Source: Paenirhodobacter hankyongi
GTDB lineage: Bacteria; Pseudomonadota; Alphaproteobacteria; Rhodobacterales; Rhodobacteraceae
DNA: 64,000 nt
Direction of reading: 5' to 3'
NCBI RefSeq assembly: GCF_003664585.1
Contig: NZ_RCHI01000006.1
Coordinates: forward strand, 1 to 64,000
Shown here: piece after piece, positions 1 to 64,000 of the stretch
Layout of the letters: every line of letters begins with the position of its first letter
Numbering within the stretch: position 1 is the first letter of the stretch
Position numbers and translations under genes: made by a program
Notes under the pieces: model-generated
Databases searched by the model: none
The model's input: the letters and a program-made list of their open reading frames with translations, nothing else
Told to the model about the DNA's origin: nothing

Positions 1-71
1 TCGTCGAGCTCGCCGATGGCGTGACCGAGGAGCAGCTGCGCGCCGCGACCGAGGCGACGATCGTCGACTGA
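1..71 (+). CDS. C-terminal end of an upstream gene, probably 3-oxoacid CoA-transferase subunit B
   Basis: The third frame is open from the left edge to a TGA at 69-71 and encodes VELADGVTEEQLRAATEATI plus two residues. The acidic ELADGVTEEQL..ATEA tail resembles the C-terminus of 3-oxoacid (succinyl-CoA:acetoacetate) CoA-transferase beta subunits. Only about 22 residues are visible, so that identity is an inference; an intrinsic terminator follows at once and supports a genuine gene end. Confidence 0.5.
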   Translation, partial: VELADGVTEEQLRAATEATIVD

Positions 72-95
72 TCCGACCGCCGCCCCCGATCCCGC

Positions 96-128
96 AAGGC
101 CCCGCCCCACCGCGGGGCCTTCGTCCTT
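96..128 (+). terminator. Intrinsic terminator of the left-edge gene
   Basis: A 10-bp perfect stem AAGGCCCCGC / GCGGGGCCTT (96-105 and 112-121) encloses a six-base loop and is followed by TCGTCCTTTC. It lies 25 bases after the stop codon. Confidence 0.8.
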
Positions 129-343
129 TCTCGCCCCCGGAGCTCCAGTCGCCGCAGATGTCGCCGCAGATATCGACCGCGCAAGCCGAAGGCCGAGGGG
201 GCAGCGCCTCCTCTCCTCAGCCCCGAAAGCCCCGATGCGGTCCTGGCCATCCGATGATCGCACGGGCCGGGGCACGGCAGCGGCGTGACATTCCCCCCGC
301 GCTGCCCGAAGATGCGGCAACTCAGACGGTGCAGGAGGTTGCG

Positions 344-1858
344 GTGCCGATCCAGGACGAAGCGGGCGTGACGAATGGCCTGAACCTGCTGCTGGTCACC
401 CTCGATCAGCTGCGCGCCGATGTGGTTTTCGGCGCGCTTGCGGGGATCGTGCCGACGCCGGCGCTCGACCGGCTGCGGGCCGAGGGGGTGAGCTTTGCCA
501 ATTGCTTCACCGCCGCGGTGCCCTGCGGCCCGTCGCGCGCCTCGCTGCTGACCGGGCTTTACGCCTTCAACCACCGCGGCATCCGCAACGGGGCGCCCGT
601 CGCCCGCCATCACGCCACGCTCGCGACCGAGCTGCGCCGCCTCGGCCGCGAGCCGCTGCTGTTTGGCTATTGCGACATGGCCGCCGACCCGGCCGAGCGC
701 GACCCGCGCGACCCGGACCTCGCCACCTACGAGCTGCCCGCCCGCGGCTTTCGCGAAATCGTGGAGATGCGCTTCGAGGCGCCGCTGGCCTGGATCGGGC
801 ATCTGCGCCGGCGCGGCTACGACCTGCCCGAGCCGCTGCCGGCGCGCTGGTTCGACCTCTATCGCCCGATGGGCGAGGGGCTGCGCGCGCCCGCCTTCTA
901 CCGCGCCGAGGACAGCGACACCGCCTTTCTCACCGACCGCACGCTCGAGGCGCTCGAGGCGCGGCGCGACGGGGTGTGGAGCGCGCATCTGACCTATATC
1001 CGCCCGCACCCGCCGCTGGTCGCGCCGGCGCCGTGGAACCGGCTTGCCGAGACCGCGCGCATCCCGGCGCCGGTGCCGGCGGGTGCCGCGCATCCGTTCC
1101 GCGACGCCTGGTTCTCGGCGCCGTCGCAATTCGGGCTGCACTGGGGGTTCGACGGCCGCTGCGAGGCACTCCCCCCCGCCGCCACCGCCGATCTGCGGGC
1201 CGTCTATCTTGGCCTCGTGGCCGAGGTCGACGCGCATCTCGGCCGCATTCTCGACTGGCTCGACGCGACCGGGCAGGCCGGGCGCACCGTGCTGGTGCTG
1301 ATGGCCGATCACGGCGAGATGCTGGGCGATCAGGGCTATTGGGGCAAGGACAACGTCCTGGCCGCGGCGCATCACGTGCCGCTGGTGATCCGTGCGCCGG
1401 GCGCGCAGGCGGGGCGGGTGGTCACGGATGTGGTCTCGACCGTCGATGTCACGCCGACGCTGCTCGACCTGCTGGGGGGCGTGCCGCCCGCGGCGATGGA
1501 CGGGACGCCGCTGACGCCCTTCCTGCGCGGCGAGCGGCCGGAGGACTGGCGCGGGGTTGCGCTGACCGAGATCGATCTGGCCGAGCCCGGCGCCCCGACC
1601 CGCTTCCAACGCGCCTTCACCCTGCCCGAGACCCGCTGCAACGCCGCGATCCTGCGCGATGCGACGCATACGCTCGTGCATTTCAACGGCGGGCTGCCGC
1701 CGCTTCTGTTCGACCGTCAGGCCGACCCCGCCGAGACGCGCGACTTTGCCGAGACGCCGGAAGGGCGGGCGCATGTCGCGCGGCTGCGCGCTGCGATGCT
1801 CGACCTGCGGATGGAGCGCGCCGACCGGCGCCTGACCGGGATCAGCGCCTCCGGCTGA
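344..1858 (+). CDS. Sulfatase-superfamily hydrolase, phosphonate monoester hydrolase/arylsulfatase-like
   Basis: The protein has about 504 residues with the alkaline-phosphatase/sulfatase fold signature. Near the N-terminus is LLLVTLDQLRAD, whose Asp is a metal ligand. CGPSRASLLTG at about residues 61-71 is the sulfatase signature in which Cys61 would be oxidised to formylglycine. Further on come RPHPPL, a second metal site MADHGEMLGD, and a C-terminal PPLLFDRQADPAE block. The order and wording of these blocks match phosphonate monoester hydrolases and related arylsulfatases more than classical AtsA. I chose GTG 344 because AGGAGG at 333-338 sits five bases upstream; an ATG at 158 would add about 62 low-complexity residues that are not family-like. 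No formylglycine-generating enzyme is visible here. There is no signal peptide, so it is probably cytoplasmic. The true substrate (sulfate ester, phosphonate ester or phosphodiester) cannot be told from sequence. Confidence 0.8.
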   Translation: MPIQDEAGVTNGLNLLLVTLDQLRADVVFGALAGIVPTPALDRLRAEGVSFANCFTAAVPCGPSRASLLTGLYAFNHRGIRNGAPVARHHATLATELRRLGREPLLFGYCDMAADPAERDPRDPDLATYELPARGFREIVEMRFEAPLAWIGHLRRRGYDLPEPLPARWFDLYRPMGEGLRAPAFYRAEDSDTAFLTDRTLEALEARRDGVWSAHLTYIRPHPPLVAPAPWNRLAETARIPAPVPAGAAHPFRDAWFSAPSQFGLHWGFDGRCEALPPAATADLRAVYLGLVAEVDAHLGRILDWLDATGQAGRTVLVLMADHGEMLGDQGYWGKDNVLAAAHHVPLVIRAPGAQAGRVVTDVVSTVDVTPTLLDLLGGVPPAAMDGTPLTPFLRGERPEDWRGVALTEIDLAEPGAPTRFQRAFTLPETRCNAAILRDATHTLVHFNGGLPPLLFDRQADPAETRDFAETPEGRAHVARLRAAMLDLRMERADRRLTGISASG

Positions 1859-1921
1859 GCGGGCGGGAACCGCCGCCCCGCCCCGCGCGTTCCCCGCCCG
1901 GGAAAACCGGGGGAGGGTGCG

Positions 1922-2791
1922 ATGAGCGGCAGCGACGGGATCAGCGAACAGGATCTGGCGGCGATCGAGGAGGCGACGCCGATCTCGGCGCCGGTGGTCT
2001 TCGAGCTCATCCGCCGCGAAGGCGTCGAGGAGCTGCAGCGCCCGGCCTCGGCGCTGATGATGTCGGCGCTGATCGCCGGGCTGGCGCTTGGCTTCTCGGT
2101 GCTGGGCAAGGCGCTGCTTCATGCGCACCTGCCCGAGGCACCCTGGCGGCCGCTGGTCGAGAACCTCGGCTACAGCATCGGCTTCCTGCTGGTGATCCTC
2201 GGCCAGATGCAGCTGTTCACCGAGAACACGATCACCGCGGTCAGCCCCTGCCTCGTCGATCCGCGGCGGGCGGTGCTGTTGCGGTTGGCGCGGCTGTGGG
2301 GGCTGGTGCTGGTCTTCAACCTGATCGGGGCCGCGGCCTTCGGGGCGGCGCTGCTGGGCTTCGAGGCGCTGAACCCGCCGCTTTTCGCCGCGCTGCTCGA
2401 GATCTCGCGCCATGCGCTGGCGCCCGGGCCGCTCGAGACCCTGCTTCTGGGCGTCGGGGCGGGCTGGCTGATCGCGGCGCTGGTGTGGATGCTGCCAAAT
2501 GCCGGGGGCACCGGGGCGTTCCTGATCGTGCTGGTGACCTGGCTGATCTCGCTGGCGGGCTTCTCGCATGTCATCGCCGGCACCTGCGAGGCGGTGCTTC
2601 TGCTGCTGGCGGGGGAGGTGAGCCTTGCCCGCGCGCTCTTCGGCTTCACCCTGCCGGCGCTGGCGGGCAACATCCTCGGCGGCACCGTGATCTTCACGAG
2701 TCTGATCTGGGCGCAGATCCGAATCGAGCATGCCCGCCCGGAACCCGAGTTCAGCTATGAAAGATTCTGGCATCGGCGTGACCGCCCCTGA
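1922..2791 (+). CDS. Formate/nitrite transporter (FNT) family membrane channel
   Basis: The 289-residue protein has about six hydrophobic segments and the FNT repeat hallmarks, including GQMQLFTENTITAVSP in the middle and MLPNAGGTGAFLIVLVTWLI followed by FSHVIAG in the second half. It has a roughly 50-residue acidic N-terminal extension, as in E. coli YfdC-type members rather than FocA. FNT proteins are pentameric channels for small monovalent anions (formate, nitrite, hydrosulfide, lactate). Which ion this one carries is unknown. The start is supported by GGGGAGGG at 1911-1918. It follows the hydrolase by 63 bases and may share its transcript. Confidence 0.85.
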   Translation: MSGSDGISEQDLAAIEEATPISAPVVFELIRREGVEELQRPASALMMSALIAGLALGFSVLGKALLHAHLPEAPWRPLVENLGYSIGFLLVILGQMQLFTENTITAVSPCLVDPRRAVLLRLARLWGLVLVFNLIGAAAFGAALLGFEALNPPLFAALLEISRHALAPGPLETLLLGVGAGWLIAALVWMLPNAGGTGAFLIVLVTWLISLAGFSHVIAGTCEAVLLLLAGEVSLARALFGFTLPALAGNILGGTVIFTSLIWAQIRIEHARPEPEFSYERFWHRRDRP

Positions 2792-2998
2792 TAACAATTC
2801 ATGAAAAATCCGTTATCGGAATTGGATTGAGCGGAAATCCGCTTGTGCATTGAAACAGTTTCGGCCGTTTCTCGCCCGCTTTCCGGCCGGCGGGACATCT
2901 TGGCTTTGCTTGCGGAACCCGATCTGGAATTGCTGTGCACACGGTTTCGCCGCGATGCGGCAGGCCGTTCCTGTCGACCGATCTGCGAGAGCGAACTG

Positions 2999-3571
2999 AT
3001 GACCTTGAAGACGCTTGTTGCGACCGCCGTTCTGGGCTGTGCGATGTTCCTGTCCGGCATGACGCCGGTTCATGCGGAAAACCGTCATCAGCAGCGGGAG
3101 CAGCAGCAGGAGCAGGTCGTGCGGGTTGCCGCAGTCGCGCCGGAGGAGCTGAAGCAGGCCGTCGCGCAATCTTCGGCGATGCAGACCCGGCGCGGCCGAA
3201 TCTGGTGCGTGCCCTTCGCGCGCGAGGTGAGCGGCATCAATCTGCAGGGCAATGCCAAGACCTGGTGGCAGAAGGCGACGAACCTCTATCCGAAGGGGCA
3301 GCGCCCGGTTGTCGGCGCGGTTCTGAACTTCCGCGCCACCCGCGGCATGCCGATGGGCCATGTCGCGGTCGTCTCGCGCATCGTCTCCGAGCGCCGGATC
3401 CTCGTCGATCACGCGAACTGGCACCGCAACAAGGTGTCGCTCGACATGGCGGTGGTCGATGTCTCGCCGGCGAATGACTGGTCGCGCGTGCGGGTGGAAA
3501 CGCTGCCGAACACGCTGGGCAGCGTCTATCCGACCTATGGCTTCATCTACAAGGCCGCGGCGAACGGCTGA
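2999..3571 (+). CDS. Secreted CHAP-domain amidase/peptidase
   Basis: The 190-residue protein starts with a signal peptide MTLKTLVATAVLGCAMFLSG ending near VHA-E (residue 26). A short Gln/Glu-rich linker (QQREQQQEQ) follows, then a CHAP domain. The likely catalytic Cys70 lies in IWCVPFARE, His121 in MGHVAVVSRI, and a downstream DHANW (about 137-141) offers the polar third residue. CHAP enzymes cleave peptide or amide bonds in peptidoglycan, so a periplasmic wall-remodelling role fits. The frame is open further upstream to 2843, but ATG 2999 begins exactly at the signal peptide. A proline-rich OmpA-like protein follows 129 bases downstream, which suggests a cell-envelope pair. Confidence 0.8.
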   Translation: MTLKTLVATAVLGCAMFLSGMTPVHAENRHQQREQQQEQVVRVAAVAPEELKQAVAQSSAMQTRRGRIWCVPFAREVSGINLQGNAKTWWQKATNLYPKGQRPVVGAVLNFRATRGMPMGHVAVVSRIVSERRILVDHANWHRNKVSLDMAVVDVSPANDWSRVRVETLPNTLGSVYPTYGFIYKAAANG

Positions 3572-3700
3572 GTTCAGCCGATCCGGGTTCACATCACGCG
3601 TATTTTTGCCGCGGATTGAACGACTCGGAACCTTTTTCCGGCAGATATGCTTATATCCCGATAACCGGCGGCCCGTGGCCGTCGTGACGGGAGTTGAGTC

Positions 3701-5557
3701 ATGAAGATCCTCAGGATGACCACGGCGCTGGTCGCCGGTCTTTCGATCCTGCAGCCGACAGTGATCGAGGCGCAGAGCAGCATGGGGTCGGCCTGCATCG
3801 CGGCCCAGATCGCTGCCGGCAAGTCCGCAAAGCAGGCGCGGCAGATCTGTGGCGGGGGGGGTGGTGGGGGTGGTGGTGACACTGCCATGAAACCGCCGAA
3901 ACAGCAGCAGCCGAAGCCGCCGAAACAGCAGCAGCCCCCGGCGCGCGCGATCCCGGCAATACCTGCCAACCCCGGGCTGAGCCCGGCGCAGCCGGCGAAA
4001 CCGCCGAAGCTGCAACAGCTGCAGCCGCAACTGGTGCAGCCGAAGCCGGCAAAGCCGCAGCAACCCAAGCCCGCGAAGCCGCAGGCCTCGCAGGGCAACG
4101 GGGTGGGGTTGCAGAACCAGAACCGCCTGCCGGTGCCCGGCCAGCAGCCGCGCCCGCAGGGGCAGCAGGGCACGCCCGTGCCGACCGCCCCGACCTGGCA
4201 GACGCCGCCGCACAGCTCGCTGCAGGGTCTGCAGCAGTCGCCCGACAGCCGGAAGCCGAAACCCGCGAATCCGCAACCGGGGCTGCAGCCGCCGACCGAC
4301 CAGCTGCCGGGCAACCCGCCGCCGGTGCAGCCGAAACCCGGGAAACCTCAGCCGGGCAATCAGCTGCCGGGCACGCCGCCGATCCCCGGGCAGGTCCGTC
4401 CCGGGCTGCAGCAGCCGCAGCCCGAGCGCCTGCCGCCGAACCTGCGCGATGCGCTTGATGCGCAGCAGGGCGGGCGCCGACAGCCCGGTCTTCAGGGGCT
4501 GGTGCCGGTGCCGCCGCCGCGCAACGAGGCGCTCTCGGCCGGGATCGACCCGAAGGCCCGGCCGCGCGATGGGGTGCGCGTCGAGCGTCAGGTCTTCACC
4601 CGCGACAACACCCGTCGCGCGGGGCAGGACTTCTATACCAACCTTTACGGCCAGCCGCGCGCCCGCAAGAAGGACCACGGTCTGTCCGATCTTGAAAAGC
4701 TTGCCATCCTCGGCATCGGCGCGATGGCGGTGGGGGCACTGCTGAGCAACGGCAGCCGCGTTGCCGCGAACTCGGGCGACCGGGTCGTGGTGCGCAACCC
4801 TGACGGCACCTATTCGGTGATCAAGGACGATGACGTGCTGATGCGTCAGCCCGGCACGTCGATGAGCTCGGAAAGCTATCCCGACGGCTCGCTGCGCACG
4901 GTCGCGACGAAGCCCGACGGCACGCAGATCGTGACCCTGTACGACCCGATGCGCCGGATCGTGAAGCGGGTGCGGATCGACCCCGACGGGCGGCAATATG
5001 TGCTGATCGACGATTCGCGCGACCTGGAGCCGGTGGATTACGCCACGCTGCCCTCGCCCACGGGCTATTACTCGTCGAGCAACAACGAGGCGGCGCTGCG
5101 TGAGGCGCTGGCCGCGCAGAACCCGGCGAACCGGGCCTTCAGCCTGGCGCAGATCCGCCAGATCGAGCAGGTGCGCGCGCTGGCCCCGGCGGTGACGGTG
5201 CAGAACGTCACCTTCCCCTCGGGCTCGGCCGCGATCGGGCCCGACCAGGCGCCGGCGCTGGCCGAGCTGGGCCGCACGATGCAGGACATGATCGCCGCGA
5301 ACCCCGAAGAGGTCTTCCTCGTCGAGGGGCACACCGATGCGGTGGGCGATCCGGCCTACAATCTGACGCTCTCCGACCGGCGCGCGGAATCGCTCGCCCT
5401 CGCGCTGACCGAATATTACGGCGTGCCGTCGGAAAACATGGTCGTGCAGGGCTATGGCGAGGAAGAGCTGCTGGTGCCGACCTATGGATCGGAGCCCGCG
5501 AACCGCCGCACCGTGGTGCGCCGCATCACCGGGCTGCTCGACGTGCCGCAGAACTGA
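3701..5557 (+). CDS. OmpA-family protein with long proline/glutamine-rich region
   Basis: The 618-residue protein starts with an export signal (MKILRMTTALVAGLSILQP, cleavage near EAQS). A short Cys-containing segment and a run of nine glycines follow. Residues about 65-290 are a low-complexity stretch dominated by P, Q, K and G with repeated PKPAKPQ and PPKQQQP words. A hydrophobic segment near residue 340 (LAILGIGAMAVGALL) precedes a YD/NPDGTY-type region. The C-terminal 115 residues form an OmpA-like peptidoglycan-binding domain (VTFPSGSAAI, EGHTDAVGDPAYNLTLSDRR, GYGEEEL). It probably tethers the envelope to peptidoglycan. The ATG has GGGAG at 3689-3693. The glycine run is encoded by G-rich tracts, one of eight consecutive G at 3854-3861. 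Confidence 0.85.
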   Translation: MKILRMTTALVAGLSILQPTVIEAQSSMGSACIAAQIAAGKSAKQARQICGGGGGGGGGDTAMKPPKQQQPKPPKQQQPPARAIPAIPANPGLSPAQPAKPPKLQQLQPQLVQPKPAKPQQPKPAKPQASQGNGVGLQNQNRLPVPGQQPRPQGQQGTPVPTAPTWQTPPHSSLQGLQQSPDSRKPKPANPQPGLQPPTDQLPGNPPPVQPKPGKPQPGNQLPGTPPIPGQVRPGLQQPQPERLPPNLRDALDAQQGGRRQPGLQGLVPVPPPRNEALSAGIDPKARPRDGVRVERQVFTRDNTRRAGQDFYTNLYGQPRARKKDHGLSDLEKLAILGIGAMAVGALLSNGSRVAANSGDRVVVRNPDGTYSVIKDDDVLMRQPGTSMSSESYPDGSLRTVATKPDGTQIVTLYDPMRRIVKRVRIDPDGRQYVLIDDSRDLEPVDYATLPSPTGYYSSSNNEAALREALAAQNPANRAFSLAQIRQIEQVRALAPAVTVQNVTFPSGSAAIGPDQAPALAELGRTMQDMIAANPEEVFLVEGHTDAVGDPAYNLTLSDRRAESLALALTEYYGVPSENMVVQGYGEEELLVPTYGSEPANRRTVVRRITGLLDVPQN

Positions 5558-5574
5558 GCGCACGGATGAAACCG

Positions 5575-5604
5575 AAAGGCGGGCCTTGCGGCCCGCCTTT
5601 CCTT
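5575..5604. terminator. Bidirectional terminator between the OmpA-like gene and sqr
   Basis: A perfect 11-bp stem AAAGGCGGGCC / GGCCCGCCTTT (5575-5585 and 5590-5600) with a four-base loop lies between two convergent stop codons. T-rich DNA follows on the plus side. The same stem recurs at 7075-7099. Confidence 0.85.
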
Positions 5605-5666
5605 TGCCCGCCGTGGCGGGCTCGCTCCGAACCGGGCCCGAGTGGTCGGCCCGTCTCCTCCGGAGC

Positions 5667-6950
5667 TTATCCCTTCTTCGTCGCCTTCAGCTTGTCGATG
5701 CCGAGCATCTTCATCGCGGCCTTCTCGTAGAAGGTTTCCGAGGTGCCCTTGCGCAGCTTGTGCATGAAGTAGCGCTCGAACCCTTCCTTCGCCCAGTGCA
5801 CCCACTTGCCCTGCGCCGACCAGTTCACGTTGCGCGGCGGGATCTGCGGCTGCGCCACGAAGGCGATGCCCTGATCGCCGAAATCGGCCAGGCAGACCGC
5901 GTTCCAGGTGCCGACCTCGTCGGGCTCGCTGCCGCGCACGAGGTTGCCGATGTTATGCGCGGTGGCGGCGACCATCGACTCGATCATGAAGCCGGTCTTC
6001 GGCACGCCGACCGGCACCGGGGTGGCGGCGACGGGCGGGATCGCGACGCAGACGCCGACGCCGAAGACGTTGCGGTATTTCGGGTTACGCTGATACTTGT
6101 CGACGATCACGAAGCCGCGCGGGTTCACCAGCCCCTCGAGCCCGATCAGCGCCGGGATGCCGCGGAAGGCGGGCAGCATCATCGCATAGCCGAAGGGCAC
6201 TTCCTTCGTTGCCTTGACCGAACCGTCGTCGGCGATCTCCTCGACGGTCATCTTGCCGTCCTCGACCTTCTGCACCTTGCACGACGTCATCCACTTGATG
6301 TGCTTGTCGCGCAGGTTCGATTCCATCAGCCCCTTGGTGTCGCCCACCCCGTCGAGGCCGAGATGGCCGACATAGGGTTCCGAGGTGATGAAGGTCATCG
6401 GCACCTGATCGCGGATCTTCATCTTGCGCAACGCGGTGTCGAGGATGAAGCAGAACTCGTAGGCCGGGCCATAGCAGCTCGCCCCCTGCACCGCGCCGAT
6501 GATGATCGGACCGGGATTTTCGCAAAAGCGCTCGAAGGCGGTGCGGGCCCTCTCGGCATGATCGACGTGGCAGATCGACTGGGTGAAGCCCTCGGGGCCG
6601 AAGCCCTCGATCTCGTCGAAGGCCAGTTCGGGGCCGGTGGCGATGACGATGTAATCGTAGGAGATCGAGCGGCCGTCGACCAGCTCGACGCGGTTCTCGT
6701 CGGGGTGCAGACGGGCCGCGGCGACGGGGACGAAGTCGATGTCCTTTCGCGCCATTGTCGGCGCGAGGTCGACGGTGATGTCGGTGCGGTCGCGCCAGCC
6801 GACGGCGACCCAGGGGTTCGAGGGCACGAAATGGTATTTCGGGTCCTTGGTGATGACCGTGATCTTGTCTTCCTTGCGGACGTTGTCGCGCAGCTCGTAG
6901 GCCATGATGGCGCCGCCAAGCCCGGCTCCGAGAACCACGATATGTGCCAT
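5667..6950 (-). CDS. sqr: Sulfide:quinone oxidoreductase
   Basis: The 427-residue FAD protein oxidises sulfide to polysulfide/sulfur and reduces the quinone pool at the membrane. It opens with the Rossmann motif VVLGAGLGGAIMAYEL. Cys127 (QSICHVD), Cys159 (GASCYGP) and Cys353 (AVCLADFGD) fall exactly where the three redox cysteines of R. capsulatus SQR lie. The C-terminal region with YFMHKLRKGTSE corresponds to the membrane-associating end. Met at 6950 begins the Rossmann strand directly; the open frame extends 30 residues upstream but is not family-like. It is monocistronic, bracketed by identical terminator stems, and convergent with the OmpA-like gene. No SqrR-type repressor gene is adjacent. 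Confidence 0.95.
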   Translation of the reverse strand: MAHIVVLGAGLGGAIMAYELRDNVRKEDKITVITKDPKYHFVPSNPWVAVGWRDRTDITVDLAPTMARKDIDFVPVAAARLHPDENRVELVDGRSISYDYIVIATGPELAFDEIEGFGPEGFTQSICHVDHAERARTAFERFCENPGPIIIGAVQGASCYGPAYEFCFILDTALRKMKIRDQVPMTFITSEPYVGHLGLDGVGDTKGLMESNLRDKHIKWMTSCKVQKVEDGKMTVEEIADDGSVKATKEVPFGYAMMLPAFRGIPALIGLEGLVNPRGFVIVDKYQRNPKYRNVFGVGVCVAIPPVAATPVPVGVPKTGFMIESMVAATAHNIGNLVRGSEPDEVGTWNAVCLADFGDQGIAFVAQPQIPPRNVNWSAQGKWVHWAKEGFERYFMHKLRKGTSETFYEKAAMKMLGIDKLKATKKG

Positions 6951-6991
6951 TCCTCTTCCCTCTCTCCCTGAATGCCGCGACGGTACACGGC

Positions 6992-7056
6992 AGTATACAT
7001 GCGCATACCTGAATGTGATGAATTGTTCTGTCAAGCGCAATGATGCAGGTCAATTC
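6992..7056 (-). promoter_or_regulatory. Candidate sqr promoter/operator region
   Basis: Upstream of sqr is a local AT-rich stretch. On the minus strand it contains TTGACA (7034-7029), a TATACT hexamer (6997-6992), and widely spaced inverted arms GAATTG (7020-7025) and CAATTC (7051-7056). No single pair of hexamers has ideal spacing, so the promoter assignment is tentative. Sulfide-responsive repressors of R. capsulatus (SqrR) bind ATTC/GAAT inverted repeats, which makes these half-sites plausible. Confidence 0.3.
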
Positions 7057-7074
7057 GGGAAAGTCCCAATGAAA

Positions 7075-7099
7075 AAAGGCGGGCCAGAGGCCCGCCTTT
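7075..7099 (-). terminator. Intrinsic terminator of the BMP-family binding-protein gene
   Basis: The stem AAAGGCGGGCC / GGCCCGCCTTT (7075-7085, 7089-7099) has a three-base loop and on the minus strand is followed by a run of T. It ends the long xdh-transporter transcript just upstream of the sqr promoter region. Confidence 0.85.
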
Positions 7100-7120
7100 C
7101 GGTGCGGCAAGGGCCGCGGA

Positions 7121-8203
7121 TCACTTCGGCAGTTCGGCCTTGATGCCTTCGACGAAGAAGTTCATCCCGGCGAGGGTGCCGTCGTCCGGGGTCGCGCCCG
7201 CGGCGAGCCAAGCCGAGCCGTCCTGCTTGTTCAGCGGGCCGGTGAAGGGGTGGTACTCGCCCGAGGCGATCTTGGCCTCGAGCGCCTCGACCTCGGCCTT
7301 CACCTCGGCGGGCACCGCCGAGCTGATCTCGCCGATCTTCACCATGCCGGTGCCGATCCCGCCCCAGGTCGATTCCGAGGTCCAGCTGCCGTCGAGCATC
7401 GCCGCGACGCGCTTCTTGTAATAGGGCTCCCAGTTGTCGATCGTCGAGGTGACGCGCGGCATCGGCGCGAAGGCCGCCATGTCCGAGGCCTGACCGAAGG
7501 TGATGACGTTGCCGGCTTCCTGGGCCTTGGCCTGCGGCGCGGTCGAGTCGGTGTGCTGCATGATCACGTCGCAGCCCTCGGCGATCAACGCGGCGGCGGC
7601 GTCGGCCTCCTTCGCGGGGTCGAACCAGGTGTAGGCCCAGACCACCTTGATCTCGACATCCGGGTTCACCTTCTTGGCGTGGATGTAGGCCGAGTTGATG
7701 CCCTGCACCACTTCCGGGATCGGGAACGAGCCGATGTAGCCGATCTTGTTGCTCTTCGTCATCCGGCCGGCGATGGTGCCCTGGATCGCGCGGCCCTCGT
7801 AGAAGCGCGCGTCATAGGTGGCGAGGTTGTCGGCGCGCTTGTAGCCGGTGGCGTGCTCGAATTTCACCTTCGGGAATTTCTTCGCCACGTTCACGGTGGC
7901 GTCCATGAAGCCGAAGGAGGTCGCGAAGATCAGCTGGTTGCCTTCGAGGGCGAGCTGGGTCAGGGCGCGCTCGGCGTCCGGGCCCTCGGGCACGTTCTCG
8001 ACATAGGTGGTGACGATCTTGTCGCCGAATTCCTTCGCGATCGCCTGGCGGGCCTGATCGTGCTGATAGGACCAGCCCATGTCGCCGATCGGGCCGACAT
8101 AGATGAAGCCCACTTTCAGCGGATCGGCGGCGCGGGCGGGCAGGCCCGCGGCAGCGGCGACGGCGGTCGCGGCGGTGGTCTGAAGGAAGGTTCTGCGGTT
8201 CAT
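7121..8203 (-). CDS. BMP-family ABC transporter substrate-binding protein
   Basis: The 360-residue protein has a twin-arginine style signal (MNRRTFLQTTAATAV, cleavage near ARAADP). It then has the BMP/PnrA-like (Med lipoprotein family) fold: VGFIYVGPIGDMGWSYQHDQ, FATSFGFMD, IGYIGSFPIPEVVQGIN and HTDSTAPQ. BMP-family proteins bind nucleosides or purines and deliver them to a two-permease, tandem-ATPase importer, which is exactly what lies upstream. It is the last gene of the run that starts with xdhA. There is no lipobox cysteine, so it should be a soluble periplasmic protein. GGGGAG lies just before the ATG. Purine or purine-nucleoside specificity is inferred from the xdh linkage. Confidence 0.88.
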   Translation of the reverse strand: MNRRTFLQTTAATAVAAAAGLPARAADPLKVGFIYVGPIGDMGWSYQHDQARQAIAKEFGDKIVTTYVENVPEGPDAERALTQLALEGNQLIFATSFGFMDATVNVAKKFPKVKFEHATGYKRADNLATYDARFYEGRAIQGTIAGRMTKSNKIGYIGSFPIPEVVQGINSAYIHAKKVNPDVEIKVVWAYTWFDPAKEADAAAALIAEGCDVIMQHTDSTAPQAKAQEAGNVITFGQASDMAAFAPMPRVTSTIDNWEPYYKKRVAAMLDGSWTSESTWGGIGTGMVKIGEISSAVPAEVKAEVEALEAKIASGEYHPFTGPLNKQDGSAWLAAGATPDDGTLAGMNFFVEGIKAELPK

Positions 8204-8246
8204 GGGAACTCCCCGTGGTTGAGGCCCGAAGGCCCGGATGGCTGCC

Positions 8247-9179
8247 TCAGGTCGAGGCATGGAACGACCGGCCGAGGGCGGCAGGCGCGGCCTGCACCCC
8301 GCGGCGGTGGATGGCGGACAGGACGACCAGCACGACGATGGTCAGCACATAGGGCGCCATCGACAGCAGGTGCACCGGGATCGCATAGCCCGCGGCCTGC
8401 AGCTGCAGCTGCAGCGCGGTGATGCCGCCGAAGAGATAGGCGCCGATCAGCACCCGCCCGGCGCGCCAGGAGGCGAAGACGACGATGGCGAGCGCGATCC
8501 AGCCGGCGCCGGCGGTCATCCCCTCGGTCCATTGCGGCACGCGCACGAGGCTGAGATAGGCGCCGCCCATCCCGGCGAGCGCACCGCCGAAGGCGAGCGC
8601 CATCAGCCGCACCGCGACGACCCGGTAGCCAAGCGCATGCGCCGCCTCGGCATTCTCGCCCACGGCGCGCAGGATCAGGCCGGCACGGGTGAACCTGAGA
8701 AAGGCCCAGACCGCGACGACAAGGGCAAGCGACAGATAGACCACCCAGTCATGCGAAAAGAGGATGCGGCCAAGCCCCGGGATCTCGCTCAGCGGGCCGA
8801 AGGGCACCTTGCCGGTGGCGGGCGGGCGCACCCCCTCGAAGCCCTTGCCGAACAGCGCCGACAGGCCAAGCCCGAACATCGTCAGGGCAAGGCCGGTTGC
8901 GGTCTGGTTCGACAGGAACACCTGGGTCAGCACGGCAAAGAGGGTGGCAAGCAGCGCGCCGGCAAGGGCGCCGCCCAGAAAGCCCAGCACCGGGCTGCCG
9001 GTGCCGACGGCCGCGGCAAAGCCCGCGACGGCGCCGATGATCATCATCCCCTCGACGCCGAGGTTCAGCACGCCCGATTTCTCGGCCACCAGCTCGCCCG
9101 TTGCCGCCAGCAGCACCGGGGTCGAGGCCGCCATCAGCGTGGCAATCAGCGTGACGATGTCGATGCCGCCGAGGATCAT
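8247..9179 (-). CDS. Nucleoside/purine-type ABC transporter permease, second subunit
   Basis: The 310-residue integral membrane protein has about nine hydrophobic segments and the branched-chain/BMP permease signature LVAEKSGVLNLGVEGMMIIGA near residue 30. The loop AVGENAEAAHALGYRVVAVRLMA contacts the ATPase (EAA-like). It corresponds to the YufQ/NupC-type partner of the larger permease encoded immediately before it, whose stop it overlaps by four bases (ATGA). Gene order is ATPase, permease 1, permease 2, binding protein. Confidence 0.88.
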   Translation of the reverse strand: MILGGIDIVTLIATLMAASTPVLLAATGELVAEKSGVLNLGVEGMMIIGAVAGFAAAVGTGSPVLGFLGGALAGALLATLFAVLTQVFLSNQTATGLALTMFGLGLSALFGKGFEGVRPPATGKVPFGPLSEIPGLGRILFSHDWVVYLSLALVVAVWAFLRFTRAGLILRAVGENAEAAHALGYRVVAVRLMALAFGGALAGMGGAYLSLVRVPQWTEGMTAGAGWIALAIVVFASWRAGRVLIGAYLFGGITALQLQLQAAGYAIPVHLLSMAPYVLTIVVLVVLSAIHRRGVQAAPAALGRSFHAST

Positions 9180-10255
9180 GCGCGGGCCCTCCCGATGCGG
9201 ACACGGTAATTGGTGAGCAGGTCGAAGCCCAGCAGGAAGAACAGGAGCATCCCCTGGAACACCTGGATCGCCGCCGAGGGCAGCGACAGCATCAGCTGCG
9301 CCATGTCGCCGCCGATATAGGTCAGCGCCATCAACAGGCCGGCAAGAAGGATGCCGATCGGGTGCAGCCGGCCGAGGAAGGCGACGATGATCGCGGTGAA
9401 GCCATAGCCCGCGTTGAAGCTGTCGGTGATCTGCCCCGAGGGGCCCGAGACCTCGAAGAGCCCGGCAAGACCCGCGAGCGCGCCCGAGAGCCCGAGGCAG
9501 AACACCACCAGCCGCGCCGGCACCACGCCGGCAAAACGCGCCGCCCGCGGCGCCTCGCCCGCGACGCGGATACGGAAGCCCGCGATGTGGCGGTGCATCA
9601 GGATATAGGCGCCGATCACCGCGATCAGCGCCGCGACCACGCCCCAATGCGCGCCGGTGCCCATGATCAGCTCGGGGTTATGGGCCGAGGCATATTGCTG
9701 CAGGTTGCGCGAGCCCGGAAAGCCATAGCCCTCGGGGTTCTTCAGCGGCCCGAAGGCCATGTAGGCAAGCAGGTTCTGCGCGACATAGACCAGCATCAGC
9801 GAGACGAGGATCTCGTTCGTGCCGAAGATCACCTTCAGAAGGGCGGGGATCAGCCCCCAGAGGAACCCGCCAAGTGCGCCGAGGATCACCATCGCCGGGA
9901 ACAGCCACGCACTTTCGGTGGGATAGACGGCGAGCGCCAGCGCCGCGCCGCAGATCGCGCCGATGATGTACTGGCCTTCCGCACCGATGTTCCAGATCCC
10001 GGCCCGGAAGCCCACGGCAAGCCCCGAGGCGATCAGGATCAGGGGCGCCGCCTTCACCAGCAGCTGGCCGCGGAAATAGCCCGCGTTCGGGCCGAAGAGC
10101 GGGTCCCAGAAGATCACCCGGATCGCCTCGACCGGGTTCTTGCCAAGCGCCGCGAACAGGATGCCGCCGGCGATCATCGTCGCCAGAACGGCAATCAGGG
10201 GCGTCGCCCAGGACCATGCCTTCGAGGGCACGGGCCGTTTCACCAGCCGGATCAT
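9176..10255 (-). CDS. Nucleoside/purine-type ABC transporter permease, first subunit
   Basis: The 359-residue inner-membrane protein has the family hallmark FRAGIWNIGAEGQYIIGAI near residue 85 and a conserved HIAGFRIRVAGEAPRAARFAG coupling loop. Its N-terminus lies in the membrane (WATPLIAVLATMIAGGILF). It pairs with the shorter permease to make the heterodimeric channel of a BMP-type importer. The start ATG overlaps the stop of the ATPase gene by four bases, so the subunits should be translationally coupled. Confidence 0.88.
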   Translation of the reverse strand: MIRLVKRPVPSKAWSWATPLIAVLATMIAGGILFAALGKNPVEAIRVIFWDPLFGPNAGYFRGQLLVKAAPLILIASGLAVGFRAGIWNIGAEGQYIIGAICGAALALAVYPTESAWLFPAMVILGALGGFLWGLIPALLKVIFGTNEILVSLMLVYVAQNLLAYMAFGPLKNPEGYGFPGSRNLQQYASAHNPELIMGTGAHWGVVAALIAVIGAYILMHRHIAGFRIRVAGEAPRAARFAGVVPARLVVFCLGLSGALAGLAGLFEVSGPSGQITDSFNAGYGFTAIIVAFLGRLHPIGILLAGLLMALTYIGGDMAQLMLSLPSAAIQVFQGMLLFFLLGFDLLTNYRVRIGRARA

Positions 10256-11769
10256 TGCGCCGCCTCCGCCATTCCATGGGCCCCGCCCAGCATCAGCCCG
10301 ATCTCGTCGATCGTCAGCCCCTCGGTCGGGCGCGGATCGCTGAGCCGCCCCTCGTTCAGCGCGCAGAAGCGGTCGGCAATTTCCATCAGTTCGTCAAGGT
10401 CTTGCGAGATCACGATCACCGCCGCGCCCTTCGCGGCAAGGTCCAGAAGCGCCTGCCGGATCGCCGCGGCCGCGGCCGCATCGACGCCCCAGGTCGGCTG
10501 GTTCACGATCAGCACCTCGGGCGCCTGCAACACCTCGCGGCCGATCACGAATTTCTGCAGGTTCCCGCCCGAGAGCGCGCGCGCCGCCACATGCGGGCCC
10601 GGTGTGCGCACGTCGAAGGCCTGGATGATCTCCTCGGCGAAAAGCCGCGCCGCGGTCATGTCGAGGAAGCCCTTGCGGGTCAGCGGCCGGCGCACCGTGC
10701 CGGTCAGCAGCGCATTGTCGGTCAGGCTCATGTTCGGCACGGCGGCATGGCCGAGCCGCTCTTCCGGCGCCCCCTGCAGGCCCAGCCGGCGCCGGTCGTT
10801 CGGCCCGAGGTCGGAAATGTCCTGCCCGTGCAGTTTCACCGTGCCGGGGGCCGACGGCACCTCGCCCGAGAGCGTGGCCAGCAGTTCCTCCTGGCCGTTG
10901 CCGGCGACGCCGCCGATGCCCAGCACCTCGCCCGCGCGCAGCGACAGCGACACCTCGCGCAGCGACGGGCCGAATTGCGACATCGAGGGCAGGGAGAGCG
11001 CCTTGACCTCGAAGATCGTCGCGCCAAGTGCGCGGCCGCTGCGGTCGGTGGTGGTGAACTCGCCGCCCACCATCATCTCGGCCAGCTCGCGCGCGGTCTT
11101 CTCGCGCGGCACGCAAGAGCCCACCACCTTGCCGCCGCGCAGGATCGTCGCGCCGTCGCACAGGCTGCGGATCTCCTCGAGCTTGTGGCTGATGTAGAGG
11201 ATCGCCGTGCCCTCGGACGACAGTTTGCGCAGGGTGTGAAAGAGGATGTCGACCTCCTGCGGCGTCAAGACCGAGGTCGGTTCGTCCATGATCAGCAGCT
11301 TCGGGTCCTGCAGCAGGCAGCGGATGATCTCGACGCGCTGACGCTCGCCCGCCGACAGATCGCCCACCAGCCGCTCGGGGTCGAGCGGCAGCCCGTAGGC
11401 AGCGGAAATCTCGCGTATGCGGCGCGCAAGGTCGCGCAGCGGCGGCGGGTTCTCCATGCCGAGGGCGACATTCTCGGCGACGTTCAGCGCCTCGAAGAGC
11501 GAGAAGTGCTGAAACACCATCGCCACACCGGAAAGCCGCGCCGCGCGCGGTTCGGCCGGGGTGTAGGGGGCGCCGTTGAAGGTCATCGTGCCCGAATCGG
11601 GCTTCACGAGGCCGTAGATCATCTTCACCAGCGTCGATTTGCCGGCACCGTTCTCGCCCAGAAGCGCGTGCACCTCGCCGCGGCCGACCTCGAATCCGAC
11701 GCCGTCATTGGCCACGACCCCGGGATAGGCCTTGGTCAGGCCCTCGATCTTCAGAAGTGTTGTCCCCAT
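10252..11769 (-). CDS. Nucleoside/purine-type ABC transporter tandem ATPase
   Basis: The 505-residue protein has two nucleotide-binding domains. The first has an intact Walker A (GENGAGKST, about residues 37-45), signature LSAGERQRVEI and Walker B LLIMDEPTSVLT. The second has the degenerate GVAGNGQEELL P-loop, signature LSGGNLQKF and LIVNQPTWGVD, as usual in BMP-type and sugar importers of the MglA/RbsA class. The start at 11769 is immediately family-like (LLKIEGLTKAYPGVVANDGV). Its ATG overlaps the stop of xdhC (TGATG), which ties transporter synthesis to the xanthine dehydrogenase operon. Confidence 0.9.
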   Translation of the reverse strand: MGTTLLKIEGLTKAYPGVVANDGVGFEVGRGEVHALLGENGAGKSTLVKMIYGLVKPDSGTMTFNGAPYTPAEPRAARLSGVAMVFQHFSLFEALNVAENVALGMENPPPLRDLARRIREISAAYGLPLDPERLVGDLSAGERQRVEIIRCLLQDPKLLIMDEPTSVLTPQEVDILFHTLRKLSSEGTAILYISHKLEEIRSLCDGATILRGGKVVGSCVPREKTARELAEMMVGGEFTTTDRSGRALGATIFEVKALSLPSMSQFGPSLREVSLSLRAGEVLGIGGVAGNGQEELLATLSGEVPSAPGTVKLHGQDISDLGPNDRRRLGLQGAPEERLGHAAVPNMSLTDNALLTGTVRRPLTRKGFLDMTAARLFAEEIIQAFDVRTPGPHVAARALSGGNLQKFVIGREVLQAPEVLIVNQPTWGVDAAAAAAIRQALLDLAAKGAAVIVISQDLDELMEIADRFCALNEGRLSDPRPTEGLTIDEIGLMLGGAHGMAEAAQ

Positions 11770-12713
11770 CACCCGGCGCGTCCTTCCAATCTGCTGGCCG
11801 TTCCGGCTCTTGTGGCGCTCAACTCTCTCAGTAGCGCGGCGGCGACCGAAATCGCAATGGCCTGCGGTGCCTTCCCGAAGGTCGGATCGCCTATCGGACA
11901 GGCAATGCGGGAAATTTGGGCTTCGGAATGGCCCAGATCTGCCAGTCTGGACCGGAACCTTGCCCATTTCGTCGCCGAGCCGATCAGCCCGCAGGCGGCA
12001 AAGCCGTGGTCGAGCAGGCGGTGGCACAGCTCGAAATCAAGCGCATGGGAATAGGTCAGGATCAGGTGGCGCGCGCTCAGGGGGGCAAGCGGGACAAGAT
12101 CGGCCGGGTTTTCGGCGATCAGCGTCTCGACGCCCTCGGGGATCACCTCGGGAAAACGCTCGGCCCCGGTGTCGGCCCAGCGAAGCCGCAGCCCGGGCAG
12201 CGGGGCCAGCACGCCGGCGAGCGCCCGCCCGACATGGCCCGCGCCCCAGATCCACAGCTCGGTCGCGCGCGGCGCGACCTCCTCGATCAGCCAGCCCTCG
12301 ATCAGCAGGGCAGGGGCCTCGCCGCGGCCGCGGGCGCGGGCAAGGGCCCGGCGCAGCGCGAGCGGCATCTCGGCCGGCCCGCCCACCGGGCGCGCATGCC
12401 AGCCCGGGGCAAGGGCGGCGACCGTCGCGGCCGTCATCGGCTCATAGGCCAGTACCACGGCGCCGCCGCAGCACTGCCCCATCGCCGGCCCAAGCGCGAT
12501 GCGCTCGAGATGCGGCGCCGGCGTCGCGCGGGCGCGGGCGATCGCCTCGAATTCCAGCCGCCCGCCACCGATCGTGCCCTCGGTCCGGTCGGGCCAGACC
12601 AGCATCGCCGCGCCCGGCTCGCGCGGGGCGGAACCGCGCACCTCGGCCACGGTGATGCGCACGAAGGGGCCGCGCGCGGCGGCCCGGATCAGCGCGTCGG
12701 GATCGAGGCTCAT
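11769..12713 (-). CDS. xdhC: Xanthine dehydrogenase accessory protein XdhC
   Basis: The 314-residue XdhC/CoxI-family chaperone binds molybdenum cofactor, promotes its sulfuration and inserts it into XdhB. Visible hallmarks are EVRGSAPREPGAAMLVW, GTIGGGRLEFEAI and a QCCGG cysteine pair in the N-terminal half. A Rossmann strand WIWGAGHVGRAL and HLILTYSHALDFELC follow in the C-terminal half. It overlaps xdhB by four bases and the downstream ATPase gene by one base. The 5'-xdhABC-3' order is that of R. capsulatus. Confidence 0.93.
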   Translation of the reverse strand: MSLDPDALIRAAARGPFVRITVAEVRGSAPREPGAAMLVWPDRTEGTIGGGRLEFEAIARARATPAPHLERIALGPAMGQCCGGAVVLAYEPMTAATVAALAPGWHARPVGGPAEMPLALRRALARARGRGEAPALLIEGWLIEEVAPRATELWIWGAGHVGRALAGVLAPLPGLRLRWADTGAERFPEVIPEGVETLIAENPADLVPLAPLSARHLILTYSHALDFELCHRLLDHGFAACGLIGSATKWARFRSRLADLGHSEAQISRIACPIGDPTFGKAPQAIAISVAAALLRELSATRAGTASRLEGRAG

Positions 12714-15058
12714 GCTGCCGCGCCCCGGGCCCGGGCGACGGCGGCCAGCACCGCCTCGGCTGTCGCCGGCGCCTGCAGATCGGGCCAGGTCGGGCCACAG
12801 GCCGCGCAGGCCGCGTTCAGTGCAAGGAAGGCCGAGATCCCCAGCATGAAGGGCGGCTCGCCCACGGCCTTCGAGCGGAACACCGTCTCCTCGCGGTTCG
12901 GCGCATCCCAGAGCCGCACGTTGAACACCCGCGGCCGGTCGGAACAGGCCGGGATCTTGTAGGTCGAGGGGGCGTGCGTCGTCAGCTGCCCCTTCGCGTT
13001 CCATACCAGCTCCTCGGTGGTCAGCCAGCCCGCGCCCTGCACATAGGCGCCCTCGACCTGCCCGATGTCGAGCGCGGGGTTCAGCGACGATCCCGCGTCA
13101 TGCAGGATGTCGGTGCGCAGGATCCGGTTCTCGCCGGTGAGCGTGTCGATCACCACCTCGGTCACCGCCGCGCCATAGGCGAAGTAATAGAACGGCCGGC
13201 CGCGCCCGGCGACGCGGTCCCAGCTGATCTTCGGCGTGGCATAGAAACCGGTCGCGGACAGCGACACCCGCGCGCCATAGGCGGCCAGCGCCACCTCGGC
13301 AAAGGACCAGTCCTTGCCCGGCACCGCGACGCGGCCCCCGGCAAAGACCACCTCGCCCGGCGCGCAGCCCTCGCGCGCTGCCAGGAACCCCGCCAGCCGC
13401 TCGCGCACCGTCTCGCAGGCGGCCTGGACCGCCATGCCGTTCATGTCGGCCCCCGACGAGGCCGCCGTGGCCGAGGTGTTGGGCACCTTCGCGGTGTCGC
13501 TCGCGGTGATCCGCACGGCCTCGCTGTCGATGCCGAAGACCCGCGCCGCGACCTGACAGACTTTGCGGTGCAGCCCCTGTCCCATCTCGGTGCCGCCGTG
13601 ATTGAGCAGGACCGAACCGTCGGAATAGACATGCACCAGCGCGCCGGCCTGGTTCAGATGGGTGAGCGTGAAGGAGATGCCGAATTTCACCGGGCTCAGC
13701 GCGATGCCGCGCTTCAAGGTTCGATTTTGGCTGTTCCAGACGGCGATCTCGGCCTTTCGGGCGGCGTAATCGCTTGATTTCTCCAGGTCCGCCAGCAGCC
13801 CGTGCAGGATGAAATCCTCCACCTCCTGACCGTAATGGGTCGCCTGCTTTTTCCTGGCCGAAATGCTCTCGGGGGGGCTCGGGGGGGCAGACGGCCCCGC
13901 CGCCGGCGACAGGGGCGTGGCCTCGTCATAGAAGTTGCGACGGCGCAGCTCGGCGGGCTCGATGCCGATCACATGCGCCAGATGCTCCATCGCGCGCTCG
14001 ATACCCAGCATCCCCTGCGGCCCGCCGAAGCCGCGATAGGCGGTGTTCGACTGGGTGTTGGTGCGCAGCCGGTGGCTCTCGACCCGCAGCGCCGGGATGA
14101 AATAGGCATTGTCGGCGTGCAGCATCGCCCGGTCGCAGACCGGCAGGCTGAGATCGGGCGACCAGCCGCAGCGGGCCAGCTGGATGAACTCTGCCCCCAG
14201 CAGCTTGCCCTCGGCATCGGCGCCGATCCGGTAGTGGATGCGGAAATCGTGGCGCTTGCCGGTGATGACCATGTCATCGTCGCGGTCGTAGCGCATCTTG
14301 CATGCCCGCCCGGTCAGCCGCGCCGCCACCGCGCAGGCAATGGCCAGGTGATTGCCCTGGCTCTCCTTGCCGCCGAAGCCGCCGCCCATGCGCCGCATCT
14401 CGACCCGCACGTCGTGCATGTGCAGGCCGAGCGCCTCGGCCACCTTGTGCTGCACCTCGGTCGGGTGCTGCGAGGAGCAGCGGATGGTGACGCCCACGTC
14501 CTCGGGCAGGGCCAGCGCCGCCTGACCTTCCAGATAGAAATGCTCCTGACCGCCGATCTCGACCGTGCCTTCGGCGAGATGGGGGGCTTGGGCCAGCGCC
14601 GGTTCGACCTCGCCGCGCGACCACACCACCGGCCCGCCCTCGAACCGGCTGTTCGCCGCAAGCGCCGCGTCGAGTGTCAGGATCGGCGTGCGGGGCGCAT
14701 AGCGGATCCGGCCCTTGCGCGCCGCGATGCGGGCGGCGCGGTGACTTTCGGCGACGACGAGGAACATCGGCTGGCCGATGTAATGCACCTCGCCCTCGGC
14801 CAGAACGGGTTCGGGCAGCGGCGCGGGCGAGGCATCGTTGGCAAAGGGCATGTCGGCTGCAGTCAGCACCGCGACGACGCCGGGGCTTTGCCGCACGGCG
14901 GTGAGATCCATCTCCTCGATCGCCGCGCTTGCCTCGGTCGAGAGACCGAAGGCCAGATGCAGCGTGCCTGCCGGGCAGGGGATGTCGTCGACATAGCGCG
15001 CGCGGCCGGTGACGTGCAGCTCGGCCGAGTCATGGGGCAGGGGGGCGCCGACGCTCAT
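12710..15058 (-). CDS. xdhB: Xanthine dehydrogenase molybdopterin-binding subunit
   Basis: The 782-residue large subunit carries the molybdenum cofactor and hydroxylates hypoxanthine and xanthine to urate. Visible blocks include [60 protein letters not shown] and, at the C-terminus, [11 protein letters not shown], whose Glu matches the catalytic glutamate. Length is close to the 777 residues I recall for R. capsulatus XdhB. Residues about 387-404, between NFYDEA and HYGQEV, are encoded by a C-rich interspersed-repeat copy and read as a proline/serine-rich surface loop. Two runs of seven G on the plus strand lie in this loop. Start and stop both overlap neighbours by four bases. Confidence 0.95.
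13846..13898 (-). repeat. Interspersed C-rich palindromic repeat, copy inside xdhB
   Basis: Read on the minus strand, the segment has GTCTGCCCCCC, then CCCCCGAGAGCATTTC, then GGCCAGGAAAAAG. The core CCCCCGA-N4/6-TTTC-(R)GGC-MAGG-NRAAG is shared with copies at 15905 and 52048. It sits in frame in xdhB in the gene-sense orientation. Confidence 0.6.
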
Positions 15059-16443
15059 GCCTGCACCTCCAGCACCGAGACAGGCTCGCCCGAGCGCTCG
15101 CGGAGATAGCGCAGCGCCATCGCCTGCGCGGCCTGCATCCGATAGGCGGCCGAGGCGCGCATGTCGCTCATCGGCGCGAAATCCTCGGCCAAGCTGGGCA
15201 GAGCGGCGGTGACTGCCTCTTCGGTGAAGGGCGCGCCGGTCAGCGCCGCCTCGAGCGCCGAGGCGCGTTTCGGCACCCCGGCCATGCCGCCGAAGGCGAT
15301 CCGCGCGCTTGCAATTTTCGAACCTTCCACGGTCAGATTGAAGCAGCCGCAGACAGCGGAAATGTCCTGATCGAACCTTTTCGACAGTTTGTAGCAGGCA
15401 AGCCCCGGCGCCGATTTCGGCACGCTGATGCTCTCGACGAATTCGCCCGGGCGGCGGTCCTGCTTGCGGTAATCGAGGAAGAACTCCTCGAGCGGCAGGC
15501 TGCGGCGGCTGTCGCCAAGGCGCAGGGTCAGGGTGGCACCCATGGCAATCAGCGCCGGCGGGCCATCCCCGATCGGCGAGCCGTTGGCGATATTGCCGCC
15601 GATCGTCGCGGCCTGGCGCACCTGTTCCGAGGCGAAGCGGCGCAGCAGCCCCGCGAGCGCCGGGTGTGGCCCGGCGGCCCAGGCCCGCAGCGCGGCGATG
15701 GTGACGCCGGCGCCGATGGTGAAGCTGGTCTCGGTCTCGGTGATCTCGGCAAGATCGGTGCAGCCGCCGAGGAAGGCAACCTCGGGCAGGGTGCGGAGCT
15801 GTTTCGTCACCCACAGCCCGACATCGGTCGCACCGGCGATCAGCACCGCCTCGGGGTGGGCGGGATACCAGGCGGCCAGCTCGTCGGCGGAGCGGGGCAG
15901 GAAGGCGGGGGCTGTCTGCCCCCGCGCCCCCGAAGGTGTTTCAGGCAAGGTGAAGGCGCGGTCGGCCGCGAGCCAGTCGGCGGCGGGGGCGTCCTTTGCC
16001 GCCTCGGCGGCGCGGATGATCGGCGCATAGCCGGTGCAGCGGCACAGGTTGCCGGCAAGGATGTCGTCGTGATCGGTGCGGCGGTTCAGGTGCGCGGTCG
16101 CCATCGAGACGACGAACCCCGGGGTGCAGAAGCCGCACTGGCTGCCGTGGCACTCGACCATCGCCTTCTGCACCGGGTGCAGGGTGCCGTCGGGGGCGGC
16201 GATGCCCTCGACCGTGCGCAGCGCCTTGCCGGCGATCTGCGGCATCATCATCAGGCAGGCATTCACCGCGCGCGCCCCCGTGGCGTCGCTCACCATCACC
16301 GTGCAGGCGCCGCAATCACCCTCGTTGCAGCCTTCCTTGGTGCCGGTCAGCCCCTCGGCGCGCAGCCAGTCGAGCACGCTGAGGGTGGGCTCTTCGAACC
16401 GCGCCACCCGGGTTTCTCCGTTCAGAAGAAACGAGATTTCCAT
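15055..16443 (-). CDS. xdhA: Xanthine dehydrogenase small subunit (2Fe-2S and FAD)
   Basis: The 462-residue protein is the same length as R. capsulatus XdhA as I recall it. The plant-type 2Fe-2S cluster is bound by Cys39, Cys44, Cys47 and Cys63. The second 2Fe-2S uses Cys103/Cys106 (QCGFCTPGF) and Cys134/Cys136 (NLCRCTGY). The FAD-binding half has [21 protein letters not shown] and [19 protein letters not shown]. Residues about 166-181, joining the Fe-S and FAD halves, are encoded by an interspersed-repeat copy. I chose Met 16443 because homologues begin MEI; an in-frame ATG six bases earlier (16449) is also possible. It is transcribed divergently from dnaE. Confidence 0.95.
15905..15955 (+). 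repeat. Interspersed C-rich palindromic repeat, copy inside xdhA
   Basis: A perfect 8-bp stem GCGGGGGC / GCCCCCGC (15905-15912, 15918-15925) with a five-base loop is followed by GCCCCCGAAGGTGTTTCAGG and CAAGGTGAAG. The tail matches the copies in xdhB and at the end of the DNA-glycosylase gene. It is antisense to xdhA and keeps the frame open. Confidence 0.65.
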
Positions 16444-16661
16444 GGTCATGTCCGCCGCGATACCGATGTTTTCGACCCCGCGCCCGATGCGGCATAGAGC
16501 GGGGGGCTCTCCCATCCGACCAGCAAAACCCAAGCGCCGGGTCTTGGCAAGGGCAGGGGCGCAGAATGCTGCGAGAATTTTGACCTGTTGATTAAATTTC
16601 AGGCATGCCGGCGGCGGCGCGCCCTCTTCCGCCCGCCGCCGCACCCGCTTATCGTGCCGCC

Positions 16662-19600
16662 ATGGCCGATCCCCGATTCATCCACCTGCGCGTGCACACC
16701 GAATATTCGCTGCTCGAGGGCGCGATGCCGGTGAAGAAGCTGATCAAGATGTGCGATGCGGCGAAGATCCCCGCCGTCGCCGTCACCGACACCAATGTCA
16801 TGTTCTCGGCGCTCGAGTTCTGCACCACCGCGAAGGAATACGGGCTGCAGCCGATCATGGGCTGTCAGACCGATGTGACCTTCGAGGAGAGCCGGCCGGG
16901 CGAGAAGCCGAAGCTACCCGCCCCCGTCGTGCTGCTGGCGCAGTCCGAGGCGGGCTACATGAACCTGATGAAGCTCTCGACATGTCTCTACATCGACAAG
17001 AACGGGATGCTGCCGCAGGTATCGCTCGAGGATCTGCAGGCACATTCCGAGGGGATCATCTGCCTGACCGGTGGCGCCGAGGGGCCGGTGGGCAAGCTCA
17101 TCCAGTCCGGCCAGCTGCCGAAGGCGCGGGCCTTCCTCGAACGGCTCGCCGCGATCTATCCCGACCGGCTCTATGTCGAGCTGCAGCGCCATCCGGGCGA
17201 GGGCGGGAGGCTGATGGACGGCGAGCGGGCGACCGAGCGGCCCTTCCTGGAGCTGGCCTATGAGATGGGGCTGCCGATCGTCGCGACGAACGAGGTGTTC
17301 TTCCCGAAGACCGAGATGTTCGAGGCGCATGACGCGATGCTGTGCATTGCCGAGGGCACCTATGTCGACCAGATCGAGCCGCGCCGGCGCCTGACGCCGC
17401 AGCATTACTTCAAGTCCGAGGCGGAGATGGTCGCGCTGTTCGCCGACCTGCCGGAGGCGGTGGAGAACACCGTCGAGATCGCGAAACGCTGTGCCTTCGC
17501 CGTCTACAAGCGCCCGCCGCTGCTGCCGAAATTCGCCGATAACGAGGTCGAGGAGCTGCGCCGCCAGGCCTGGGAAGGGCTGAAGAACCGGCTTGCGGTG
17601 ATCCCGCATGCCTGCCCGGTCGAGGAATACGAGGAGCGGCTGAAATTCGAGCTGGGCATCATCGAGCAGATGGGCTTCCCCGGCTACTTCCTGATCGTGG
17701 CCGACTTCATCAAGTGGGGCAAGGCGCATGACATTCCGGTCGGACCTGGGCGTGGCTCGGGCGCGGGCTCGCTTGTCGCCTATGCGCTGACCATCACCGA
17801 CCTCGACCCGATGCGCTATGCGCTGCTGTTCGAACGCTTCCTGAACCCGGAACGCGTCTCGATGCCCGACTTCGACGTCGACTTCTGCATGGACCGCCGC
17901 GAAGAGGTGATCAAATACGTGCAGCAGAAATACGGGCGCAACAAGGTGGGCCAGATCGCCGCCTTCGGGGCGCTGCTGTCGAAGGCCGCGGTGCGCGACG
18001 TCGGCCGCGTGCTGCAGATGTCCTATGGTCAGGTCGACAAGCTGTCGAAGATGATCCCGGTCGAGGGGGTGAAGCCGGTCTCGATCGAGAAGGCCCTGGC
18101 CGACGAGCCGCGCCTGCGCGAGGCGGCGAAGGAAGAGGTCGTCGGCCGCCTTCTGAACTATGCCCAGCAGATCGAGGGGCTGTTGCGCAACGCCTCGACC
18201 CACGCCGCGGGCGTGGTGATCGGCGACCGGCCGCTCGACGAGCTGGTGCCGCTCTATCAGGATCCGCGCTCGGACATGCCGGCCAGCCAGTTCAACATGA
18301 AATGGGTGGAAAAGGCCGGTCTGGTGAAGTTCGACTTCCTCGGGCTGAAGACGCTCACCGTGATCCAGAACGCGGTGAACCTGATCCGCAAGTCGGGCCG
18401 GCCGCTGCATGTCGATGCCGCGGGCAACACGCTCTACGAGCCCGCCGAGGGCGCCGAGAACCAGATCAACGCGATCCCGATCGACGACGCGAAGACCTAT
18501 GACCTCTATGCCCGCGCCCATACCGTCGCCGTGTTCCAGGTGGAATCGACGGGGATGATGGACGCGCTGCGGCGCATGAAGCCCACCTGCATCGAGGACA
18601 TCGTGGCGCTTGTGGCGCTCTATCGTCCGGGCCCGATGGAGAACATCCCGGTCTATTGCGAGGTCAAGCACGGGCTGCGGCCGCTCGAATCGCTGCACCC
18701 GACGATCGACCCGATCCTGAAGGAAACGCAGGGCATCATCGTCTATCAGGAACAGGTGATGCAGATCGCCCAGGTCATGGCGGGCTATTCGCTGGGCGGC
18801 GCCGACCTGCTGCGCCGCGCCATGGGCAAGAAGATCGCCGAGGAGATGGCGAAGGAGCGTCCGAAGTTCATCGAGGGCGCGAAGAAGACCCACAACATCG
18901 ACGCGAAGAAGGCCGGCGAGGTCTTCGACCTGCTCGAGAAATTCGCGAACTACGGCTTCAACAAGTCGCACGCCGCGGCCTATGCGCTGGTCTCCTATCA
19001 GACCGCCTGGCTGAAGGCGAACCACCCGGTCGAGTTCATGGCCGGCGTGATGAACTGCGATATCCATCTGACCGACAAGCTCTCGACCTATATGGGCGAG
19101 GTGCGGCGCGCGCTTGGCATCACCGTGGTGCCGCCCTGCGTGAACCGCTCGCTCGCCACCTTCGACGTGGTGAACCAGCAGCTCGTCTATGCACTCGGCG
19201 CGCTGAAGAACGTCGGTGTCGAGGCGATGAAACTGATCGTCGAGGCGCGCGACGACATGCCGTTCCGCGACCTGTTCGACTTTGCCCGGCGCTGCGACCT
19301 GAAGCGGATCGGCAAGCGGCCGCTCGAGATGCTGGCCCGCGCCGGCGCCTTCGACCAGCTCGACCCGAACCGGCGGCGGGTGTTCGAAAGCCTCGAGGGG
19401 CTGATGGCCTGGTCCGCCGCGGTGGCCGAGGCCAAGGCCTCGGCGCAGGTGTCGCTGTTCGGTGATGCGGGCGACGACCTGCCGCCGCCGCGGATTGCCG
19501 ATGTCGACGACTGGCTGCCCTCCGAGCGGCTGGCGGAAGAGCACAAGGCCATCGGTTTCTATCTGTCGGGCCACCCGCTTGACGACTATCTGCCTGCGCT

Positions 19601-20162
19601 GAAACGCAAAAACGTGATGACCCTGGCCGAGATCGCGGCCAAGGCGCAAGGCGGGCCGTTCATCGGCAAGATCGCGGGCCAGGTCGCCGTGCGGCAGGAA
19701 CGGAAGTCCGCGAAGGGCAACCGTTTCGCCTTCGTCTCGATGTCGGACCCGACCGGCCCCTTCGAGGTGACGGTGTTTTCCGACACGCTCGAGGCCACGC
19801 GGCAATACCTCGAACCCGGGCAGGCGGTGGTGCTGACGGTCAAGGTCGATGTCGAGGGCGAGACGGTGAAGATGCTGGCGCAGGGCGCGCAGCCGATCGA
19901 CCAGGTCACCGCCGATGCCGGCAGCACCGGGCTGATGATCCATGTCGAGACGCCCGAGGCCGTGGGCTCGATCGCGTCGCTGCTCGAGCGGATCAGCGGC
20001 GAGGGCAAGGTGCGCTCGCGCGGGCCGGTGCATTTCACCGTCTACGACAGCGAGCGCAATTGCCGCTATCAGCTGTGCGCCGGCAAGGAGTTCCCGGTGA
20101 ACCCGAAGGTGAAGGGCGCGATCCGCTCGCTGCGCGGCGTGGCGCTGGTCGAGGAGATCTGA
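16662..20162 (+). CDS. dnaE: DNA polymerase III subunit alpha
   Basis: The 1166-residue replicative polymerase has the usual DnaE length. The N-terminal PHP domain begins [16 protein letters not shown]. The palm shows [16 protein letters not shown] and [16 protein letters not shown] with the acidic catalytic residues, followed by the finger and HhH regions ([20 protein letters not shown]). A C-terminal OB fold (about residues 1000-1085, [20 protein letters not shown]) and a tail domain complete it. Met 16662 was chosen because the family-like [10 protein letters not shown] begins there; the frame upstream is alanine/proline-rich noise. It is divergent from xdhA across 218 bases. Confidence 0.97.
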
Positions 20163-20212
20163 GCCCGGGGCGGGGCGGGGCGGGCCGGGCCCGGGGCCAG
20201 GCCGGCCGTGCA

Positions 20213-20419
20213 TCAGTAATGCGGCGGCTTCTGGTCGGCGAGCGGGATCTGCCCGCCGTCCGAAAATTCGCGCTCGGCCTCGCGCTCCATCAGCATCCCG
20301 AGACCGCGCGACAGGCGTGCAATCTCGCGCTCCTGCCGGGCGACGACGTCGCTCAGCTCATCCACCGTCTTCACGAGGAACGCCATCTGTTCCTCGAGCC
20401 GCTCGATCCGGTCCGTCAT
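20213..20419 (-). CDS. slyX: SlyX family protein
   Basis: The 68-residue protein is a predicted coiled coil ([20 protein letters not shown], then [20 protein letters not shown]) ending in the SlyX hallmark tail [10 protein letters not shown]. The cellular role of SlyX is not established. The start is supported by GGAGGG immediately upstream on the minus strand (20421-20427). It sits alone between dnaE (convergent) and hisS (divergent). Confidence 0.9.
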
Positions 20420-20492
20420 TTTCCCTCCGGCGCTTGCCGCGCGGCAGCCCATCCGCTACACCCTCGCCCGAGAAACGATCGGGTGCAAGACC

Positions 20493-21986
20493 ATGTCCAG
20501 CGAGAAGAAACCGCGCCGTCCGCGCGCGGAAACGCCGAAGGGGTTTCGCGACTATTTCGGCTCGGAAGTGACCGAGCGGACCGAAATGCTCGCCACCATC
20601 GCGGACGTCTATCGCGCGCATGGCTTCGATCCGCTGGAAACCTCGGCGGTCGAGACGGTCGAGGCACTGGGCAAGTTCCTGCCCGATGTCGACCGGCCGA
20701 ACGAGGGCGTTTTCGCCTGGCAGGACGAGGGCGGCGACTGGCTGGCGCTGCGCTATGACATGACGGCGCCGCTCGCGCGCGTCGCGGCGCAGTTCCGCAA
20801 CGACCTGCCCAGCCCCTACCGGCGCTATACGATGGGCCCGGTCTGGCGCAACGAGAAGCCCGGCCCCGGCCGCTTCCGCCAGTTCTATCAATGCGACGCC
20901 GACACCGTGGGCGCGCCCTCGGTCGCGGCCGATGCCGAGATCTGCGGCATGCTGGCCGATGCGCTGGAGGCGGTGGGCATTCCGCGCGGCGACTATGTCG
21001 TGCGGGTGAACAACCGCAAGGTGCTGAACGGGGTGATGGAAGTGGCGGGCGTGCTCGACCCGACCGACCCCGAGAAATTCGCCGAGGAACGCGGCATCGT
21101 GCTGCGCGCGATCGACAAGTTCGACAAGTTCGGCGAGACGGGCGTGCGCGCGCTGATCGGCAAGGGGCGGCTTGACGAGTCGGGCGACTTCACCAAGGGC
21201 GCCGGGCTGACCGACGCACAGGCCGACGTGGTGATGGGCTTCATGGAGGCGAAGCGCGACACCGGCGCCGCCACCGTCGCGCGGCTGCGCGAGCTGGTCG
21301 CGGGCTCGGCCCTTGGCGCCGAGGGGGTGGACGAGCTTGAACTCATCGCCGCGCTTCTCGACGGGCAGGGCTATGGCCCGGACCGCATCGTCATCGACCC
21401 CTCGGTGGTGCGCGGGCTTGGCTATTATACCGGCCCGGTGTTCGAGGCCGAACTGACCTTCGAGATCCTCGACGAGAAGGGGCGCAAGCGCTCCTTCGGG
21501 TCGGTCGCGGGCGGCGGGCGCTATGACGACCTCGTCAAGCGCTTCACCGGCCAGACCGTGCCGGCGACCGGCGTCTCGATCGGCGTCGACCGGCTGCTGG
21601 CCGCGCTGCGCGCCAAGGGGCGGATCGGTGGCACGGAACAGGGCCCCGTCGTCGTGACGGTGATGGACCGCGACCGAATGGGCGATTACCTCGCCATGGC
21701 CTCCGAGCTGCGTCGCGCCGGGCTGCGCGCCGAGGTCTATCTGGGCAATCCGAAGAACTTCGGCAATCAGCTCAAATATGCCGACAAGCGTGAAAGCCCG
21801 GTCGCGATCATCCAGGGCACCGACGAGGCCGCGCGCGGCGTCGTGCAGATCAAGGACCTGGTGCTCGGCGCGAAGATCGCCGCCTCGGCCAGCCTCGAGG
21901 AGTGGAAGAACCAGCCCGCGCAGGTCGAAGTGCCGCGCGACGAGATGGTCGCCACGGTGAAACGCATGCTGGGGCTGGGCCTGTGA
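20493..21986 (+). CDS. hisS: Histidyl-tRNA synthetase
   Basis: The 497-residue class II synthetase charges tRNA-His. Motif 1 lies in [11 protein letters not shown] and following. Motif 2 is [19 protein letters not shown] with [21 protein letters not shown] split around it. The histidine-binding block [13 protein letters not shown] and motif 3 (GGRYDDL...[11 protein letters not shown]) follow, then an anticodon-binding domain. Its stop shares one base with the start of hisZ, so hisS, hisZ and hisG look like one coupled unit. Confidence 0.96.
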
Positions 21987-23059
21987 TGGCGTCGAAACCC
22001 CGTTCCCGCGAGATCGGCGAGCGCCTTCTGGGCGCCTTCCTGCGTGCCGGCGCCGCCGAGGTCACGCCCGACATCCTGCAGCCGGCCGAGACCCTGCTCG
22101 ACCTTTACGGCGAGGATATCCGCGCCCGCGCCTATGTCACCTCGGACCCGCTGCGCGGCGAGATGATGCTGCGTCCCGATTTCACCGTGCCGGTGGTCGA
22201 GGCCCACATGGCGGGCGGGGCGGAACCTGCGCGCTATTGCTACATGGGCGAGGTCTTCCGCCGTCAGGATCACCGCGGCGCGGCGCGGGCGAACGAATAC
22301 CTGCAGGCGGGCTATGAGGTCTTCGACCGCGAGGACCCCGAGGCCGCCGATGCCGAGGTCTTTGCGCTCTTCGCCCGTCTGCTGGCGCATCTGCGGCTGA
22401 CCAGCACGATCGGCGACATCGGCATCCTGCGCGCCGCGGTCGAGGGCATCGACACCATTGCGCCGCGCAAGGCGGCGCTTGCCCGTCACATCTGGCGGCC
22501 GCGTCGCTTCCACGGCCTGCTGCAGCGCTATGCGGGGATCACCCCGGTGCCGGGCGGGCGCGCCGCGCTGCTGTCCGCCGGGGCGCCCGAGGGTGCGCCC
22601 TGGATCGGGCTGCGCAGCCCCGAGGAGATGGCGGCGCGTATCGCCGTGCTGCGCGCCGATGCCGCCGCCGCGCCGATCCCGACCGAGGTCGTCGCACAGC
22701 TTGACGCGCTTTTCGCGCTGAGCTGCCCGGCCGAGGAGGCCCCCGCGCGGCTGTCGGCGCTTGGCATCGCCGCGCTGCCGCCGGCGATCGCCCGGCTCGA
22801 GCGGCGCCTGGCCGCGATGGCCGCGCGCGGCATCGACACCTCGGCGCTGCGCTTCGAGGCGAGCCACGGCCGCACCACGATGGAATATTACGACGGCTTC
22901 GTCTTCACCTTCACCGCCGCCGATCCGGCGCTGCCGCCGGTGGCCTCGGGGGGGCGCTATGACGCGCTGACCCGCTTCCTCGGGCAGGGGCGCGAAATTC
23001 CGGCCGTGGGCGGGGTGATCCGTCCGGGGCTGGTGGCCGATCTGGAGGCGCAGGCATGA
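21986..23059 (+). CDS. hisZ: ATP phosphoribosyltransferase regulatory subunit HisZ
   Basis: The 357-residue paralogue of the HisS catalytic core lacks the anticodon-binding domain. Conserved motif-like blocks remain (LRGEMMLRPDFTVPVVEAHM, YCYMGEVFRRQ, TTMEYYDGFVF, SGGRYDALT). HisZ does not charge tRNA; it forms a complex with short-form HisG and gives it histidine feedback control. It overlaps hisS by one base and hisG by four. Confidence 0.93.
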   Translation: MASKPRSREIGERLLGAFLRAGAAEVTPDILQPAETLLDLYGEDIRARAYVTSDPLRGEMMLRPDFTVPVVEAHMAGGAEPARYCYMGEVFRRQDHRGAARANEYLQAGYEVFDREDPEAADAEVFALFARLLAHLRLTSTIGDIGILRAAVEGIDTIAPRKAALARHIWRPRRFHGLLQRYAGITPVPGGRAALLSAGAPEGAPWIGLRSPEEMAARIAVLRADAAAAPIPTEVVAQLDALFALSCPAEEAPARLSALGIAALPPAIARLERRLAAMAARGIDTSALRFEASHGRTTMEYYDGFVFTFTAADPALPPVASGGRYDALTRFLGQGREIPAVGGVIRPGLVADLEAQA

Positions 23060-23748
23060 GCGCGATCAAGCTGGGCGTGCCCTCGAAAGGGCGGCTGATG
23101 GAGAAGACCTTCGACTGGTTCGCCGAGCGGGGCATCCGCCTGCGCCGCATCGGGTCGGAGCGCGAATATGCGGGCGCGGTCGATGGCGCCGAGAAAGTCG
23201 AACTGGTGCTGCTCTCGGCGGGCGAGATCCCGCGCGAGCTGGCCGCGGGGCGCATCCATCTGGGCGTGACCGGGTCCGACCTCGTGCGCGACAAGCTCGC
23301 CGACTGGCAGACGCTGGTCGAGGAGCTGGCGCCGATGGGCTTCGGCCATGCCGATCTGATCATCGCGGTGCCGGCCTGCTGGGCCGATGTCGACACGCTC
23401 GAGGATCTGGACGCCGCCGCGCATGCCTTCCGCGCGGCGCATGGCCACCGGCTGCGGATCGCGACGAAATATCACCGTCTGGTGCGCGAGTTCCTGACCC
23501 GCGAGGGGATTGCCGACTGGCAGTTGGTCGACAGCCAGGGCGCGACCGAGGGCACGGTGAAGAACCTGACCGCCGAGGCGATCGCCGACATCACCTCGTC
23601 GGGCGAGACGCTGCGGGCGAACCACCTGAAGATCCTGTCGGACGGGCTCATTCACAGCTCGCAGGCGACGCTCTTCGCCTCGCGCATGGCCGATTGGGCG
23701 GGGCTCGAGGCGCCGCGCGCGGCGCTGATCGCACAGCTCGGGGTCTGA
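23056..23748 (+). CDS. hisG: ATP phosphoribosyltransferase, short form
   Basis: The 230-residue enzyme catalyses the first step of histidine synthesis, joining ATP and PRPP. LGVPSKGRLME opens the protein, GVTGSDLVRD forms part of the active site, and the PRPP-binding loop lies in LVDSQGATEGTVKNLTAE. The C-terminal ACT-like regulatory domain of long HisG is absent, consistent with dependence on HisZ next door. Confidence 0.95.
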   Translation: MSAIKLGVPSKGRLMEKTFDWFAERGIRLRRIGSEREYAGAVDGAEKVELVLLSAGEIPRELAAGRIHLGVTGSDLVRDKLADWQTLVEELAPMGFGHADLIIAVPACWADVDTLEDLDAAAHAFRAAHGHRLRIATKYHRLVREFLTREGIADWQLVDSQGATEGTVKNLTAEAIADITSSGETLRANHLKILSDGLIHSSQATLFASRMADWAGLEAPRAALIAQLGV

Positions 23749-23751
23749 GCG

Positions 23752-24591
23752 CTATTTCCGCCGCGCCGCGCTGTCCCATCCGGTCAGAGCGGCGCGCAAT
23801 GCGGGCAGCAACGGGGCGGTGAGCGCCCCGAGCCGCCGCCCGTCCGGGGCGAGAAGGCGCAGCGCGACAAGCGCGCGACCGGGCATCGCCTCGATCCCCC
23901 AGAACACCTCCCGCGCGGCGGGCCAGTCGCGCAGCCGCGCGTTCAGATCGGCCGCCACCGCCCGTGCATCCGTGCAGCCGGCAAGGTAGAAGGTCGCAAG
24001 CGCGCCGGCGCAGCGCCGGGCCCAGTCGGCACCGCCTGTGCATTGCCGGTCGATCAGCCCCGCGGCCCCTTCGGTGCGGATCGAGACGGTGGTCTCCAAC
24101 GCCTCGAACAGACCGCCCGCGCCCGCGGGATCATGGGTCAGGAAGCTGTCGCACAGGATCGCCCGCGCGCCGGGGGCAAGGTCGAGCTCGAGCGCGCCGC
24201 AGAAGGCCGCGCCCGGAAACAGGATCAGCGGGTCGGGCAGGTATTCGGCATGGGCCCCCGCCCCAAGCCGCAGCCGGCACGATTGCCGCGCCACACCGCC
24301 GCGCCCGGCATGGACGACGCTCGAGGCCTGGGTGGTCAGGTGCAGCCGCGCCCCGGGCTCGAGCGTCACCGACAGTCGCAGGTCGTCGTCGCCGTAAAGC
24401 CCACCCGAGGAGGATTGCAGATACAGGCTGGCCAGCCCCTCCGGATCGCCCGGCAGCGCGAAGGGGCGGGTGATGTGGAACGGGTGCGGGGTCAGCTGCG
24501 CGCCAAGGAAGGTGCGCCCGTCCAGGCAGCGGAACGCCAGCCGCGCCTCGAGCCGGCGGCCCGGCGGGCGCGACGGCAGGTCGCGCGCCAT
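23752..24591 (-). CDS. ureD: Urease accessory protein UreD
   Basis: The 279-residue urease-maturation scaffold works with UreF and UreG to load nickel. Visible family blocks are YLQSSSGGLYGDDDLRLSV, LTTQASSVVHAGRGG, AEYLPDPLILFPGA and LCDSFLTHDPAG. It is the last gene of the urease operon. In most alphaproteobacteria ureD is first. Its start overlaps the ureG stop (TGATG), and it ends three bases from the convergent hisG stop, so transcripts must overlap or terminate within coding DNA. Confidence 0.85.
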   Translation of the reverse strand: MARDLPSRPPGRRLEARLAFRCLDGRTFLGAQLTPHPFHITRPFALPGDPEGLASLYLQSSSGGLYGDDDLRLSVTLEPGARLHLTTQASSVVHAGRGGVARQSCRLRLGAGAHAEYLPDPLILFPGAAFCGALELDLAPGARAILCDSFLTHDPAGAGGLFEALETTVSIRTEGAAGLIDRQCTGGADWARRCAGALATFYLAGCTDARAVAADLNARLRDWPAAREVFWGIEAMPGRALVALRLLAPDGRRLGALTAPLLPALRAALTGWDSAARRK

Positions 24592-25277
24592 CAGCCCGCA
24601 TCCTGCCGCGCGGCGCGGGTGAACAGCACCTCGCGGTCGATCAGGTCGACGATCGCGTCGATGCCGTCGGTGCCGTCCGCCCCGTCGCGCCCATAGGGAC
24701 GGCAGCAGCAGCCAAGCACCGGACGCGCCGCGCGGATCGCCCGGGCCTCGCGCAGGATCGCGGCGGCATCGACATGGACATAGGGCGCCAGGTCGAGCTT
24801 GTTGATCACCAGCAGGTCCGATTGCATGATCCCCGGGCCGCGCTTGCGCGGGATGTCGTCGCCCTGGCCGACGTCGATCACGAACATCCACCAGTCGACC
24901 AGATCGAGCGAGAAGGTCGAGGCGAGATTGTCGCCGCCGCTTTCGAGAAGGATCAGGTCGAGCCCGGGGAAGGCGGCGTCGAGATCCTCGGCCGCCGCGA
25001 GGTTCAGCGTCGGATCCTCGCGGATCACCGTATGCGGGCAGGCGCCGGCCTCGACCGCGCGCACCCGCGCCGGGTCGATCAGCCCCGAGCGGCGCACGCG
25101 CTCGGCATCCTCGTCGGTGACGAGGTCGTTGGTGATCACGGCGAGCGAGATCCCGCGGCCGGTCAGCGCGGGGATCAGCCGCTCGATCAGCGCGGTCTTG
25201 CCCGAGCCGACGGGGCCGCCGATGCCGATCCGGGCCGGGCCCGCGGGGGCGGTGAAATCGGGGAAGGGATGGGTCAT
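24591..25277 (-). CDS. ureG: Urease accessory GTPase UreG
   Basis: The 228-residue SIMIBI-class GTPase has Walker [10 protein letters not shown] near residue 20, a conserved [19 protein letters not shown], the nickel-binding motif [21 protein letters not shown]-like [11 protein letters not shown], and the guanine motif [10 protein letters not shown]. It powers nickel transfer into the UreABC apoenzyme. It overlaps ureC by four bases and ureD by one. Confidence 0.95.
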
Positions 25278-26986
25278 CGCAGCATGTACCTTTGCGCCAG
25301 GGGCACCTCGCGGGCGGGCTCGCAGGTCGCCAGCTCGCCGTCGACGAAGACGTCGAAGGTGGCGGGGTCGACGGTGATCTTCGGGCAGGCGTCGTTGAAC
25401 AGCATGTCGGATTTGGCCAGCTTGCGGGTGCCGCGCACCGGCAGCAGCCGCTTGCGCAGATCGAGCGTGCCGGCAAGATCGGCCGCAAGCGCCAGCGGAT
25501 GCACGAAATTCACGCCAAGCGCCGGCGCGGCGCGGCCGAAGGCGCCCCATTGCGGGCGCTGGATCAGCGGCTCGCAGGTCATCAGGCTGGCGGCGCTGTC
25601 GCCCATGGCGCCCCAGGCGATGAAGCCGCCCTTCACCACGATCTCGGGCTTGATCCCGAACAGCGCCGGCCGCCACAGCACGACATCGGCGATCTTGCCG
25701 GTCTCGAGGCTGCCCACATGCTCCTCGATGCCGAAGCAGCGCGCGGCGTTGATCGTGTATTTCGCGATGTAGCGCTTGATCCGGGCGTTGTCGCCGCGCA
25801 GGGCGGTCTCGCCGGGCAGGCGGCCGCGCTGGTCCTTCATCTTCGAGGCGAGCTGCCAGGTGCGGCAGATCACCTCGCCGATGCGGCCCATGCCCTGACT
25901 GTCCGAGCCCAGCATCGAGATCGCGCCGATGTCGTGCAGCACGTCCTCGGCGGCGATGGTCTGGCCGCGGATCCGGCTTTCGGCGAAGGCCACGTCCTCG
26001 GGGATCGCGGGGTTCAGGTGATGGCACACCATCGTCATGTCGAGGTGTTCCTCGAAGGTGTTGACGGTGTAGGGGTTGGTCGGGTTGGTCGAGGAGGGCA
26101 GGCAGTTCATCTCGCCCGCGACGCGGATGATGTCGGGGGCATGGCCGCCGCCCGCGCCCTCGGTGTGATACATGTGGATCACCCGCCCGGCGATGGCGGC
26201 GAGCGTATCCTCGACAAAGCCGCTCTCGTTCAGCGTGTCGGTATGCAGCTGCACCTGGAAGTCGAGATCGTCGGCGACCGAGAGGCAGCAGTCGATCGCC
26301 GCCGGCATCGCGCCCCAGTCCTCGTGGATCTTCAGCCCCATGCAGCCGGTCTTCATCTGCTCGACCATCGCCTCGGGGCGGTGCGCGTTGCCGCGGCCGA
26401 GGAAGCCGAAGTTCATCGGCCAGTGTTCCGAGGCCTGCAGCATCTTGCCGGTGTTGAACGGCCCGCCGCTGTCGATGCCGACGGTGATCGGGCCGAGCGA
26501 GCCGCCGAGCATCGTGGTGATGCCGCTGGCAAGGGCGTGCTCGACCAGCTGGGCGCTGTCGAAATGCACATGCACGTCGATCGCGCCGGCGGTGGCGATC
26601 ATGCCCTCGCCGTCGCGCACCGTGGTTGCGGCGCCGACGATCAGGTTCGGGTGCACGCCGTCCATCACCGCCGGGTTGCCGGCCTTGCCGAAGCCCGCGA
26701 TGCGGCCGTCCTTGATGCCGAGATCGCCCTTCACGATGCCCAGCACCGCGTCGATCACCACCACGTTCGAGATCAGCATGTCGAGCACGCCGTCGGCGCT
26801 GGTCCACCCGGCCGCGAGCCCCATCCCGTCGCGCAGCGTCTTGCCGCCGCCGTGCAGGCATTCCTCGCCCGGGATCGCGTGGTCATGCTCGATCTCGGCC
26901 AGAAGCGAGGTGTCGCCAAGCCGCACCATGTCGCCCGTCGTGGGCCCGTAAAGCGCGGCATAGGCCGCGCGGGTCATCGTCGCCAT
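25274..26986 (-). CDS. ureC: Urease subunit alpha
   Basis: The 570-residue catalytic subunit hydrolyses urea to ammonia and carbamate. The dinickel ligands appear intact: His139 and His141 (HVHFD), carbamylated Lys219 (GLKIHEDWG), His248 ([10 protein letters not shown]), His274 ([10 protein letters not shown]) and Asp362 (GSDSQGMGR). The catalytic His322 is in MVCHHLNP. The block after the first ligands reads [20 protein letters not shown] instead of the usual GTNATTCTPG type and is about three residues shorter. With the fused UreAB and gene order, this suggests the divergent actinobacterial/Pseudomonas-type urease lineage. Start 26986 has GGGGAGC upstream; a Met three codons on is also possible. 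Confidence 0.96.
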
Positions 26987-26989
26987 CGC

Positions 26990-27685
26990 TCAAGCTCCCC
27001 TGAAACCGCCCTGCCGCGCCCGTTCAAGCGCAGCTGCCTTCACCGCCGGATCGCGGCTGTCGCCATTCGTCAGCCCGTTCAGCCCGCCGACCTCGGCCCG
27101 CCCGCCGATCGCGACGAGCGTCACCTCGCGGCCATGGCCGGGCTCGAAGCGCACCGCGGTGCCGGCGGGGATGTCGAGGCGCATGCCGAAGGCCGCGGCG
27201 CGGTCGAAGTCGAGGGCGCGGTTGACCTCGAAGAAATGGAAATGGCTGCCGATCTGCACCGGCCGGTCGCCGGTGTTGGTGACCGCGAGCGTCACCTTCG
27301 GGCGGCCGGCGTTCAGCTCGATCTCGCCCTCGGCGGCGATGATCTCGCCGGGCAGGGGGCCCGGGGCGGGGGCGGTGGCGCCCGGCCGGATCGGGTCATG
27401 CACGGTGACGAGCTTGGTGCCATCGGGGAAGGTCGCCTCGACCTGCAGCATCGGCATGATCTGCGCCACGCCCGGCATCACCTCGTCGCTGGTCAGGATC
27501 GTCGAGCCGAAGGAGATGAGCTCGGCCACGCTCTGCCCGTCGCGCGCGCCCTCGAGGATCTCGTCGGCGATCAGCGCCGCGGCCTCGGGATAGTTCAGCA
27601 GCCGGCCGCGGGCGCGGCGGCGGCGGGCGAGTTCGGCGGCCGTGAAGATCGTCAGCCGTTCGAGTTCCGTCGGGGTCAGTTGCAT
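26990..27685 (-). CDS. ureAB: Fused urease gamma/beta subunit
   Basis: The 231-residue protein joins both small urease subunits. Residues 1 to about 100 are the gamma part ([53 protein letters not shown]-like end). A proline/alanine linker ([10 protein letters not shown]) follows. The beta part starts at about 115 ([16 protein letters not shown]) and runs through [19 protein letters not shown] and [12 protein letters not shown]. Most proteobacterial ureases encode these as two genes of about 100 residues. Fused forms are known in Helicobacter and in some actinobacteria and pseudomonads. The start is firm: AGGAGG is six bases upstream. Confidence 0.94.
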
Positions 27686-27698
27686 CGGATCCTCCTGT

Positions 27699-28367
27699 TC
27701 AGACGGCGAAAAGCCGCAGCGGGGTCTGCCCGTGGCGCATCGCGGCGATGTCGGCGCGCGGGCTGAAGGTGAAGGGGGCGGCGGGCGGCGGGGCGGCGAG
27801 CAGCGCGGCCATGGCCGGGCGGGCGGCGGCAAGGATCTGCTGCGCCTGCATCGCGCCAAGCGCGCCAAGCCGCACCGCGGCCGAAAGCGTGGCGAGTGCG
27901 AGGGCGTGGAGCGTGCCGGCCTCGAGCGGGGCAAGCGCCAGGCCAAGGCCGTTTCCGGCCAGCCCCTGCACCACCGCCGCGTGCCCGGGCGTCTGCCCGG
28001 CGCGCACCTGCGCCAGAAGCGCGGCACAGCCCGGGGTGCCAAGCCGGGTGTGGGTCGAGAGCGCCGCCCGCCCGGTCCGGCGCGAGGCCGAGGCAAGGCT
28101 TTCCACCGTGCTGTGCAGCTCGCAGTCGGCGTCGATCCGGGCGATCTCCTCCAGGTCGCGGGTGGCATGGGTGCGGCGCAGGAAGACCCGGTCGAAGCCG
28201 GCCCAGCGGGGCAGGACCTCGTCGGTCAGGAAATCGCCGACCTGTGCCGCGCCCTGCACCCGGCCCTCGCCCACCAGCGCCTCGAGCCCGCCCGAGAAGG
28301 CGAAGGCGCCGGAGGGGAAGGCGGTGTCGCACAGCTGCAACAGGGCGAGAAGCGCGGTGTCGCTCAT
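27699..28367 (-). CDS. ureF: Urease accessory protein UreF
   Basis: The 222-residue mostly helical maturation factor joins UreD and UreG and gates nickel transfer. The N-terminal [20 protein letters not shown] is the classic UreF opening and the [21 protein letters not shown] block the conserved core. It overlaps ureE by four bases and precedes ureAB by 13 bases. Confidence 0.9.
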
Positions 28368-28822
28368 CCGGCGGCCTGTTCCACCTGCTGCACGCGGCCC
28401 TCGGCCAGCCGGTCGCGCAGCCGCTCGAGATAGGTCGCCAGCGGGTGCTCGACAGCGACGAGCAGATCGCCGCCCTCGAACCGCGCGCGCCAGTGCAGGT
28501 TGCCGGCGAAATAGCCCAGCGACAGTGCCTCGGCCCCGTCACGCGGGCGCAGCCGCAGCCAGTTTTCGGCCTCGACGCGCAGGATCACCGCCCGGTCGGG
28601 ATCAAGGAGCAGCACCGCCCGGTCGACCAGCGCCACCTCGCGCGGCAGGGCGATCGCCAGATCGCTGCCGCGGTCGGTGCGCAGCCGCAGCCGGCGCCGC
28701 GCCAGGTCGGCGCGGGGCAGGGTGACGGTCTCGACCGCGCCGCGGTGTTCGAGCCGGTGCACGGCCTCGCCAAGCCAGGGATCGGCAAGCGTGCCGAGAA
28801 GGCGGTTCACGAGCAGGGTCAT
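28364..28822 (-). CDS. ureE: Urease accessory nickel chaperone UreE
   Basis: The 152-residue protein has a peptide-binding-like N-terminal domain (DRGSDLAIALPREVALVDRA) and a C-terminal metallochaperone domain with FAGNLHWRARFEGGDLLV. It lacks a histidine-rich tail, so it would be a low-capacity nickel donor. It is the first gene of the urease block and follows urtE across a short G/C hairpin. Confidence 0.88.
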   Translation of the reverse strand: MTLLVNRLLGTLADPWLGEAVHRLEHRGAVETVTLPRADLARRRLRLRTDRGSDLAIALPREVALVDRAVLLLDPDRAVILRVEAENWLRLRPRDGAEALSLGYFAGNLHWRARFEGGDLLVAVEHPLATYLERLRDRLAEGRVQQVEQAAG

Positions 28823-28848
28823 CGCGATGCTCCGGCGCAGGAAAGGGG

Positions 28849-28867
28849 GGGGGCGGAGGCCGCCCCC
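28849..28867 (-). other. G/C hairpin between urtE and ureE (possible attenuator or mRNA boundary)
   Basis: A perfect 8-bp stem GGGGGCGG / CCGCCCCC with a three-base loop follows the urtE stop by four bases. On the minus strand C-rich DNA and only three T follow. It may partly separate importer and urease transcripts or protect an mRNA end. Confidence 0.45.
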
Positions 28868-28870
28868 GGC

Positions 28871-29566
28871 TCAGATCGTCATGTGTTTCGAGATCAGCGC
28901 TTCGGTCAGGTCGGCGGTGGCGCCGGTCGCGACCGAGCGGCCGTTTTCCATCATCACGAAGCGGGTGGCGGCGGCGCGCACGAAGCGGATGTTCTGCTCG
29001 ACCAGCAGGATGGTCAGGCCGAGCTCCTTGTTCAGCCGGATGATCGTCTTCTCGATCTGCTCGACGATATTGGGCTGGATACCCTCGGTCGGTTCGTCGA
29101 GCAGCAGCACGCTCGGTTCGGTCGCCAGCGCGCGCGCGATGGCGAGCTGCTGCTGTTGCCCGCCTGACAATACGCCCCCGGGCCGGTCGAGGTTCTCGAT
29201 CAGATAGGGGAAGATCTCGTAGACGATCTCGGGGATGTCCTTGCGCCCGTCCTTCGCCGCGAAGCGCCCCATCAGGATGTTCTCGCGGATGGTGAAGTCA
29301 GGGATGATCTGGCGGCCCTGCGGCACATAGCCGAAGCCCGCGAAGGCGCGCTTGTTGGTGGGCTCGCCGATCAGCTCCTGACCGTTCAGCTTCAGGCTGC
29401 CGGTGGCGCGGGTGGTCATCCCCATGATCGTGCGCAGGAGCGTCGTCTTGCCGGTGCCGTTGCGCCCGAGGATGCCGACAAGCTCGCCCTTGCCGGCCTC
29501 GAGGCCGACGCCGTGCAGGATGTGGCTTGCGCCGTAGTAGCTGTCGATGTCGGTGATCTGCAACAT
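28871..29566 (-). CDS. urtE: Urea ABC transporter ATP-binding subunit UrtE
   Basis: The 231-residue LivF-type ATPase has Walker A GRNGTGKTTL, signature LSGGQQQQLAIARAL, Walker B VLLLDEPTEGIQP, and the UrtE-typical IQPNIVEQIEKTI and VPQGRQIIPDFT. It energises a five-part HAAT-family importer together with UrtD. The start overlaps the urtD stop by one base. Confidence 0.94.
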   Translation of the reverse strand: MLQITDIDSYYGASHILHGVGLEAGKGELVGILGRNGTGKTTLLRTIMGMTTRATGSLKLNGQELIGEPTNKRAFAGFGYVPQGRQIIPDFTIRENILMGRFAAKDGRKDIPEIVYEIFPYLIENLDRPGGVLSGGQQQQLAIARALATEPSVLLLDEPTEGIQPNIVEQIEKTIIRLNKELGLTILLVEQNIRFVRAAATRFVMMENGRSVATGATADLTEALISKHMTI

Positions 29567-30315
29567 CAGTGGATGCCTCCGCTTCCGAGATAGGCCTCGC
29601 GCACGGCGGGGTTCTGTTCGATCTGCTCGACCCGGCCCTCGGCCAGGTGCTTGCCCAGGTGCATGACGGTGATCTTGCTGGCGATCTCGCGCACGAAGGC
29701 CATGTCGTGCTCGACCACCAGCATGGTGTAGTCGCCGCGCAGCCGGTTGATGAGCGCCGCGGTCTTCATCGTCTCGCCCACGGTCATGCCGGCGGTGGGT
29801 TCGTCGAGCAGCATCACCCGCGCGCCCTGGCCGATCAGCATGCCAAGCTCCAGCCATTGCGTCTGGCCGTGCGAGAGCACACCCGCGACGCGGTCGAGCA
29901 CGTCGCCAAGTGCCGTCAGCTCGACCACCTCGTCGAAGCGGCGCCTCTCGGCGGCGTTGCGGCGCAGGCGCAGGTTGCCCAGCACCGAGGGCTGGCGGGC
30001 GCAGGCGACGATCAGGTTCTCGCGCACCGTCAGGTCGCGGAACACCGAGGGGATCTGGAACTTGCGGCCGACGCCGGCCTGCGCGATCTGGTGTTCCTCG
30101 AGATTGGTGATCTCGCGGCCGAAGAGATGGACCGAGCCTTCGGTCGATTTCGTCTTGCCGCTGATCAGGTCCATCAGCGTGGTCTTGCCGGCGCCGTTCG
30201 CGCCCAGCAGCACCCGCACCTCGCCCTCCTCGATGACGGTGGAAAAGCCGTCCACCGCCTTGAAGCCCGAGAAGTCGACGCCGATGCCGTCGATGACCAA
30301 TGCGTTCTGCGCCAT
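29566..30315 (-). CDS. urtD: Urea ABC transporter ATP-binding subunit UrtD
   Basis: The 249-residue LivG-type ATPase has Walker A GANGAGKTTLMD, the segment GVGRKFQIPSVFRDLTVREN typical of UrtD, signature LSHGQTQWLELGM (a variant of LSGGQ usual for UrtD) and Walker B VMLLDEPTAGMT. It lies between urtC (three bases upstream) and urtE (overlapping). Confidence 0.94.
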   Translation of the reverse strand: MAQNALVIDGIGVDFSGFKAVDGFSTVIEEGEVRVLLGANGAGKTTLMDLISGKTKSTEGSVHLFGREITNLEEHQIAQAGVGRKFQIPSVFRDLTVRENLIVACARQPSVLGNLRLRRNAAERRRFDEVVELTALGDVLDRVAGVLSHGQTQWLELGMLIGQGARVMLLDEPTAGMTVGETMKTAALINRLRGDYTMLVVEHDMAFVREIASKITVMHLGKHLAEGRVEQIEQNPAVREAYLGSGGIH

Positions 30316-30318
30316 GGC

Positions 30319-31464
30319 TCACTCCGATTTCTGAAGGGGTTGCGCGGCGGGGGTGCCGCGGCCGAGGAGCGCGGCCAGACGCATCGCGATGTCGCGGGCA
30401 AGCCCGGCGATGCCGCGCGGCAGGAACAGCACGACCAGCACGAAGATCAGCCCGATGATCGCCTTCCAGGCTTCGGCCAGCATCTCGCTTTCGCTCACCG
30501 TGGCCTGGATCGTGTTGATCAGGATCGCGCCGATGCAGGCGCCGAGCAGCGAGTTGCGCCCGCCGACCGCGGCCCAGACCACCATCGAGACCGAGAAGGT
30601 CAGATCGAGGAAGGTGGGCGAGGCGAATTCCGAGGCGATCACGTAGAAGGCGCCGGCGATCCCAGCGATCAGCCCGGAGACGGTGAAGAAGAACACCTGA
30701 TAGCGCGCCACGTCATAGCCGAGATAACGCGCGCGGTTCGCGTCGTCGCGCGTCGCCTGCAGCACCAGCCCGGCGCGCGTCGCCACCAAGAGCCGGGTGA
30801 GCAGCAGCACCGCCACCGTGCCGAAGGCGACGAGGTAATAGGTCGGCACCACATAGGGGTCGAACTCGAAGCCGCCGAAGGTCAGCCAGCCAAGGTCGGT
30901 CAGCCCGTTGAAGCCGTTCGTCACCGGTTGCCAGTCGACGATCAGCAGCCGCACCAGCAGCACGAGGGCGAGGGTGATGATCGAGATGAACACGCCCGAG
31001 ATCCGCAGCCGGAAGATCGACCAGCCGATCAGGAAGGCGACCGCGGTCGGCACCAGCAGCACCATCGCGATGCCGAAGGCCTGCGACTGGAACGGGATCC
31101 ACAGCCAGGAGCCGGGGGCGATGCAGCACAGATCCTTGAGTGCGCCGGGCTGCGAGTTCCAGGCCATGAAATCGGGGATCGGCGTGTCGGCGCCCTGCTG
31201 CATCGAGGTCTCGCTCTGCAGCTTCAGCGTCATCGCGACCATGTAGGCGCCAAGGCCGAAGAACAGCCCCTGACCGAGGTTGAGCACCCCGGCATAGCCC
31301 CAGGACAGCGCCACCGCGATGCCGAGCATGCCATAGACCAGATATTTGGCGAAACGGTTCAGCCAGAACACGTCGGCGACGGTGGGCAGCAGCAGGATCA
31401 CGAGGATGAAGGTGCCGTAGGCGGCGGCCTCGAGCGCGCCGCGGGTCGTGAGTCTGAGTTTCAT
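30319..31464 (-). CDS. urtC: Urea ABC transporter permease UrtC
   Basis: The 381-residue LivM-type inner-membrane permease has about ten hydrophobic segments and the hallmark SWGYAGVLNLGQGLFFGLGA near residue 55. The coupling loop ATRDDANRARYLGYDVARYQ and SMVVWAAVGGRNSLLGACIG follow. The periplasmic stretch around 90-130 (FMAWNSQPGALKDLCCIAPG) is the usual UrtC insertion. Met 31464 was chosen over an upstream Met because membrane segments begin there. Confidence 0.93.
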   Translation of the reverse strand: MKLRLTTRGALEAAAYGTFILVILLLPTVADVFWLNRFAKYLVYGMLGIAVALSWGYAGVLNLGQGLFFGLGAYMVAMTLKLQSETSMQQGADTPIPDFMAWNSQPGALKDLCCIAPGSWLWIPFQSQAFGIAMVLLVPTAVAFLIGWSIFRLRISGVFISIITLALVLLVRLLIVDWQPVTNGFNGLTDLGWLTFGGFEFDPYVVPTYYLVAFGTVAVLLLTRLLVATRAGLVLQATRDDANRARYLGYDVARYQVFFFTVSGLIAGIAGAFYVIASEFASPTFLDLTFSVSMVVWAAVGGRNSLLGACIGAILINTIQATVSESEMLAEAWKAIIGLIFVLVVLFLPRGIAGLARDIAMRLAALLGRGTPAAQPLQKSE

Positions 31465-31469
31465 CGCCT

Positions 31470-32363
31470 TCAGCGTCCCTTGAAGTTGAAAAGCCCGGTG
31501 GGCTTCCACATGATCACCCCGATCACCAGCGCGAGGACCACGGCGCGGGCGAGGATGTCGTTCGACACCAGCGACACGATGCCGTTGATCTCGCCCAGGA
31601 TCCCGGCCGCGGCGGCGGTGCCGACGAGGCTGCCGACGCCGCCCACGACGACGACCATGAAACCGTCGACGACGAGGGTCGCCCCCATCTCGGGCGAGAC
31701 GGTCTTGAAGCCCGCAAGCAGCACGCCCGCGACGCCGGCAAGGCCCGAGCCATAGGCGAAGGTCATCGACGAGACCTTGCGCACGTCGATGCCGCAGGCG
31801 GCGGCCATCTCGGGGTTGCGCATGATCGCGCGCACCTGGATGCCCCAGCGGGTCTTGTAGAGCAGCGCCCAGGTGGCCACGGCGAGGGCGATGGTGACGA
31901 GGATGATGAAGCTGCGATAGGGCTGGATCACGAAATCGCCGATCTTCCAGGACTGCTGGAAGAAGGCGGGCAGGCTGACGTTCTGCAGCCCGGTGCCGAG
32001 CCCCGGGATGTTGACGCCGAAGAAGGTCGCGCCGAACTGCAGCCGGATCGCCTGCTGCAACAGCAGCGCGATGCCCCAGGTCGCCAGCAGCGTGTCCATG
32101 ATCCGCTTGTAGAGATGGCGGATCACCAGCCGCTCGATCAGCCAGCCCACCCCCGCGGTGACGAGGAAGGCGAGCGGGATCGCCGCGATCAGGTTCAGGT
32201 GCAGATAGATGCCGGACAGCACCGCCGTATAGGCGCCGATCATCGCCAGCTCGCCATGCGCCATGTTGATGACGCCCATCGAGCCGAAGATGATGGACAG
32301 CCCGAGCGCGACGAGCAGCAGGATCGACGCCAGCGACAGGCCGATGAAGAGGGTGTCAGCCAT
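31470..32363 (-). CDS. urtB: Urea ABC transporter permease UrtB
   Basis: The 297-residue LivH-type permease has the signature SIIFGSMGVINMAHGELAMI near residue 25, the coupling loop RAIMRNPEMAAACGIDVRKV, and the ending ILARAVVLALVIGVIMWKP. It partners UrtC. It has no long N-terminal periplasmic extension, unlike some UrtB proteins. It follows urtA by 60 bases and precedes urtC by five. Confidence 0.93.
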   Translation of the reverse strand: MADTLFIGLSLASILLLVALGLSIIFGSMGVINMAHGELAMIGAYTAVLSGIYLHLNLIAAIPLAFLVTAGVGWLIERLVIRHLYKRIMDTLLATWGIALLLQQAIRLQFGATFFGVNIPGLGTGLQNVSLPAFFQQSWKIGDFVIQPYRSFIILVTIALAVATWALLYKTRWGIQVRAIMRNPEMAAACGIDVRKVSSMTFAYGSGLAGVAGVLLAGFKTVSPEMGATLVVDGFMVVVVGGVGSLVGTAAAAGILGEINGIVSLVSNDILARAVVLALVIGVIMWKPTGLFNFKGR

Positions 32364-32423
32364 GGAGGTCCCCGTGAATGCCTGGGCCGGAGGGCGACGT
32401 CGTGCCGCCCTCCGGGACTTGGA

Positions 32424-33671
32424 TCAGAGCTTGGTGGAATCGAGCCCCGAGCCGGTGCAGAACAGGTTCTCGGCGGTCTCGCCGTAGGCGCTGTAGGGCA
32501 GCGGCTTGATCGGGGCGGGGGCGGCGTCGACGATCTTGCTCTGGCCGTCGGCCTGCCACTGCGCGATGCGCGGGGTCAGGTAGAGGTGCAGGTTGTCGGG
32601 GTCGACCTTGACCTTGCCCACCGGCGCGTCGAACTCGACACCGCCGATCGCGCCGATGATCGCCTTCGGCTCGGTCGCCGCGGCCTTCTCGGCGGCAAGC
32701 TTCCACAGATAGACCTGCATGTAGCAGCTCATCATCGCGAAATGGGTCACCGCCTTCGGATCATTGGTGAACTTGCGGTAGTTCTCGACGAAGGTCTGGT
32801 TCTCGGGCGTGTCGATCGACTGGAAATAGGGGAAGGAGGTGTAGCTGCCCGCGGCATATTCCGGCCCCATCGCGGCGATCTCGATTTCCGAGGTCACCGA
32901 GGCGCAGATCGGCAGCGTGGCGTGATCGAGGCCCTGGTTCTTGAACTCGCGGTAGAAGGCCACGACCGAGTCGCCCACCACGTTCGACAGCACCACGTCG
33001 CAGCCGCTGTCCTTGATCTTCGAGACCATCGCGCCCCATTCGGAATGGCCGAGTTCCAGATATTCGTCGGCCACCCATTCGGCGCCGTTCTGCTCGATCA
33101 GGATCTTGCAGACCTTCGACATCTCGCGCGGATAGATGTAGTTCGAGCCGACGATGAAGAACTTCTTCTTGCCCAGCGTCTTGATGATCCAGGGGATGAA
33201 GACGTCGAGCTGCTGGTTCGGTGCCGAGCCCGTGTAGACCACGTTCTTCGAGCATTCCGAGCCTTCGTAATAGGTCGGGTAGAAGAGCAGGTTCTTGCGC
33301 TTTTCGAAGACCGGCAGCACCGCCTTGCGGCTGGCCGAGGTGTAGCAGCCGAAGACCGCCGGCACGCGGTCCTGCAGCACCAGTTTCGAGGCCTTCTCGT
33401 TGAAGGTCTTCGGATCCGAGGCGCCGTCCTCGATCACCGGCTTGACCTGCATCCCGTTCACGCCGCCCGCCGCGTTGATCTCCTCGATCGCCATCAGCGT
33501 GGCCTTCTGCATGCTGTCCTCGATGATCGAGAGCCCGCCGGTGGCGGAGAACAGCACGCCGACGTCGATCGTGCCGGCGGCGAAGGCGCGGCTGCCGAGG
33601 AACGGCGCGGAAAGCGCGCCTGCGCCGAGCGCCGAGCCGGTCTTCAGGAACTGTCTGCGGGAGAAGGTCAT
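32424..33671 (-). CDS. urtA: Urea/short-chain amide ABC transporter substrate-binding protein UrtA
   Basis: The 415-residue periplasmic protein has a twin-arginine signal (MTFSRRQFLKTGSALGAGAL, cleavage near AFAAGT), then GVLFSATGGLSIIEDSMQKA and FYPTYYEGSECSKNVVYTG as in UrtA and FmdD amide/urea receptors. It delivers urea, and possibly formamide or acetamide, to UrtBC. It is a paralogue of AmiC encoded 3 kb away, but only UrtA has an export signal. GAGGA lies just upstream of the ATG. It is divergent from amiE. Confidence 0.93.
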   Translation of the reverse strand: MTFSRRQFLKTGSALGAGALSAPFLGSRAFAAGTIDVGVLFSATGGLSIIEDSMQKATLMAIEEINAAGGVNGMQVKPVIEDGASDPKTFNEKASKLVLQDRVPAVFGCYTSASRKAVLPVFEKRKNLLFYPTYYEGSECSKNVVYTGSAPNQQLDVFIPWIIKTLGKKKFFIVGSNYIYPREMSKVCKILIEQNGAEWVADEYLELGHSEWGAMVSKIKDSGCDVVLSNVVGDSVVAFYREFKNQGLDHATLPICASVTSEIEIAAMGPEYAAGSYTSFPYFQSIDTPENQTFVENYRKFTNDPKAVTHFAMMSCYMQVYLWKLAAEKAAATEPKAIIGAIGGVEFDAPVGKVKVDPDNLHLYLTPRIAQWQADGQSKIVDAAPAPIKPLPYSAYGETAENLFCTGSGLDSTKL

Positions 33672-34289
33672 TGTCAGGTCCTCTGCTGGAGGGCGGCCCG
33701 CAAGGGGTCGCGATGGGATGTGGGGAATGGCATTGCGGTCCGGATCGCGAGATCTGGCCGGCACGGATCGAAACGGAGCCAGCGAAACCGCCTGCGGCGC
33801 GCGACGGGGCGCAGGTGCGGGCAGAGTGCCGATGGCTCGGAGATGAGACGATGGAAGTGCCGGAACAGTTTCGGTCCGGGAGCGGAACACGGGAAGGCGG
33901 GTCCGCAGCGGCAGCGTCCTTGGTGCCGTGAAGAAAGGCTAGCGACACCGATTTTCGGTTTTCAAGGCCGGGCCGGGATGGGCGGGCGGAAAAGACGCGT
34001 TTTTCGGATCTGCGTCACGAAATGATTAATTTCTGACCGGCGTGGCCGGGGGAAATCTCGGTAACTGTGCGTTTTCCGAAAGATCCGGGTGGCGAATCGC
34101 GGCTCGGTTCCCCCTCGCACAGGCGCGTGCGTGCACGCGCGGGCGTGCAACCCGCGCGCGAAGTTCCTTTTCCAGGTGCCGTCGCCGCGGCCGAATCGCA
34201 TCGGTGGCATCCGGGCTGGGCCAGGGGCGCTTCGACGATGTTGTCGGGGTGTTTATTTCAAGTATTTGATATTAAATGATATATTTTTC
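33672..34289. other. Intergenic region between divergent urtA and amiE: no gene seen
   Basis: About 600 bases contain no convincing coding sequence. The first 300 are GC-rich with a short palindrome GCGTGCACGC near 34128-34137. The last 60 (34240-34310) are markedly AT-rich, the strongest composition drop in the window, and lead into the amiE promoter. No clear sigma-54 (-24/-12) element was found by eye; an urtA promoter must lie here but is not resolved. Confidence 0.5.
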
Positions 34290-34318
34290 TTGAAAAATCA
34301 TGGATTCGGGGTCGTAAT
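34290..34318 (+). promoter_or_regulatory. Candidate sigma-70 promoter of the amiEBCR leader
   Basis: TTGAAA (34290-34295, five of six matches to TTGACA), a 17-base spacer, then CGTAAT (34313-34318, four of six to TATAAT). Transcription would start near 34325, right before the first leader hairpin. Confidence 0.5.
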
Positions 34319-34326
34319 GAAGCGGC

Positions 34327-34357
34327 AGGGATCAACAGCGATCCCTCGGACAGCGAG
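34327..34357 (+). promoter_or_regulatory. Tandem leader hairpins, candidate AmiR (ANTAR) RNA target
   Basis: Hairpin 1 is AGGGATC-AACAGC-GATCCCT (34327-34346, 7-bp stem, six-base loop). Hairpin 2 is CTCG-GACAG-CGAG (34345-34357). Both loops contain ACAG, with A and G three positions apart. ANTAR proteins bind two small adjacent hairpins with conserved A and G in six-base loops and thereby stop a following terminator from forming. The second loop is five bases by simplest pairing, an imperfect match. Confidence 0.5.
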
Positions 34358-34361
34358 CAAG

Positions 34362-34409
34362 AGGGCTCTCTCACACGTCCCGATCCGGGCGTTGAGGAGC
34401 CCTTTCTTC
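34362..34409 (+). terminator. Leader terminator upstream of amiE
   Basis: AGGGCTC (34362-34368) pairs with GAGCCCT (34397-34403), followed by TTCTTCATT. An inner hairpin CCCG-ATC-CGGG (34379-34389) shortens the loop. It lies about 110 bases before the amiE start, where an antitermination-controlled attenuator should be. Confidence 0.55.
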
Positions 34410-34518
34410 ATTCCGGACCATGATCGGCCCCGGTCCAGCGAGACCGGAACGCGCCTTGCCGCGTGCCCGCCGCGTGTTCCCCGACATCACCCATCCGCCA
34501 ACAGGAAAGGTTCGCATC

Positions 34519-35562
34519 ATGCGACACGGAGATATCACCAGCACGGACGACACCGTCGGCGTCGCCGTCGTCAACTACAAGATCCCGCGGCTGCACACCC
34601 GCGCCGAGGTTCTGGAGAACGCACAGAAGATCGCCGACGTGGTCGTCGGGCTGAAGCAGGGCCTGCCGGGGCTCGATCTGGTGATCTTCCCCGAATACTC
34701 GACCATGGGCGTGATGTATGACGGCGACGAGATGATGGCGACCGCCGCCTCGATCCCCGGCGACGAGACCGAGATCTTCGCCCGCGCCTGCCGCAAGGCC
34801 AACACCTGGGGCGTGTTCTCGATCACCGGCGAGCGGCACGAGGAACACCCGAAGAAGGTGCCCTACAACACGCTGATCCTGATGAACAACAAGGGCGAGA
34901 TCGTGCAGAAGTATCGCAAGATCCTGCCCTGGACCCCGATCGAGGGCTGGTATCCCGGTGCCGGCACCTTCGTCAGCGAGGGCCCGAAGGGGATGAAGAT
35001 CTCGCTCATCATCTGCGATGACGGCAACTATCCCGAGATCTGGCGCGACTGCGCGATGAAGGGCGCCGAGCTGATCGTGCGCTGCCAGGGCTACATGTAC
35101 CCGGCCAAGGAACAGCAGATCACCATGGCGAAGGCGATGGCCTGGGCCAACGTCTCCTATGTCGCCGTCGCGAACTGCACCGGCTGGGACGGGGTCTATT
35201 CCTTCTTCGGCCACTCGACCATCTGCGGCTTCGACGGGCGCACGCTGGGCTCCTGCGCCGAGGAAGAGATGGGCGTGCAATATGCGCAGCTGTCAATCTC
35301 GCAGATCCGCGACGCGCGGCAGAACGACCAGTCGGCCAACCACCTCTTCAAGCTGCTCCACCGCGGCTATACCGGCGTCTACAACTCGGGCGACGGCGAC
35401 AAGGGCGTGGCCGATTGCCCGTTCGATTTCTACAAGACCTGGGTCACCGACGCGAAGAAGGCGCAGGAGAACGTCGAGGCCTTCACCCGGTCGACCCTGT
35501 CGACCGCCTGCTGTCCGATCGGCGGGCTGCCGAGCGGGCTGAAGGAGGAAGAGGCGCAATAA
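34519..35562 (+). CDS. amiE: Aliphatic amidase
   Basis: The 347-residue nitrilase-superfamily enzyme hydrolyses short aliphatic amides such as acetamide to the acid and ammonia. The catalytic triad falls exactly at the Pseudomonas aeruginosa positions: Glu59 (IFPEYS), Lys134 (KYRKILPW) and Cys166 ([11 protein letters not shown]). Length and the start MRHGDI are family-typical, and AGGAAAGG precedes the ATG. It is cytoplasmic. The gene heads amiEBCR and has its own terminator, so it should be the most abundant product. Confidence 0.96.
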
Positions 35563-35571
35563 TCCCCGACT

Positions 35572-35605
35572 GGCGGAGCGGACCCCGCCGCTCCGCCCCT
35601 TTTTC
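35572..35605 (+). terminator. Strong intrinsic terminator between amiE and amiB
   Basis: A perfect 10-bp stem GGCGGAGCGG / CCGCTCCGCC (35572-35581, 35588-35597) with a six-base loop is followed by CCTTTTTCCCTTT. It starts 10 bases after the amiE stop. Confidence 0.85.
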
Positions 35606-35625
35606 CCTTTCTTCCCGAGACGACC

Positions 35626-36732
35626 ATGCCTTTTCTCACCGACCGCATTGCGCAGACGCAGCGCGCGCAGAAACTTGCCGCTGCAATGAACGACGAAAAC
35701 CTCCTGCCGGCGGAGGCTGCGCCCCGCGCCGCCCCGCGCTTCATGCCGGCCTCGCGCTTCACCTTCGATCTGACGATGATCGAGCGGGAGCTGCGCGGCA
35801 ATATCGTCGGTCAGGACGAGATGATCGCCTCGGTGATGCGGATCATGACGGTGATCTGCGCCGACATCGGCGACCCGCGCAAGCCGCTGGCCTCGTTCCT
35901 GTTTGCCGGGCCCACGGGGGTCGGCAAGACCGAGACGGTGCGCGTCCTCGCCCGGGCGCTGCACGGCGATGCCGACGCCTTCTGCCGGGTCGACATGAAC
36001 ACCCTCGCCCAGGAGCATTATGCCGCCGCGCTGACCGGCGCGCCTCCGGGCTATGTCGGCTCGAAGGAGGGCACGACGATCCTCGATCAGGACAAGATCG
36101 AGGGCAGCCATGACCGCCCCGGCATCGTGCTGTTCGACGAGCTTGAAAAGGCGAGCGACGAGGTCGTGCTGGCGCTGCTCAACGTGCTCGACAACGGCAT
36201 CCTGACGGTCGCCTCGGGCGAGCGCACCTATTCCTTCCGCAACGCCATCGTGTTCATGACCACGAACCTTGGCGCAAGCGAGCTGATGGAACGGGCGGGC
36301 GTGACGAAACCCGCGGGCCGCGGCAAGCGCGTACAGCCGCAAACCGGGCCCGAGCTGGTGCTCGAGAAGCTGCTCAAGCGCTTCCCGCCCGAATTCGTCA
36401 ACCGCATCGACCAGATCGAGACCTTCAACGCGATCGGCACCGACTTCCTGCCGGCGATCGTCGAGGTCGAGATCGGCAAGCTGAACCGGCGGCTTCTGAA
36501 GCACGACTGCCATCTCGAGGTCGGGCCCGAGGTGATGCGCCATCTGGCCGAGCTTGGCTATGACAAGCGCTTCGGCGCGCGCGGGCTGCGCCGCACGATC
36601 CGCAAGCATCTCGAGTTTCCGCTGGCCGAATATCTGCTTTCTGCCGCCGCAACGGGCAGTTCGGTGAACCGCCGCATCATCACCGCGGTGCTCGAGGGGC
36701 AAACCTTGACATTCGTCGAGGGGGACGCCTGA
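35626..36732 (+). CDS. amiB: ClpB/ClpX-like AAA+ ATPase AmiB
   Basis: The 368-residue single AAA+ module resembles the second ATPase domain of ClpB. Walker A GPTGVGKT is at 95-102, then GAPPGYVGSKEGT (pore loop), Walker B IVLFDELEKAS, sensor 1 FMTTNLGASEL and sensor 2 GYDKRFGARGLRR. A ClpB-type C-terminal small domain follows. The P. aeruginosa amidase operon encodes a chaperone-like ATPase in this position. There is no ClpP-binding IGF-type loop that I can recognise. Its client is unknown; AmiE, or the AmiC-AmiR complex, are candidates. Confidence 0.88.
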   Translation: MPFLTDRIAQTQRAQKLAAAMNDENLLPAEAAPRAAPRFMPASRFTFDLTMIERELRGNIVGQDEMIASVMRIMTVICADIGDPRKPLASFLFAGPTGVGKTETVRVLARALHGDADAFCRVDMNTLAQEHYAAALTGAPPGYVGSKEGTTILDQDKIEGSHDRPGIVLFDELEKASDEVVLALLNVLDNGILTVASGERTYSFRNAIVFMTTNLGASELMERAGVTKPAGRGKRVQPQTGPELVLEKLLKRFPPEFVNRIDQIETFNAIGTDFLPAIVEVEIGKLNRRLLKHDCHLEVGPEVMRHLAELGYDKRFGARGLRRTIRKHLEFPLAEYLLSAAATGSSVNRRIITAVLEGQTLTFVEGDA

Positions 36733-36765
36733 GTGAGACTGCGCCAGGGGAATATCAAGGGCGTC

Positions 36766-37914
36766 ATGTCTGACTGTTGGAAAGTTGGGATCCTGTTCTC
36801 GGAAACCGGATCGACCGCAAATGTCGAGCTGTCGCAGCTGCATGGCGCGATGCTGGCCATCGCGGAAATCAACGCGGCGGGGGGGGTGCTCGGGCGCCCG
36901 ATCGAGGCGGTGCGCTATGACCCCGGCTCGGAGCCGCGCGACTATGGCCGTCTGGCCGAGAAGCTGATCGTCGAGGACCGGATCAACACGCTCTTTGCCT
37001 GCTACAAGTCCTCGGCGCGCAAGGAGGTGCTGCCGGTGGTCGAGCGGCGCAATGCGCTGTTCTTCTACCCGACGATCTACGAGGGTTTCGAGTTCTCGCC
37101 GAACGTCTTCTATGGCGGTGCCGTGCCTAACCAGAACAGCGTGCCGCTGGCGCGCTATCTGATGGCGAATTACGGGCCGCGGATCTATTTCGTCGGTTCG
37201 GATTACATCTATCCGCACGAGTCGAACCGGGTGATGCGCCATGTTCTGCGCCTGTCGGGCGGCGAGGTGGTCGAGGAGGAATATGTGCCCCTCGACAGCG
37301 GCCCGGGTGCCTTCGACGCGATCGTCGCGCGCATTCTCGAGCAGCGCCCCGATGCGATCTTCTCGACCGTGGTCGGGCAGGACAGTGCCGAGTTCTATCG
37401 CGCCTATCACCGCGCCGGCGGCCGGGGGGGAGATATTCCGGTGGCCAGCCTGACCACGAACGAGGCCGATGTCGCCGAGATCGGCGCCGAGGTGATGGCG
37501 GGGCATCTGACCGCCGCGCCCTATTTCCGCACGCTCGAGACGCCGCGCAACGCGCAGTATCTGGAAAGCTATGCCCGGCTGCACGGCGATCTGACTGATG
37601 TCACCAGCTGCGGCGAGGCGGCCTATATCCAGATGCATTTCTTCGCGCAGGCGCTGCGCGATTGCGGCTGCGACGACACCGATGCGCTGCGCGCGACGCT
37701 GGTCGGGCAGTCGTTCGAGGCGCCGCAGGGCCGGGTGACGATCGATCCCGACAATCAGCACACCTACCTGCATTCCCGCATCGCGCGGATCGACGAGGAG
37801 GGCGAATACGTGATCGAGCACGAGGTTCCGATGGCGATCAAGCCGGACCCCTATCTGGTGATGCCCGCCTCGGCCGACCTGATCGTGCAGGGGCGCAAGA
37901 TCAGTCGCGGGTGA
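36766..37914 (+). CDS. amiC: Amide-sensing negative regulator AmiC
   Basis: The 382-residue periplasmic-binding-protein fold has no export signal, so it stays in the cytoplasm and sequesters AmiR until an amide binds. It follows P. aeruginosa AmiC closely: VGILFSETGSTANVELS, LFACYKSSARKEVLPVVERR, FYPTIYEGFEFSPNVFYGG, VGSDYIYPHESNRVMRH and FSTVVGQDSAEFYRAY. ATG 36766 gives an AmiC-like N-terminus. A GTG at 36733 adds 11 residues and has a stronger Shine-Dalgarno (GAGGGGGA at 36718-36725) coupled to the amiB stop, so either start may be used. Confidence 0.92.
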   Translation: MSDCWKVGILFSETGSTANVELSQLHGAMLAIAEINAAGGVLGRPIEAVRYDPGSEPRDYGRLAEKLIVEDRINTLFACYKSSARKEVLPVVERRNALFFYPTIYEGFEFSPNVFYGGAVPNQNSVPLARYLMANYGPRIYFVGSDYIYPHESNRVMRHVLRLSGGEVVEEEYVPLDSGPGAFDAIVARILEQRPDAIFSTVVGQDSAEFYRAYHRAGGRGGDIPVASLTTNEADVAEIGAEVMAGHLTAAPYFRTLETPRNAQYLESYARLHGDLTDVTSCGEAAYIQMHFFAQALRDCGCDDTDALRATLVGQSFEAPQGRVTIDPDNQHTYLHSRIARIDEEGEYVIEHEVPMAIKPDPYLVMPASADLIVQGRKISRG

Positions 37915-37921
37915 GGGGGAG

Positions 37922-38572
37922 ATGACCGACTTCGTCCGCACCCTGCGGGACCTGAACATCGCCGTCGTGCACCCGTTCGACCGCACGGCGGAAGAGCTGC
38001 GCCAGCAGCTCAGCCGCATCGGCTGCGTGCACGACGCCTTCTGGCCGCCGCCGAAGACGCTCGCCGAGAAATACGATGTCGTCTTCGTCGACATGGCCGA
38101 GGGCAGCGCGAAATACCTGCGCGCGATGATCACGCGCGCGCGCACGGAGCTGCCGACGATCATCGCCATCGTCGGTTACGAGAACCCCTCGGTTCTGGCG
38201 CAGCTGAGCGAGATCGGCGCGCATGGCATCCTGACCAAGCCGCTGCGCGCGATCGGGGTGATGAGCGCGATCGTCATGGCGCGGCAATGCTGGAGCGAGC
38301 AGAACGCGCTGCGCGAGGAAAACGAGAAGATCCGCCGCAAGCTGGAGACCATGCAGACGATCAGCGATGCGAAACGGATCCTGATGCAGCACCATGGCGT
38401 CGACGACCGCGAGGCCTATGAGATCATCCGCAAGCACGCGATGTCGCGGCGCACGACGACGGTCGAGATCGCGCAGGCGATCATCACCGCCGATGACATG
38501 CTGAGCAATCTCAAGCCCGCGCCGGGTGCCGCCGCGCGCAAGACGCGCATTCCGAAACCAGAGCAGGACTGA
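37922..38572 (+). CDS. amiR: Transcription antiterminator AmiR (ANTAR domain)
   Basis: The 216-residue protein has an N-terminal pseudo-receiver domain (DLNIAVVHPFDRTAEELRQQ), a central coiled coil (EQNALREENEKIRRKLETMQ) and a C-terminal ANTAR RNA-binding domain (about 145-195, ISDAKRILMQHHGVDDREAY, EIIRKHAMSRR). In P. aeruginosa AmiR is released from AmiC by amide and prevents termination in the amiE leader. It follows amiC by seven bases with GAGGGGGAG upstream. No amiS follows. Confidence 0.92.
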   Translation: MTDFVRTLRDLNIAVVHPFDRTAEELRQQLSRIGCVHDAFWPPPKTLAEKYDVVFVDMAEGSAKYLRAMITRARTELPTIIAIVGYENPSVLAQLSEIGAHGILTKPLRAIGVMSAIVMARQCWSEQNALREENEKIRRKLETMQTISDAKRILMQHHGVDDREAYEIIRKHAMSRRTTTVEIAQAIITADDMLSNLKPAPGAAARKTRIPKPEQD

Positions 38573-38659
38573 GCGCCCAAGAGGCGAGGCTCAGAGGCGT
38601 CTGGATACGCGGAACCAGCCGCATCGCGATTGCTTGTCTTTGATGTTCTGGGGAAGAAG

Positions 38660-38734
38660 TGGCAGCCCGTAGGGGAGTCGAACCCCTCTTTTCAGGTTGA
38701 AAACCTGACGTCCTAACCGATAGACGAACGGGCC
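38660..38734 (-). tRNA. tRNA-Glu (UUC anticodon)
   Basis: On the minus strand the acceptor stem GGCCCGT pairs with ACGGGCT and CCA is encoded. The D-arm contains GTCTATCGGTTAGGAC. The anticodon stem TCAGG/CCTGA encloses the loop TTTTCAA, giving UUC. The T-arm is AGGGG-TTCGACT-CCCCT. Length is 75 with CCA. Confidence 0.97.
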
Positions 38735-38775
38735 ACCGTTTCCGCTTCAGCGCGTTGCTGCGCGGCGTGGAGCGG

Positions 38776-38804
38776 TGTTTAGGCGAGCTTCGGGTGACTC
38801 GCAA
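38776..38804 (-). promoter_or_regulatory. Candidate promoter of tRNA-Glu
   Basis: On the minus strand TTGCGA (38804-38799), a 17-base spacer and TAAACA (38781-38776) lie about 40 bases before the tRNA 5' end. The -10 match is modest. Confidence 0.4.
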
Positions 38805-38890
38805 GAGGGTTTTTTCAGTTTATCGCAACTTTCTTCACGGCCGCGCGATTTTCTTGAAAAACGCCTTTGCTCAAGGGCTTGCCGATGGGC

Positions 38891-40633
38891 TCAGGCACGC
38901 GCGGCATCGTCGAGGCGCAGCTGCACCTTGCGCCGCCCGCCCCAGGTGTTGATCTCTAGCTTGCCCGCGAGGTGAAAGCGCCCCGCTCCGCCCGCGCTCA
39001 GCGTCGGGCCGAGCGGGCCGTCGAAGGCGCCGAAGGCCACCGCTTCGATCCGCGATCCGAGCCCGTCGCCCAGCGAGAAGCGCAGGTGGCTTTCGCCGAT
39101 CCGGCGCGGGCCGGTCACCTCCATGTCGGGGAAGGCGAAACGCGGGGCAGGGGCGCCCTGGCCGAAGGGGCCGGCGCGCTCGAGCTCCTCGATCAGCTGG
39201 GCGGTGGCGGCGCCGGGCATCAGGAGCCCGTCGAGGCGCAGATCGCGCGGCCCGCCGGCGCCGGCGCCCTGCCGCGCCAGCAGCTCGCTCAGCCGCGCCA
39301 TGGCGGGTTCCAGCTGCTCCGCCGCGACGGTGAGGCCGGCGGCCATCCGGTGCCCGCCGCCCTTCAGCAGCAGCCCCTCGGCCGCGACGCGCTGCACCGA
39401 AGCACCAAGGTCGACGCCAGCGACCGAGCGGGCCGAGCCCTTGCCGATGCCGTTCTCGAGCCCGATCACCACCGCCGGACGGTTCGTCGCCTCCTTCAGC
39501 CGGGCGGCAACGATGCCCACCACGCCCGGGTGCCAGCCCTCGCCCGCCGCCCAGACGAGCGGCGCGTCAAGCCCGCGCTCCTCGGCCTGGGCAAGGGCGG
39601 CATCGCGCACCCGGTTCTCGATCTCGCGGCGCTCGGAATTCAGCTGGTCGAGCCGGGCGGCGAGCGCCTCGGCCTCGGCCCGGTCGTCGGTCGACAAAAG
39701 CCGCGCGCCAAGATCGGCCGCGCCGATCCGCCCGCCCGCATTCACCCGCGGGCCAAGGACGAAGCCCAGATGATAGGCCGAGGGCGCCTGATCGAGCCGC
39801 GCGACGTCGGAGAGCGCGACCAGCCCCGGCCGCTCGCGCCGCGCCATCACCTTCAGCCCTTGCCGCACCAGCGCCCGGTTCACCCCGATCAGAGGCGCGA
39901 CATCGGCCACCGTCGCCAGCGCCACGAGGTCGAGAAGCCCCATCAGGTCGGGCCCCTTCACGCCCTTCTCGCGCAGCTGCCGGTTCGCCTCGACCAGCAT
40001 CAGGAAGACGACCGAGGCGGCGCAGAGATGACCGAGCGAGCCGTCCTCGTCGAGCCGGTTCGGGTTCACCACGGCCAGCGCCTCGGGCAGGGTCTCGGCG
40101 CCGAGGTGGTGGTCGAGGATCACCACGTCGGCGGGTTTCGCCGCGGCCACCGGCTCGTGGCTGAGCGTGCCGCAGTCGACGCAGACGATCAGCGGGTGGT
40201 CCTTGGCCAGCGCCTGCATCGCCGGCACATTCGGGCCATAGCCCTCGTCGATGCGGTCGGGGATATAGAGCGTCGCCTCGCGGCCTATGGCGCGCAGCCA
40301 GGTCAGCAGAAGCGCCGCCGAGGACCCGCCGTCGACGTCGTAATCGGCAAAGACGGCGATGCGCTCGCGCCCGTCGATCGCGCGCAGGAAGCGGGCGGCG
40401 GCCTTTTCCATGTCGCGCAGGCTGCGCGGGTCGGGCAGCAGCTCGCGCAGGGTGGGTTCGAGGAAGCCCGCGGCCTCTTCGGGGGCGACGCCGCGGGCGA
40501 CGAGCACGCGGGCAAGCGGCAGGGGCAGGCGCGTCTCGCGCGCCATCGCCTCGGCAAGGCGGTCGGCCTCGTCCGTGGGGCCGATCCAGCGCCGCCCGGT
40601 CAGCGACGCTTCGACATCAAGGAATGCACTCAT
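38891..40633 (-). CDS. recJ: Single-stranded-DNA-specific exonuclease RecJ
   Basis: The 580-residue 5'-3' exonuclease acts in recombination and mismatch repair. DHH-domain motifs are IAVFADYDVDGGSSAALLL, VDCGTLSHEP, ILDHHLG and VNPNR. The DHHA1 domain shows WHPGVVGIVAARLKEATNRP and GGGHRMAAGLTV, and a C-terminal OB fold follows. Motif II reads GTLSH where many RecJ have GTxxx. Met 40633 has GGGAAGGG just upstream. Confidence 0.95.
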   Translation of the reverse strand: MSAFLDVEASLTGRRWIGPTDEADRLAEAMARETRLPLPLARVLVARGVAPEEAAGFLEPTLRELLPDPRSLRDMEKAAARFLRAIDGRERIAVFADYDVDGGSSAALLLTWLRAIGREATLYIPDRIDEGYGPNVPAMQALAKDHPLIVCVDCGTLSHEPVAAAKPADVVILDHHLGAETLPEALAVVNPNRLDEDGSLGHLCAASVVFLMLVEANRQLREKGVKGPDLMGLLDLVALATVADVAPLIGVNRALVRQGLKVMARRERPGLVALSDVARLDQAPSAYHLGFVLGPRVNAGGRIGAADLGARLLSTDDRAEAEALAARLDQLNSERREIENRVRDAALAQAEERGLDAPLVWAAGEGWHPGVVGIVAARLKEATNRPAVVIGLENGIGKGSARSVAGVDLGASVQRVAAEGLLLKGGGHRMAAGLTVAAEQLEPAMARLSELLARQGAGAGGPRDLRLDGLLMPGAATAQLIEELERAGPFGQGAPAPRFAFPDMEVTGPRRIGESHLRFSLGDGLGSRIEAVAFGAFDGPLGPTLSAGGAGRFHLAGKLEINTWGGRRKVQLRLDDAARA

Positions 40634-40676
40634 GCCCTTCCCATAGCCGATCGGCGCGCGGCCTGCCAGCATTGGC

Positions 40677-41264
40677 TCAGGCGCCGACGGCCTTGCGCAC
40701 CATGTCCCAATAGATCGCCTCGACGGTGTCGAGGCTGAGCCGCCCGCCCTCGCGATACCAGGTGTTCACCCCGGTCAGCATGGCGATGATCGCGAGCGTG
40801 GCAAGCTTGGTGTCGGGCAGGGCAAAGGCCCCTGCCGCGCGGCCGGCGATCAGGATCTTTTCCAGCTCGGTCTCGTAGGCGCGGCGCAGCCCCTCGATCA
40901 CCGCGAAATTCCCGGGGCCGAGGTTGCGCAGCTCCATGTAGCTCAGGAACACCGCCTCGGCCCGGGTCAGGTTGAAGCGGATGTGAAAGCGCACGAAGGT
41001 TTCAAGTGCTGCAAGCGGCTCGCCCTGTGGCGCGACCTCGGCCCAGGCGGAGAGCAGCTCTTCCATGTGGCTTTTCAACAGGTCGAAAAGCAGCGCCTCC
41101 TTGTCGGGGGTGTAGAGGTAGAGCGCGCCGGCCTGCACGCCGACCGCCGCCGCGATCTGCCGCATCGAGACCGCGGCAAAGCCGTGGCGCGCGAACAGAC
41201 GCTGCGCCTCGGCGCGGACGCGCGGGCCGGTGATTTCGGAATGGGAGCCTGTCTTGCGTGCCAT
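40677..41264 (-). CDS. TetR/AcrR-family transcriptional regulator
   Basis: The 195-residue protein has an N-terminal helix-turn-helix (AEAQRLFARHGFAAVSMRQI, AAAVGVQAGALYLYTPDKEAL, about residues 18-60) and an all-helical ligand-binding domain. The ligand and targets are unknown. A perfect palindrome TGAACA-TC-TGTTCA lies 15 bases upstream of the start and is the likely self-operator. It ends 43 bases before recJ on the same strand. Confidence 0.88.
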   Translation of the reverse strand: MARKTGSHSEITGPRVRAEAQRLFARHGFAAVSMRQIAAAVGVQAGALYLYTPDKEALLFDLLKSHMEELLSAWAEVAPQGEPLAALETFVRFHIRFNLTRAEAVFLSYMELRNLGPGNFAVIEGLRRAYETELEKILIAGRAAGAFALPDTKLATLAIIAMLTGVNTWYREGGRLSLDTVEAIYWDMVRKAVGA

Positions 41265-41278
41265 CTGCGCAGATTATC

Positions 41279-41292
41279 TGAACATCTGTTCA
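41279..41292. promoter_or_regulatory. Palindromic operator upstream of the TetR gene
   Basis: TGAACA-TC-TGTTCA is a perfect inverted repeat with a two-base centre, 15 bases before the regulator's start codon and about 90 bases before the divergent lipoprotein gene. It is in the position expected for autoregulation. Confidence 0.55.
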
Positions 41293-41379
41293 ATATCAAA
41301 CCCCGGCTGCGGGGACGTCTTGCGGCTCTGGTCAGCGCCGGCGGGCGGGCTTATGGTCGGGCCGTTGACAGGAGCCGCC

Positions 41380-41577
41380 ATGACCCGCCTTGCCCTTGCC
41401 CTCGGTCTTCTCGCGCTTGCCGGTTGCGGCGCCTCGGATGCGGACTATCCCGCGCTGGTGCCGATGGAGACGCTCCTTTCCGAGGCGCCGCTGACGCCCG
41501 ATCCGGCGCCGGTGCTCGAGGCTCGGGCGGATGCGCTGCGCGCGCGGGCTGCGGCGATCCGCGCCGAGCAGCCCTGA
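41380..41577 (+). CDS. Small predicted lipoprotein
   Basis: The 65-residue protein starts with MTRLALALGLLALAGC, a lipobox with Cys16 as the lipidated residue. A short acidic/alanine-rich tail (EARADALRARAAAIRAE) is probably helical. AGGAG precedes the ATG. Function is not recognised. It lies between the TetR gene (divergent) and hom (same strand, 76 bases on). Confidence 0.75.
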   Translation: MTRLALALGLLALAGCGASDADYPALVPMETLLSEAPLTPDPAPVLEARADALRARAAAIRAEQP

Positions 41578-41653
41578 GCCGGCTTCGACGCGTTGCAAGG
41601 TCGCGCCCGACAGGCTAACAGGGCTCAAGACCAATCCAGCGCAAGAGGTTCCC

Positions 41654-42952
41654 ATGTCCGCCCCCGACGTTTCCCCGCTCCGCCTCGGCATCGCCGGGCT
41701 CGGCACCGTCGGCATCGGCGTGGTCAAGATCGTGCAGCGCCATGCCGATCTGCTGGCGGCGCGTTCGGGCCGGCCGGTGGTGATCACCGCGGTCTCGGCG
41801 CGGGACCGCACGAAGAACCGCGATGCGGACCTGTCGGGCTATGCCTGGGAAAACGATCCGGTGGCGCTGGCGCAGCGCGACGACGTCGACGTCTTCGTCG
41901 AGCTGATGGGCGGGCACGAGGGCGCAGCGAAGAACGCGATGGAAGCGGCGCTGAGCTCCGGCAAGGACGTGGTGACGGCGAACAAGGCGCTGCTGGCCCA
42001 TCACGGCCAGGCACTGGCCGAAAGCGCCGAGGCGCTTGGCCGGGTGATCCGCTTCGAGGCGGCGGTGGCAGGCGGCATCCCGGTCATCAAGGCGCTGACC
42101 GAAGGGCTTGCGGGCAACGCGATCCGCCGCGTGATGGGTGTGATGAACGGCACCTGCAACTATATCCTGACCCGGATGGAAAGCGCGGGCCTGCCCTATG
42201 AGACGGTGTTCGAGGAGGCGCGCGCGCTTGGCTATCTCGAGGCCGACCCGAACCTCGATGTCGGGGGCATCGACGCGGGGCACAAGCTGGCGATCCTCGC
42301 CGCCATCGCCTTCGGCACCAAGGTCAGCTTCGACGCGGTGCAGCTTGAGGGCATCGGCAAGATCTCGATCGACGATATCCGCCGCGCCGATGACATGGGC
42401 TACAAGATCAAGCTGCTCGGCGTGGCGCAGATCACCGGCCGCGGGCTCGAGCAGCGGATGATGCCCTGCCTCGTGCCCTCGTCCTCGCCCTTCGGACAGC
42501 TGCAGGGCGGCACCAACATGGTGCTGCTCGAGGGCGATTCGGTCGGCCAGATCGTGCTGCGCGGTGCCGGTGCGGGCGAGGGGCCGACGGCCTCGGCGGT
42601 GATGGGCGACGTGGTCGACCTCGCGCGTGGGCTGCGGATGCCGACCTTCGGTCAGCCCGCGGCGACGCTCGCCGAGCCGGTCGCGGCGGTGGCCTCGGCG
42701 CCGGCGGCCTATTACCTGCGGCTCGAGCTGATGGACAAGCCGGGCGCGCTGGCCAAGGTCGCGACGGTGCTGGGCGAGGCCGGGATCTCGATCTCGCGGA
42801 TGCGCCAGTACGGCCATGCCGATGCGACCGCGCCGGTGCTGATCGTCACCCACAAGACCACGCGCGACGCGATCGATCTTGCCATTGCAGGCTTCCCGGC
42901 GACCGGCGTTGTGGCCGGCGAGGCGGTGGCGATGCGGATCGAAGAGGTCTGA
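41654..42952 (+). CDS. hom: Homoserine dehydrogenase
   Basis: The 432-residue NAD(P)H enzyme reduces aspartate semialdehyde to homoserine for threonine and methionine synthesis. The Rossmann motif is LGIAGLGTVGIGVVKIV. VVTANKALLA is the cofactor/active-site loop, and the catalytic core shows GVMNGTCNYILTRM and LGYLEADPNLDVGGIDAGHK. A C-terminal ACT domain (YLRLELMDKPGALAKVATVL) indicates feedback by an amino acid, usually threonine. Met 41654 follows AAGAGG. Confidence 0.96.
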   Translation: MSAPDVSPLRLGIAGLGTVGIGVVKIVQRHADLLAARSGRPVVITAVSARDRTKNRDADLSGYAWENDPVALAQRDDVDVFVELMGGHEGAAKNAMEAALSSGKDVVTANKALLAHHGQALAESAEALGRVIRFEAAVAGGIPVIKALTEGLAGNAIRRVMGVMNGTCNYILTRMESAGLPYETVFEEARALGYLEADPNLDVGGIDAGHKLAILAAIAFGTKVSFDAVQLEGIGKISIDDIRRADDMGYKIKLLGVAQITGRGLEQRMMPCLVPSSSPFGQLQGGTNMVLLEGDSVGQIVLRGAGAGEGPTASAVMGDVVDLARGLRMPTFGQPAATLAEPVAAVASAPAAYYLRLELMDKPGALAKVATVLGEAGISISRMRQYGHADATAPVLIVTHKTTRDAIDLAIAGFPATGVVAGEAVAMRIEEV

Positions 42953-43085
42953 TCGCCCCGGCGGCGGGGCAGGGGGCGGCGCTGTGCCGCCTGTGCGCCC
43001 GCCGTTAGCGTTCTCAGGGTTGTCTCTCGCGCGCGCTCGGGCTTAGCTGTTGGCGGCCCTTCGCATTCCGAGACAGGACACAACC

Positions 43086-44051
43086 ATGACTCCCCCCATC
43101 GATTTCAACGACCGCATGCTCTCGCTGGGCCTTGCCCGCGTCTCCGAGGCCGCGGCGCATGCCTCTGCCCGGCTGATCGGCCGCGGTGACGAGAAGGCCG
43201 CCGACCAGGCCGCCGTGAACGCCATGCGCGAACAGCTCAACAGCCTCGACATCAAGGGCGTCGTGGTGATCGGCGAGGGCGAGCGCGACGAGGCGCCGAT
43301 GCTCTATATCGGCGAGGAAGTGGGCACCGGCGAGGGCCCGGCCGTCGACATCGCGCTCGACCCGCTCGAAGGCACCACGCTGACGGCCAAGGACATGCCG
43401 AACGCGCTGACCGTCGTCGCCATGGCGCCGCGCGGCACGCTCTTGCACGCGCCCGACGTCTACATGGAGAAACTGGCGATCGGCCCGGGCTATGCCAAGG
43501 ATGTCGTGAGCCTCGAGATGACGCCGACCGAACGCGTGCTGGCGCTGGCCAAGGCGCAGGGCGTGCAGCCCGGCGACATCACCTGCTGCATCCTCGAACG
43601 TGACCGCCACGCCGAGCTGATCCGCGAAGTGCGCGAGACCGGCGCCGCGATCCGGCTGATCACCGATGGCGACGTCGCCGGCGTGATCCACTGCGCCGAG
43701 CCCGATTTCACCGGCATCGACATGTACATGGGCTCGGGCGGCGCGCCGGAAGGCGTTCTGGCGGCCTCGGCGCTGAAGTGCATGGGCGGGCAGATGTGGG
43801 GCAAGCTGCTGTTCCGCAACGACGACGAACGCGGCCGTGCGGCCAAGGCCGGGATCACCGATCTCGACAAGATCTACACCCGCGACGAGCTGGTGAAGTC
43901 GGACGTGATCTTTGCCGCGACCGGCGTCACCAACGGCTCGATCGTGCGCGGCGTGAAGCGCGAACCGAACTACATCGAGACCGAGACGATCCTGATGCGC
44001 TCGAAGACCGGTTCGGTGCGGCGGGTGATCTATCGCAACCCGATCCGCTGA
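43086..44051 (+). CDS. glpX: Class II fructose-1,6-bisphosphatase
   Basis: The 321-residue GlpX-type phosphatase of gluconeogenesis has VVVIGEGERDEAPMLYIGEE and DIALDPLEGTTLTA, the Li-sensitive phosphatase metal site, and SGGAPEGVLAASALKCMGG with the substrate loop. It follows hom by 133 bases and ends in a strong terminator. Confidence 0.95.
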   Translation: MTPPIDFNDRMLSLGLARVSEAAAHASARLIGRGDEKAADQAAVNAMREQLNSLDIKGVVVIGEGERDEAPMLYIGEEVGTGEGPAVDIALDPLEGTTLTAKDMPNALTVVAMAPRGTLLHAPDVYMEKLAIGPGYAKDVVSLEMTPTERVLALAKAQGVQPGDITCCILERDRHAELIREVRETGAAIRLITDGDVAGVIHCAEPDFTGIDMYMGSGGAPEGVLAASALKCMGGQMWGKLLFRNDDERGRAAKAGITDLDKIYTRDELVKSDVIFAATGVTNGSIVRGVKREPNYIETETILMRSKTGSVRRVIYRNPIR

Positions 44052-44080
44052 GCGCGTCCCGCGCAAGGCCGCCAAGATCG

Positions 44081-44108
44081 AACGCCGGGCCCGAGGGCCC
44101 GGCGTTTT
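44081..44108 (+). terminator. Intrinsic terminator of glpX
   Basis: A perfect 12-bp stem AACGCCGGGCCC / GGGCCCGGCGTT with a two-base centre is followed by TT. It separates glpX from the convergent TadE-like gene. Confidence 0.8.
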
Positions 44109-44136
44109 GCACTCGGGCGCTGTCGGGAGGGGCGGA

Positions 44137-44793
44137 CTAGTTGCTGTCGAACCACTTCGTGCGCGGTCCGCGCGGGCGGGTGACCACGAACTCGCCGAAT
44201 TGCAGGTTCGATTTCAGCCCCATCTCGACGGTGTTGTTGCCGCCAAGCGACAGCGCCTTGTCGCCGATGTTGAAGATCGGCGAATAGAGATAGCCGGCCT
44301 CGACGATCGCCGCGGAATCCCCTGCGGCCATCATCGGGATGACGTTGGCCTTGGCGTCGAGTGTCGACTGGGTGTAGGCGGCGTGGCCGCCGGTGGCGAA
44401 GGAGGCAATCGAACCCGCCGTCGAGTCCGAGCTGCGCAAGGTCACCAGCTTGTTGGTGCCGTCGCAGGCCCGGGCATCCGTTTCGGTTTCGACGCAGGAG
44501 ATCAGCGTCACCCGGATCCAGCTTTGCGCGTCGCCGCGCGAGCGGGTGGCGGCGTCGAAGATCGTCTTGATGCCGGCGACATAGGCGGGCCCGATCGGAT
44601 CGCGCTCGCGCGAGATCAGGTCGGCCACGGTATAGGTGGCGCGCGACACCACCGCGCGCATGCGGAAGGCGTCGTAGATCTGGTAGGCGGTCATGAACCA
44701 GCCCAGAAGCAGCACGCTGCCGAACAACCCCTCGATCACGGCCGAGCCGCGGCTTTGTTTCAGGAACCGGCGCAGGAACCGCAACGTCGTCAT
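44137..44793 (-). CDS. TadE/TadG-like membrane-anchored protein (third of trio)
   Basis: The 218-residue protein has a basic N-terminus and one prepilin-like membrane segment (RGSAVIEGLFGSVLLLGWFM, residues 15-40), then a periplasmic domain with a Cys pair. TadE/TadG minor pseudopilins help assemble Flp/Tad pili. It overlaps the upstream gene; two adjacent ATGs (44796, 44793) are possible starts, and 44793 has better spacing from GAGGGA. No flp, cpa or tad ATPase gene is in the window. Confidence 0.7.
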   Translation of the reverse strand: MTTLRFLRRFLKQSRGSAVIEGLFGSVLLLGWFMTAYQIYDAFRMRAVVSRATYTVADLISRERDPIGPAYVAGIKTIFDAATRSRGDAQSWIRVTLISCVETETDARACDGTNKLVTLRSSDSTAGSIASFATGGHAAYTQSTLDAKANVIPMMAAGDSAAIVEAGYLYSPIFNIGDKALSLGGNNTVEMGLKSNLQFGEFVVTRPRGPRTKWFDSN

Positions 44794-45341
44794 CATTCCC
44801 TCGGCTCGTTCACATAGGCGGTCATCGCGACCAGGGCGAAGCGGCCGCTCGAATCCTTCACCAGCGCTGCGCCAAGCGGGTCCATGTCGGACATCGTCTT
44901 CAGCTTCAGACAGGCCCGCACCACCATCAGCTGGTTCGACCCGCCGTAATCGAGCGTCGGGTTCAGCACATCGGTGCTGCTCGAATCGGTGCACAGGGGG
45001 CGGCCGGTGTTGCTGAACTGCCAGGTCGTGGTATCGACCGGGAAGATCTCGACTGCGAGGTTCGCGGTGCAGTCGGGCACGAAGCGGATCGCCGCGCAGA
45101 TCTTCTGCTTCAGCTGGTCATGCGTCAGGTTGACCATGTTGCCGATCCGCAGCTCGCGCGTGGCCACGTCGACGGCGCGCTCGAGCAGGAGCTGGCGCAG
45201 GTTCGTCACCATCATCTCGACGCCGGCCAGCATGATCATGAAGAACAGCGGTAACCAGAAGATCGTCGGGATGGTGACGGCGCCATCCTCGCGCCGCAGC
45301 CGGCGCAGCAGGGACGGTCCGGGGCGGTGTGTCGCGCGCAT
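44793..45341 (-). CDS. TadE-like pilus assembly protein (second of trio)
   Basis: The 182-residue protein begins with a basic patch and EDGAVTIPTIFWLPLFFMIM, the TadE-type membrane segment, then VDVATRELRIGN and a periplasmic domain with four cysteines that could form disulfides. It is 11 bases downstream of the VWA-domain gene and overlaps the next gene by a few bases. Confidence 0.72.
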   Translation of the reverse strand: MRATHRPGPSLLRRLRREDGAVTIPTIFWLPLFFMIMLAGVEMMVTNLRQLLLERAVDVATRELRIGNMVNLTHDQLKQKICAAIRFVPDCTANLAVEIFPVDTTTWQFSNTGRPLCTDSSSTDVLNPTLDYGGSNQLMVVRACLKLKTMSDMDPLGAALVKDSSGRFALVAMTAYVNEPRE

Positions 45342-45352
45342 TCTCCGCCCCC

Positions 45353-47071
45353 TCAGTTCGTCAGTCGCAGCGCGTTGATCGCCGAGGCGATCGAGGAGAA
45401 GGCGTCGGTCAGGTCCTCGGCGTTGACGTCATAGGCATAACCCTCCGACGTCGCGCATTGACGCAGGATCGTCTTGCCCGCGGTCGGCGCATTCACCGCG
45501 ACGGTGAAGATATAGATCCCGTGCAGATCGTTCTTGGCGACCTCGCACAGCTTCAGCAGCGCCGAGTCCTTCTGTGTGAACTCGGACTGCACGGACATGT
45601 CGTTGTAGATGCTGCCGGTCGTGACCGTCGAGTCGATCGCCTTCATCGGATTGTAGAGGAAGGTGTTGATCACGTATTGCAGCGTGTAGTTCTTGCTCCA
45701 GATCGTCTCCCAGGTGATCGGGTAGAGGGTGCCGCTCGGCGTGCTGTACCAGGTCTTGTCATAGAGGCGGTAATAGGGCTTTGTCCGGCCGGGAGCGTAG
45801 TAATAGAGCTTGCTCCACGCCGTGCTGTTCGAGCTGTCGGCGAAGGCCGTTGCGCTCGAGGTCGACACGAAGCCCGACGCGCCGGTGCGATAGGCGGATT
45901 TGGTCGAATAGGAACGGGTGTTCTGCCCGTCGGTCATCAGCACCAGCACTTTCATCGCGCTGTCGCTGACCGTCTGGCTGCCGGTGCTGTAGTCGAAGGG
46001 GCGTCCCGAGAGGTCGGAGCTCGCGTAGCCCTTGACGATCAGCTTGTCGAGAGCGGTGCGCGCGGCCGGATCGAGCAGCGCGAGGCCCCAGCGGGCGCCG
46101 ACGTCGATCGCGGTGTCGCCGCCCGGGGTGAGGGCGTTGATCGCGCTGTTGATTGTCGTCTGGTTGTTGGCAAAGGCCAGGACTGCTGCCGCGGTGGCGT
46201 TCGGGCAGTTCTCGATATAGGTGGTCTTCTGCACCGACCAGGTGCCCTGGCCAAGCGCGGACTGCCCTGCATAGTCGAAGCTGTCGCCATACATCGTTCG
46301 CTGCAGCGCCCGCGACGCGGAGATGGCGAAATCGCCGTCGGACAGGGCCTCGATGTCGGCGCAGGTGTTCTTCGTGTGATCGGTCGAGAGGCTGAACGCG
46401 GCCGAGGTCTTGGTGCCGAGCGTCACCTGCTGGTTGTAGGGCACGATCGAGATCGAGAGCCGGCCGGCCGGTGCGCTTGAGGGCTGCACCGTGTCGAACA
46501 TCTTCTGCACGAAGGCGAGGGCGGCCGGGCGCAGCTTGTCCATGCGCGTCGGGTAGCGGCCGTCATAGCTGCTGTTCGTCGGGTAATAGATGTTCTCGTT
46601 CATCGAGCCCGAGATATCGAGCACGAGCGAGATCTCGACGTTGCCGATCTCTTCCTGAGCGGTGCTGGCGACGGCCACCTCGAGCGAGTTGATGTTGATC
46701 AGCCCGCCGAAGATGGTGTGCATGTTGTCGGTGGCCTTGACGGTCACCCGGCGCCATTCGCCGAGACTGCCTTGCGCGACCTCGGGCGTCACGTCGAGAT
46801 AGTCGAGCCCGGCCTTTTTCAGGTAGTCGTCGACCACCAGCGCCGGGTCGAGTTGCTGCGACAGCGAGGCGGCGGCCAGCGCGGCGCGGTCAAGCGTGTT
46901 CTGGATCTTGGTGCGCCGTTCTTCCTGGCGCACGAAATCGATCGAGATGCCGGTGCAGATCAGCATGACGAGGAAGATCTGCATCGCCAGGTGAATCAGC
47001 GCGCCGTCCTCCTCGCGCAGGAAGCGGGCGAGCCGACGGGCGGTTCTGCTCTCGTGCCGGAAAGTCACCAT
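45353..47071 (-). CDS. TadG-like protein with von Willebrand factor A domain (first of trio)
   Basis: The 572-residue protein has one N-terminal membrane segment (EEDGALIHLAMQIFLVMLIC, about 20-45) and then a large periplasmic part. The VWA domain begins at ISLVLDISGSMN with a MIDAS motif DxSxS at 152/154/156, continued by VLVLMTDGQNT. Ser/Thr/Tyr-rich insertions occupy residues about 400-500. TadG proteins of this type act with Flp/Tad pili or envelope adhesion. GGAGAG precedes the ATG at 47071. Confidence 0.82.
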   Translation of the reverse strand: MVTFRHESRTARRLARFLREEDGALIHLAMQIFLVMLICTGISIDFVRQEERRTKIQNTLDRAALAAASLSQQLDPALVVDDYLKKAGLDYLDVTPEVAQGSLGEWRRVTVKATDNMHTIFGGLININSLEVAVASTAQEEIGNVEISLVLDISGSMNENIYYPTNSSYDGRYPTRMDKLRPAALAFVQKMFDTVQPSSAPAGRLSISIVPYNQQVTLGTKTSAAFSLSTDHTKNTCADIEALSDGDFAISASRALQRTMYGDSFDYAGQSALGQGTWSVQKTTYIENCPNATAAAVLAFANNQTTINSAINALTPGGDTAIDVGARWGLALLDPAARTALDKLIVKGYASSDLSGRPFDYSTGSQTVSDSAMKVLVLMTDGQNTRSYSTKSAYRTGASGFVSTSSATAFADSSNSTAWSKLYYYAPGRTKPYYRLYDKTWYSTPSGTLYPITWETIWSKNYTLQYVINTFLYNPMKAIDSTVTTGSIYNDMSVQSEFTQKDSALLKLCEVAKNDLHGIYIFTVAVNAPTAGKTILRQCATSEGYAYDVNAEDLTDAFSSIASAINALRLTN

Positions 47072-47382
47072 GCTGCTCTCTCCATCCCGTTCCGGCGGCG
47101 GACCGCAGGGCGCGAATAGTCTTTTCCGGGGAAGGGTATGCGCGTGCTTCGGGGCGGAATTGGGGCGCTGTTCTGGCAAATTCGCCCGATTGTCCCGGGT
47201 GGACGGGGCAATTGCCCGGATTCGCGGGCATCGTTTTGCTGGCATTGGGCAATGCGCCACAATTCCGGCATGCTCTGCCGGGGGCGTTGAGGAATTTCTT
47301 AACGTTTTCTTGCGCCGCCGCATGCGCCGATTCGCTGTTCCCCCCTCTCGACAGGGGGGCGGGGCGGGCCATATTAGGGGGC
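47072..47382. other. Divergent promoter region between the TadG-like gene and dnaG: no gene seen
   Basis: About 310 bases without a credible gene. It contains a lower-GC patch (AGGAATTTCTTAACGTTTTC, around 47290-47309) that may hold the dnaG promoter. A hairpin CCCCCT-CTCGAC-AGGGGG (47341-47358) lies 25 bases before the dnaG start, within its leader. Confidence 0.45.
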
Positions 47383-49389
47383 ATGAGTCTTCCGCCCGGC
47401 TTCCTTGACGAATTGCGCAATCGCGTCTCGATCTCGCAGGTGGTCGGGCGCAAGGTCGTATGGGACATGCGCAAGTCGAACCAGGCCAAGGGCGACTTCT
47501 GGGCGCCGTGCCCGTTCCACCAGGAAAAGAGCGCCTCCTTCCACGTCGACGACCGCAAGGGCTATTACTATTGCTTCGGCTGCCAGGCGAAGGGCGACGC
47601 TCTGACCTTCCTGCGCGAGACCGAGAATGTCGGCTTCATGGAGGCGGTCGAGATCCTGGCGCGCGAGGCGGGGATGCAGATGCCGGCGCGCGATCCGGTC
47701 GCGGCGCAGAAGGCCGACCGGCGCAGCGAACTTGCGAAGGTGATGGAAGAGGCGGTGAAGCATTACCGGCTGCAGCTGTCGATGCAGGGCGGGGCCGTCG
47801 CGCGCGACTACCTTGCCCGCCGCCGCCTCGGCCCCGAGGCGCAGGCGCGTTTCGAGATCGGCTTTGCCCCCGACCAGCGCCAGGGCCTGTTCAACGCGCT
47901 GAAGGCGAAGGGGATCGCCCCCGACCTGATCGTCGAGGCCGGGCTTTGCGCCCGCCCCGAGGATGGCGGCGCGCCCTATGACCGCTTCCGCGGCCGCATC
48001 ATCTATCCGATCCGCGATGCGCGGGGGCGGGCGATCTCGCTGGGCGGGCGGGCGATGGACCCGAACGCGCGGGCGAAATACCTGAACGGCCCCGAGACCG
48101 CGCTCTTCGACAAGGGCCGCAACCTCTACAACCACGGCCCCGCGCGCGAGGCCTGCGCGAAGGGCGCGCCGCTCATCGTCTGCGAAGGCTACATGGACGT
48201 GATCGCGCTGGTCGAGGCGGGCTTTGGCGGCGCCGTTGCGCCCTTGGGCACCGCGGTGACCGAGGAGCAGCTGCACCTGATGTGGCGCATCCACGACGAG
48301 CCGGTGATCGCGCTGGATGGCGACGCGGCGGGGATGCGCGCGGCGCTGCGGGTGATCGACCTGGCCTTGCCGCTGCTCGAGGCGGGCAAGGCGCTGCGCT
48401 TTGCCATGCTGCCGGGCGGGCAGGACCCGGACGAGCTTATCCAGGCGGGCGGACGCGCCGCGATGGAGCAGGTGATCGCCGGCGCCCGGCCGATGGTCGA
48501 CCTGCTCTGGGCGCGCGAGATCGAGGGCAAGGTCTTCGACAGCCCCGAACGCCGCGCCGCTCTCGACAAGACGCTGCGCGCGACGATCAGCCGGATCAAG
48601 GATCCCTCGATCAAGGTGCATTACGGCGAGGAGATCAAGCGGCTGCGCGAGGATCTCTTCGGCATGAACCGGTCCCGCGGCGGGCGGGACGAGGGGCTCC
48701 GCTCTGCCCCGCGTGATGGCGGCGGATGGCAGCCCCCGCGCGAGGGCGGCGGCTGGCAGTCCGCACGCGGGCGGGGCTTCGGTCGCGCCCCGGCGCCCGC
48801 GCTGCCGCTGCCCGCGACCCGCTCGACGCTGCTCGCCGCCGCCCCGGACGAGCGCGTGACCGAGGCGCTGCGCGAGACGATGATCCTGGCGATTCTCGTC
48901 GCGCATCCGGTGCTGGTGGCCGAGTTCGAGGCCCGCCTCGATCGCATCGTCTTTGCCGATCCGGGGCACGAGCGGCTGCGCGGCCTGATCCTTGCCCATT
49001 GCGCCGAACCGCCCGAGGCGATCGCGGCGGCCCTTGCCCGGGCGGGCGATGACCTTGAAAAGCTGCTCGCCCAGCCCCATGTGCGCTCGGCCCCCCCGGT
49101 CCTGCGCCGCGACGACACCGATTTTGCGCGCATGTGCCTTGCCGAGGAGCTGGCCAAGCTGCAGGCGGCGCGTGCCGTGCGCAGCGAGACCGAGGAGGCG
49201 ATGGAAGAACTGGCCGGCCTGGCCGACGAGGGGCTCACCTGGCGAATCACCCAGGCGACCCAGGCGCTGCATCAGGCCGGGAAATCGAGACTGGAGGACA
49301 CCAGTGATCTGGGCGAGGACCGTGAAGCGATGTCTGCCTTTTTGCAGTCTCTTCTGGAAAAACATGGCGGTGGAAGCGGCAGCGCCTGA
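47383..49389 (+). CDS. dnaG: DNA primase
   Basis: The 668-residue primase makes RNA primers at the replication fork. The N-terminal zinc ribbon has Cys43, His46, Cys64 and Cys67. The TOPRIM core includes IVCEGYMDVIAL and ALDGDAAGMRAALR. A Gly/Arg-rich, repeat-like linker (GGGWQPPREGGGWQSARGRG, about 447-466) precedes the DnaB-interacting C-terminal domain. Met 47383 has TAGGGGG upstream. It heads the dnaG-rpoD macromolecular-synthesis pair. Confidence 0.96.
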   Translation: MSLPPGFLDELRNRVSISQVVGRKVVWDMRKSNQAKGDFWAPCPFHQEKSASFHVDDRKGYYYCFGCQAKGDALTFLRETENVGFMEAVEILAREAGMQMPARDPVAAQKADRRSELAKVMEEAVKHYRLQLSMQGGAVARDYLARRRLGPEAQARFEIGFAPDQRQGLFNALKAKGIAPDLIVEAGLCARPEDGGAPYDRFRGRIIYPIRDARGRAISLGGRAMDPNARAKYLNGPETALFDKGRNLYNHGPAREACAKGAPLIVCEGYMDVIALVEAGFGGAVAPLGTAVTEEQLHLMWRIHDEPVIALDGDAAGMRAALRVIDLALPLLEAGKALRFAMLPGGQDPDELIQAGGRAAMEQVIAGARPMVDLLWAREIEGKVFDSPERRAALDKTLRATISRIKDPSIKVHYGEEIKRLREDLFGMNRSRGGRDEGLRSAPRDGGGWQPPREGGGWQSARGRGFGRAPAPALPLPATRSTLLAAAPDERVTEALRETMILAILVAHPVLVAEFEARLDRIVFADPGHERLRGLILAHCAEPPEAIAAALARAGDDLEKLLAQPHVRSAPPVLRRDDTDFARMCLAEELAKLQAARAVRSETEEAMEELAGLADEGLTWRITQATQALHQAGKSRLEDTSDLGEDREAMSAFLQSLLEKHGGGSGSA

Positions 49390-49402
49390 GACGCTGCGCA
49401 AA

Positions 49403-49463
49403 AGGGCCGATTCGGCCCTGTGATTCGACCCCGTGATTCGATAAGACAGATCAACCGATTCGA
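49403..49463 (+). repeat. Iterated GATTCG motif and hairpin between dnaG and rpoD
   Basis: GATTCG occurs at 49409, 49422, 49435 and 49457, i.e. at spacings of 13, 13 and 22. The first copy lies within a 7-bp hairpin AGGGCCG-ATT-CGGCCCT (49403-49419) that lacks a T tract. Confidence 0.6.
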
Positions 49464-49524
49464 TCCCGTCGCGCCCCGGCCCACCGGCGTGACGACGCCC
49501 GAGAGAGCCCGAGCAGGAGCGCAC

Positions 49525-51537
49525 ATGGCCGCCAAGGACATCGACGAGAACAAGCCCGACACCGCCGCGGACGAGGACACCTCCTTCGACATGAGCAAGG
49601 CCGCGGTCAAGCGCATGATCGCAGAGGCGAAGGAGCGCGGCTACATCACCTACGACCAGCTGAACGCCGTGATGCCGCCCGAGCAGGTGTCGGGCGACCA
49701 GATCGAGGATGTGATGTCGATGCTCTCGGAGATGGGCATCAACGTCGTCGAGGCGGAAGAAAGCGAAGAACCCGAGGCCGGCGGCGCCGTGGCCGAGACC
49801 GGCTCCGGCTCGCGCGAGATCACCGTCGCGACCTCGACGAGCGAGACGCTCGATCGCACCGACGACCCGGTGCGGATGTATCTGCGCGAGATGGGCTCGG
49901 TCGAACTGCTGTCGCGCGAGGGCGAGATCGCCATCGCCAAGCGCATCGAGGCCGGCCGCAACACGATGATCGCGGGCCTGTGTGAAAGCCCTCTGACCTT
50001 CCAGGCGATCACCATCTGGCGCGACGAACTTCTGAGCGAAGAGATCCTGCTGCGCGACGTGATCGACCTCGAGGCGACCTTCGGCCGCTCGCTCGACGGC
50101 GAGGAGGACGACCTGGAAGCCCCGGTCGAGGGGCTCGAGGTCGACGAGACGCAGGCGGGGGCAGCCACCGCGGCCCCGCGCCGCACCTCGAACGAGCCCG
50201 AGCTCGATGCCGACGGCAACCCGCTGATGCGCTCGGACGACGACGAGGAAGACGACGAAGGCTCGAACATGTCGCTCGCCGCGATGGAAGCGGCGCTGAA
50301 ACCGAAGGTTCTGGAAACCCTCGAGGTGATCGCGCGCGACTATGCGACGCTCGCCGAGATGCAGGACCTGCGCATGTCGGCGACGCTGAACGAGGATGGC
50401 ACCTTCTCGGTCGCCGAAGAGGCGGCCTATCAGAAGCTGCGCTCGGAAATCGTCGGCCTCGTCAACGAGCTGCATCTGCACAACAACCGCATCGAGGCGC
50501 TGATCGACCAGCTCTACGGCATCAACCGCAAGATCATGTCGATCGACAGCGGCATGGTGAAGCTCGCTGATGCCGCCCGCGTCAACCGCCGCGAATTCAT
50601 CGAGGAATACCGCGGCTACGAGCTTGACCCGACCTGGGTCGACCGGATGCAGGCGAAGGGCGGCCGGACCTGGGCGACGCTGTTCGAGAAATCGGGCGAC
50701 AAGGTCGACGATCTGCGCGCCGAGATGGCGCAGGTCGGCCAGTATGTCGGCGTCGACATCTCCGAATTCCGCCGCATCGTGAACCAGGTGCAGAAGGGCG
50801 AGAAAGAGGCGCGTCAGGCCAAGAAGGAAATGGTCGAGGCGAACCTGCGTCTGGTGATCTCGATCGCGAAGAAATACACCAACCGCGGGCTGCAGTTCCT
50901 CGACCTGATCCAGGAAGGCAACATCGGCCTGATGAAGGCGGTCGACAAGTTCGAATACCGCCGCGGCTACAAGTTCTCGACCTATGCGACCTGGTGGATC
51001 CGTCAGGCGATCACCCGCTCGATCGCAGATCAGGCGCGCACGATCCGCATCCCGGTCCATATGATCGAGACGATCAACAAGCTGGTGCGCACCGGCCGCC
51101 AGATGCTGCACGAGATCGGTCGCGAGCCGACGCCCGAGGAACTGGCCGAAAAGCTGCAGATGCCACTCGAGAAGGTTCGCAAGGTGATGAAGATCGCCAA
51201 GGAGCCGATCTCGCTCGAAACGCCGATCGGCGACGAGGAAGACAGCCAGCTCGGCGATTTCATCGAGGACAAGAACGCGGTCCTGCCGCTCGATAGCGCC
51301 ATTCAGGAAAACCTGAAGGAGACGACGACGCGGGTTCTGGCCTCGCTCACGCCGCGCGAGGAACGCGTGCTGCGCATGCGCTTCGGCATCGGCATGAACA
51401 CCGACCATACGCTCGAAGAGGTCGGTCAGCAGTTCTCGGTCACCCGCGAACGTATCCGCCAGATCGAGGCGAAGGCGCTGAGGAAGCTCAAGCACCCCTC
51501 GCGCTCGCGCAAGCTGCGCTCCTTCCTCGACCAGTGA
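49525..51537 (+). CDS. rpoD: RNA polymerase primary sigma factor (sigma-70)
   Basis: The 670-residue housekeeping sigma has region 1.1 ([20 protein letters not shown]), region 1.2 ([20 protein letters not shown]), a long acidic non-conserved domain (about 185-265, with [11 protein letters not shown]), regions 2.1-2.4 ([40 protein letters not shown]), region 3, and region 4.2 ([20 protein letters not shown]). Met 49525 was chosen as the RpoD start, with GCAGGAGCG upstream. A strong terminator follows two bases after the stop region. Confidence 0.97.
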
Positions 51538-51544
51538 CACGAGG

Positions 51545-51566
51545 CGCCCCCGCAAGGGGGCGTTTT
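51545..51566 (+). terminator. Intrinsic terminator of rpoD, overlapping the next gene's ribosome-binding site
   Basis: The stem CGCCCCC / GGGGGCG (51545-51551, 51556-51562) with a GCAA loop is followed by TTTT. The 3' arm AAGGGGGCG is also the only Shine-Dalgarno-like sequence for the ATG at 51570. Confidence 0.8.
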
Positions 51567-51569
51567 GCC

Positions 51570-52082
51570 ATGCTGCCCGATTTCGCCGCCCCCGGCCTGC
51601 GCACGATCATCTGTGGCACCGCCGCCGGCCGCCGCTCGGCCGAGCTCGGGCGCTATTACGCCGGGCCCGGCAACAAGTTCTGGCCGGTGCTCTTTCGCGC
51701 GGGCCTTGTGCCCGAACCGCTCGCCGTCGGTGACGAGGCGCGGCTTCTGGGCTTCGGCATCGGCCTGACCGATCTCGCCAAGGGCGTGTCGGGCGGCGAC
51801 GCCCAGATCCCGGTGCAGGCCTATGATCCCGCGCGGCTGCGGGCCTTTCTTGCGCAGCACCGCCCGTATAGCTTCGCCTTCAACGGCAAGAACGCGGCGC
51901 GCCGCTTCCTTGGTGCGCCCCGCGTCGGTTTCGGCCCGATCGAGCACGACGGCCTTCCGGTCTGGATCCTGCCCTCGACCTCGGGCGCGGCGAACGGGGC
52001 CTGGGACGAGGGCATCTGGCGCGCCTTCGGCACCTTCCTGCGCGAAATCCCCTTCTCCTTGCCGAAAATACCTCGGGGGTGA
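51570..52082 (+). CDS. Mug-like uracil/mismatch DNA glycosylase
   Basis: The 170-residue protein belongs to the uracil-DNA-glycosylase superfamily. It has LRTIICGTAAGRRSAELG and RYYAGPGNKFWPVLF in the substrate-pocket half, GIGLTDLAKGVSGGD, SFAFNGKNAARRFLG, and the second active-site motif LPSTSGAANGAW. That motif resembles both Mug and hypoxanthine-DNA glycosylase types, so the preferred base (U, T mismatch or hypoxanthine) is unclear. The last about 10 codons and the stop come from an interspersed repeat. The start has its ribosome-binding site in the rpoD terminator arm; a GTG at 51534 overlapping the rpoD stop is an alternative. Confidence 0.82.
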   Translation: MLPDFAAPGLRTIICGTAAGRRSAELGRYYAGPGNKFWPVLFRAGLVPEPLAVGDEARLLGFGIGLTDLAKGVSGGDAQIPVQAYDPARLRAFLAQHRPYSFAFNGKNAARRFLGAPRVGFGPIEHDGLPVWILPSTSGAANGAWDEGIWRAFGTFLREIPFSLPKIPRG

Positions 52083-52116
52083 ATTCGGCATAGCCGAAGA
52101 GGGGGCAGCGCCCCCT
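52048..52116 (-). repeat. Interspersed C-rich palindromic repeat, copy at the 3' end of the glycosylase gene
   Basis: On the minus strand the copy reads AGGGGGC-GCT-GCCCCCT stem (52100-52116), a second hairpin TTCGGC-TAT-GCCGAA (52084-52098), then ACCCCCGAGGTATTTTCGGC and AAGGAGAAG. It is the fullest of the three copies; the other two lack the second hairpin. It supplies the glycosylase stop codon. Confidence 0.7.
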
Positions 52117-52194
52117 GCTTCCTCTTGGACTTCCTCTCCGGCAGGTCTACCCTTGCTCTGCCCGGCCATGCCGGGCGGCTTCAGGGAGTGTTCC

Positions 52195-52587
52195 ATGCGT
52201 GCCCTTGCCCCATTGCTCACCGCCGCGGCTCTCGCCCTTTCCGCGGGTACCGCATCGGCCGGCGATTTCCTCGCGCTGAACGGGCTGCGCGTCGTGCCCG
52301 CAGGCGGGCAGGAGTTCCATGTCGCCTTCGGCGGCCTCACCGGCAATGATGATTTCTGGTGTGCCGCGGGCGATTTCGTCCTGCGCGGGCTCGGCCTGCC
52401 GCCCTCGACGCGGATCTACCGCACCTCCCCCCCGCCGCGCCGTGCGGGCGAGGGGGTGGATTTCTCGCTCAGCGATGCCAGGGCCGCCGACAGCGGCTTC
52501 ACCCGCTTCGGTGCGCGGGACAAGGGGATGAGTGCCGCGGCCGCGCAGCATTTCTGCCCGCTGGTGCCGTTCTTCCCCTTCAACTAG
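52195..52587 (+). CDS. Secreted protein of unknown function
   Basis: The 130-residue protein has a clear signal peptide (MRALAPLLTAAALALSAGTA, cleavage near ASAGDF). The mature part has two cysteines (DDFWCAAGDFV and QHFCPLV) that may form a disulfide. I do not recognise the family; similar small periplasmic proteins occur in Rhodobacterales. CAGGGAG precedes the ATG. It is convergent with the qorB-like gene. Confidence 0.78.
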   Translation: MRALAPLLTAAALALSAGTASAGDFLALNGLRVVPAGGQEFHVAFGGLTGNDDFWCAAGDFVLRGLGLPPSTRIYRTSPPPRRAGEGVDFSLSDARAADSGFTRFGARDKGMSAAAAQHFCPLVPFFPFN

Positions 52588-52596
52588 GGCAGGGGC

Positions 52597-53460
52597 TCAG
52601 GCCAGCGCGCGGGCGATGGTCTCGGCCATCGGCTCGGTCGGATGCCCGATCAGCGCCGAGAGCGTGTGGCTTTCGTCGAAAAGCGCACCCTTCGCCGCCT
52701 GCGCATCGCTGTCGGCCAGGATCTTCGCAAAGCCCTCGGGCAGGCCCGCGCCGATCAGCGCCGCGGCATAGTCGGCCTCGGGCAGGTCGACATAGGTGAC
52801 CGGCTTGCCCGCCGCCTGCGACAGCAGCGCTGCGAACTCGGCCAGCGTCACGCTCGCGTCGCCCGCAAGCTCATAGGTCTTGCCCTCGTGGCCCGCGCCC
52901 GCGAGCACCACCGCCGCCGCCTCGGCATAGTCGTGCCGCGGTGCGGTCGAGAACCGGCCTTCGCCGGCCGCGCCGAAATGCTTGCCAAGGCCCAGGTCGG
53001 TTTCGAGTGAGGCCAGCAGGTTCTCGGAATACCAGCCGTTGCGCAGGAAGGTATGCGCGATGCCGCTCTCGAGGATCATCGTCTCGGTCGCCTTGTGCTC
53101 GGCCGCCAGCGCCATCGCCGAGCCCTGCGCGTTCAGGATCGAGGTATAGGCGATGAAACCGACGCCCGCGGCCTTTGCCGCCGCGACCACATTGCCGTGC
53201 TGGCGCGCGCGCTGGCCCACGGCCGAGCCCGAGATCAGCAGCAGCCGGTCAACCCCCGCAAAGGCGGCGGTCAGGCTGTCGACGTCGTCGTAATCGCCAA
53301 GCCGCGCGCCGAGGCCCTGCGCCTCGAGCGCCGCCGCATCCTCGGGGCGCCGCACGAGGCCGATGATCTGGCCGGGCGCCACCCGCGCCCGCAGCGCCGC
53401 AATCACCAGTTGGCCCAGCTGCCCGTTGGCGCCGGTCACCAGGAAGGTCTGTTCGCTCAT
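52597..53460 (-). CDS. NAD(P)H:quinone oxidoreductase-like NmrA/SDR protein (QorB type)
   Basis: The 287-residue atypical short-chain dehydrogenase has the dinucleotide motif [49 protein letters not shown] and [10 protein letters not shown], as in E. coli QorB (YtfG). The C-terminal half has [13 protein letters not shown] and [12 protein letters not shown]. It probably reduces quinones with NADPH. It is divergent from an HxlR regulator across a perfect palindrome, as with ytfG/ytfH in E. coli. Confidence 0.87.
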
Positions 53461-53492
53461 CTCCGTTTCCTCCGGTTGCGAATCGTGTATAA

Positions 53493-53507
53493 GTCTCTTT
53501 TAGAGAC
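53493..53507. promoter_or_regulatory. Palindromic operator between qorB-like and HxlR genes
   Basis: GTCTCT-TTT-AGAGAC is a perfect 6-bp inverted repeat centred in the 105-base divergent spacer. It is the natural target for the HxlR dimer. A separate hairpin GGCAGG-TTTT-CCTGCC (53529-53544) lies in the regulator's leader. Confidence 0.6.
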
Positions 53508-53565
53508 CGTATCATCATGCGGAAAGGAGGCAGGTTTTCCTGCCAAGGTTACCTGGAGGGAACCG

Positions 53566-53931
53566 ATGCGCGACATGCTGGACCAGATGGACCTCGCCAA
53601 TTGCCCGGTGCGCCACGTGCTCGACCATATCGCGGCGAAATGGACGACACTGATCCTGCTCGAGCTCGAGCCGGGCCCGTGCCGCTTCAACGCGCTCGCC
53701 CGCAGCCTGCCCGACATCTCGCGCCGGATGCTGACGCAATCGCTGCGCGATCTCGAACGCGACGGGCTGATCGCGCGGCAGGTCTTCCCGACGAAACCGC
53801 CGAGCGTCGAATATGCGCTGACCGATCTGGGCCGCTCGCTGCTCGGCCCGCTTTGCGCGCTGATCGACTGGGCCAAGGCCTCCGCCCCCGAGATCGCCAC
53901 CGCGCGCGCGGCCTTCGCGGCGCAAGCCTAG
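53566..53931 (+). CDS. HxlR-family redox-type transcriptional regulator
   Basis: The 121-residue winged-helix protein begins [20 protein letters not shown]. The single Cys13 is in the conserved NCPV motif that senses quinones, diamide or aldehydes in relatives such as QorR and YodB. The HTH lies in [20 protein letters not shown], the wing in [26 protein letters not shown] precedes the ATG. It likely represses the divergent qorB-like gene and itself. Confidence 0.88.
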
Positions 53932-53988
53932 GGCTTTCGCCGCGCGCGCGGGCCTGCTACCTCTGGGAAAAGACTTCCGGAGGATCCG

Positions 53989-54309
53989 ATGACCGCGCGC
54001 CTGTTCCTGCTTTTCCCGATGCTGCTTGGTGCCTGCACGCTCGAGGGGATGTCGACCGACCCGACCGCGCCGAGCCTCGACAAGGCGGGCACCTGCTTTG
54101 CCCTGGTCACGGCCGAGCAGGATGGCAGCTATACCCTGATGACCGGTATCGCCGATGGCTCGAAAGCGCCGGTGGGCGTGCCGAAGGCCGGGCTCGATGC
54201 CGCGGCGGTCGACAAGGCCTTCGCCAGGGAACGCGCGATCATGGACATCAACCCCGAGTGTCTGGCGATCTATGCCAAGGGGCGCGAGGCCGCCCAGCCC
54301 GGCGCGTGA
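53989..54309 (+). CDS. Small predicted lipoprotein
   Basis: The 106-residue protein begins [16 protein letters not shown] with lipobox Cys16. The mature part has two further cysteines ([15 protein letters not shown] and [11 protein letters not shown]). Function is unknown. GGAGGA precedes the ATG. Its stop overlaps the next start (TGATG), so it is coupled to the YjbQ gene. Confidence 0.75.
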
Positions 54310-54725
54310 TGCACCGCCGCGTCGAGATCCCGACACGCGGCCCCGGGCTTTACGAATTCACCGGCGCGCTGCGCGCCTGGGTCGAGACGGCGGCGCCCGA
54401 GGAGGCGCTGCTGACCCTCTTCGTGCGCCACACCTCGGCCAGCCTGGTGATCCAGGAGAATGCCGACCCGGAGGTGCGCCGCGATCTGACCGAGGCGTTG
54501 CACCGGCTGGTGCCGCCCTCGGACCGGCCGGAAAGCGCCTGGATGACCCACACCTACGAGGGGCCGGACGACATGCCGGCCCATGTGAAGGCGGCGCTGT
54601 TGCCGACCAGCTTGCAGATTCCCGTCATTTCCGGGCAAATGGCGCTTGGGACCTGGCAGGGAATATACCTTTTCGAACATCGGCGCGCGCCCCAGCGGCG
54701 CGAGGTGGTGGCGCTGCTGCGCTGA
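54309..54725 (+). CDS. YjbQ-family protein (UPF0047, secondary thiamine-phosphate synthase type)
   Basis: The 138-residue protein has the YjbQ signature [40 protein letters not shown] and [15 protein letters not shown]. Conserved His and Glu/Asp residues form a metal-site-like pocket. E. coli YjbQ has weak thiamine-phosphate synthase activity; the physiological role is unsettled. It overlaps the preceding lipoprotein gene by one base. Confidence 0.88.
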
Positions 54726-54865
54726 GTCCCGGCCGCCACACCCGGCCCACCGGATCTGGTGGTCTCACATTTATGCTACCCAAAAGCTCGCCTCCCCCCT
54801 ATAGTCCTGTGGATAACCGGGGCACCAGACCCCACATGCGGCGGGAACAGGAAAAGGGAGAAGCC

Positions 54866-55333
54866 ATGCGCTGCCCGTTTTGCGGAAATGTCGACACACA
54901 GGTGAAGGACAGCCGCCCGGCCGAGGACCATGTGGCGATCCGGCGCCGGCGCTTTTGCCCGGCCTGTGGCGGGCGCTTCACCACCTATGAACGCGTGCAG
55001 CTGCGCGACCTCGTGGTGATCAAGTCCTCGGGCAAGCGCGAGGATTTCGACCGCGACAAGCTGGAACGCTCGATCCGCATCGCCATGCAGAAGCGCCCGA
55101 TCGAGCCCGATCGCATCGACCAGATGATCTCGGGCATCGTGCGGCGGCTGGAAAGCCTGGGCGATACCGACATCCCGTCGCGCACCATCGGCGAGATCGT
55201 GATGGAGACGCTGGCCCGGATCGACACCGTCGCCTATGTCCGTTTCGCGAGCGTCTACAAGAACTTCCAGGCTGCCGACGATTTCGACAAGTTCGTCTCC
55301 GAGCTGCGGCCGCAGACGGGCGAGAGCGAGTGA
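54866..55333 (+). CDS. nrdR: Transcriptional repressor NrdR
   Basis: The 155-residue regulator of ribonucleotide reductase genes has a zinc ribbon with Cys3, Cys6, Cys31 and Cys34. An ATP-cone domain (about 49-139, [20 protein letters not shown]) senses dATP/ATP. Met 54866 has AAAAGGGAG upstream. It overlaps ribD by four bases, a linkage seen in many proteobacteria. Confidence 0.95.
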
Positions 55334-56418
55334 CCGACGCCGACCGGCGCTTCATGGCGCTTGCGCTTGGCCTTGCGTCGCGCGGGCTGGGCAATGTCTG
55401 GCCGAACCCGGCGGTGGGCTGTGTCATCGTGAACGACGGCCGCATCGTCGGTCGCGGCTGGACCCAGCCGGGCGGGCGGCCGCATGCCGAACGCCGCGCG
55501 CTCGACATGGCCGGGGCGGCGGCGCGGGGGGCGACGGCCTATGTCACGCTCGAACCCTGTTCCCATCACGGCAAGACACCGCCCTGTTCCGAGGGGCTGA
55601 TCGCCGCCGGCATTGCCCGGGTGGTCAGCGCGCAGGAAGACCCCGACCCGCGGGTCTCGGGCCGTGGCCATGCGATGCTGCGCGCGGCGGGGCTTGCGGT
55701 CGATGTCGGGCTGATGGAGGCCGAGGCGCGGGCGCTGCAGGCGGGGTTTCTCAGCCGCATCACCCGTGGCCGGCCCTGGCTGGCGCTGAAGCTCGCCACC
55801 AGTTTCGATGGCCGCATCGCGCTTGCGAATGGCGAGAGCCAGTGGATCACCTCGGCCCCGGCGCGGGCGCGGGTGCATGCGCTGCGTGCGCGCTTCGATG
55901 CGGTTCTGGTCGGCGGTGGCACGGCGCGGGCGGACGACCCGCTGCTCACCGTGCGCAGCTTCACCCCGCTGCGCCAGCCGGTGCGGGTGGTAGCTTCGGC
56001 CGGGCTTGACCTGCCGCGCGACCGGCTGGCGGGATCGGTTTCCGAGGCGCCGCTGTGGCTGGTGCATGGCCCTGCCGCGCCCCCCGAGGCGCGCGCCTTC
56101 TGGGCCGGGATCGGCGCCGAGCTGATCGAGGTTCCGCTGTCCGGTCAAGGGCTTGATGTGGTCGCGCTGAGCGCGGCGCTTGGCGCGCGCGGCCTGACCC
56201 GGGTGTTTTGCGAGGGCGGCGGCCAGTTCGCCGCGGCGCTGATGCGGGCGGGGCTGGTCGACGAGCTGATCGGCTTCACCGCGGGTGTGGCGCTTGGCGC
56301 TGATGCCCGCCCGGCGCTTGGCCCGCTGGGGCTGGCGCATCTGCCGGATGCGCCGCGCTTCACCCTTGCCTCGGTCGAGACGCTGGGCGGTGACGTGCTG
56401 CACCGCTGGCGGCGCTAG
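55330..56418 (+). CDS. ribD: Bifunctional riboflavin deaminase/reductase RibD
   Basis: The 362-residue enzyme performs the second and third steps of riboflavin synthesis. The N-terminal deaminase has the zinc motifs [11 protein letters not shown] and [14 protein letters not shown]. The C-terminal reductase domain has [37 protein letters not shown] and [14 protein letters not shown]. It uses a GTG start overlapping the nrdR stop and converges with kpsC, their ends overlapping by four bases. Confidence 0.95.
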
Positions 56419-58442
56419 CGCCAGAGGAAGGCCCAGGCGGCGAAGGCCCCCTGCAGTTTCGCGAGGCTGCGGTTCAGCGGCCCGGGCGCAGGCAACGGGC
56501 CGTTCGCCAGCCGGTCGAGCACGACCTCGGGCGGGCAGGGGCGGCGTGAGACCGGGTCGAAATAGCGGGGATAGGCGATCAGCACGGCATGAACGAAGGC
56601 GAGCAGGTCGGGCCGTGCGCTGCGTCGGGCCGGGACCCTGCCCAGGTCGCGGGTCAGCCCCCAGCCGGCATAGAAGGGCGCGCCGGTCACGGTGACGGGC
56701 ACGCCGCGGATCAGCGCCTCGAAGCCGAGAAGCGAGGTCATCGTCCAGACCTCGTGCACCGCCCCGATCAGGGCGACGGGATCGGCCTGTTCGACGATCT
56801 GGTCGGCGAACCGCAGCGCTTCGGACGGTTCCACGCGGCCCGGGCGCAGACCCGCCTCGACATCGGGGTGAGGTTTGAAAAGGATAATCGCAGTCGGATT
56901 TTCGGCCCTGGCACGGGCTAATAATGCCAGATTAGTGCAGGTCTCGCCAGCGCCCAGCCGGATCGAGGCATCGTCTTCGACCTGTCCGGGCACCAGGATC
57001 CGGTGGCCTTCGGGCAGCGGGGGCAGGGTGCCGCCGAGGTTGTATTTCGACACCCCCGCCTTGCGGATCGCGGCGAGCAGGCGCTCGGCCCGGAGCCGCC
57101 CGCTGGGGGGCGGTTCGCGCGAAATCAGCGTCTCGAGATCCGAGGGGCGGGTGGGGTCGTAATAGATGCCCTGCGCATCGGTGACGAGCGAGAGCGGCGG
57201 GATCAGCTCGGCGCCCAGCCCGCGCGAGCGCAGGAAACCGTCCTCGACCCGCAGCGCGGATAGGTCAGGGGCCGCCTTGCCGGCCCAGACCAGCAGACTG
57301 CGGCCGGTATCGCGCGCCACCTGCGCGGCGCGGGCGGGCGGATCGACGAAGCGCAGCGGCGTCTCGCGGCCGAAGACCTGCTGCAGCGGGCGTCGCTTCC
57401 ACAGCCGCATGCCGCTGGCGACATGACCGGCGCGGTCCTGCCGCCAGGCGCGGACCTCGGCCTCGAGCTGATCGACCGCCTCCTCGAAGCTGCAGATCCG
57501 CTGCCGGCACGGGTCGAACCAGGTCGGGGCAAGGAGGTGGCTTGCGGCGAACAGCTGGGCGCGGGTCAGCTGACGTTCGCGCCGGGCGACGGGATTCTCA
57601 TCCTGCGTCAGGCCCCAGCCCGCATAGAAGGGCTGGCCGAAGACGCGGGGGCGGTGGCCGGCGAGGATCGCCTCGAACCCCATCAGCGACGAGACGGTAT
57701 AGACCGCGATGGCGCCGTCGAGCAGCTGCCAGGGCGAGACCGGATCGGCGAACAGCTGCGTGCGGGCGTCGCAATGCTCGGGGCCGTAATGGCCGGGGCG
57801 CAGGCCGGCGCGGGTCTCTGGGTGGGTCTTGATCAGGATCCGCGCGCCCGGATGCTCGATCTGCGCGACGGCGAGCATCTCGCGGAAGGTGCGGGCGCTG
57901 GCCCCGCCATGGGGGATCGAGGCATCGCCCGCGGTCTGGTCGATCACCAGCACATAGCCCGGTGGCGGCGGTTCGAGGCGTTCGTCAAAATTGTTGTATT
58001 TTGACAGCTCAAGTGCCTTCAGTCGGCCGATCCCGTCGCGGGCACGTTGCAAAAGGTAAGTGTCGTCGAGCGGATGGCGGGCCAGGAGGCGCTCCAGCAT
58101 CGACGGGCGGGCGCTGTCGAAATGCACGCCCTCGGGGTCGATCAGCAGGCCGAGCGGGCCGTCCCTGCCCGCCCTCCCGGGGTGCACGCTGCGCAGGAAG
58201 GCGTCCTCGAGCCGCACCAGCCCGACGCCGCGCCGCGCCGCCACCGCCTCGCCGCGGCCCGCATAGCGCGACCGGCCCCAGACCACGACGCGGTCCTCGG
58301 GACCGGGCAGGCCCAGATGCAGAGACCAGCTCGCGGCGCGCAGGATCTGCCGCAGCCGGCGTTCGCGCAGGAAGCCGCCGTTGTAGAAGAAAAGCCGCCG
58401 GGAAGGCTCCCCGGCGGCCGGATCGGGCGTGACCCCGGGCAT
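56415..58442 (-). CDS. kpsC: Capsule polysaccharide Kdo-linker transferase KpsC
   Basis: The 675-residue protein is built from two related halves, as in KpsC/LipA. Each repeats the pattern GVGLVRLEDAFLRS or ALRVEDGFLRSRGLG, then (I/L)YYDPTRPSDLE-type, SKYN, VLVIDQTAGDASI or ILVPGQVEDDASI, KTHPE or KPHPD, and GFEAILAG or GFEALIRG plus FYAGWGLT. The halves are beta-Kdo glycosyltransferases that build the poly-Kdo linker on the capsule lipid anchor. The start overlaps the stop of the export-lipoprotein gene (TGATG). Confidence 0.93.
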   Translation of the reverse strand: MPGVTPDPAAGEPSRRLFFYNGGFLRERRLRQILRAASWSLHLGLPGPEDRVVVWGRSRYAGRGEAVAARRGVGLVRLEDAFLRSVHPGRAGRDGPLGLLIDPEGVHFDSARPSMLERLLARHPLDDTYLLQRARDGIGRLKALELSKYNNFDERLEPPPPGYVLVIDQTAGDASIPHGGASARTFREMLAVAQIEHPGARILIKTHPETRAGLRPGHYGPEHCDARTQLFADPVSPWQLLDGAIAVYTVSSLMGFEAILAGHRPRVFGQPFYAGWGLTQDENPVARRERQLTRAQLFAASHLLAPTWFDPCRQRICSFEEAVDQLEAEVRAWRQDRAGHVASGMRLWKRRPLQQVFGRETPLRFVDPPARAAQVARDTGRSLLVWAGKAAPDLSALRVEDGFLRSRGLGAELIPPLSLVTDAQGIYYDPTRPSDLETLISREPPPSGRLRAERLLAAIRKAGVSKYNLGGTLPPLPEGHRILVPGQVEDDASIRLGAGETCTNLALLARARAENPTAIILFKPHPDVEAGLRPGRVEPSEALRFADQIVEQADPVALIGAVHEVWTMTSLLGFEALIRGVPVTVTGAPFYAGWGLTRDLGRVPARRSARPDLLAFVHAVLIAYPRYFDPVSRRPCPPEVVLDRLANGPLPAPGPLNRSLAKLQGAFAAWAFLWR

Positions 58443-59572
58443 CAGTTGCCGGCGAGGCTGCTGACCGAATTGACCGGGCCGAGCGAGCCGGTAATCGCCG
58501 AGAGCGATTTCTGCCACTGCACGTAGGGCGCTTCGGTCACATAGACGGTGTCGCCGTCGCGGATGACGAAATCGCGCGCAAGGAACATGCCGTTGGGGCT
58601 GGTCAGGTCGAGCAGGTAGACCATGCGCTGGTCGCCCACGAGGTCGTTGCGGCCAAGCACGACCGAGGCGATCTCGGCCGGTTCGTTGCGGAACACGAAG
58701 ACGCCGGTCGGGTCGGCCAGGCCGGTCTGCAGCCCGCCCACGGTGGCGATCGCCTCGAGCGCGCTGAGCGTCTGCGTCTCGAAGGGCACGCGCGCCTGCG
58801 CGCCGGTGGCGCCGAGCGAGGTGAAGGAGCGGGTGTCCTGCTCGACGAGGATGACGTCGCCGCCGCGCAGGGCGATGTCCATCTTCGGGTTCTCGTAGAG
58901 ATCCTTGAGCCAGACCGTGCCGGTCTTGGTGCCGCGGGTGACGGTGATCTTCGCCACCTCGGGCTTGACGGTCACGCCGCCGGCCCGCGCGATCATCGCC
59001 GAGAGGGTGCGGGTCGGCCGCTCGATCGCATAGACGCCCTGGCCGGCGATCGCGCCCATCACCGAGACGGTCGAGCCGTCGCCGGGCGCGCGCGCCACCG
59101 CGACCTGCGGGTCCGGCGTCTGCGCGTCGAGTTTCTCGGTGATCACCTTGCGCAGCGCGTCGGGCGAATTGCCCGCGGCCTTGATGCGCCCGGCGTAGGG
59201 GATGAAGATATAACCCGCGCCGTCGACCTGCACCTCGGTCAGCTGGGTCGGCACGCCCTTCTTGCTCATCACGCCGTCGTCGACGTTTTCCCAGATCGTC
59301 AGGGTCAGCGTGTCGCCGGGGTTGATCGTGTCGGAGCCGAGCACACCCGCATTGACGAAGGACGAGGTGAAGCCGAGCGCCGGCTGCACCGCGGTCGCCC
59401 GCACCACGTGGTCGTTGACGGTGACGACGAAGGCATCGCCCTGTTTCATCACCGAGCCGGCGAAGATCTCGCGCTTGTTCGGACCGGACCGGGGCAGACC
59501 GCAGGAGGCGGTGCCAAGAAGGGCCGCAGACAGACCCAGAAGCAGGGTCCTGCGGGACGGTTTGACGTTCAC
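58442..59572 (-). CDS. Outer-membrane polysaccharide export lipoprotein (Wza/KpsD/CtrA family)
   Basis: The 376-residue protein has a signal with lipobox LLGTASC (Cys24). The poly-export domain includes TINPGDTLTLTIWENVDDGV and GYIFIPYAGRIKAAG, and SLBB repeats include VSVMGAIAGQGVYAI and ALEAIATVGGLQTGLADP. It would form the outer-membrane channel for capsule. Downstream kpsC overlaps it; kpsS lies 80 bases upstream on the same strand. No KpsM/T/E inner-membrane ABC genes are in the window. Confidence 0.92.
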   Translation of the reverse strand: MNVKPSRRTLLLGLSAALLGTASCGLPRSGPNKREIFAGSVMKQGDAFVVTVNDHVVRATAVQPALGFTSSFVNAGVLGSDTINPGDTLTLTIWENVDDGVMSKKGVPTQLTEVQVDGAGYIFIPYAGRIKAAGNSPDALRKVITEKLDAQTPDPQVAVARAPGDGSTVSVMGAIAGQGVYAIERPTRTLSAMIARAGGVTVKPEVAKITVTRGTKTGTVWLKDLYENPKMDIALRGGDVILVEQDTRSFTSLGATGAQARVPFETQTLSALEAIATVGGLQTGLADPTGVFVFRNEPAEIASVVLGRNDLVGDQRMVYLLDLTSPNGMFLARDFVIRDGDTVYVTEAPYVQWQKSLSAITGSLGPVNSVSSLAGN

Positions 59573-59652
59573 TGCTCGTGCTCCTCTCGCGGGGGCGCTT
59601 TTATGCTTTTGCGGCTGAAGTTAACGAAAACGGCAAGAAAAAACCAGTCTGT

Positions 59653-60939
59653 TCAGCGCACCACCCGCAACTGTTGCCGGGGTGCCGCGTTGCCGGCCGT
59701 CAGCGCGTCATAGGGGTCCTCGGGCGACAGCATCATGTCGACGACCTGGCGCAGCAGGATCCGTCGCCCGCGGGTGGAGTAGAACCCTCCCGGCACCTGG
59801 CTGGTTTCCAGCAGGTAGTGGCGATAGTCGCGATAGGCGCGGGTGTCGGGGCGGCGGGGGCTGGCGAAGAATTCGGCGATCGGCTGGGCCGAGACGAATT
59901 CGGGCTTGTCGAAGACCGCCCGGCCGAAGGCCTTGAGCGGCAGGCCGCGCCACAGCACCTGCTGTGCGGCGGTCGAGTTCACGGTGACGGCGCTGCGCGC
60001 CTGCGCGAGCAGACCGGCCAGCTTGCCGCCGCGGATGAAATGCACCCGGCCCGTCAGGCCAAGCCGCGCCGTCGCCTCGCGGATCGCGCGGGTGATCGGC
60101 GCGCGTCCGTCCTCGAGCGGGTGGGCCTTGAAGACGAGATGGTGATGGGCCGGGGCGCCGGCGGCGAAGCCCTCCATCACCAGGGTCACGAACTCGGTCT
60201 GCGAGGCGAAGGAGGAGTGCATGCGGAAGCTCGAATCATGTTCGAGCTGCATCAGCACCAGATGCACCGGAAAGCCGCCCCGCCGCACCCGCAGCGTGGC
60301 AAGTGCCCGCTCGATCCGGTGGACGGGCATCAGCAGCAGCCGGTGCAGGTAGAGGCGAAACTCCTCGATCACGGTGATATCGCGATGCGGGCGGAAGCCG
60401 CGATAGCGCCGGTTCAGCGCCATCACGAAGAAATGGTAGAGCGCGCCATAGAAGATGTGGTGGCGCATGTCGCCCCAGCGGGGCGGGGCCTCGGGGAACT
60501 CGATCTCGCTTTGCGCAAGCGCGGCGCGCATCTCGGCGACGCCGAGGGTCATCAGCCGCGAATTGCCGTTCGAGCCGCCGCGCTCGTAGGTCACCCAATA
60601 GGGGCGCAGATAGCCTTCCTCGAAGACATGCACGGTCACCCCGGCGGCGCGGGCGGCCGCGATCGCCTCGGCATGGATCGGGCGGGTGTCGCCGTAAAGG
60701 ACAAGGTCGGTCACGCCCTTCTCGGCGATCAGCGCGGCGATGCGGGCGGGCCAGTCCTCGGGCGTGTCGGTGTAGCGGATCAGCGTGGCCGCATCGAACC
60801 AGAACGCCTCGTCGCCGCGGTTGAAGGCGACGCGCCAGATCCCGGCGCCCGCAGCCGCCAGCATCCGCCCCAGCTGGTGGAAGAAGGGGCCGTGCGGGCC
60901 CTGCAGCAAAAGGAAGGTGCGGTCGGCGTAACGATGCAT
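59653..60939 (-). CDS. kpsS: Capsule polysaccharide Kdo transferase KpsS
   Basis: The 428-residue KpsS/LipB-type protein has FLLLQGPHGPFFHQLGRMLA, YGDTRPIHAEAI, HVFEEGYLRPYWVTYERGGS, KAHPLEDGRAPI and VNSTAAQQVLWRGLPLKAFG. KpsS adds the first beta-Kdo to phosphatidylglycerol, and KpsC extends it. Met 60939 begins the family-like MHRYADRTFLLL; the frame is open 17 codons further upstream. Confidence 0.92.
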   Translation of the reverse strand: MHRYADRTFLLLQGPHGPFFHQLGRMLAAAGAGIWRVAFNRGDEAFWFDAATLIRYTDTPEDWPARIAALIAEKGVTDLVLYGDTRPIHAEAIAAARAAGVTVHVFEEGYLRPYWVTYERGGSNGNSRLMTLGVAEMRAALAQSEIEFPEAPPRWGDMRHHIFYGALYHFFVMALNRRYRGFRPHRDITVIEEFRLYLHRLLLMPVHRIERALATLRVRRGGFPVHLVLMQLEHDSSFRMHSSFASQTEFVTLVMEGFAAGAPAHHHLVFKAHPLEDGRAPITRAIREATARLGLTGRVHFIRGGKLAGLLAQARSAVTVNSTAAQQVLWRGLPLKAFGRAVFDKPEFVSAQPIAEFFASPRRPDTRAYRDYRHYLLETSQVPGGFYSTRGRRILLRQVVDMMLSPEDPYDALTAGNAAPRQQLRVVR

Positions 60940-61140
60940 CGGCGGTTCCGGAACTGTTCCCCTTCTGGGGCGAAATCCCGGGGCTGTCACGGGAATTCGC
61001 CGATCCTGGAGGGCAAGCGCGGCCGCAATGGGGCGAAAGCGTGGCCGCGATGTCCATTTCGCGCAGGCGCTGTGCGGCGCCGGCCTTGCGTGAACGGGCG
61101 GTGCGGGCTAGGCAGGGTGCGCCAGAGCAAGGGGATAGGA

Positions 61141-61737
61141 ATGTTCACCGGAATCGTGACCGATATGGGAGAGGTCCGGGCGCTCGATCAGGCGGGCGAC
61201 CTGCGCGCGCGGATCGGTTGCCATTACGACATGGAGGGCGTCGACATCGGCGCCTCGATCGCCTGCGACGGCGTCTGCCTGACGGTGATCGCCAAGGGCG
61301 CGGACTGGTTCGACGTCGAGATCTCGGCCGAGACCGTGTCGAAGACCAGCATCGGGCGCAATTCCTGGCATGTGGGCAGGCGGCTCAACCTCGAACGCGC
61401 GCTGAAGGTGGGCGACGAGCTGGGCGGGCATATCGTCTCGGGCCATGTCGACGGCGTGGCCGAGATCGTCGCGATGCGCGACGAGGGCGACAGCACCCGC
61501 TTCACCTTCCGCGCCCCCGAGGCGCTGGCGAAATACATCGCGCCGAAGGGCTCGGTCGCGCTCAACGGCACCTCGCTGACCGTCAACGAGGTCGAGGGCA
61601 CGACCTTCGGCGTCAACATCATCCCGCATACCAAGGCGGCGACGACCTGGGGCGCGGCGCAGCCCGGCTACCCGGTCAATCTCGAAATCGACACGCTCGC
61701 ACGCTATGTCGCGCGGCTGCAGGAGTGGAACGCATGA
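61141..61737 (+). CDS. ribE: Riboflavin synthase
   Basis: The 198-residue enzyme dismutates two lumazines into riboflavin. It has the duplicated barrel with MFTGIVTDMGEVRALDQ, ACDGVCLTVIAKG, GGHIVSGHVDGVAEI and ALNGTSLTVNEVEG. GGGGATAGGA precedes the ATG. It overlaps ribB by four bases. No FMN riboswitch was recognised upstream. Confidence 0.95.
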   Translation: MFTGIVTDMGEVRALDQAGDLRARIGCHYDMEGVDIGASIACDGVCLTVIAKGADWFDVEISAETVSKTSIGRNSWHVGRRLNLERALKVGDELGGHIVSGHVDGVAEIVAMRDEGDSTRFTFRAPEALAKYIAPKGSVALNGTSLTVNEVEGTTFGVNIIPHTKAATTWGAAQPGYPVNLEIDTLARYVARLQEWNA

Positions 61738-62867
61738 CGCAACCGGTGGACAAGTCCGGCCTTCACGATACGCCCGGTCCGGTGGAAAAGCGCTATTCCG
61801 ACGTGATTTCCTCGATCGAGGAAATCATCGAGGACGCGCGCAACGGCAAGATGTTCATCCTTGTCGACCACGAGGACCGCGAGAACGAGGGCGACCTCGT
61901 GATCCCGGCGCAGATGGCGACGCCGAACGCGATCAACTTCATGGCGATGCACGGCCGCGGGCTGATCTGCCTGGCGCTGACCGGGGCGCGCGTCGATGCG
62001 CTTGGCCTCAGCCTGATGAGCGCGAACAACTCGTCGCGGCAGGAGACCGCCTTCACCACCTCGATCGAGGCGCGCGAGGGCGTGACCACCGGGATCTCGG
62101 CGCATGACCGCGCCCGCACCATTGCCGTCGCGATCGACGCCGGCAAGGGCGCGGCCGATATCGCCACGCCGGGCCACGTCTTCCCGCTGCGCGCCCGCGA
62201 GGGCGGGGTGCTCGTCCGCGCCGGCCATACCGAGGCCGCGGTCGACATCGCGCGGCTTGCCGGGCTGAACCCCGCCGGCGTGATCTGCGAGATCATGAAC
62301 GAGGATGGCACGATGGCGCGCCTTCCCGACCTCGTGGCCTTCGCGCAGCGTCAGGGGCTGAAGATCGGCACGATCTCCGATCTGATCGCCTACCGTCGCC
62401 GCTATGACAACCTGGTGCGCGAGACAGCGCAGAAACCGGTGCGCTCGGCCTTCGGCGGCGACTGGTCGATGCGCGTCTTCAGTGACGAGACCGAGGGCGC
62501 CGAGCACATCGTGCTGACCAAGGGTGACATCACCACGCCCGAGCCGGTTCTGGTGCGCATGCACGCGCTCGATCCGATGGCCGACGTGCTGGGGCTGAAC
62601 CCGGCCAAGGCCGGCGAGATGGGGCGCGCGATGGAGGCGATCGCGGCCGAGGGGCGCGGCGTCGTCGTGCTGCTGCGCGAGACCTCGATGAAGATGGCCC
62701 AGCCCGGCGAGACCTCGCCGCAGACGCTGCGCCAATACGGGCTCGGCGCGCAGATCCTGTCGGCGCTCGGCCTGTCGAAGCTGATCCTGCTGACCAATTC
62801 GGGCCTGCCGAAGGTGGTGGGGCTGGACGGCTACGGGCTCGAAATCGACGGCACGCGGGGGTATTGA
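61734..62867 (+). CDS. ribB: 3,4-dihydroxy-2-butanone-4-phosphate synthase with decayed GTP cyclohydrolase II domain
   Basis: The 377-residue protein has an intact RibB half: MFILVDHEDRENEGDLVIPA, FMAMHGRGLICLAL, TTGISAHDRARTI, RAGHTEAAVDIARLAG and ICEIMNEDGTMARLPDL. Residues about 220-375 resemble RibA in outline (TLRQYGLGAQILSALGL) but lack the three-cysteine zinc motif and the GTP-binding core. This half should therefore be inactive as a cyclohydrolase, and a separate RibA is expected elsewhere in the genome. It is coupled to ribE. Confidence 0.93.
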   Translation: MTQPVDKSGLHDTPGPVEKRYSDVISSIEEIIEDARNGKMFILVDHEDRENEGDLVIPAQMATPNAINFMAMHGRGLICLALTGARVDALGLSLMSANNSSRQETAFTTSIEAREGVTTGISAHDRARTIAVAIDAGKGAADIATPGHVFPLRAREGGVLVRAGHTEAAVDIARLAGLNPAGVICEIMNEDGTMARLPDLVAFAQRQGLKIGTISDLIAYRRRYDNLVRETAQKPVRSAFGGDWSMRVFSDETEGAEHIVLTKGDITTPEPVLVRMHALDPMADVLGLNPAKAGEMGRAMEAIAAEGRGVVVLLRETSMKMAQPGETSPQTLRQYGLGAQILSALGLSKLILLTNSGLPKVVGLDGYGLEIDGTRGY

Positions 62868-62868
62868 G

Positions 62869-63420
62869 ATGGCGGCGAACGAACAGCACTACACCCTGCC
62901 GCTGCCGGTCTTCGACAAGCCGGTGCGCCTGCTCATCGTCGTGGCGCCCTATTACCGCGACATCGCCGACAACATGATCGCCGGCGCGAAGGCCACCGCG
63001 GCCGAGGCCGGCGCGAGTGTCGATGTGATCGAGGTGCCCGGCGCGCTCGAGATCCCGACGGCGATCGGCATGGCGGCGCGGATGGCCGATTACGACGGTT
63101 TCGTCGCGATCGGCTGTGTGATCCGCGGCGAGACCACGCATTACGAGACCGTGTGCAACGACAGCTCGCGCGGGCTGACGATGCTCGGCCTGCAGGGCGT
63201 GTGCATCGGCAACGGCATCCTGACCGTCGAGAACCGCCCCCAGGCCGAGGTCCGCGCCGACCCGGCCGATCAGAACAAGGGTGGCGGTGCTGCCGCTGCG
63301 GCCTTGCATCTTGTCGCGTTGTCGCGCAAATGGGCAGGCCGGACGCAGGGGATCGGCTTCCGCCCGCAGGGTGAGTCGTTCCGCCTGGCCGGCGAGACCG
63401 AAGGACCGAGCCAAGCATGA
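62869..63420 (+). CDS. ribH: 6,7-dimethyl-8-ribityllumazine synthase
   Basis: The 183-residue enzyme condenses the butanone phosphate with the pyrimidine. It has VVAPYYRDIADNMIAGAKA, EVPGALEIPTAIGMAARM, GCVIRGETTHYETVCNDSSR with the catalytic His, and GNGILTVENRPQAEVRADP. It follows ribB by one base and overlaps nusB by four. Confidence 0.95.
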   Translation: MAANEQHYTLPLPVFDKPVRLLIVVAPYYRDIADNMIAGAKATAAEAGASVDVIEVPGALEIPTAIGMAARMADYDGFVAIGCVIRGETTHYETVCNDSSRGLTMLGLQGVCIGNGILTVENRPQAEVRADPADQNKGGGAAAAALHLVALSRKWAGRTQGIGFRPQGESFRLAGETEGPSQA

Positions 63421-63917
63421 CCGACACCGCCCCCGAGACCCCGCAGAAGCTGACCCCCGAGGAGAAGCGCCGGATGAAATCCGCCGCGCGACTCTATGCG
63501 GTGCAGGCGCTGTTCCAGATGGAAGCCGCGGGGCAGGGGGTGGACCGCGTCGCGCTCGAGTTCGAGAACTATCGCTTCGGCCTTGCCCTCGAAGAGGGCG
63601 AGGAGGCGCTGGCGGAAGGCGACATGAACCTGTTCCGCCGGCTGCTTGACGATGCCGTCATGTGGCAGGCGAAGATCGACCAGGCGACCGACCGCGCGCT
63701 GGTGGCGAAATGGCCGATCGACCGCATCGACCCGGTGCTGCGCGCGCTGTTCCGTGCCGCCGGGGCGGAACTGGTGAACCCGGCGACCCCCGCCCGCGTG
63801 GTGATCAACGAATTCGTCGAGGTCGCCCGCGCCTTCTTCCCCGAAGGCAAGGAGCCGAAATTCGTCAACGCCGTGCTTGACCACATGGCGCGCGAGATCC
63901 GGCCCGAGGCGTTCTGA
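63417..63917 (+). CDS. nusB: Transcription antitermination factor NusB
   Basis: The 166-residue all-helical protein works with S10 in rRNA antitermination. It has RRMKSAARLYAVQALFQMEA, LVAKWPIDRIDPVLRALFRA and INEFVEVARAFFPEGKEPKF. Linkage to ribH is common in bacteria. Confidence 0.95.
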   Translation: MTDTAPETPQKLTPEEKRRMKSAARLYAVQALFQMEAAGQGVDRVALEFENYRFGLALEEGEEALAEGDMNLFRRLLDDAVMWQAKIDQATDRALVAKWPIDRIDPVLRALFRAAGAELVNPATPARVVINEFVEVARAFFPEGKEPKFVNAVLDHMAREIRPEAF

Positions 63918-63924
63918 GCCAGCT

Positions 63925-63947
63925 GGCCCGCCCGACCGGCGGGCCTT
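63925..63947 (+). terminator. Terminator of the ribE-ribB-ribH-nusB operon
   Basis: The stem GGCCCGCC / GGCGGGCC (63925-63932, 63938-63945) starts seven bases after the nusB stop; only two T follow. The remaining 50 bases to the edge hold nothing recognisable. Confidence 0.6.
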
Positions 63948-64000
63948 CGCCGCTTCGGGAAAAGAATTTTCCCCTGCGGCATTCCGGACTGTTTGATTTT

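Follow-up and report, generated by a model that had tools for sequence, protein, structure and literature searches.

How is the aliphatic amidase operon in the stretch of DNA analyzed here (64,000 nucleotides, referred to as the window) switched on and off? The operon, amiE-amiB-amiC-amiR, lies on the plus strand (34519-38572), with urtA, a gene for a urea-type transporter, divergent from it. A preliminary description had proposed that the leader upstream of amiE is an antitermination switch operated by the ANTAR protein AmiR. Comparison with relatives strongly supports this proposal, as the leader layout is conserved before amiR-containing operons and its stems covary. We put the probability that AmiR operates the amiE leader, through predicted RNA binding, as a transcription-attenuation switch under the control of AmiC and amides at about 0.88. 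What can be observed directly are the anatomy of leader and operon, their conservation, the covariation, the predicted folding order and the gene content.

AmiR combines a pseudo-receiver with an ANTAR domain, the latter as noted earlier, and its partner AmiC is encoded within the same operon. Judging from its likeness to Pseudomonas AmiC, the amiC product probably senses amides; when a signal-peptide family was sought in it, none matched. Amidase orthologs are patchily distributed (10 of 394 genomes of the window's family at E ≤ 1e-100), and the same operon occurs in Mameliella, Antarcticimicrobium, Roseovarius, Thalassovita, Gemmobacter and Pseudohalocynthiibacter. In the alphaproteobacterial operons read, the leader is most often followed by urt-like transporter genes and then by amiE, amiB, amiC and amiR; unlike this transporter-first arrangement, the leader is directly 5' of amiE in the window and in L169. 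Among the 17 same-genus genomes searched, none holds a close AmiE ortholog, the best match being 37% identical, and the ami cluster may for this reason have arrived recently or have survived here. Directly 3' of amiR lies a tRNA-Glu gene (38660-38734, minus strand).

Table 1 Features of the amiE leader and operon, numbered by position in the window.
Feature	Position	Strand	Description
A+T-rich stretch, possible UP element	34250..34289	+	from sequence; putative function
Promoter (predicted)	34290..34318	+	-35 TTGAAA 34290-34295, N17, -10 CGTAAT 34313-34318
Hairpin P1	34327..34346	+	AGGGATC-AACAGC-GATCCCT, 7 pairs, loop AACAGC 34334-34339
Linker P1-P2	34347..34354	+	8 bases (7-13 bases in 19 aligned alphaproteobacterial leaders)
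Hairpin P2 (antiterminator)	34355..34368	+	GAGC-AAGAGG-GCTC
Intrinsic terminator stem-loop	34360..34405	+	mutually exclusive with P2; tail TTTCTTCATT 34403-34412
Ribosome-binding-like sequence before amiE	34503..34510	+	AGGAAAGG; from sequence, by eye
amiE	34519..35562	+	aliphatic amidase; NCBIfam aliphatic amidase, 680 bits
amiB	35626..36732	+	AAA (ClpB-like) ATPase
amiC	36733..37914	+	amide-sensing binding protein (probable); best PDB match AmiC 1pea/1qo0, E 1.7e-101
amiR	37922..38572	+	AmiR_N pseudo-receiver and ANTAR RNA-binding domain; AmiR 1qo0_D, E 2.2e-33

For comparison, 21 alphaproteobacterial leaders were examined (that of the window, L169, L225-L228, L230-L232 and L251-L262), which had initially been chosen by eye for P1 and P2, a bias toward that structure. 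The order promoter, P1, P2, terminator is found in 20 of them, the exception being L230 from Gemmobacter, which has amiR and no recognisable P1. Of the 21 operons, 20 were confirmed to contain amiR; for L253 (genome G1412) the contig ends first. The aligned set of 19 leaders lacks L230 and also L257, a near copy of L232 with one mismatch in 160. The gammaproteobacterial leader L166 is misaligned and was kept out of the counts, as were L229, L100, L106, L191 and L195 with their other spacing and the fragment L316. A named-genome scan, of which the best 80 of 552 loci were considered, yielded an AmiR match at 11 of these 80.

The TTGAAA-N17-CGTAAT sequence noted earlier is present exactly as described and is promoter-like by its conservation in relatives. 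TTG occurs 34-38 bases 5' of P1 in all 19 aligned leaders, and at 17-base spacing 18 of 19 have T as the last base of the -10 element and 18 of 19 have A as its second, the one leader without this A being that of the window. TTG was sought over a nine-base range and a single match could be accidental, which can hardly be said of the 19 together. The default promoter scan called no promoter, so the assignment rests on conservation. From the promoter position in the 19 leaders, transcription should start near 34325, just before P1. Further upstream, G+C content is 30, 15 and 33% in 40-base windows starting at 34240, 34260 and 34280. A sigma-54 reading of a conserved TTGCA box was dropped by eye, as the -24 place has no GG.

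The first hairpin of the preliminary description is present and is conserved as P1, with 99.1% of cells paired in the 19 leaders and changes on both sides in four of the six pairs counted. For P2, 100% of cells are paired and one of four pairs shows changes on both sides; P2 alone has a single covarying pair because the terminator also constrains its 3' arm. Taken together, P1 and P2 are paired in 99.5% of 190 cells versus 90.6% in shuffles, and reach a covariation score of 0.402 versus 0.202, neither value being attained by any of 500 shuffles. When the partners were slid by one to three columns, pairing fell to 51.1% or less. RNAalifold applied to 20 sequences (the 19 and L166) recovered P1 and the terminator de novo, with compensatory changes in 15 of 24 pairs, and for these two elements the unaided fold is free of the bias of picking by eye. 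The covariation that had been called for in relatives is thus present for P1, P2 and the terminator, and it is the previously drawn second hairpin that fails. The letters of this hairpin, CTCG-GACAG-CGAG, do occur at 34345-34357, but the conserved second hairpin is P2. As a hairpin 2 the former has 53.9% of cells paired, close to the shuffle mean of 51.4% and equaled or exceeded in 54 of 500 shuffles; it is missing from the lowest-energy fold and appears in a three-pair version in some prefix folds. Since the second ACAG hairpin is not conserved, the supposed tandem of ACAG loops is an incidental repeat. The two imperfections listed for it, bases shared between the hairpins and a five-base loop, arose because the wrong second hairpin had been drawn: P2 has a six-base loop and no bases in common with P1. 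Two small hairpins with six-base loops, the dual hexaloop of ANTAR targets, hence stand upstream of amiE.

The terminator stem expected before amiE was found as well, with a weak U-tract. The default scan, with its loop limit of 8 bases, did not list this terminator. The 3' arm of P2 and five of its six loop bases sit inside the 5' arm of the terminator, so that in the predicted folds the two are mutually exclusive, as in ANTAR leaders. Folding of 34325-34420, as had been suggested, gave a structure far more stable than its shuffles (z -4.59, 0 of 200 as stable). In prefix folding, P1 plus P2 is the best structure up to 34395 and the terminator from 34400 onward; the final energies are -42.5 kcal/mol with the terminator versus -30.6 kcal/mol with P2 forced. 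This predicted order, with P1 and P2 folding first, would give a protein that holds P2 an interval in which to determine the outcome.

In the Pseudomonas system, AmiC is described as releasing AmiR upon binding of a small amide (PMC3369931). Inducer, AmiC-AmiR release and RNA binding at the window locus would follow this system together with EutV and NasR. RNA polymerase would start just before P1. Without inducer, AmiC would keep AmiR inactive, P2 would be transient, and the terminator would take over the 3' arm of P2 and end transcription before amiE. With amide bound to AmiC, AmiR would be freed, its ANTAR domains would bind P1 first and P2 next, the terminator would be blocked and amiE-amiB-amiC-amiR would be transcribed.

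A real terminator whose P1 and P2 are targets of an ANTAR protein other than AmiR is very unlikely. Such proteins do exist, as the host genome encodes two besides AmiR, a NasT-like one and the ANTAR member of an AmiC/ANTAR pair on contig C8. Against their role as binders, the leader stands before AmiR's own operon, the loops differ from those of three NasT-like leaders described below, and screening at E ≤ 0.001 detected no ANTAR protein besides AmiR in 12 genomes that carry a leader of this kind, several of them drafts. The 12 comprise ten genomes of the aligned set (G1334, G1338, G1339, G203, G148, G1375, G1416, G1361, G1394 and G1406), G1413 with a near copy, and the gammaproteobacterial G1336. 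Because of these 12 genomes, AmiR is the likely binder. The pair on contig C8 (L003, genome G000) is a second AmiC-like/ANTAR pair of the host and by eye lies beside transporter-like genes; an RNA target for it was sought and not found.

Slightly less probable still is that chance hairpins lie by an ordinary terminator and amiE is under promoter control alone. A layout filter, written after the motif was known, detected P1, P2 and terminator in none of 20,000 sequences obtained by dinucleotide shuffling of 34290-34518, and fired in three of 1110 tiles of the window, corresponding to two places, the amiE leader and a false positive near 40527 inside recJ. A covariance model built from 18 leaders with the window excluded found the window leader with 24.9 bits (E 3.4e-5 in 64 kb) as the best match of its 3.8 Mb genome (E 0.002), 6.7 bits above the next best (18.2 bits, E 0.15). 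For this next-best match, considered as another AmiR target in the host genome, tblastn of its 3 kb locus revealed no amide-operon gene; nor was a second AmiR target seen on the divergent urtA strand. When the 394 family genomes were searched with stricter filters, which lose weak matches, 13 had a match at E ≤ 0.01. Six of these, all strong, are no test because their genomes supplied the model (for G085 a conclusion from a shared contig), and one is that of the window. In the remaining six, all weak, the fetched 3 kb held no amide-operon gene, and they are taken as chance matches, about four being expected; weak matches elsewhere in the 394 genomes are likewise about as frequent as E predicts. 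Matches in G264 (28.0 bits) and G151 (24.9 bits), at places with no recognised operon, beat or equal the window leader, so the model score alone is not decisive and the case leans on the place before amiE. As a negative control, the best E in 69 further amiE loci without an AmiR match was 0.73, while the best in five amiR-bearing gammaproteobacterial loci, completing the 74 tested, was 0.18. Gammaproteobacterial leaders were matched by the alphaproteobacterial model at E 0.027 (L166), 0.27 (L195) and 0.18 (L106); in the latter two cases the match covered the second hairpin alone or involved another first hairpin. The modest score, the weak U-tract and similar chance matches elsewhere thus speak for coincidence; position, spacing and covariation, alike in 19 aligned leaders, speak against it. 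Least probable of all is a ligand-binding riboswitch such as guanidine-II, which also has two small hairpins and would suit a place before a nitrogen operon, given that the six-base loops are conserved, an ANTAR gene lies in the same operon, and Rfam had no match to the leader, neither at the gathering threshold in the whole window (one match, a tRNA) nor within 34200-34560 when E values as high as 10 were allowed.

Returning to AmiR as the preferred regulator, we compared the loops with those of known ANTAR targets. These carry A at position 1 and G at position 4 (A1 and G4) in both loops (PMC3369931, PMC3369936, PMC7496416, PMC8934654). G4 is reported essential for EutV and NasR. In Enterococcus faecalis eut leaders the linker measures 5-12 bases (PMC3369931). 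The linker of the window falls within this range (8 bases; 7-13 in the 19 leaders). All 19 leaders have A1 and a closing C-G pair in P1 as well as in P2, so that the loss of the loops, which would have spoken against the switch, is not observed. AA opens the loop in 19 of 19 for P2 and 17 of 19 for P1, where G5 (16 of 19) and C6 (17 of 19) are also frequent. G4 occurs in 2 of 19 P1 loops, in 5 of 19 P2 loops and in both loops of no leader, the window having AACAGC and AAGAGG. The strict published motif with G4 in both loops is therefore absent from the window leader and from all 19, and this, rather than the reason first given, is the real departure from the consensus. By their sequences, the loops represent a variant code in which A1 and the C-G closing pair are kept and G4 is given up.

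In EutV, Arg142 helps to hold the flipped G4, and Lys143 and Lys147 extend to the hairpin at the other chain. These places were mapped by alignment, the EutV chain index presumably being the paper number plus two, and L106 and L166 were left out of the AmiR residue reads. The three places read [MVIL]-Q-[DE] in 20 of 20 AmiRs of the window group (one a near copy), Arg, Lys, Arg in nine of nine NasT-like proteins, and Gln, Val/Ala, Arg/Lys in three Pseudomonas AmiRs. The label NasT suits three of these proteins by their ANTAR and receiver domains, the receiver scoring below the Pfam cut-off, and by their neighbouring genes. A pattern search of nine loci for leaders of the NasT-like group gave no match in four; two candidates (L327 and L330) were dropped by eye for want of a U-rich tail, and three of the five matches were kept (L272, L273 and L328). 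All three have G4 in both loops and linkers of 26-32 bases; the loops are AACGGG/AAGGTC, AATGGC/AACGCC and AACGCC/AAAGCC in G1333, G1332 and G030, genomes which also carry window-type AmiR leaders. L328, with an extra hexaloop hairpin (AGCGAT) between its two counted ones, lies between two genes for NMT1-like binding proteins, and the gene order at L272 and L273 is alike by eye. It is conceivable, if somewhat doubtful, that the AmiR branch of the window has a changed, readable ANTAR recognition code with G4 given up, as opposed to the NasT-like Arg-Lys-Arg. The link of residues and loops is suggested by a contrast between groups, few of which are independent, and is not proof. L225 and L262 do not fit a simple rule: P1 carries G4 there, and AmiR is nonetheless of the changed type. 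A further leader (L168:3100-3300, order amiC-amiR-leader-urtA) has the loops AGCGGC (P1) and ATGGAA (P2), with A1 and G4 in both. The AmiR near it reads Val-Arg-Gln, which, beside G4 in both loops, speaks against a simple Arg142-G4 rule. If true, the code change would keep two antitermination circuits of one cell apart. Such natural protein-RNA pairs lend themselves to studying ANTAR loop choice and circuit separation in multi-ANTAR cells. The A1/G4 loop rule for finding ANTAR targets is suggested to miss a branch.

Several loci seen in passing differ from this pattern. L229 from Marinobacter sp. ELB17 is a gammaproteobacterial cousin with P1 GAGTC-AATGTG-GACTT, an 18-base linker and P2 GGGC-ATAGAA-GCCC before a terminator. 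By eye, L153 (9060-9235), L154 (8850-9030) and L155, from three related alphaproteobacteria, have a P2-like hairpin, GGGC-[AG]AAAAC-GCCC, between amiR and urtA, with no U-tract; its 3' arm CCCGA could pair with TCGGG at the ribosome-binding sequence before the start codon, and a translational ANTAR switch is possible there. A second AmiE type, about 75% identical, occurs in L322, L323, L324 and L325 with an ANTAR gene about 5-12 kb away, whose specificity places read Q/L/V, K/R, K/R; leaders sought near these ANTAR genes (G021, G164, G178 and G1382) were not found.

The mechanism as such is already known; what is new is one corrected hairpin and a variant loop code. The matches listed, from literature coverage mostly outside subscription journals, included no published alphaproteobacterial AmiR leader, and the present work widens the founding AmiR system to include amide operons of the alphaproteobacterial family to which the window belongs, with a covarying, searchable RNA model. 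In an alphaproteobacterium, the Paracoccus nasA leader is likewise an attenuation leader under an ANTAR protein, NasT, with another regulator and signal than here (PMC5424462). With the targets of EutV, NasR and NasT (PMC3369931, PMC8934654, PMC7496416), the window leader shares two six-base-loop hairpins, A1, the C-G closing pair, the overlap of P2 and terminator and a short linker. It differs from them in lacking G4 in both of its loops, and none of the 19 leaders has G4 in more than one loop. The Pseudomonas AmiC-AmiR/amiE system, the founding ANTAR system, has the same operon, amiE-amiB-amiC-amiR; in most relatives of the window, a transporter gene comes first after the leader, unlike in Pseudomonas. 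The leaders from Pseudomonas (L100, L191 and L195) and Alloalcanivorax (L106) have an early hairpin and a P2, GAGC-AAATGR-GCTC, over the terminator arm as in the window, with a linker of 30-32 bases versus 8. Their P1 loops (AGCGTC, AACGTC or AACGGC) have G4 in four of four, whereas P1 of the window lacks it; their P2 loops (AAATGA or AAATGG) have no G4. The P. aeruginosa amiE leader is stated to have A1 and G4 in both loops (PMC3369931, PMC3369936); relative to the four fetched leaders, either another hairpin was drawn or the species differs. In the protein, the Arg142 position is occupied by Gln and the Tyr164 position by His in the three Pseudomonas AmiRs read.
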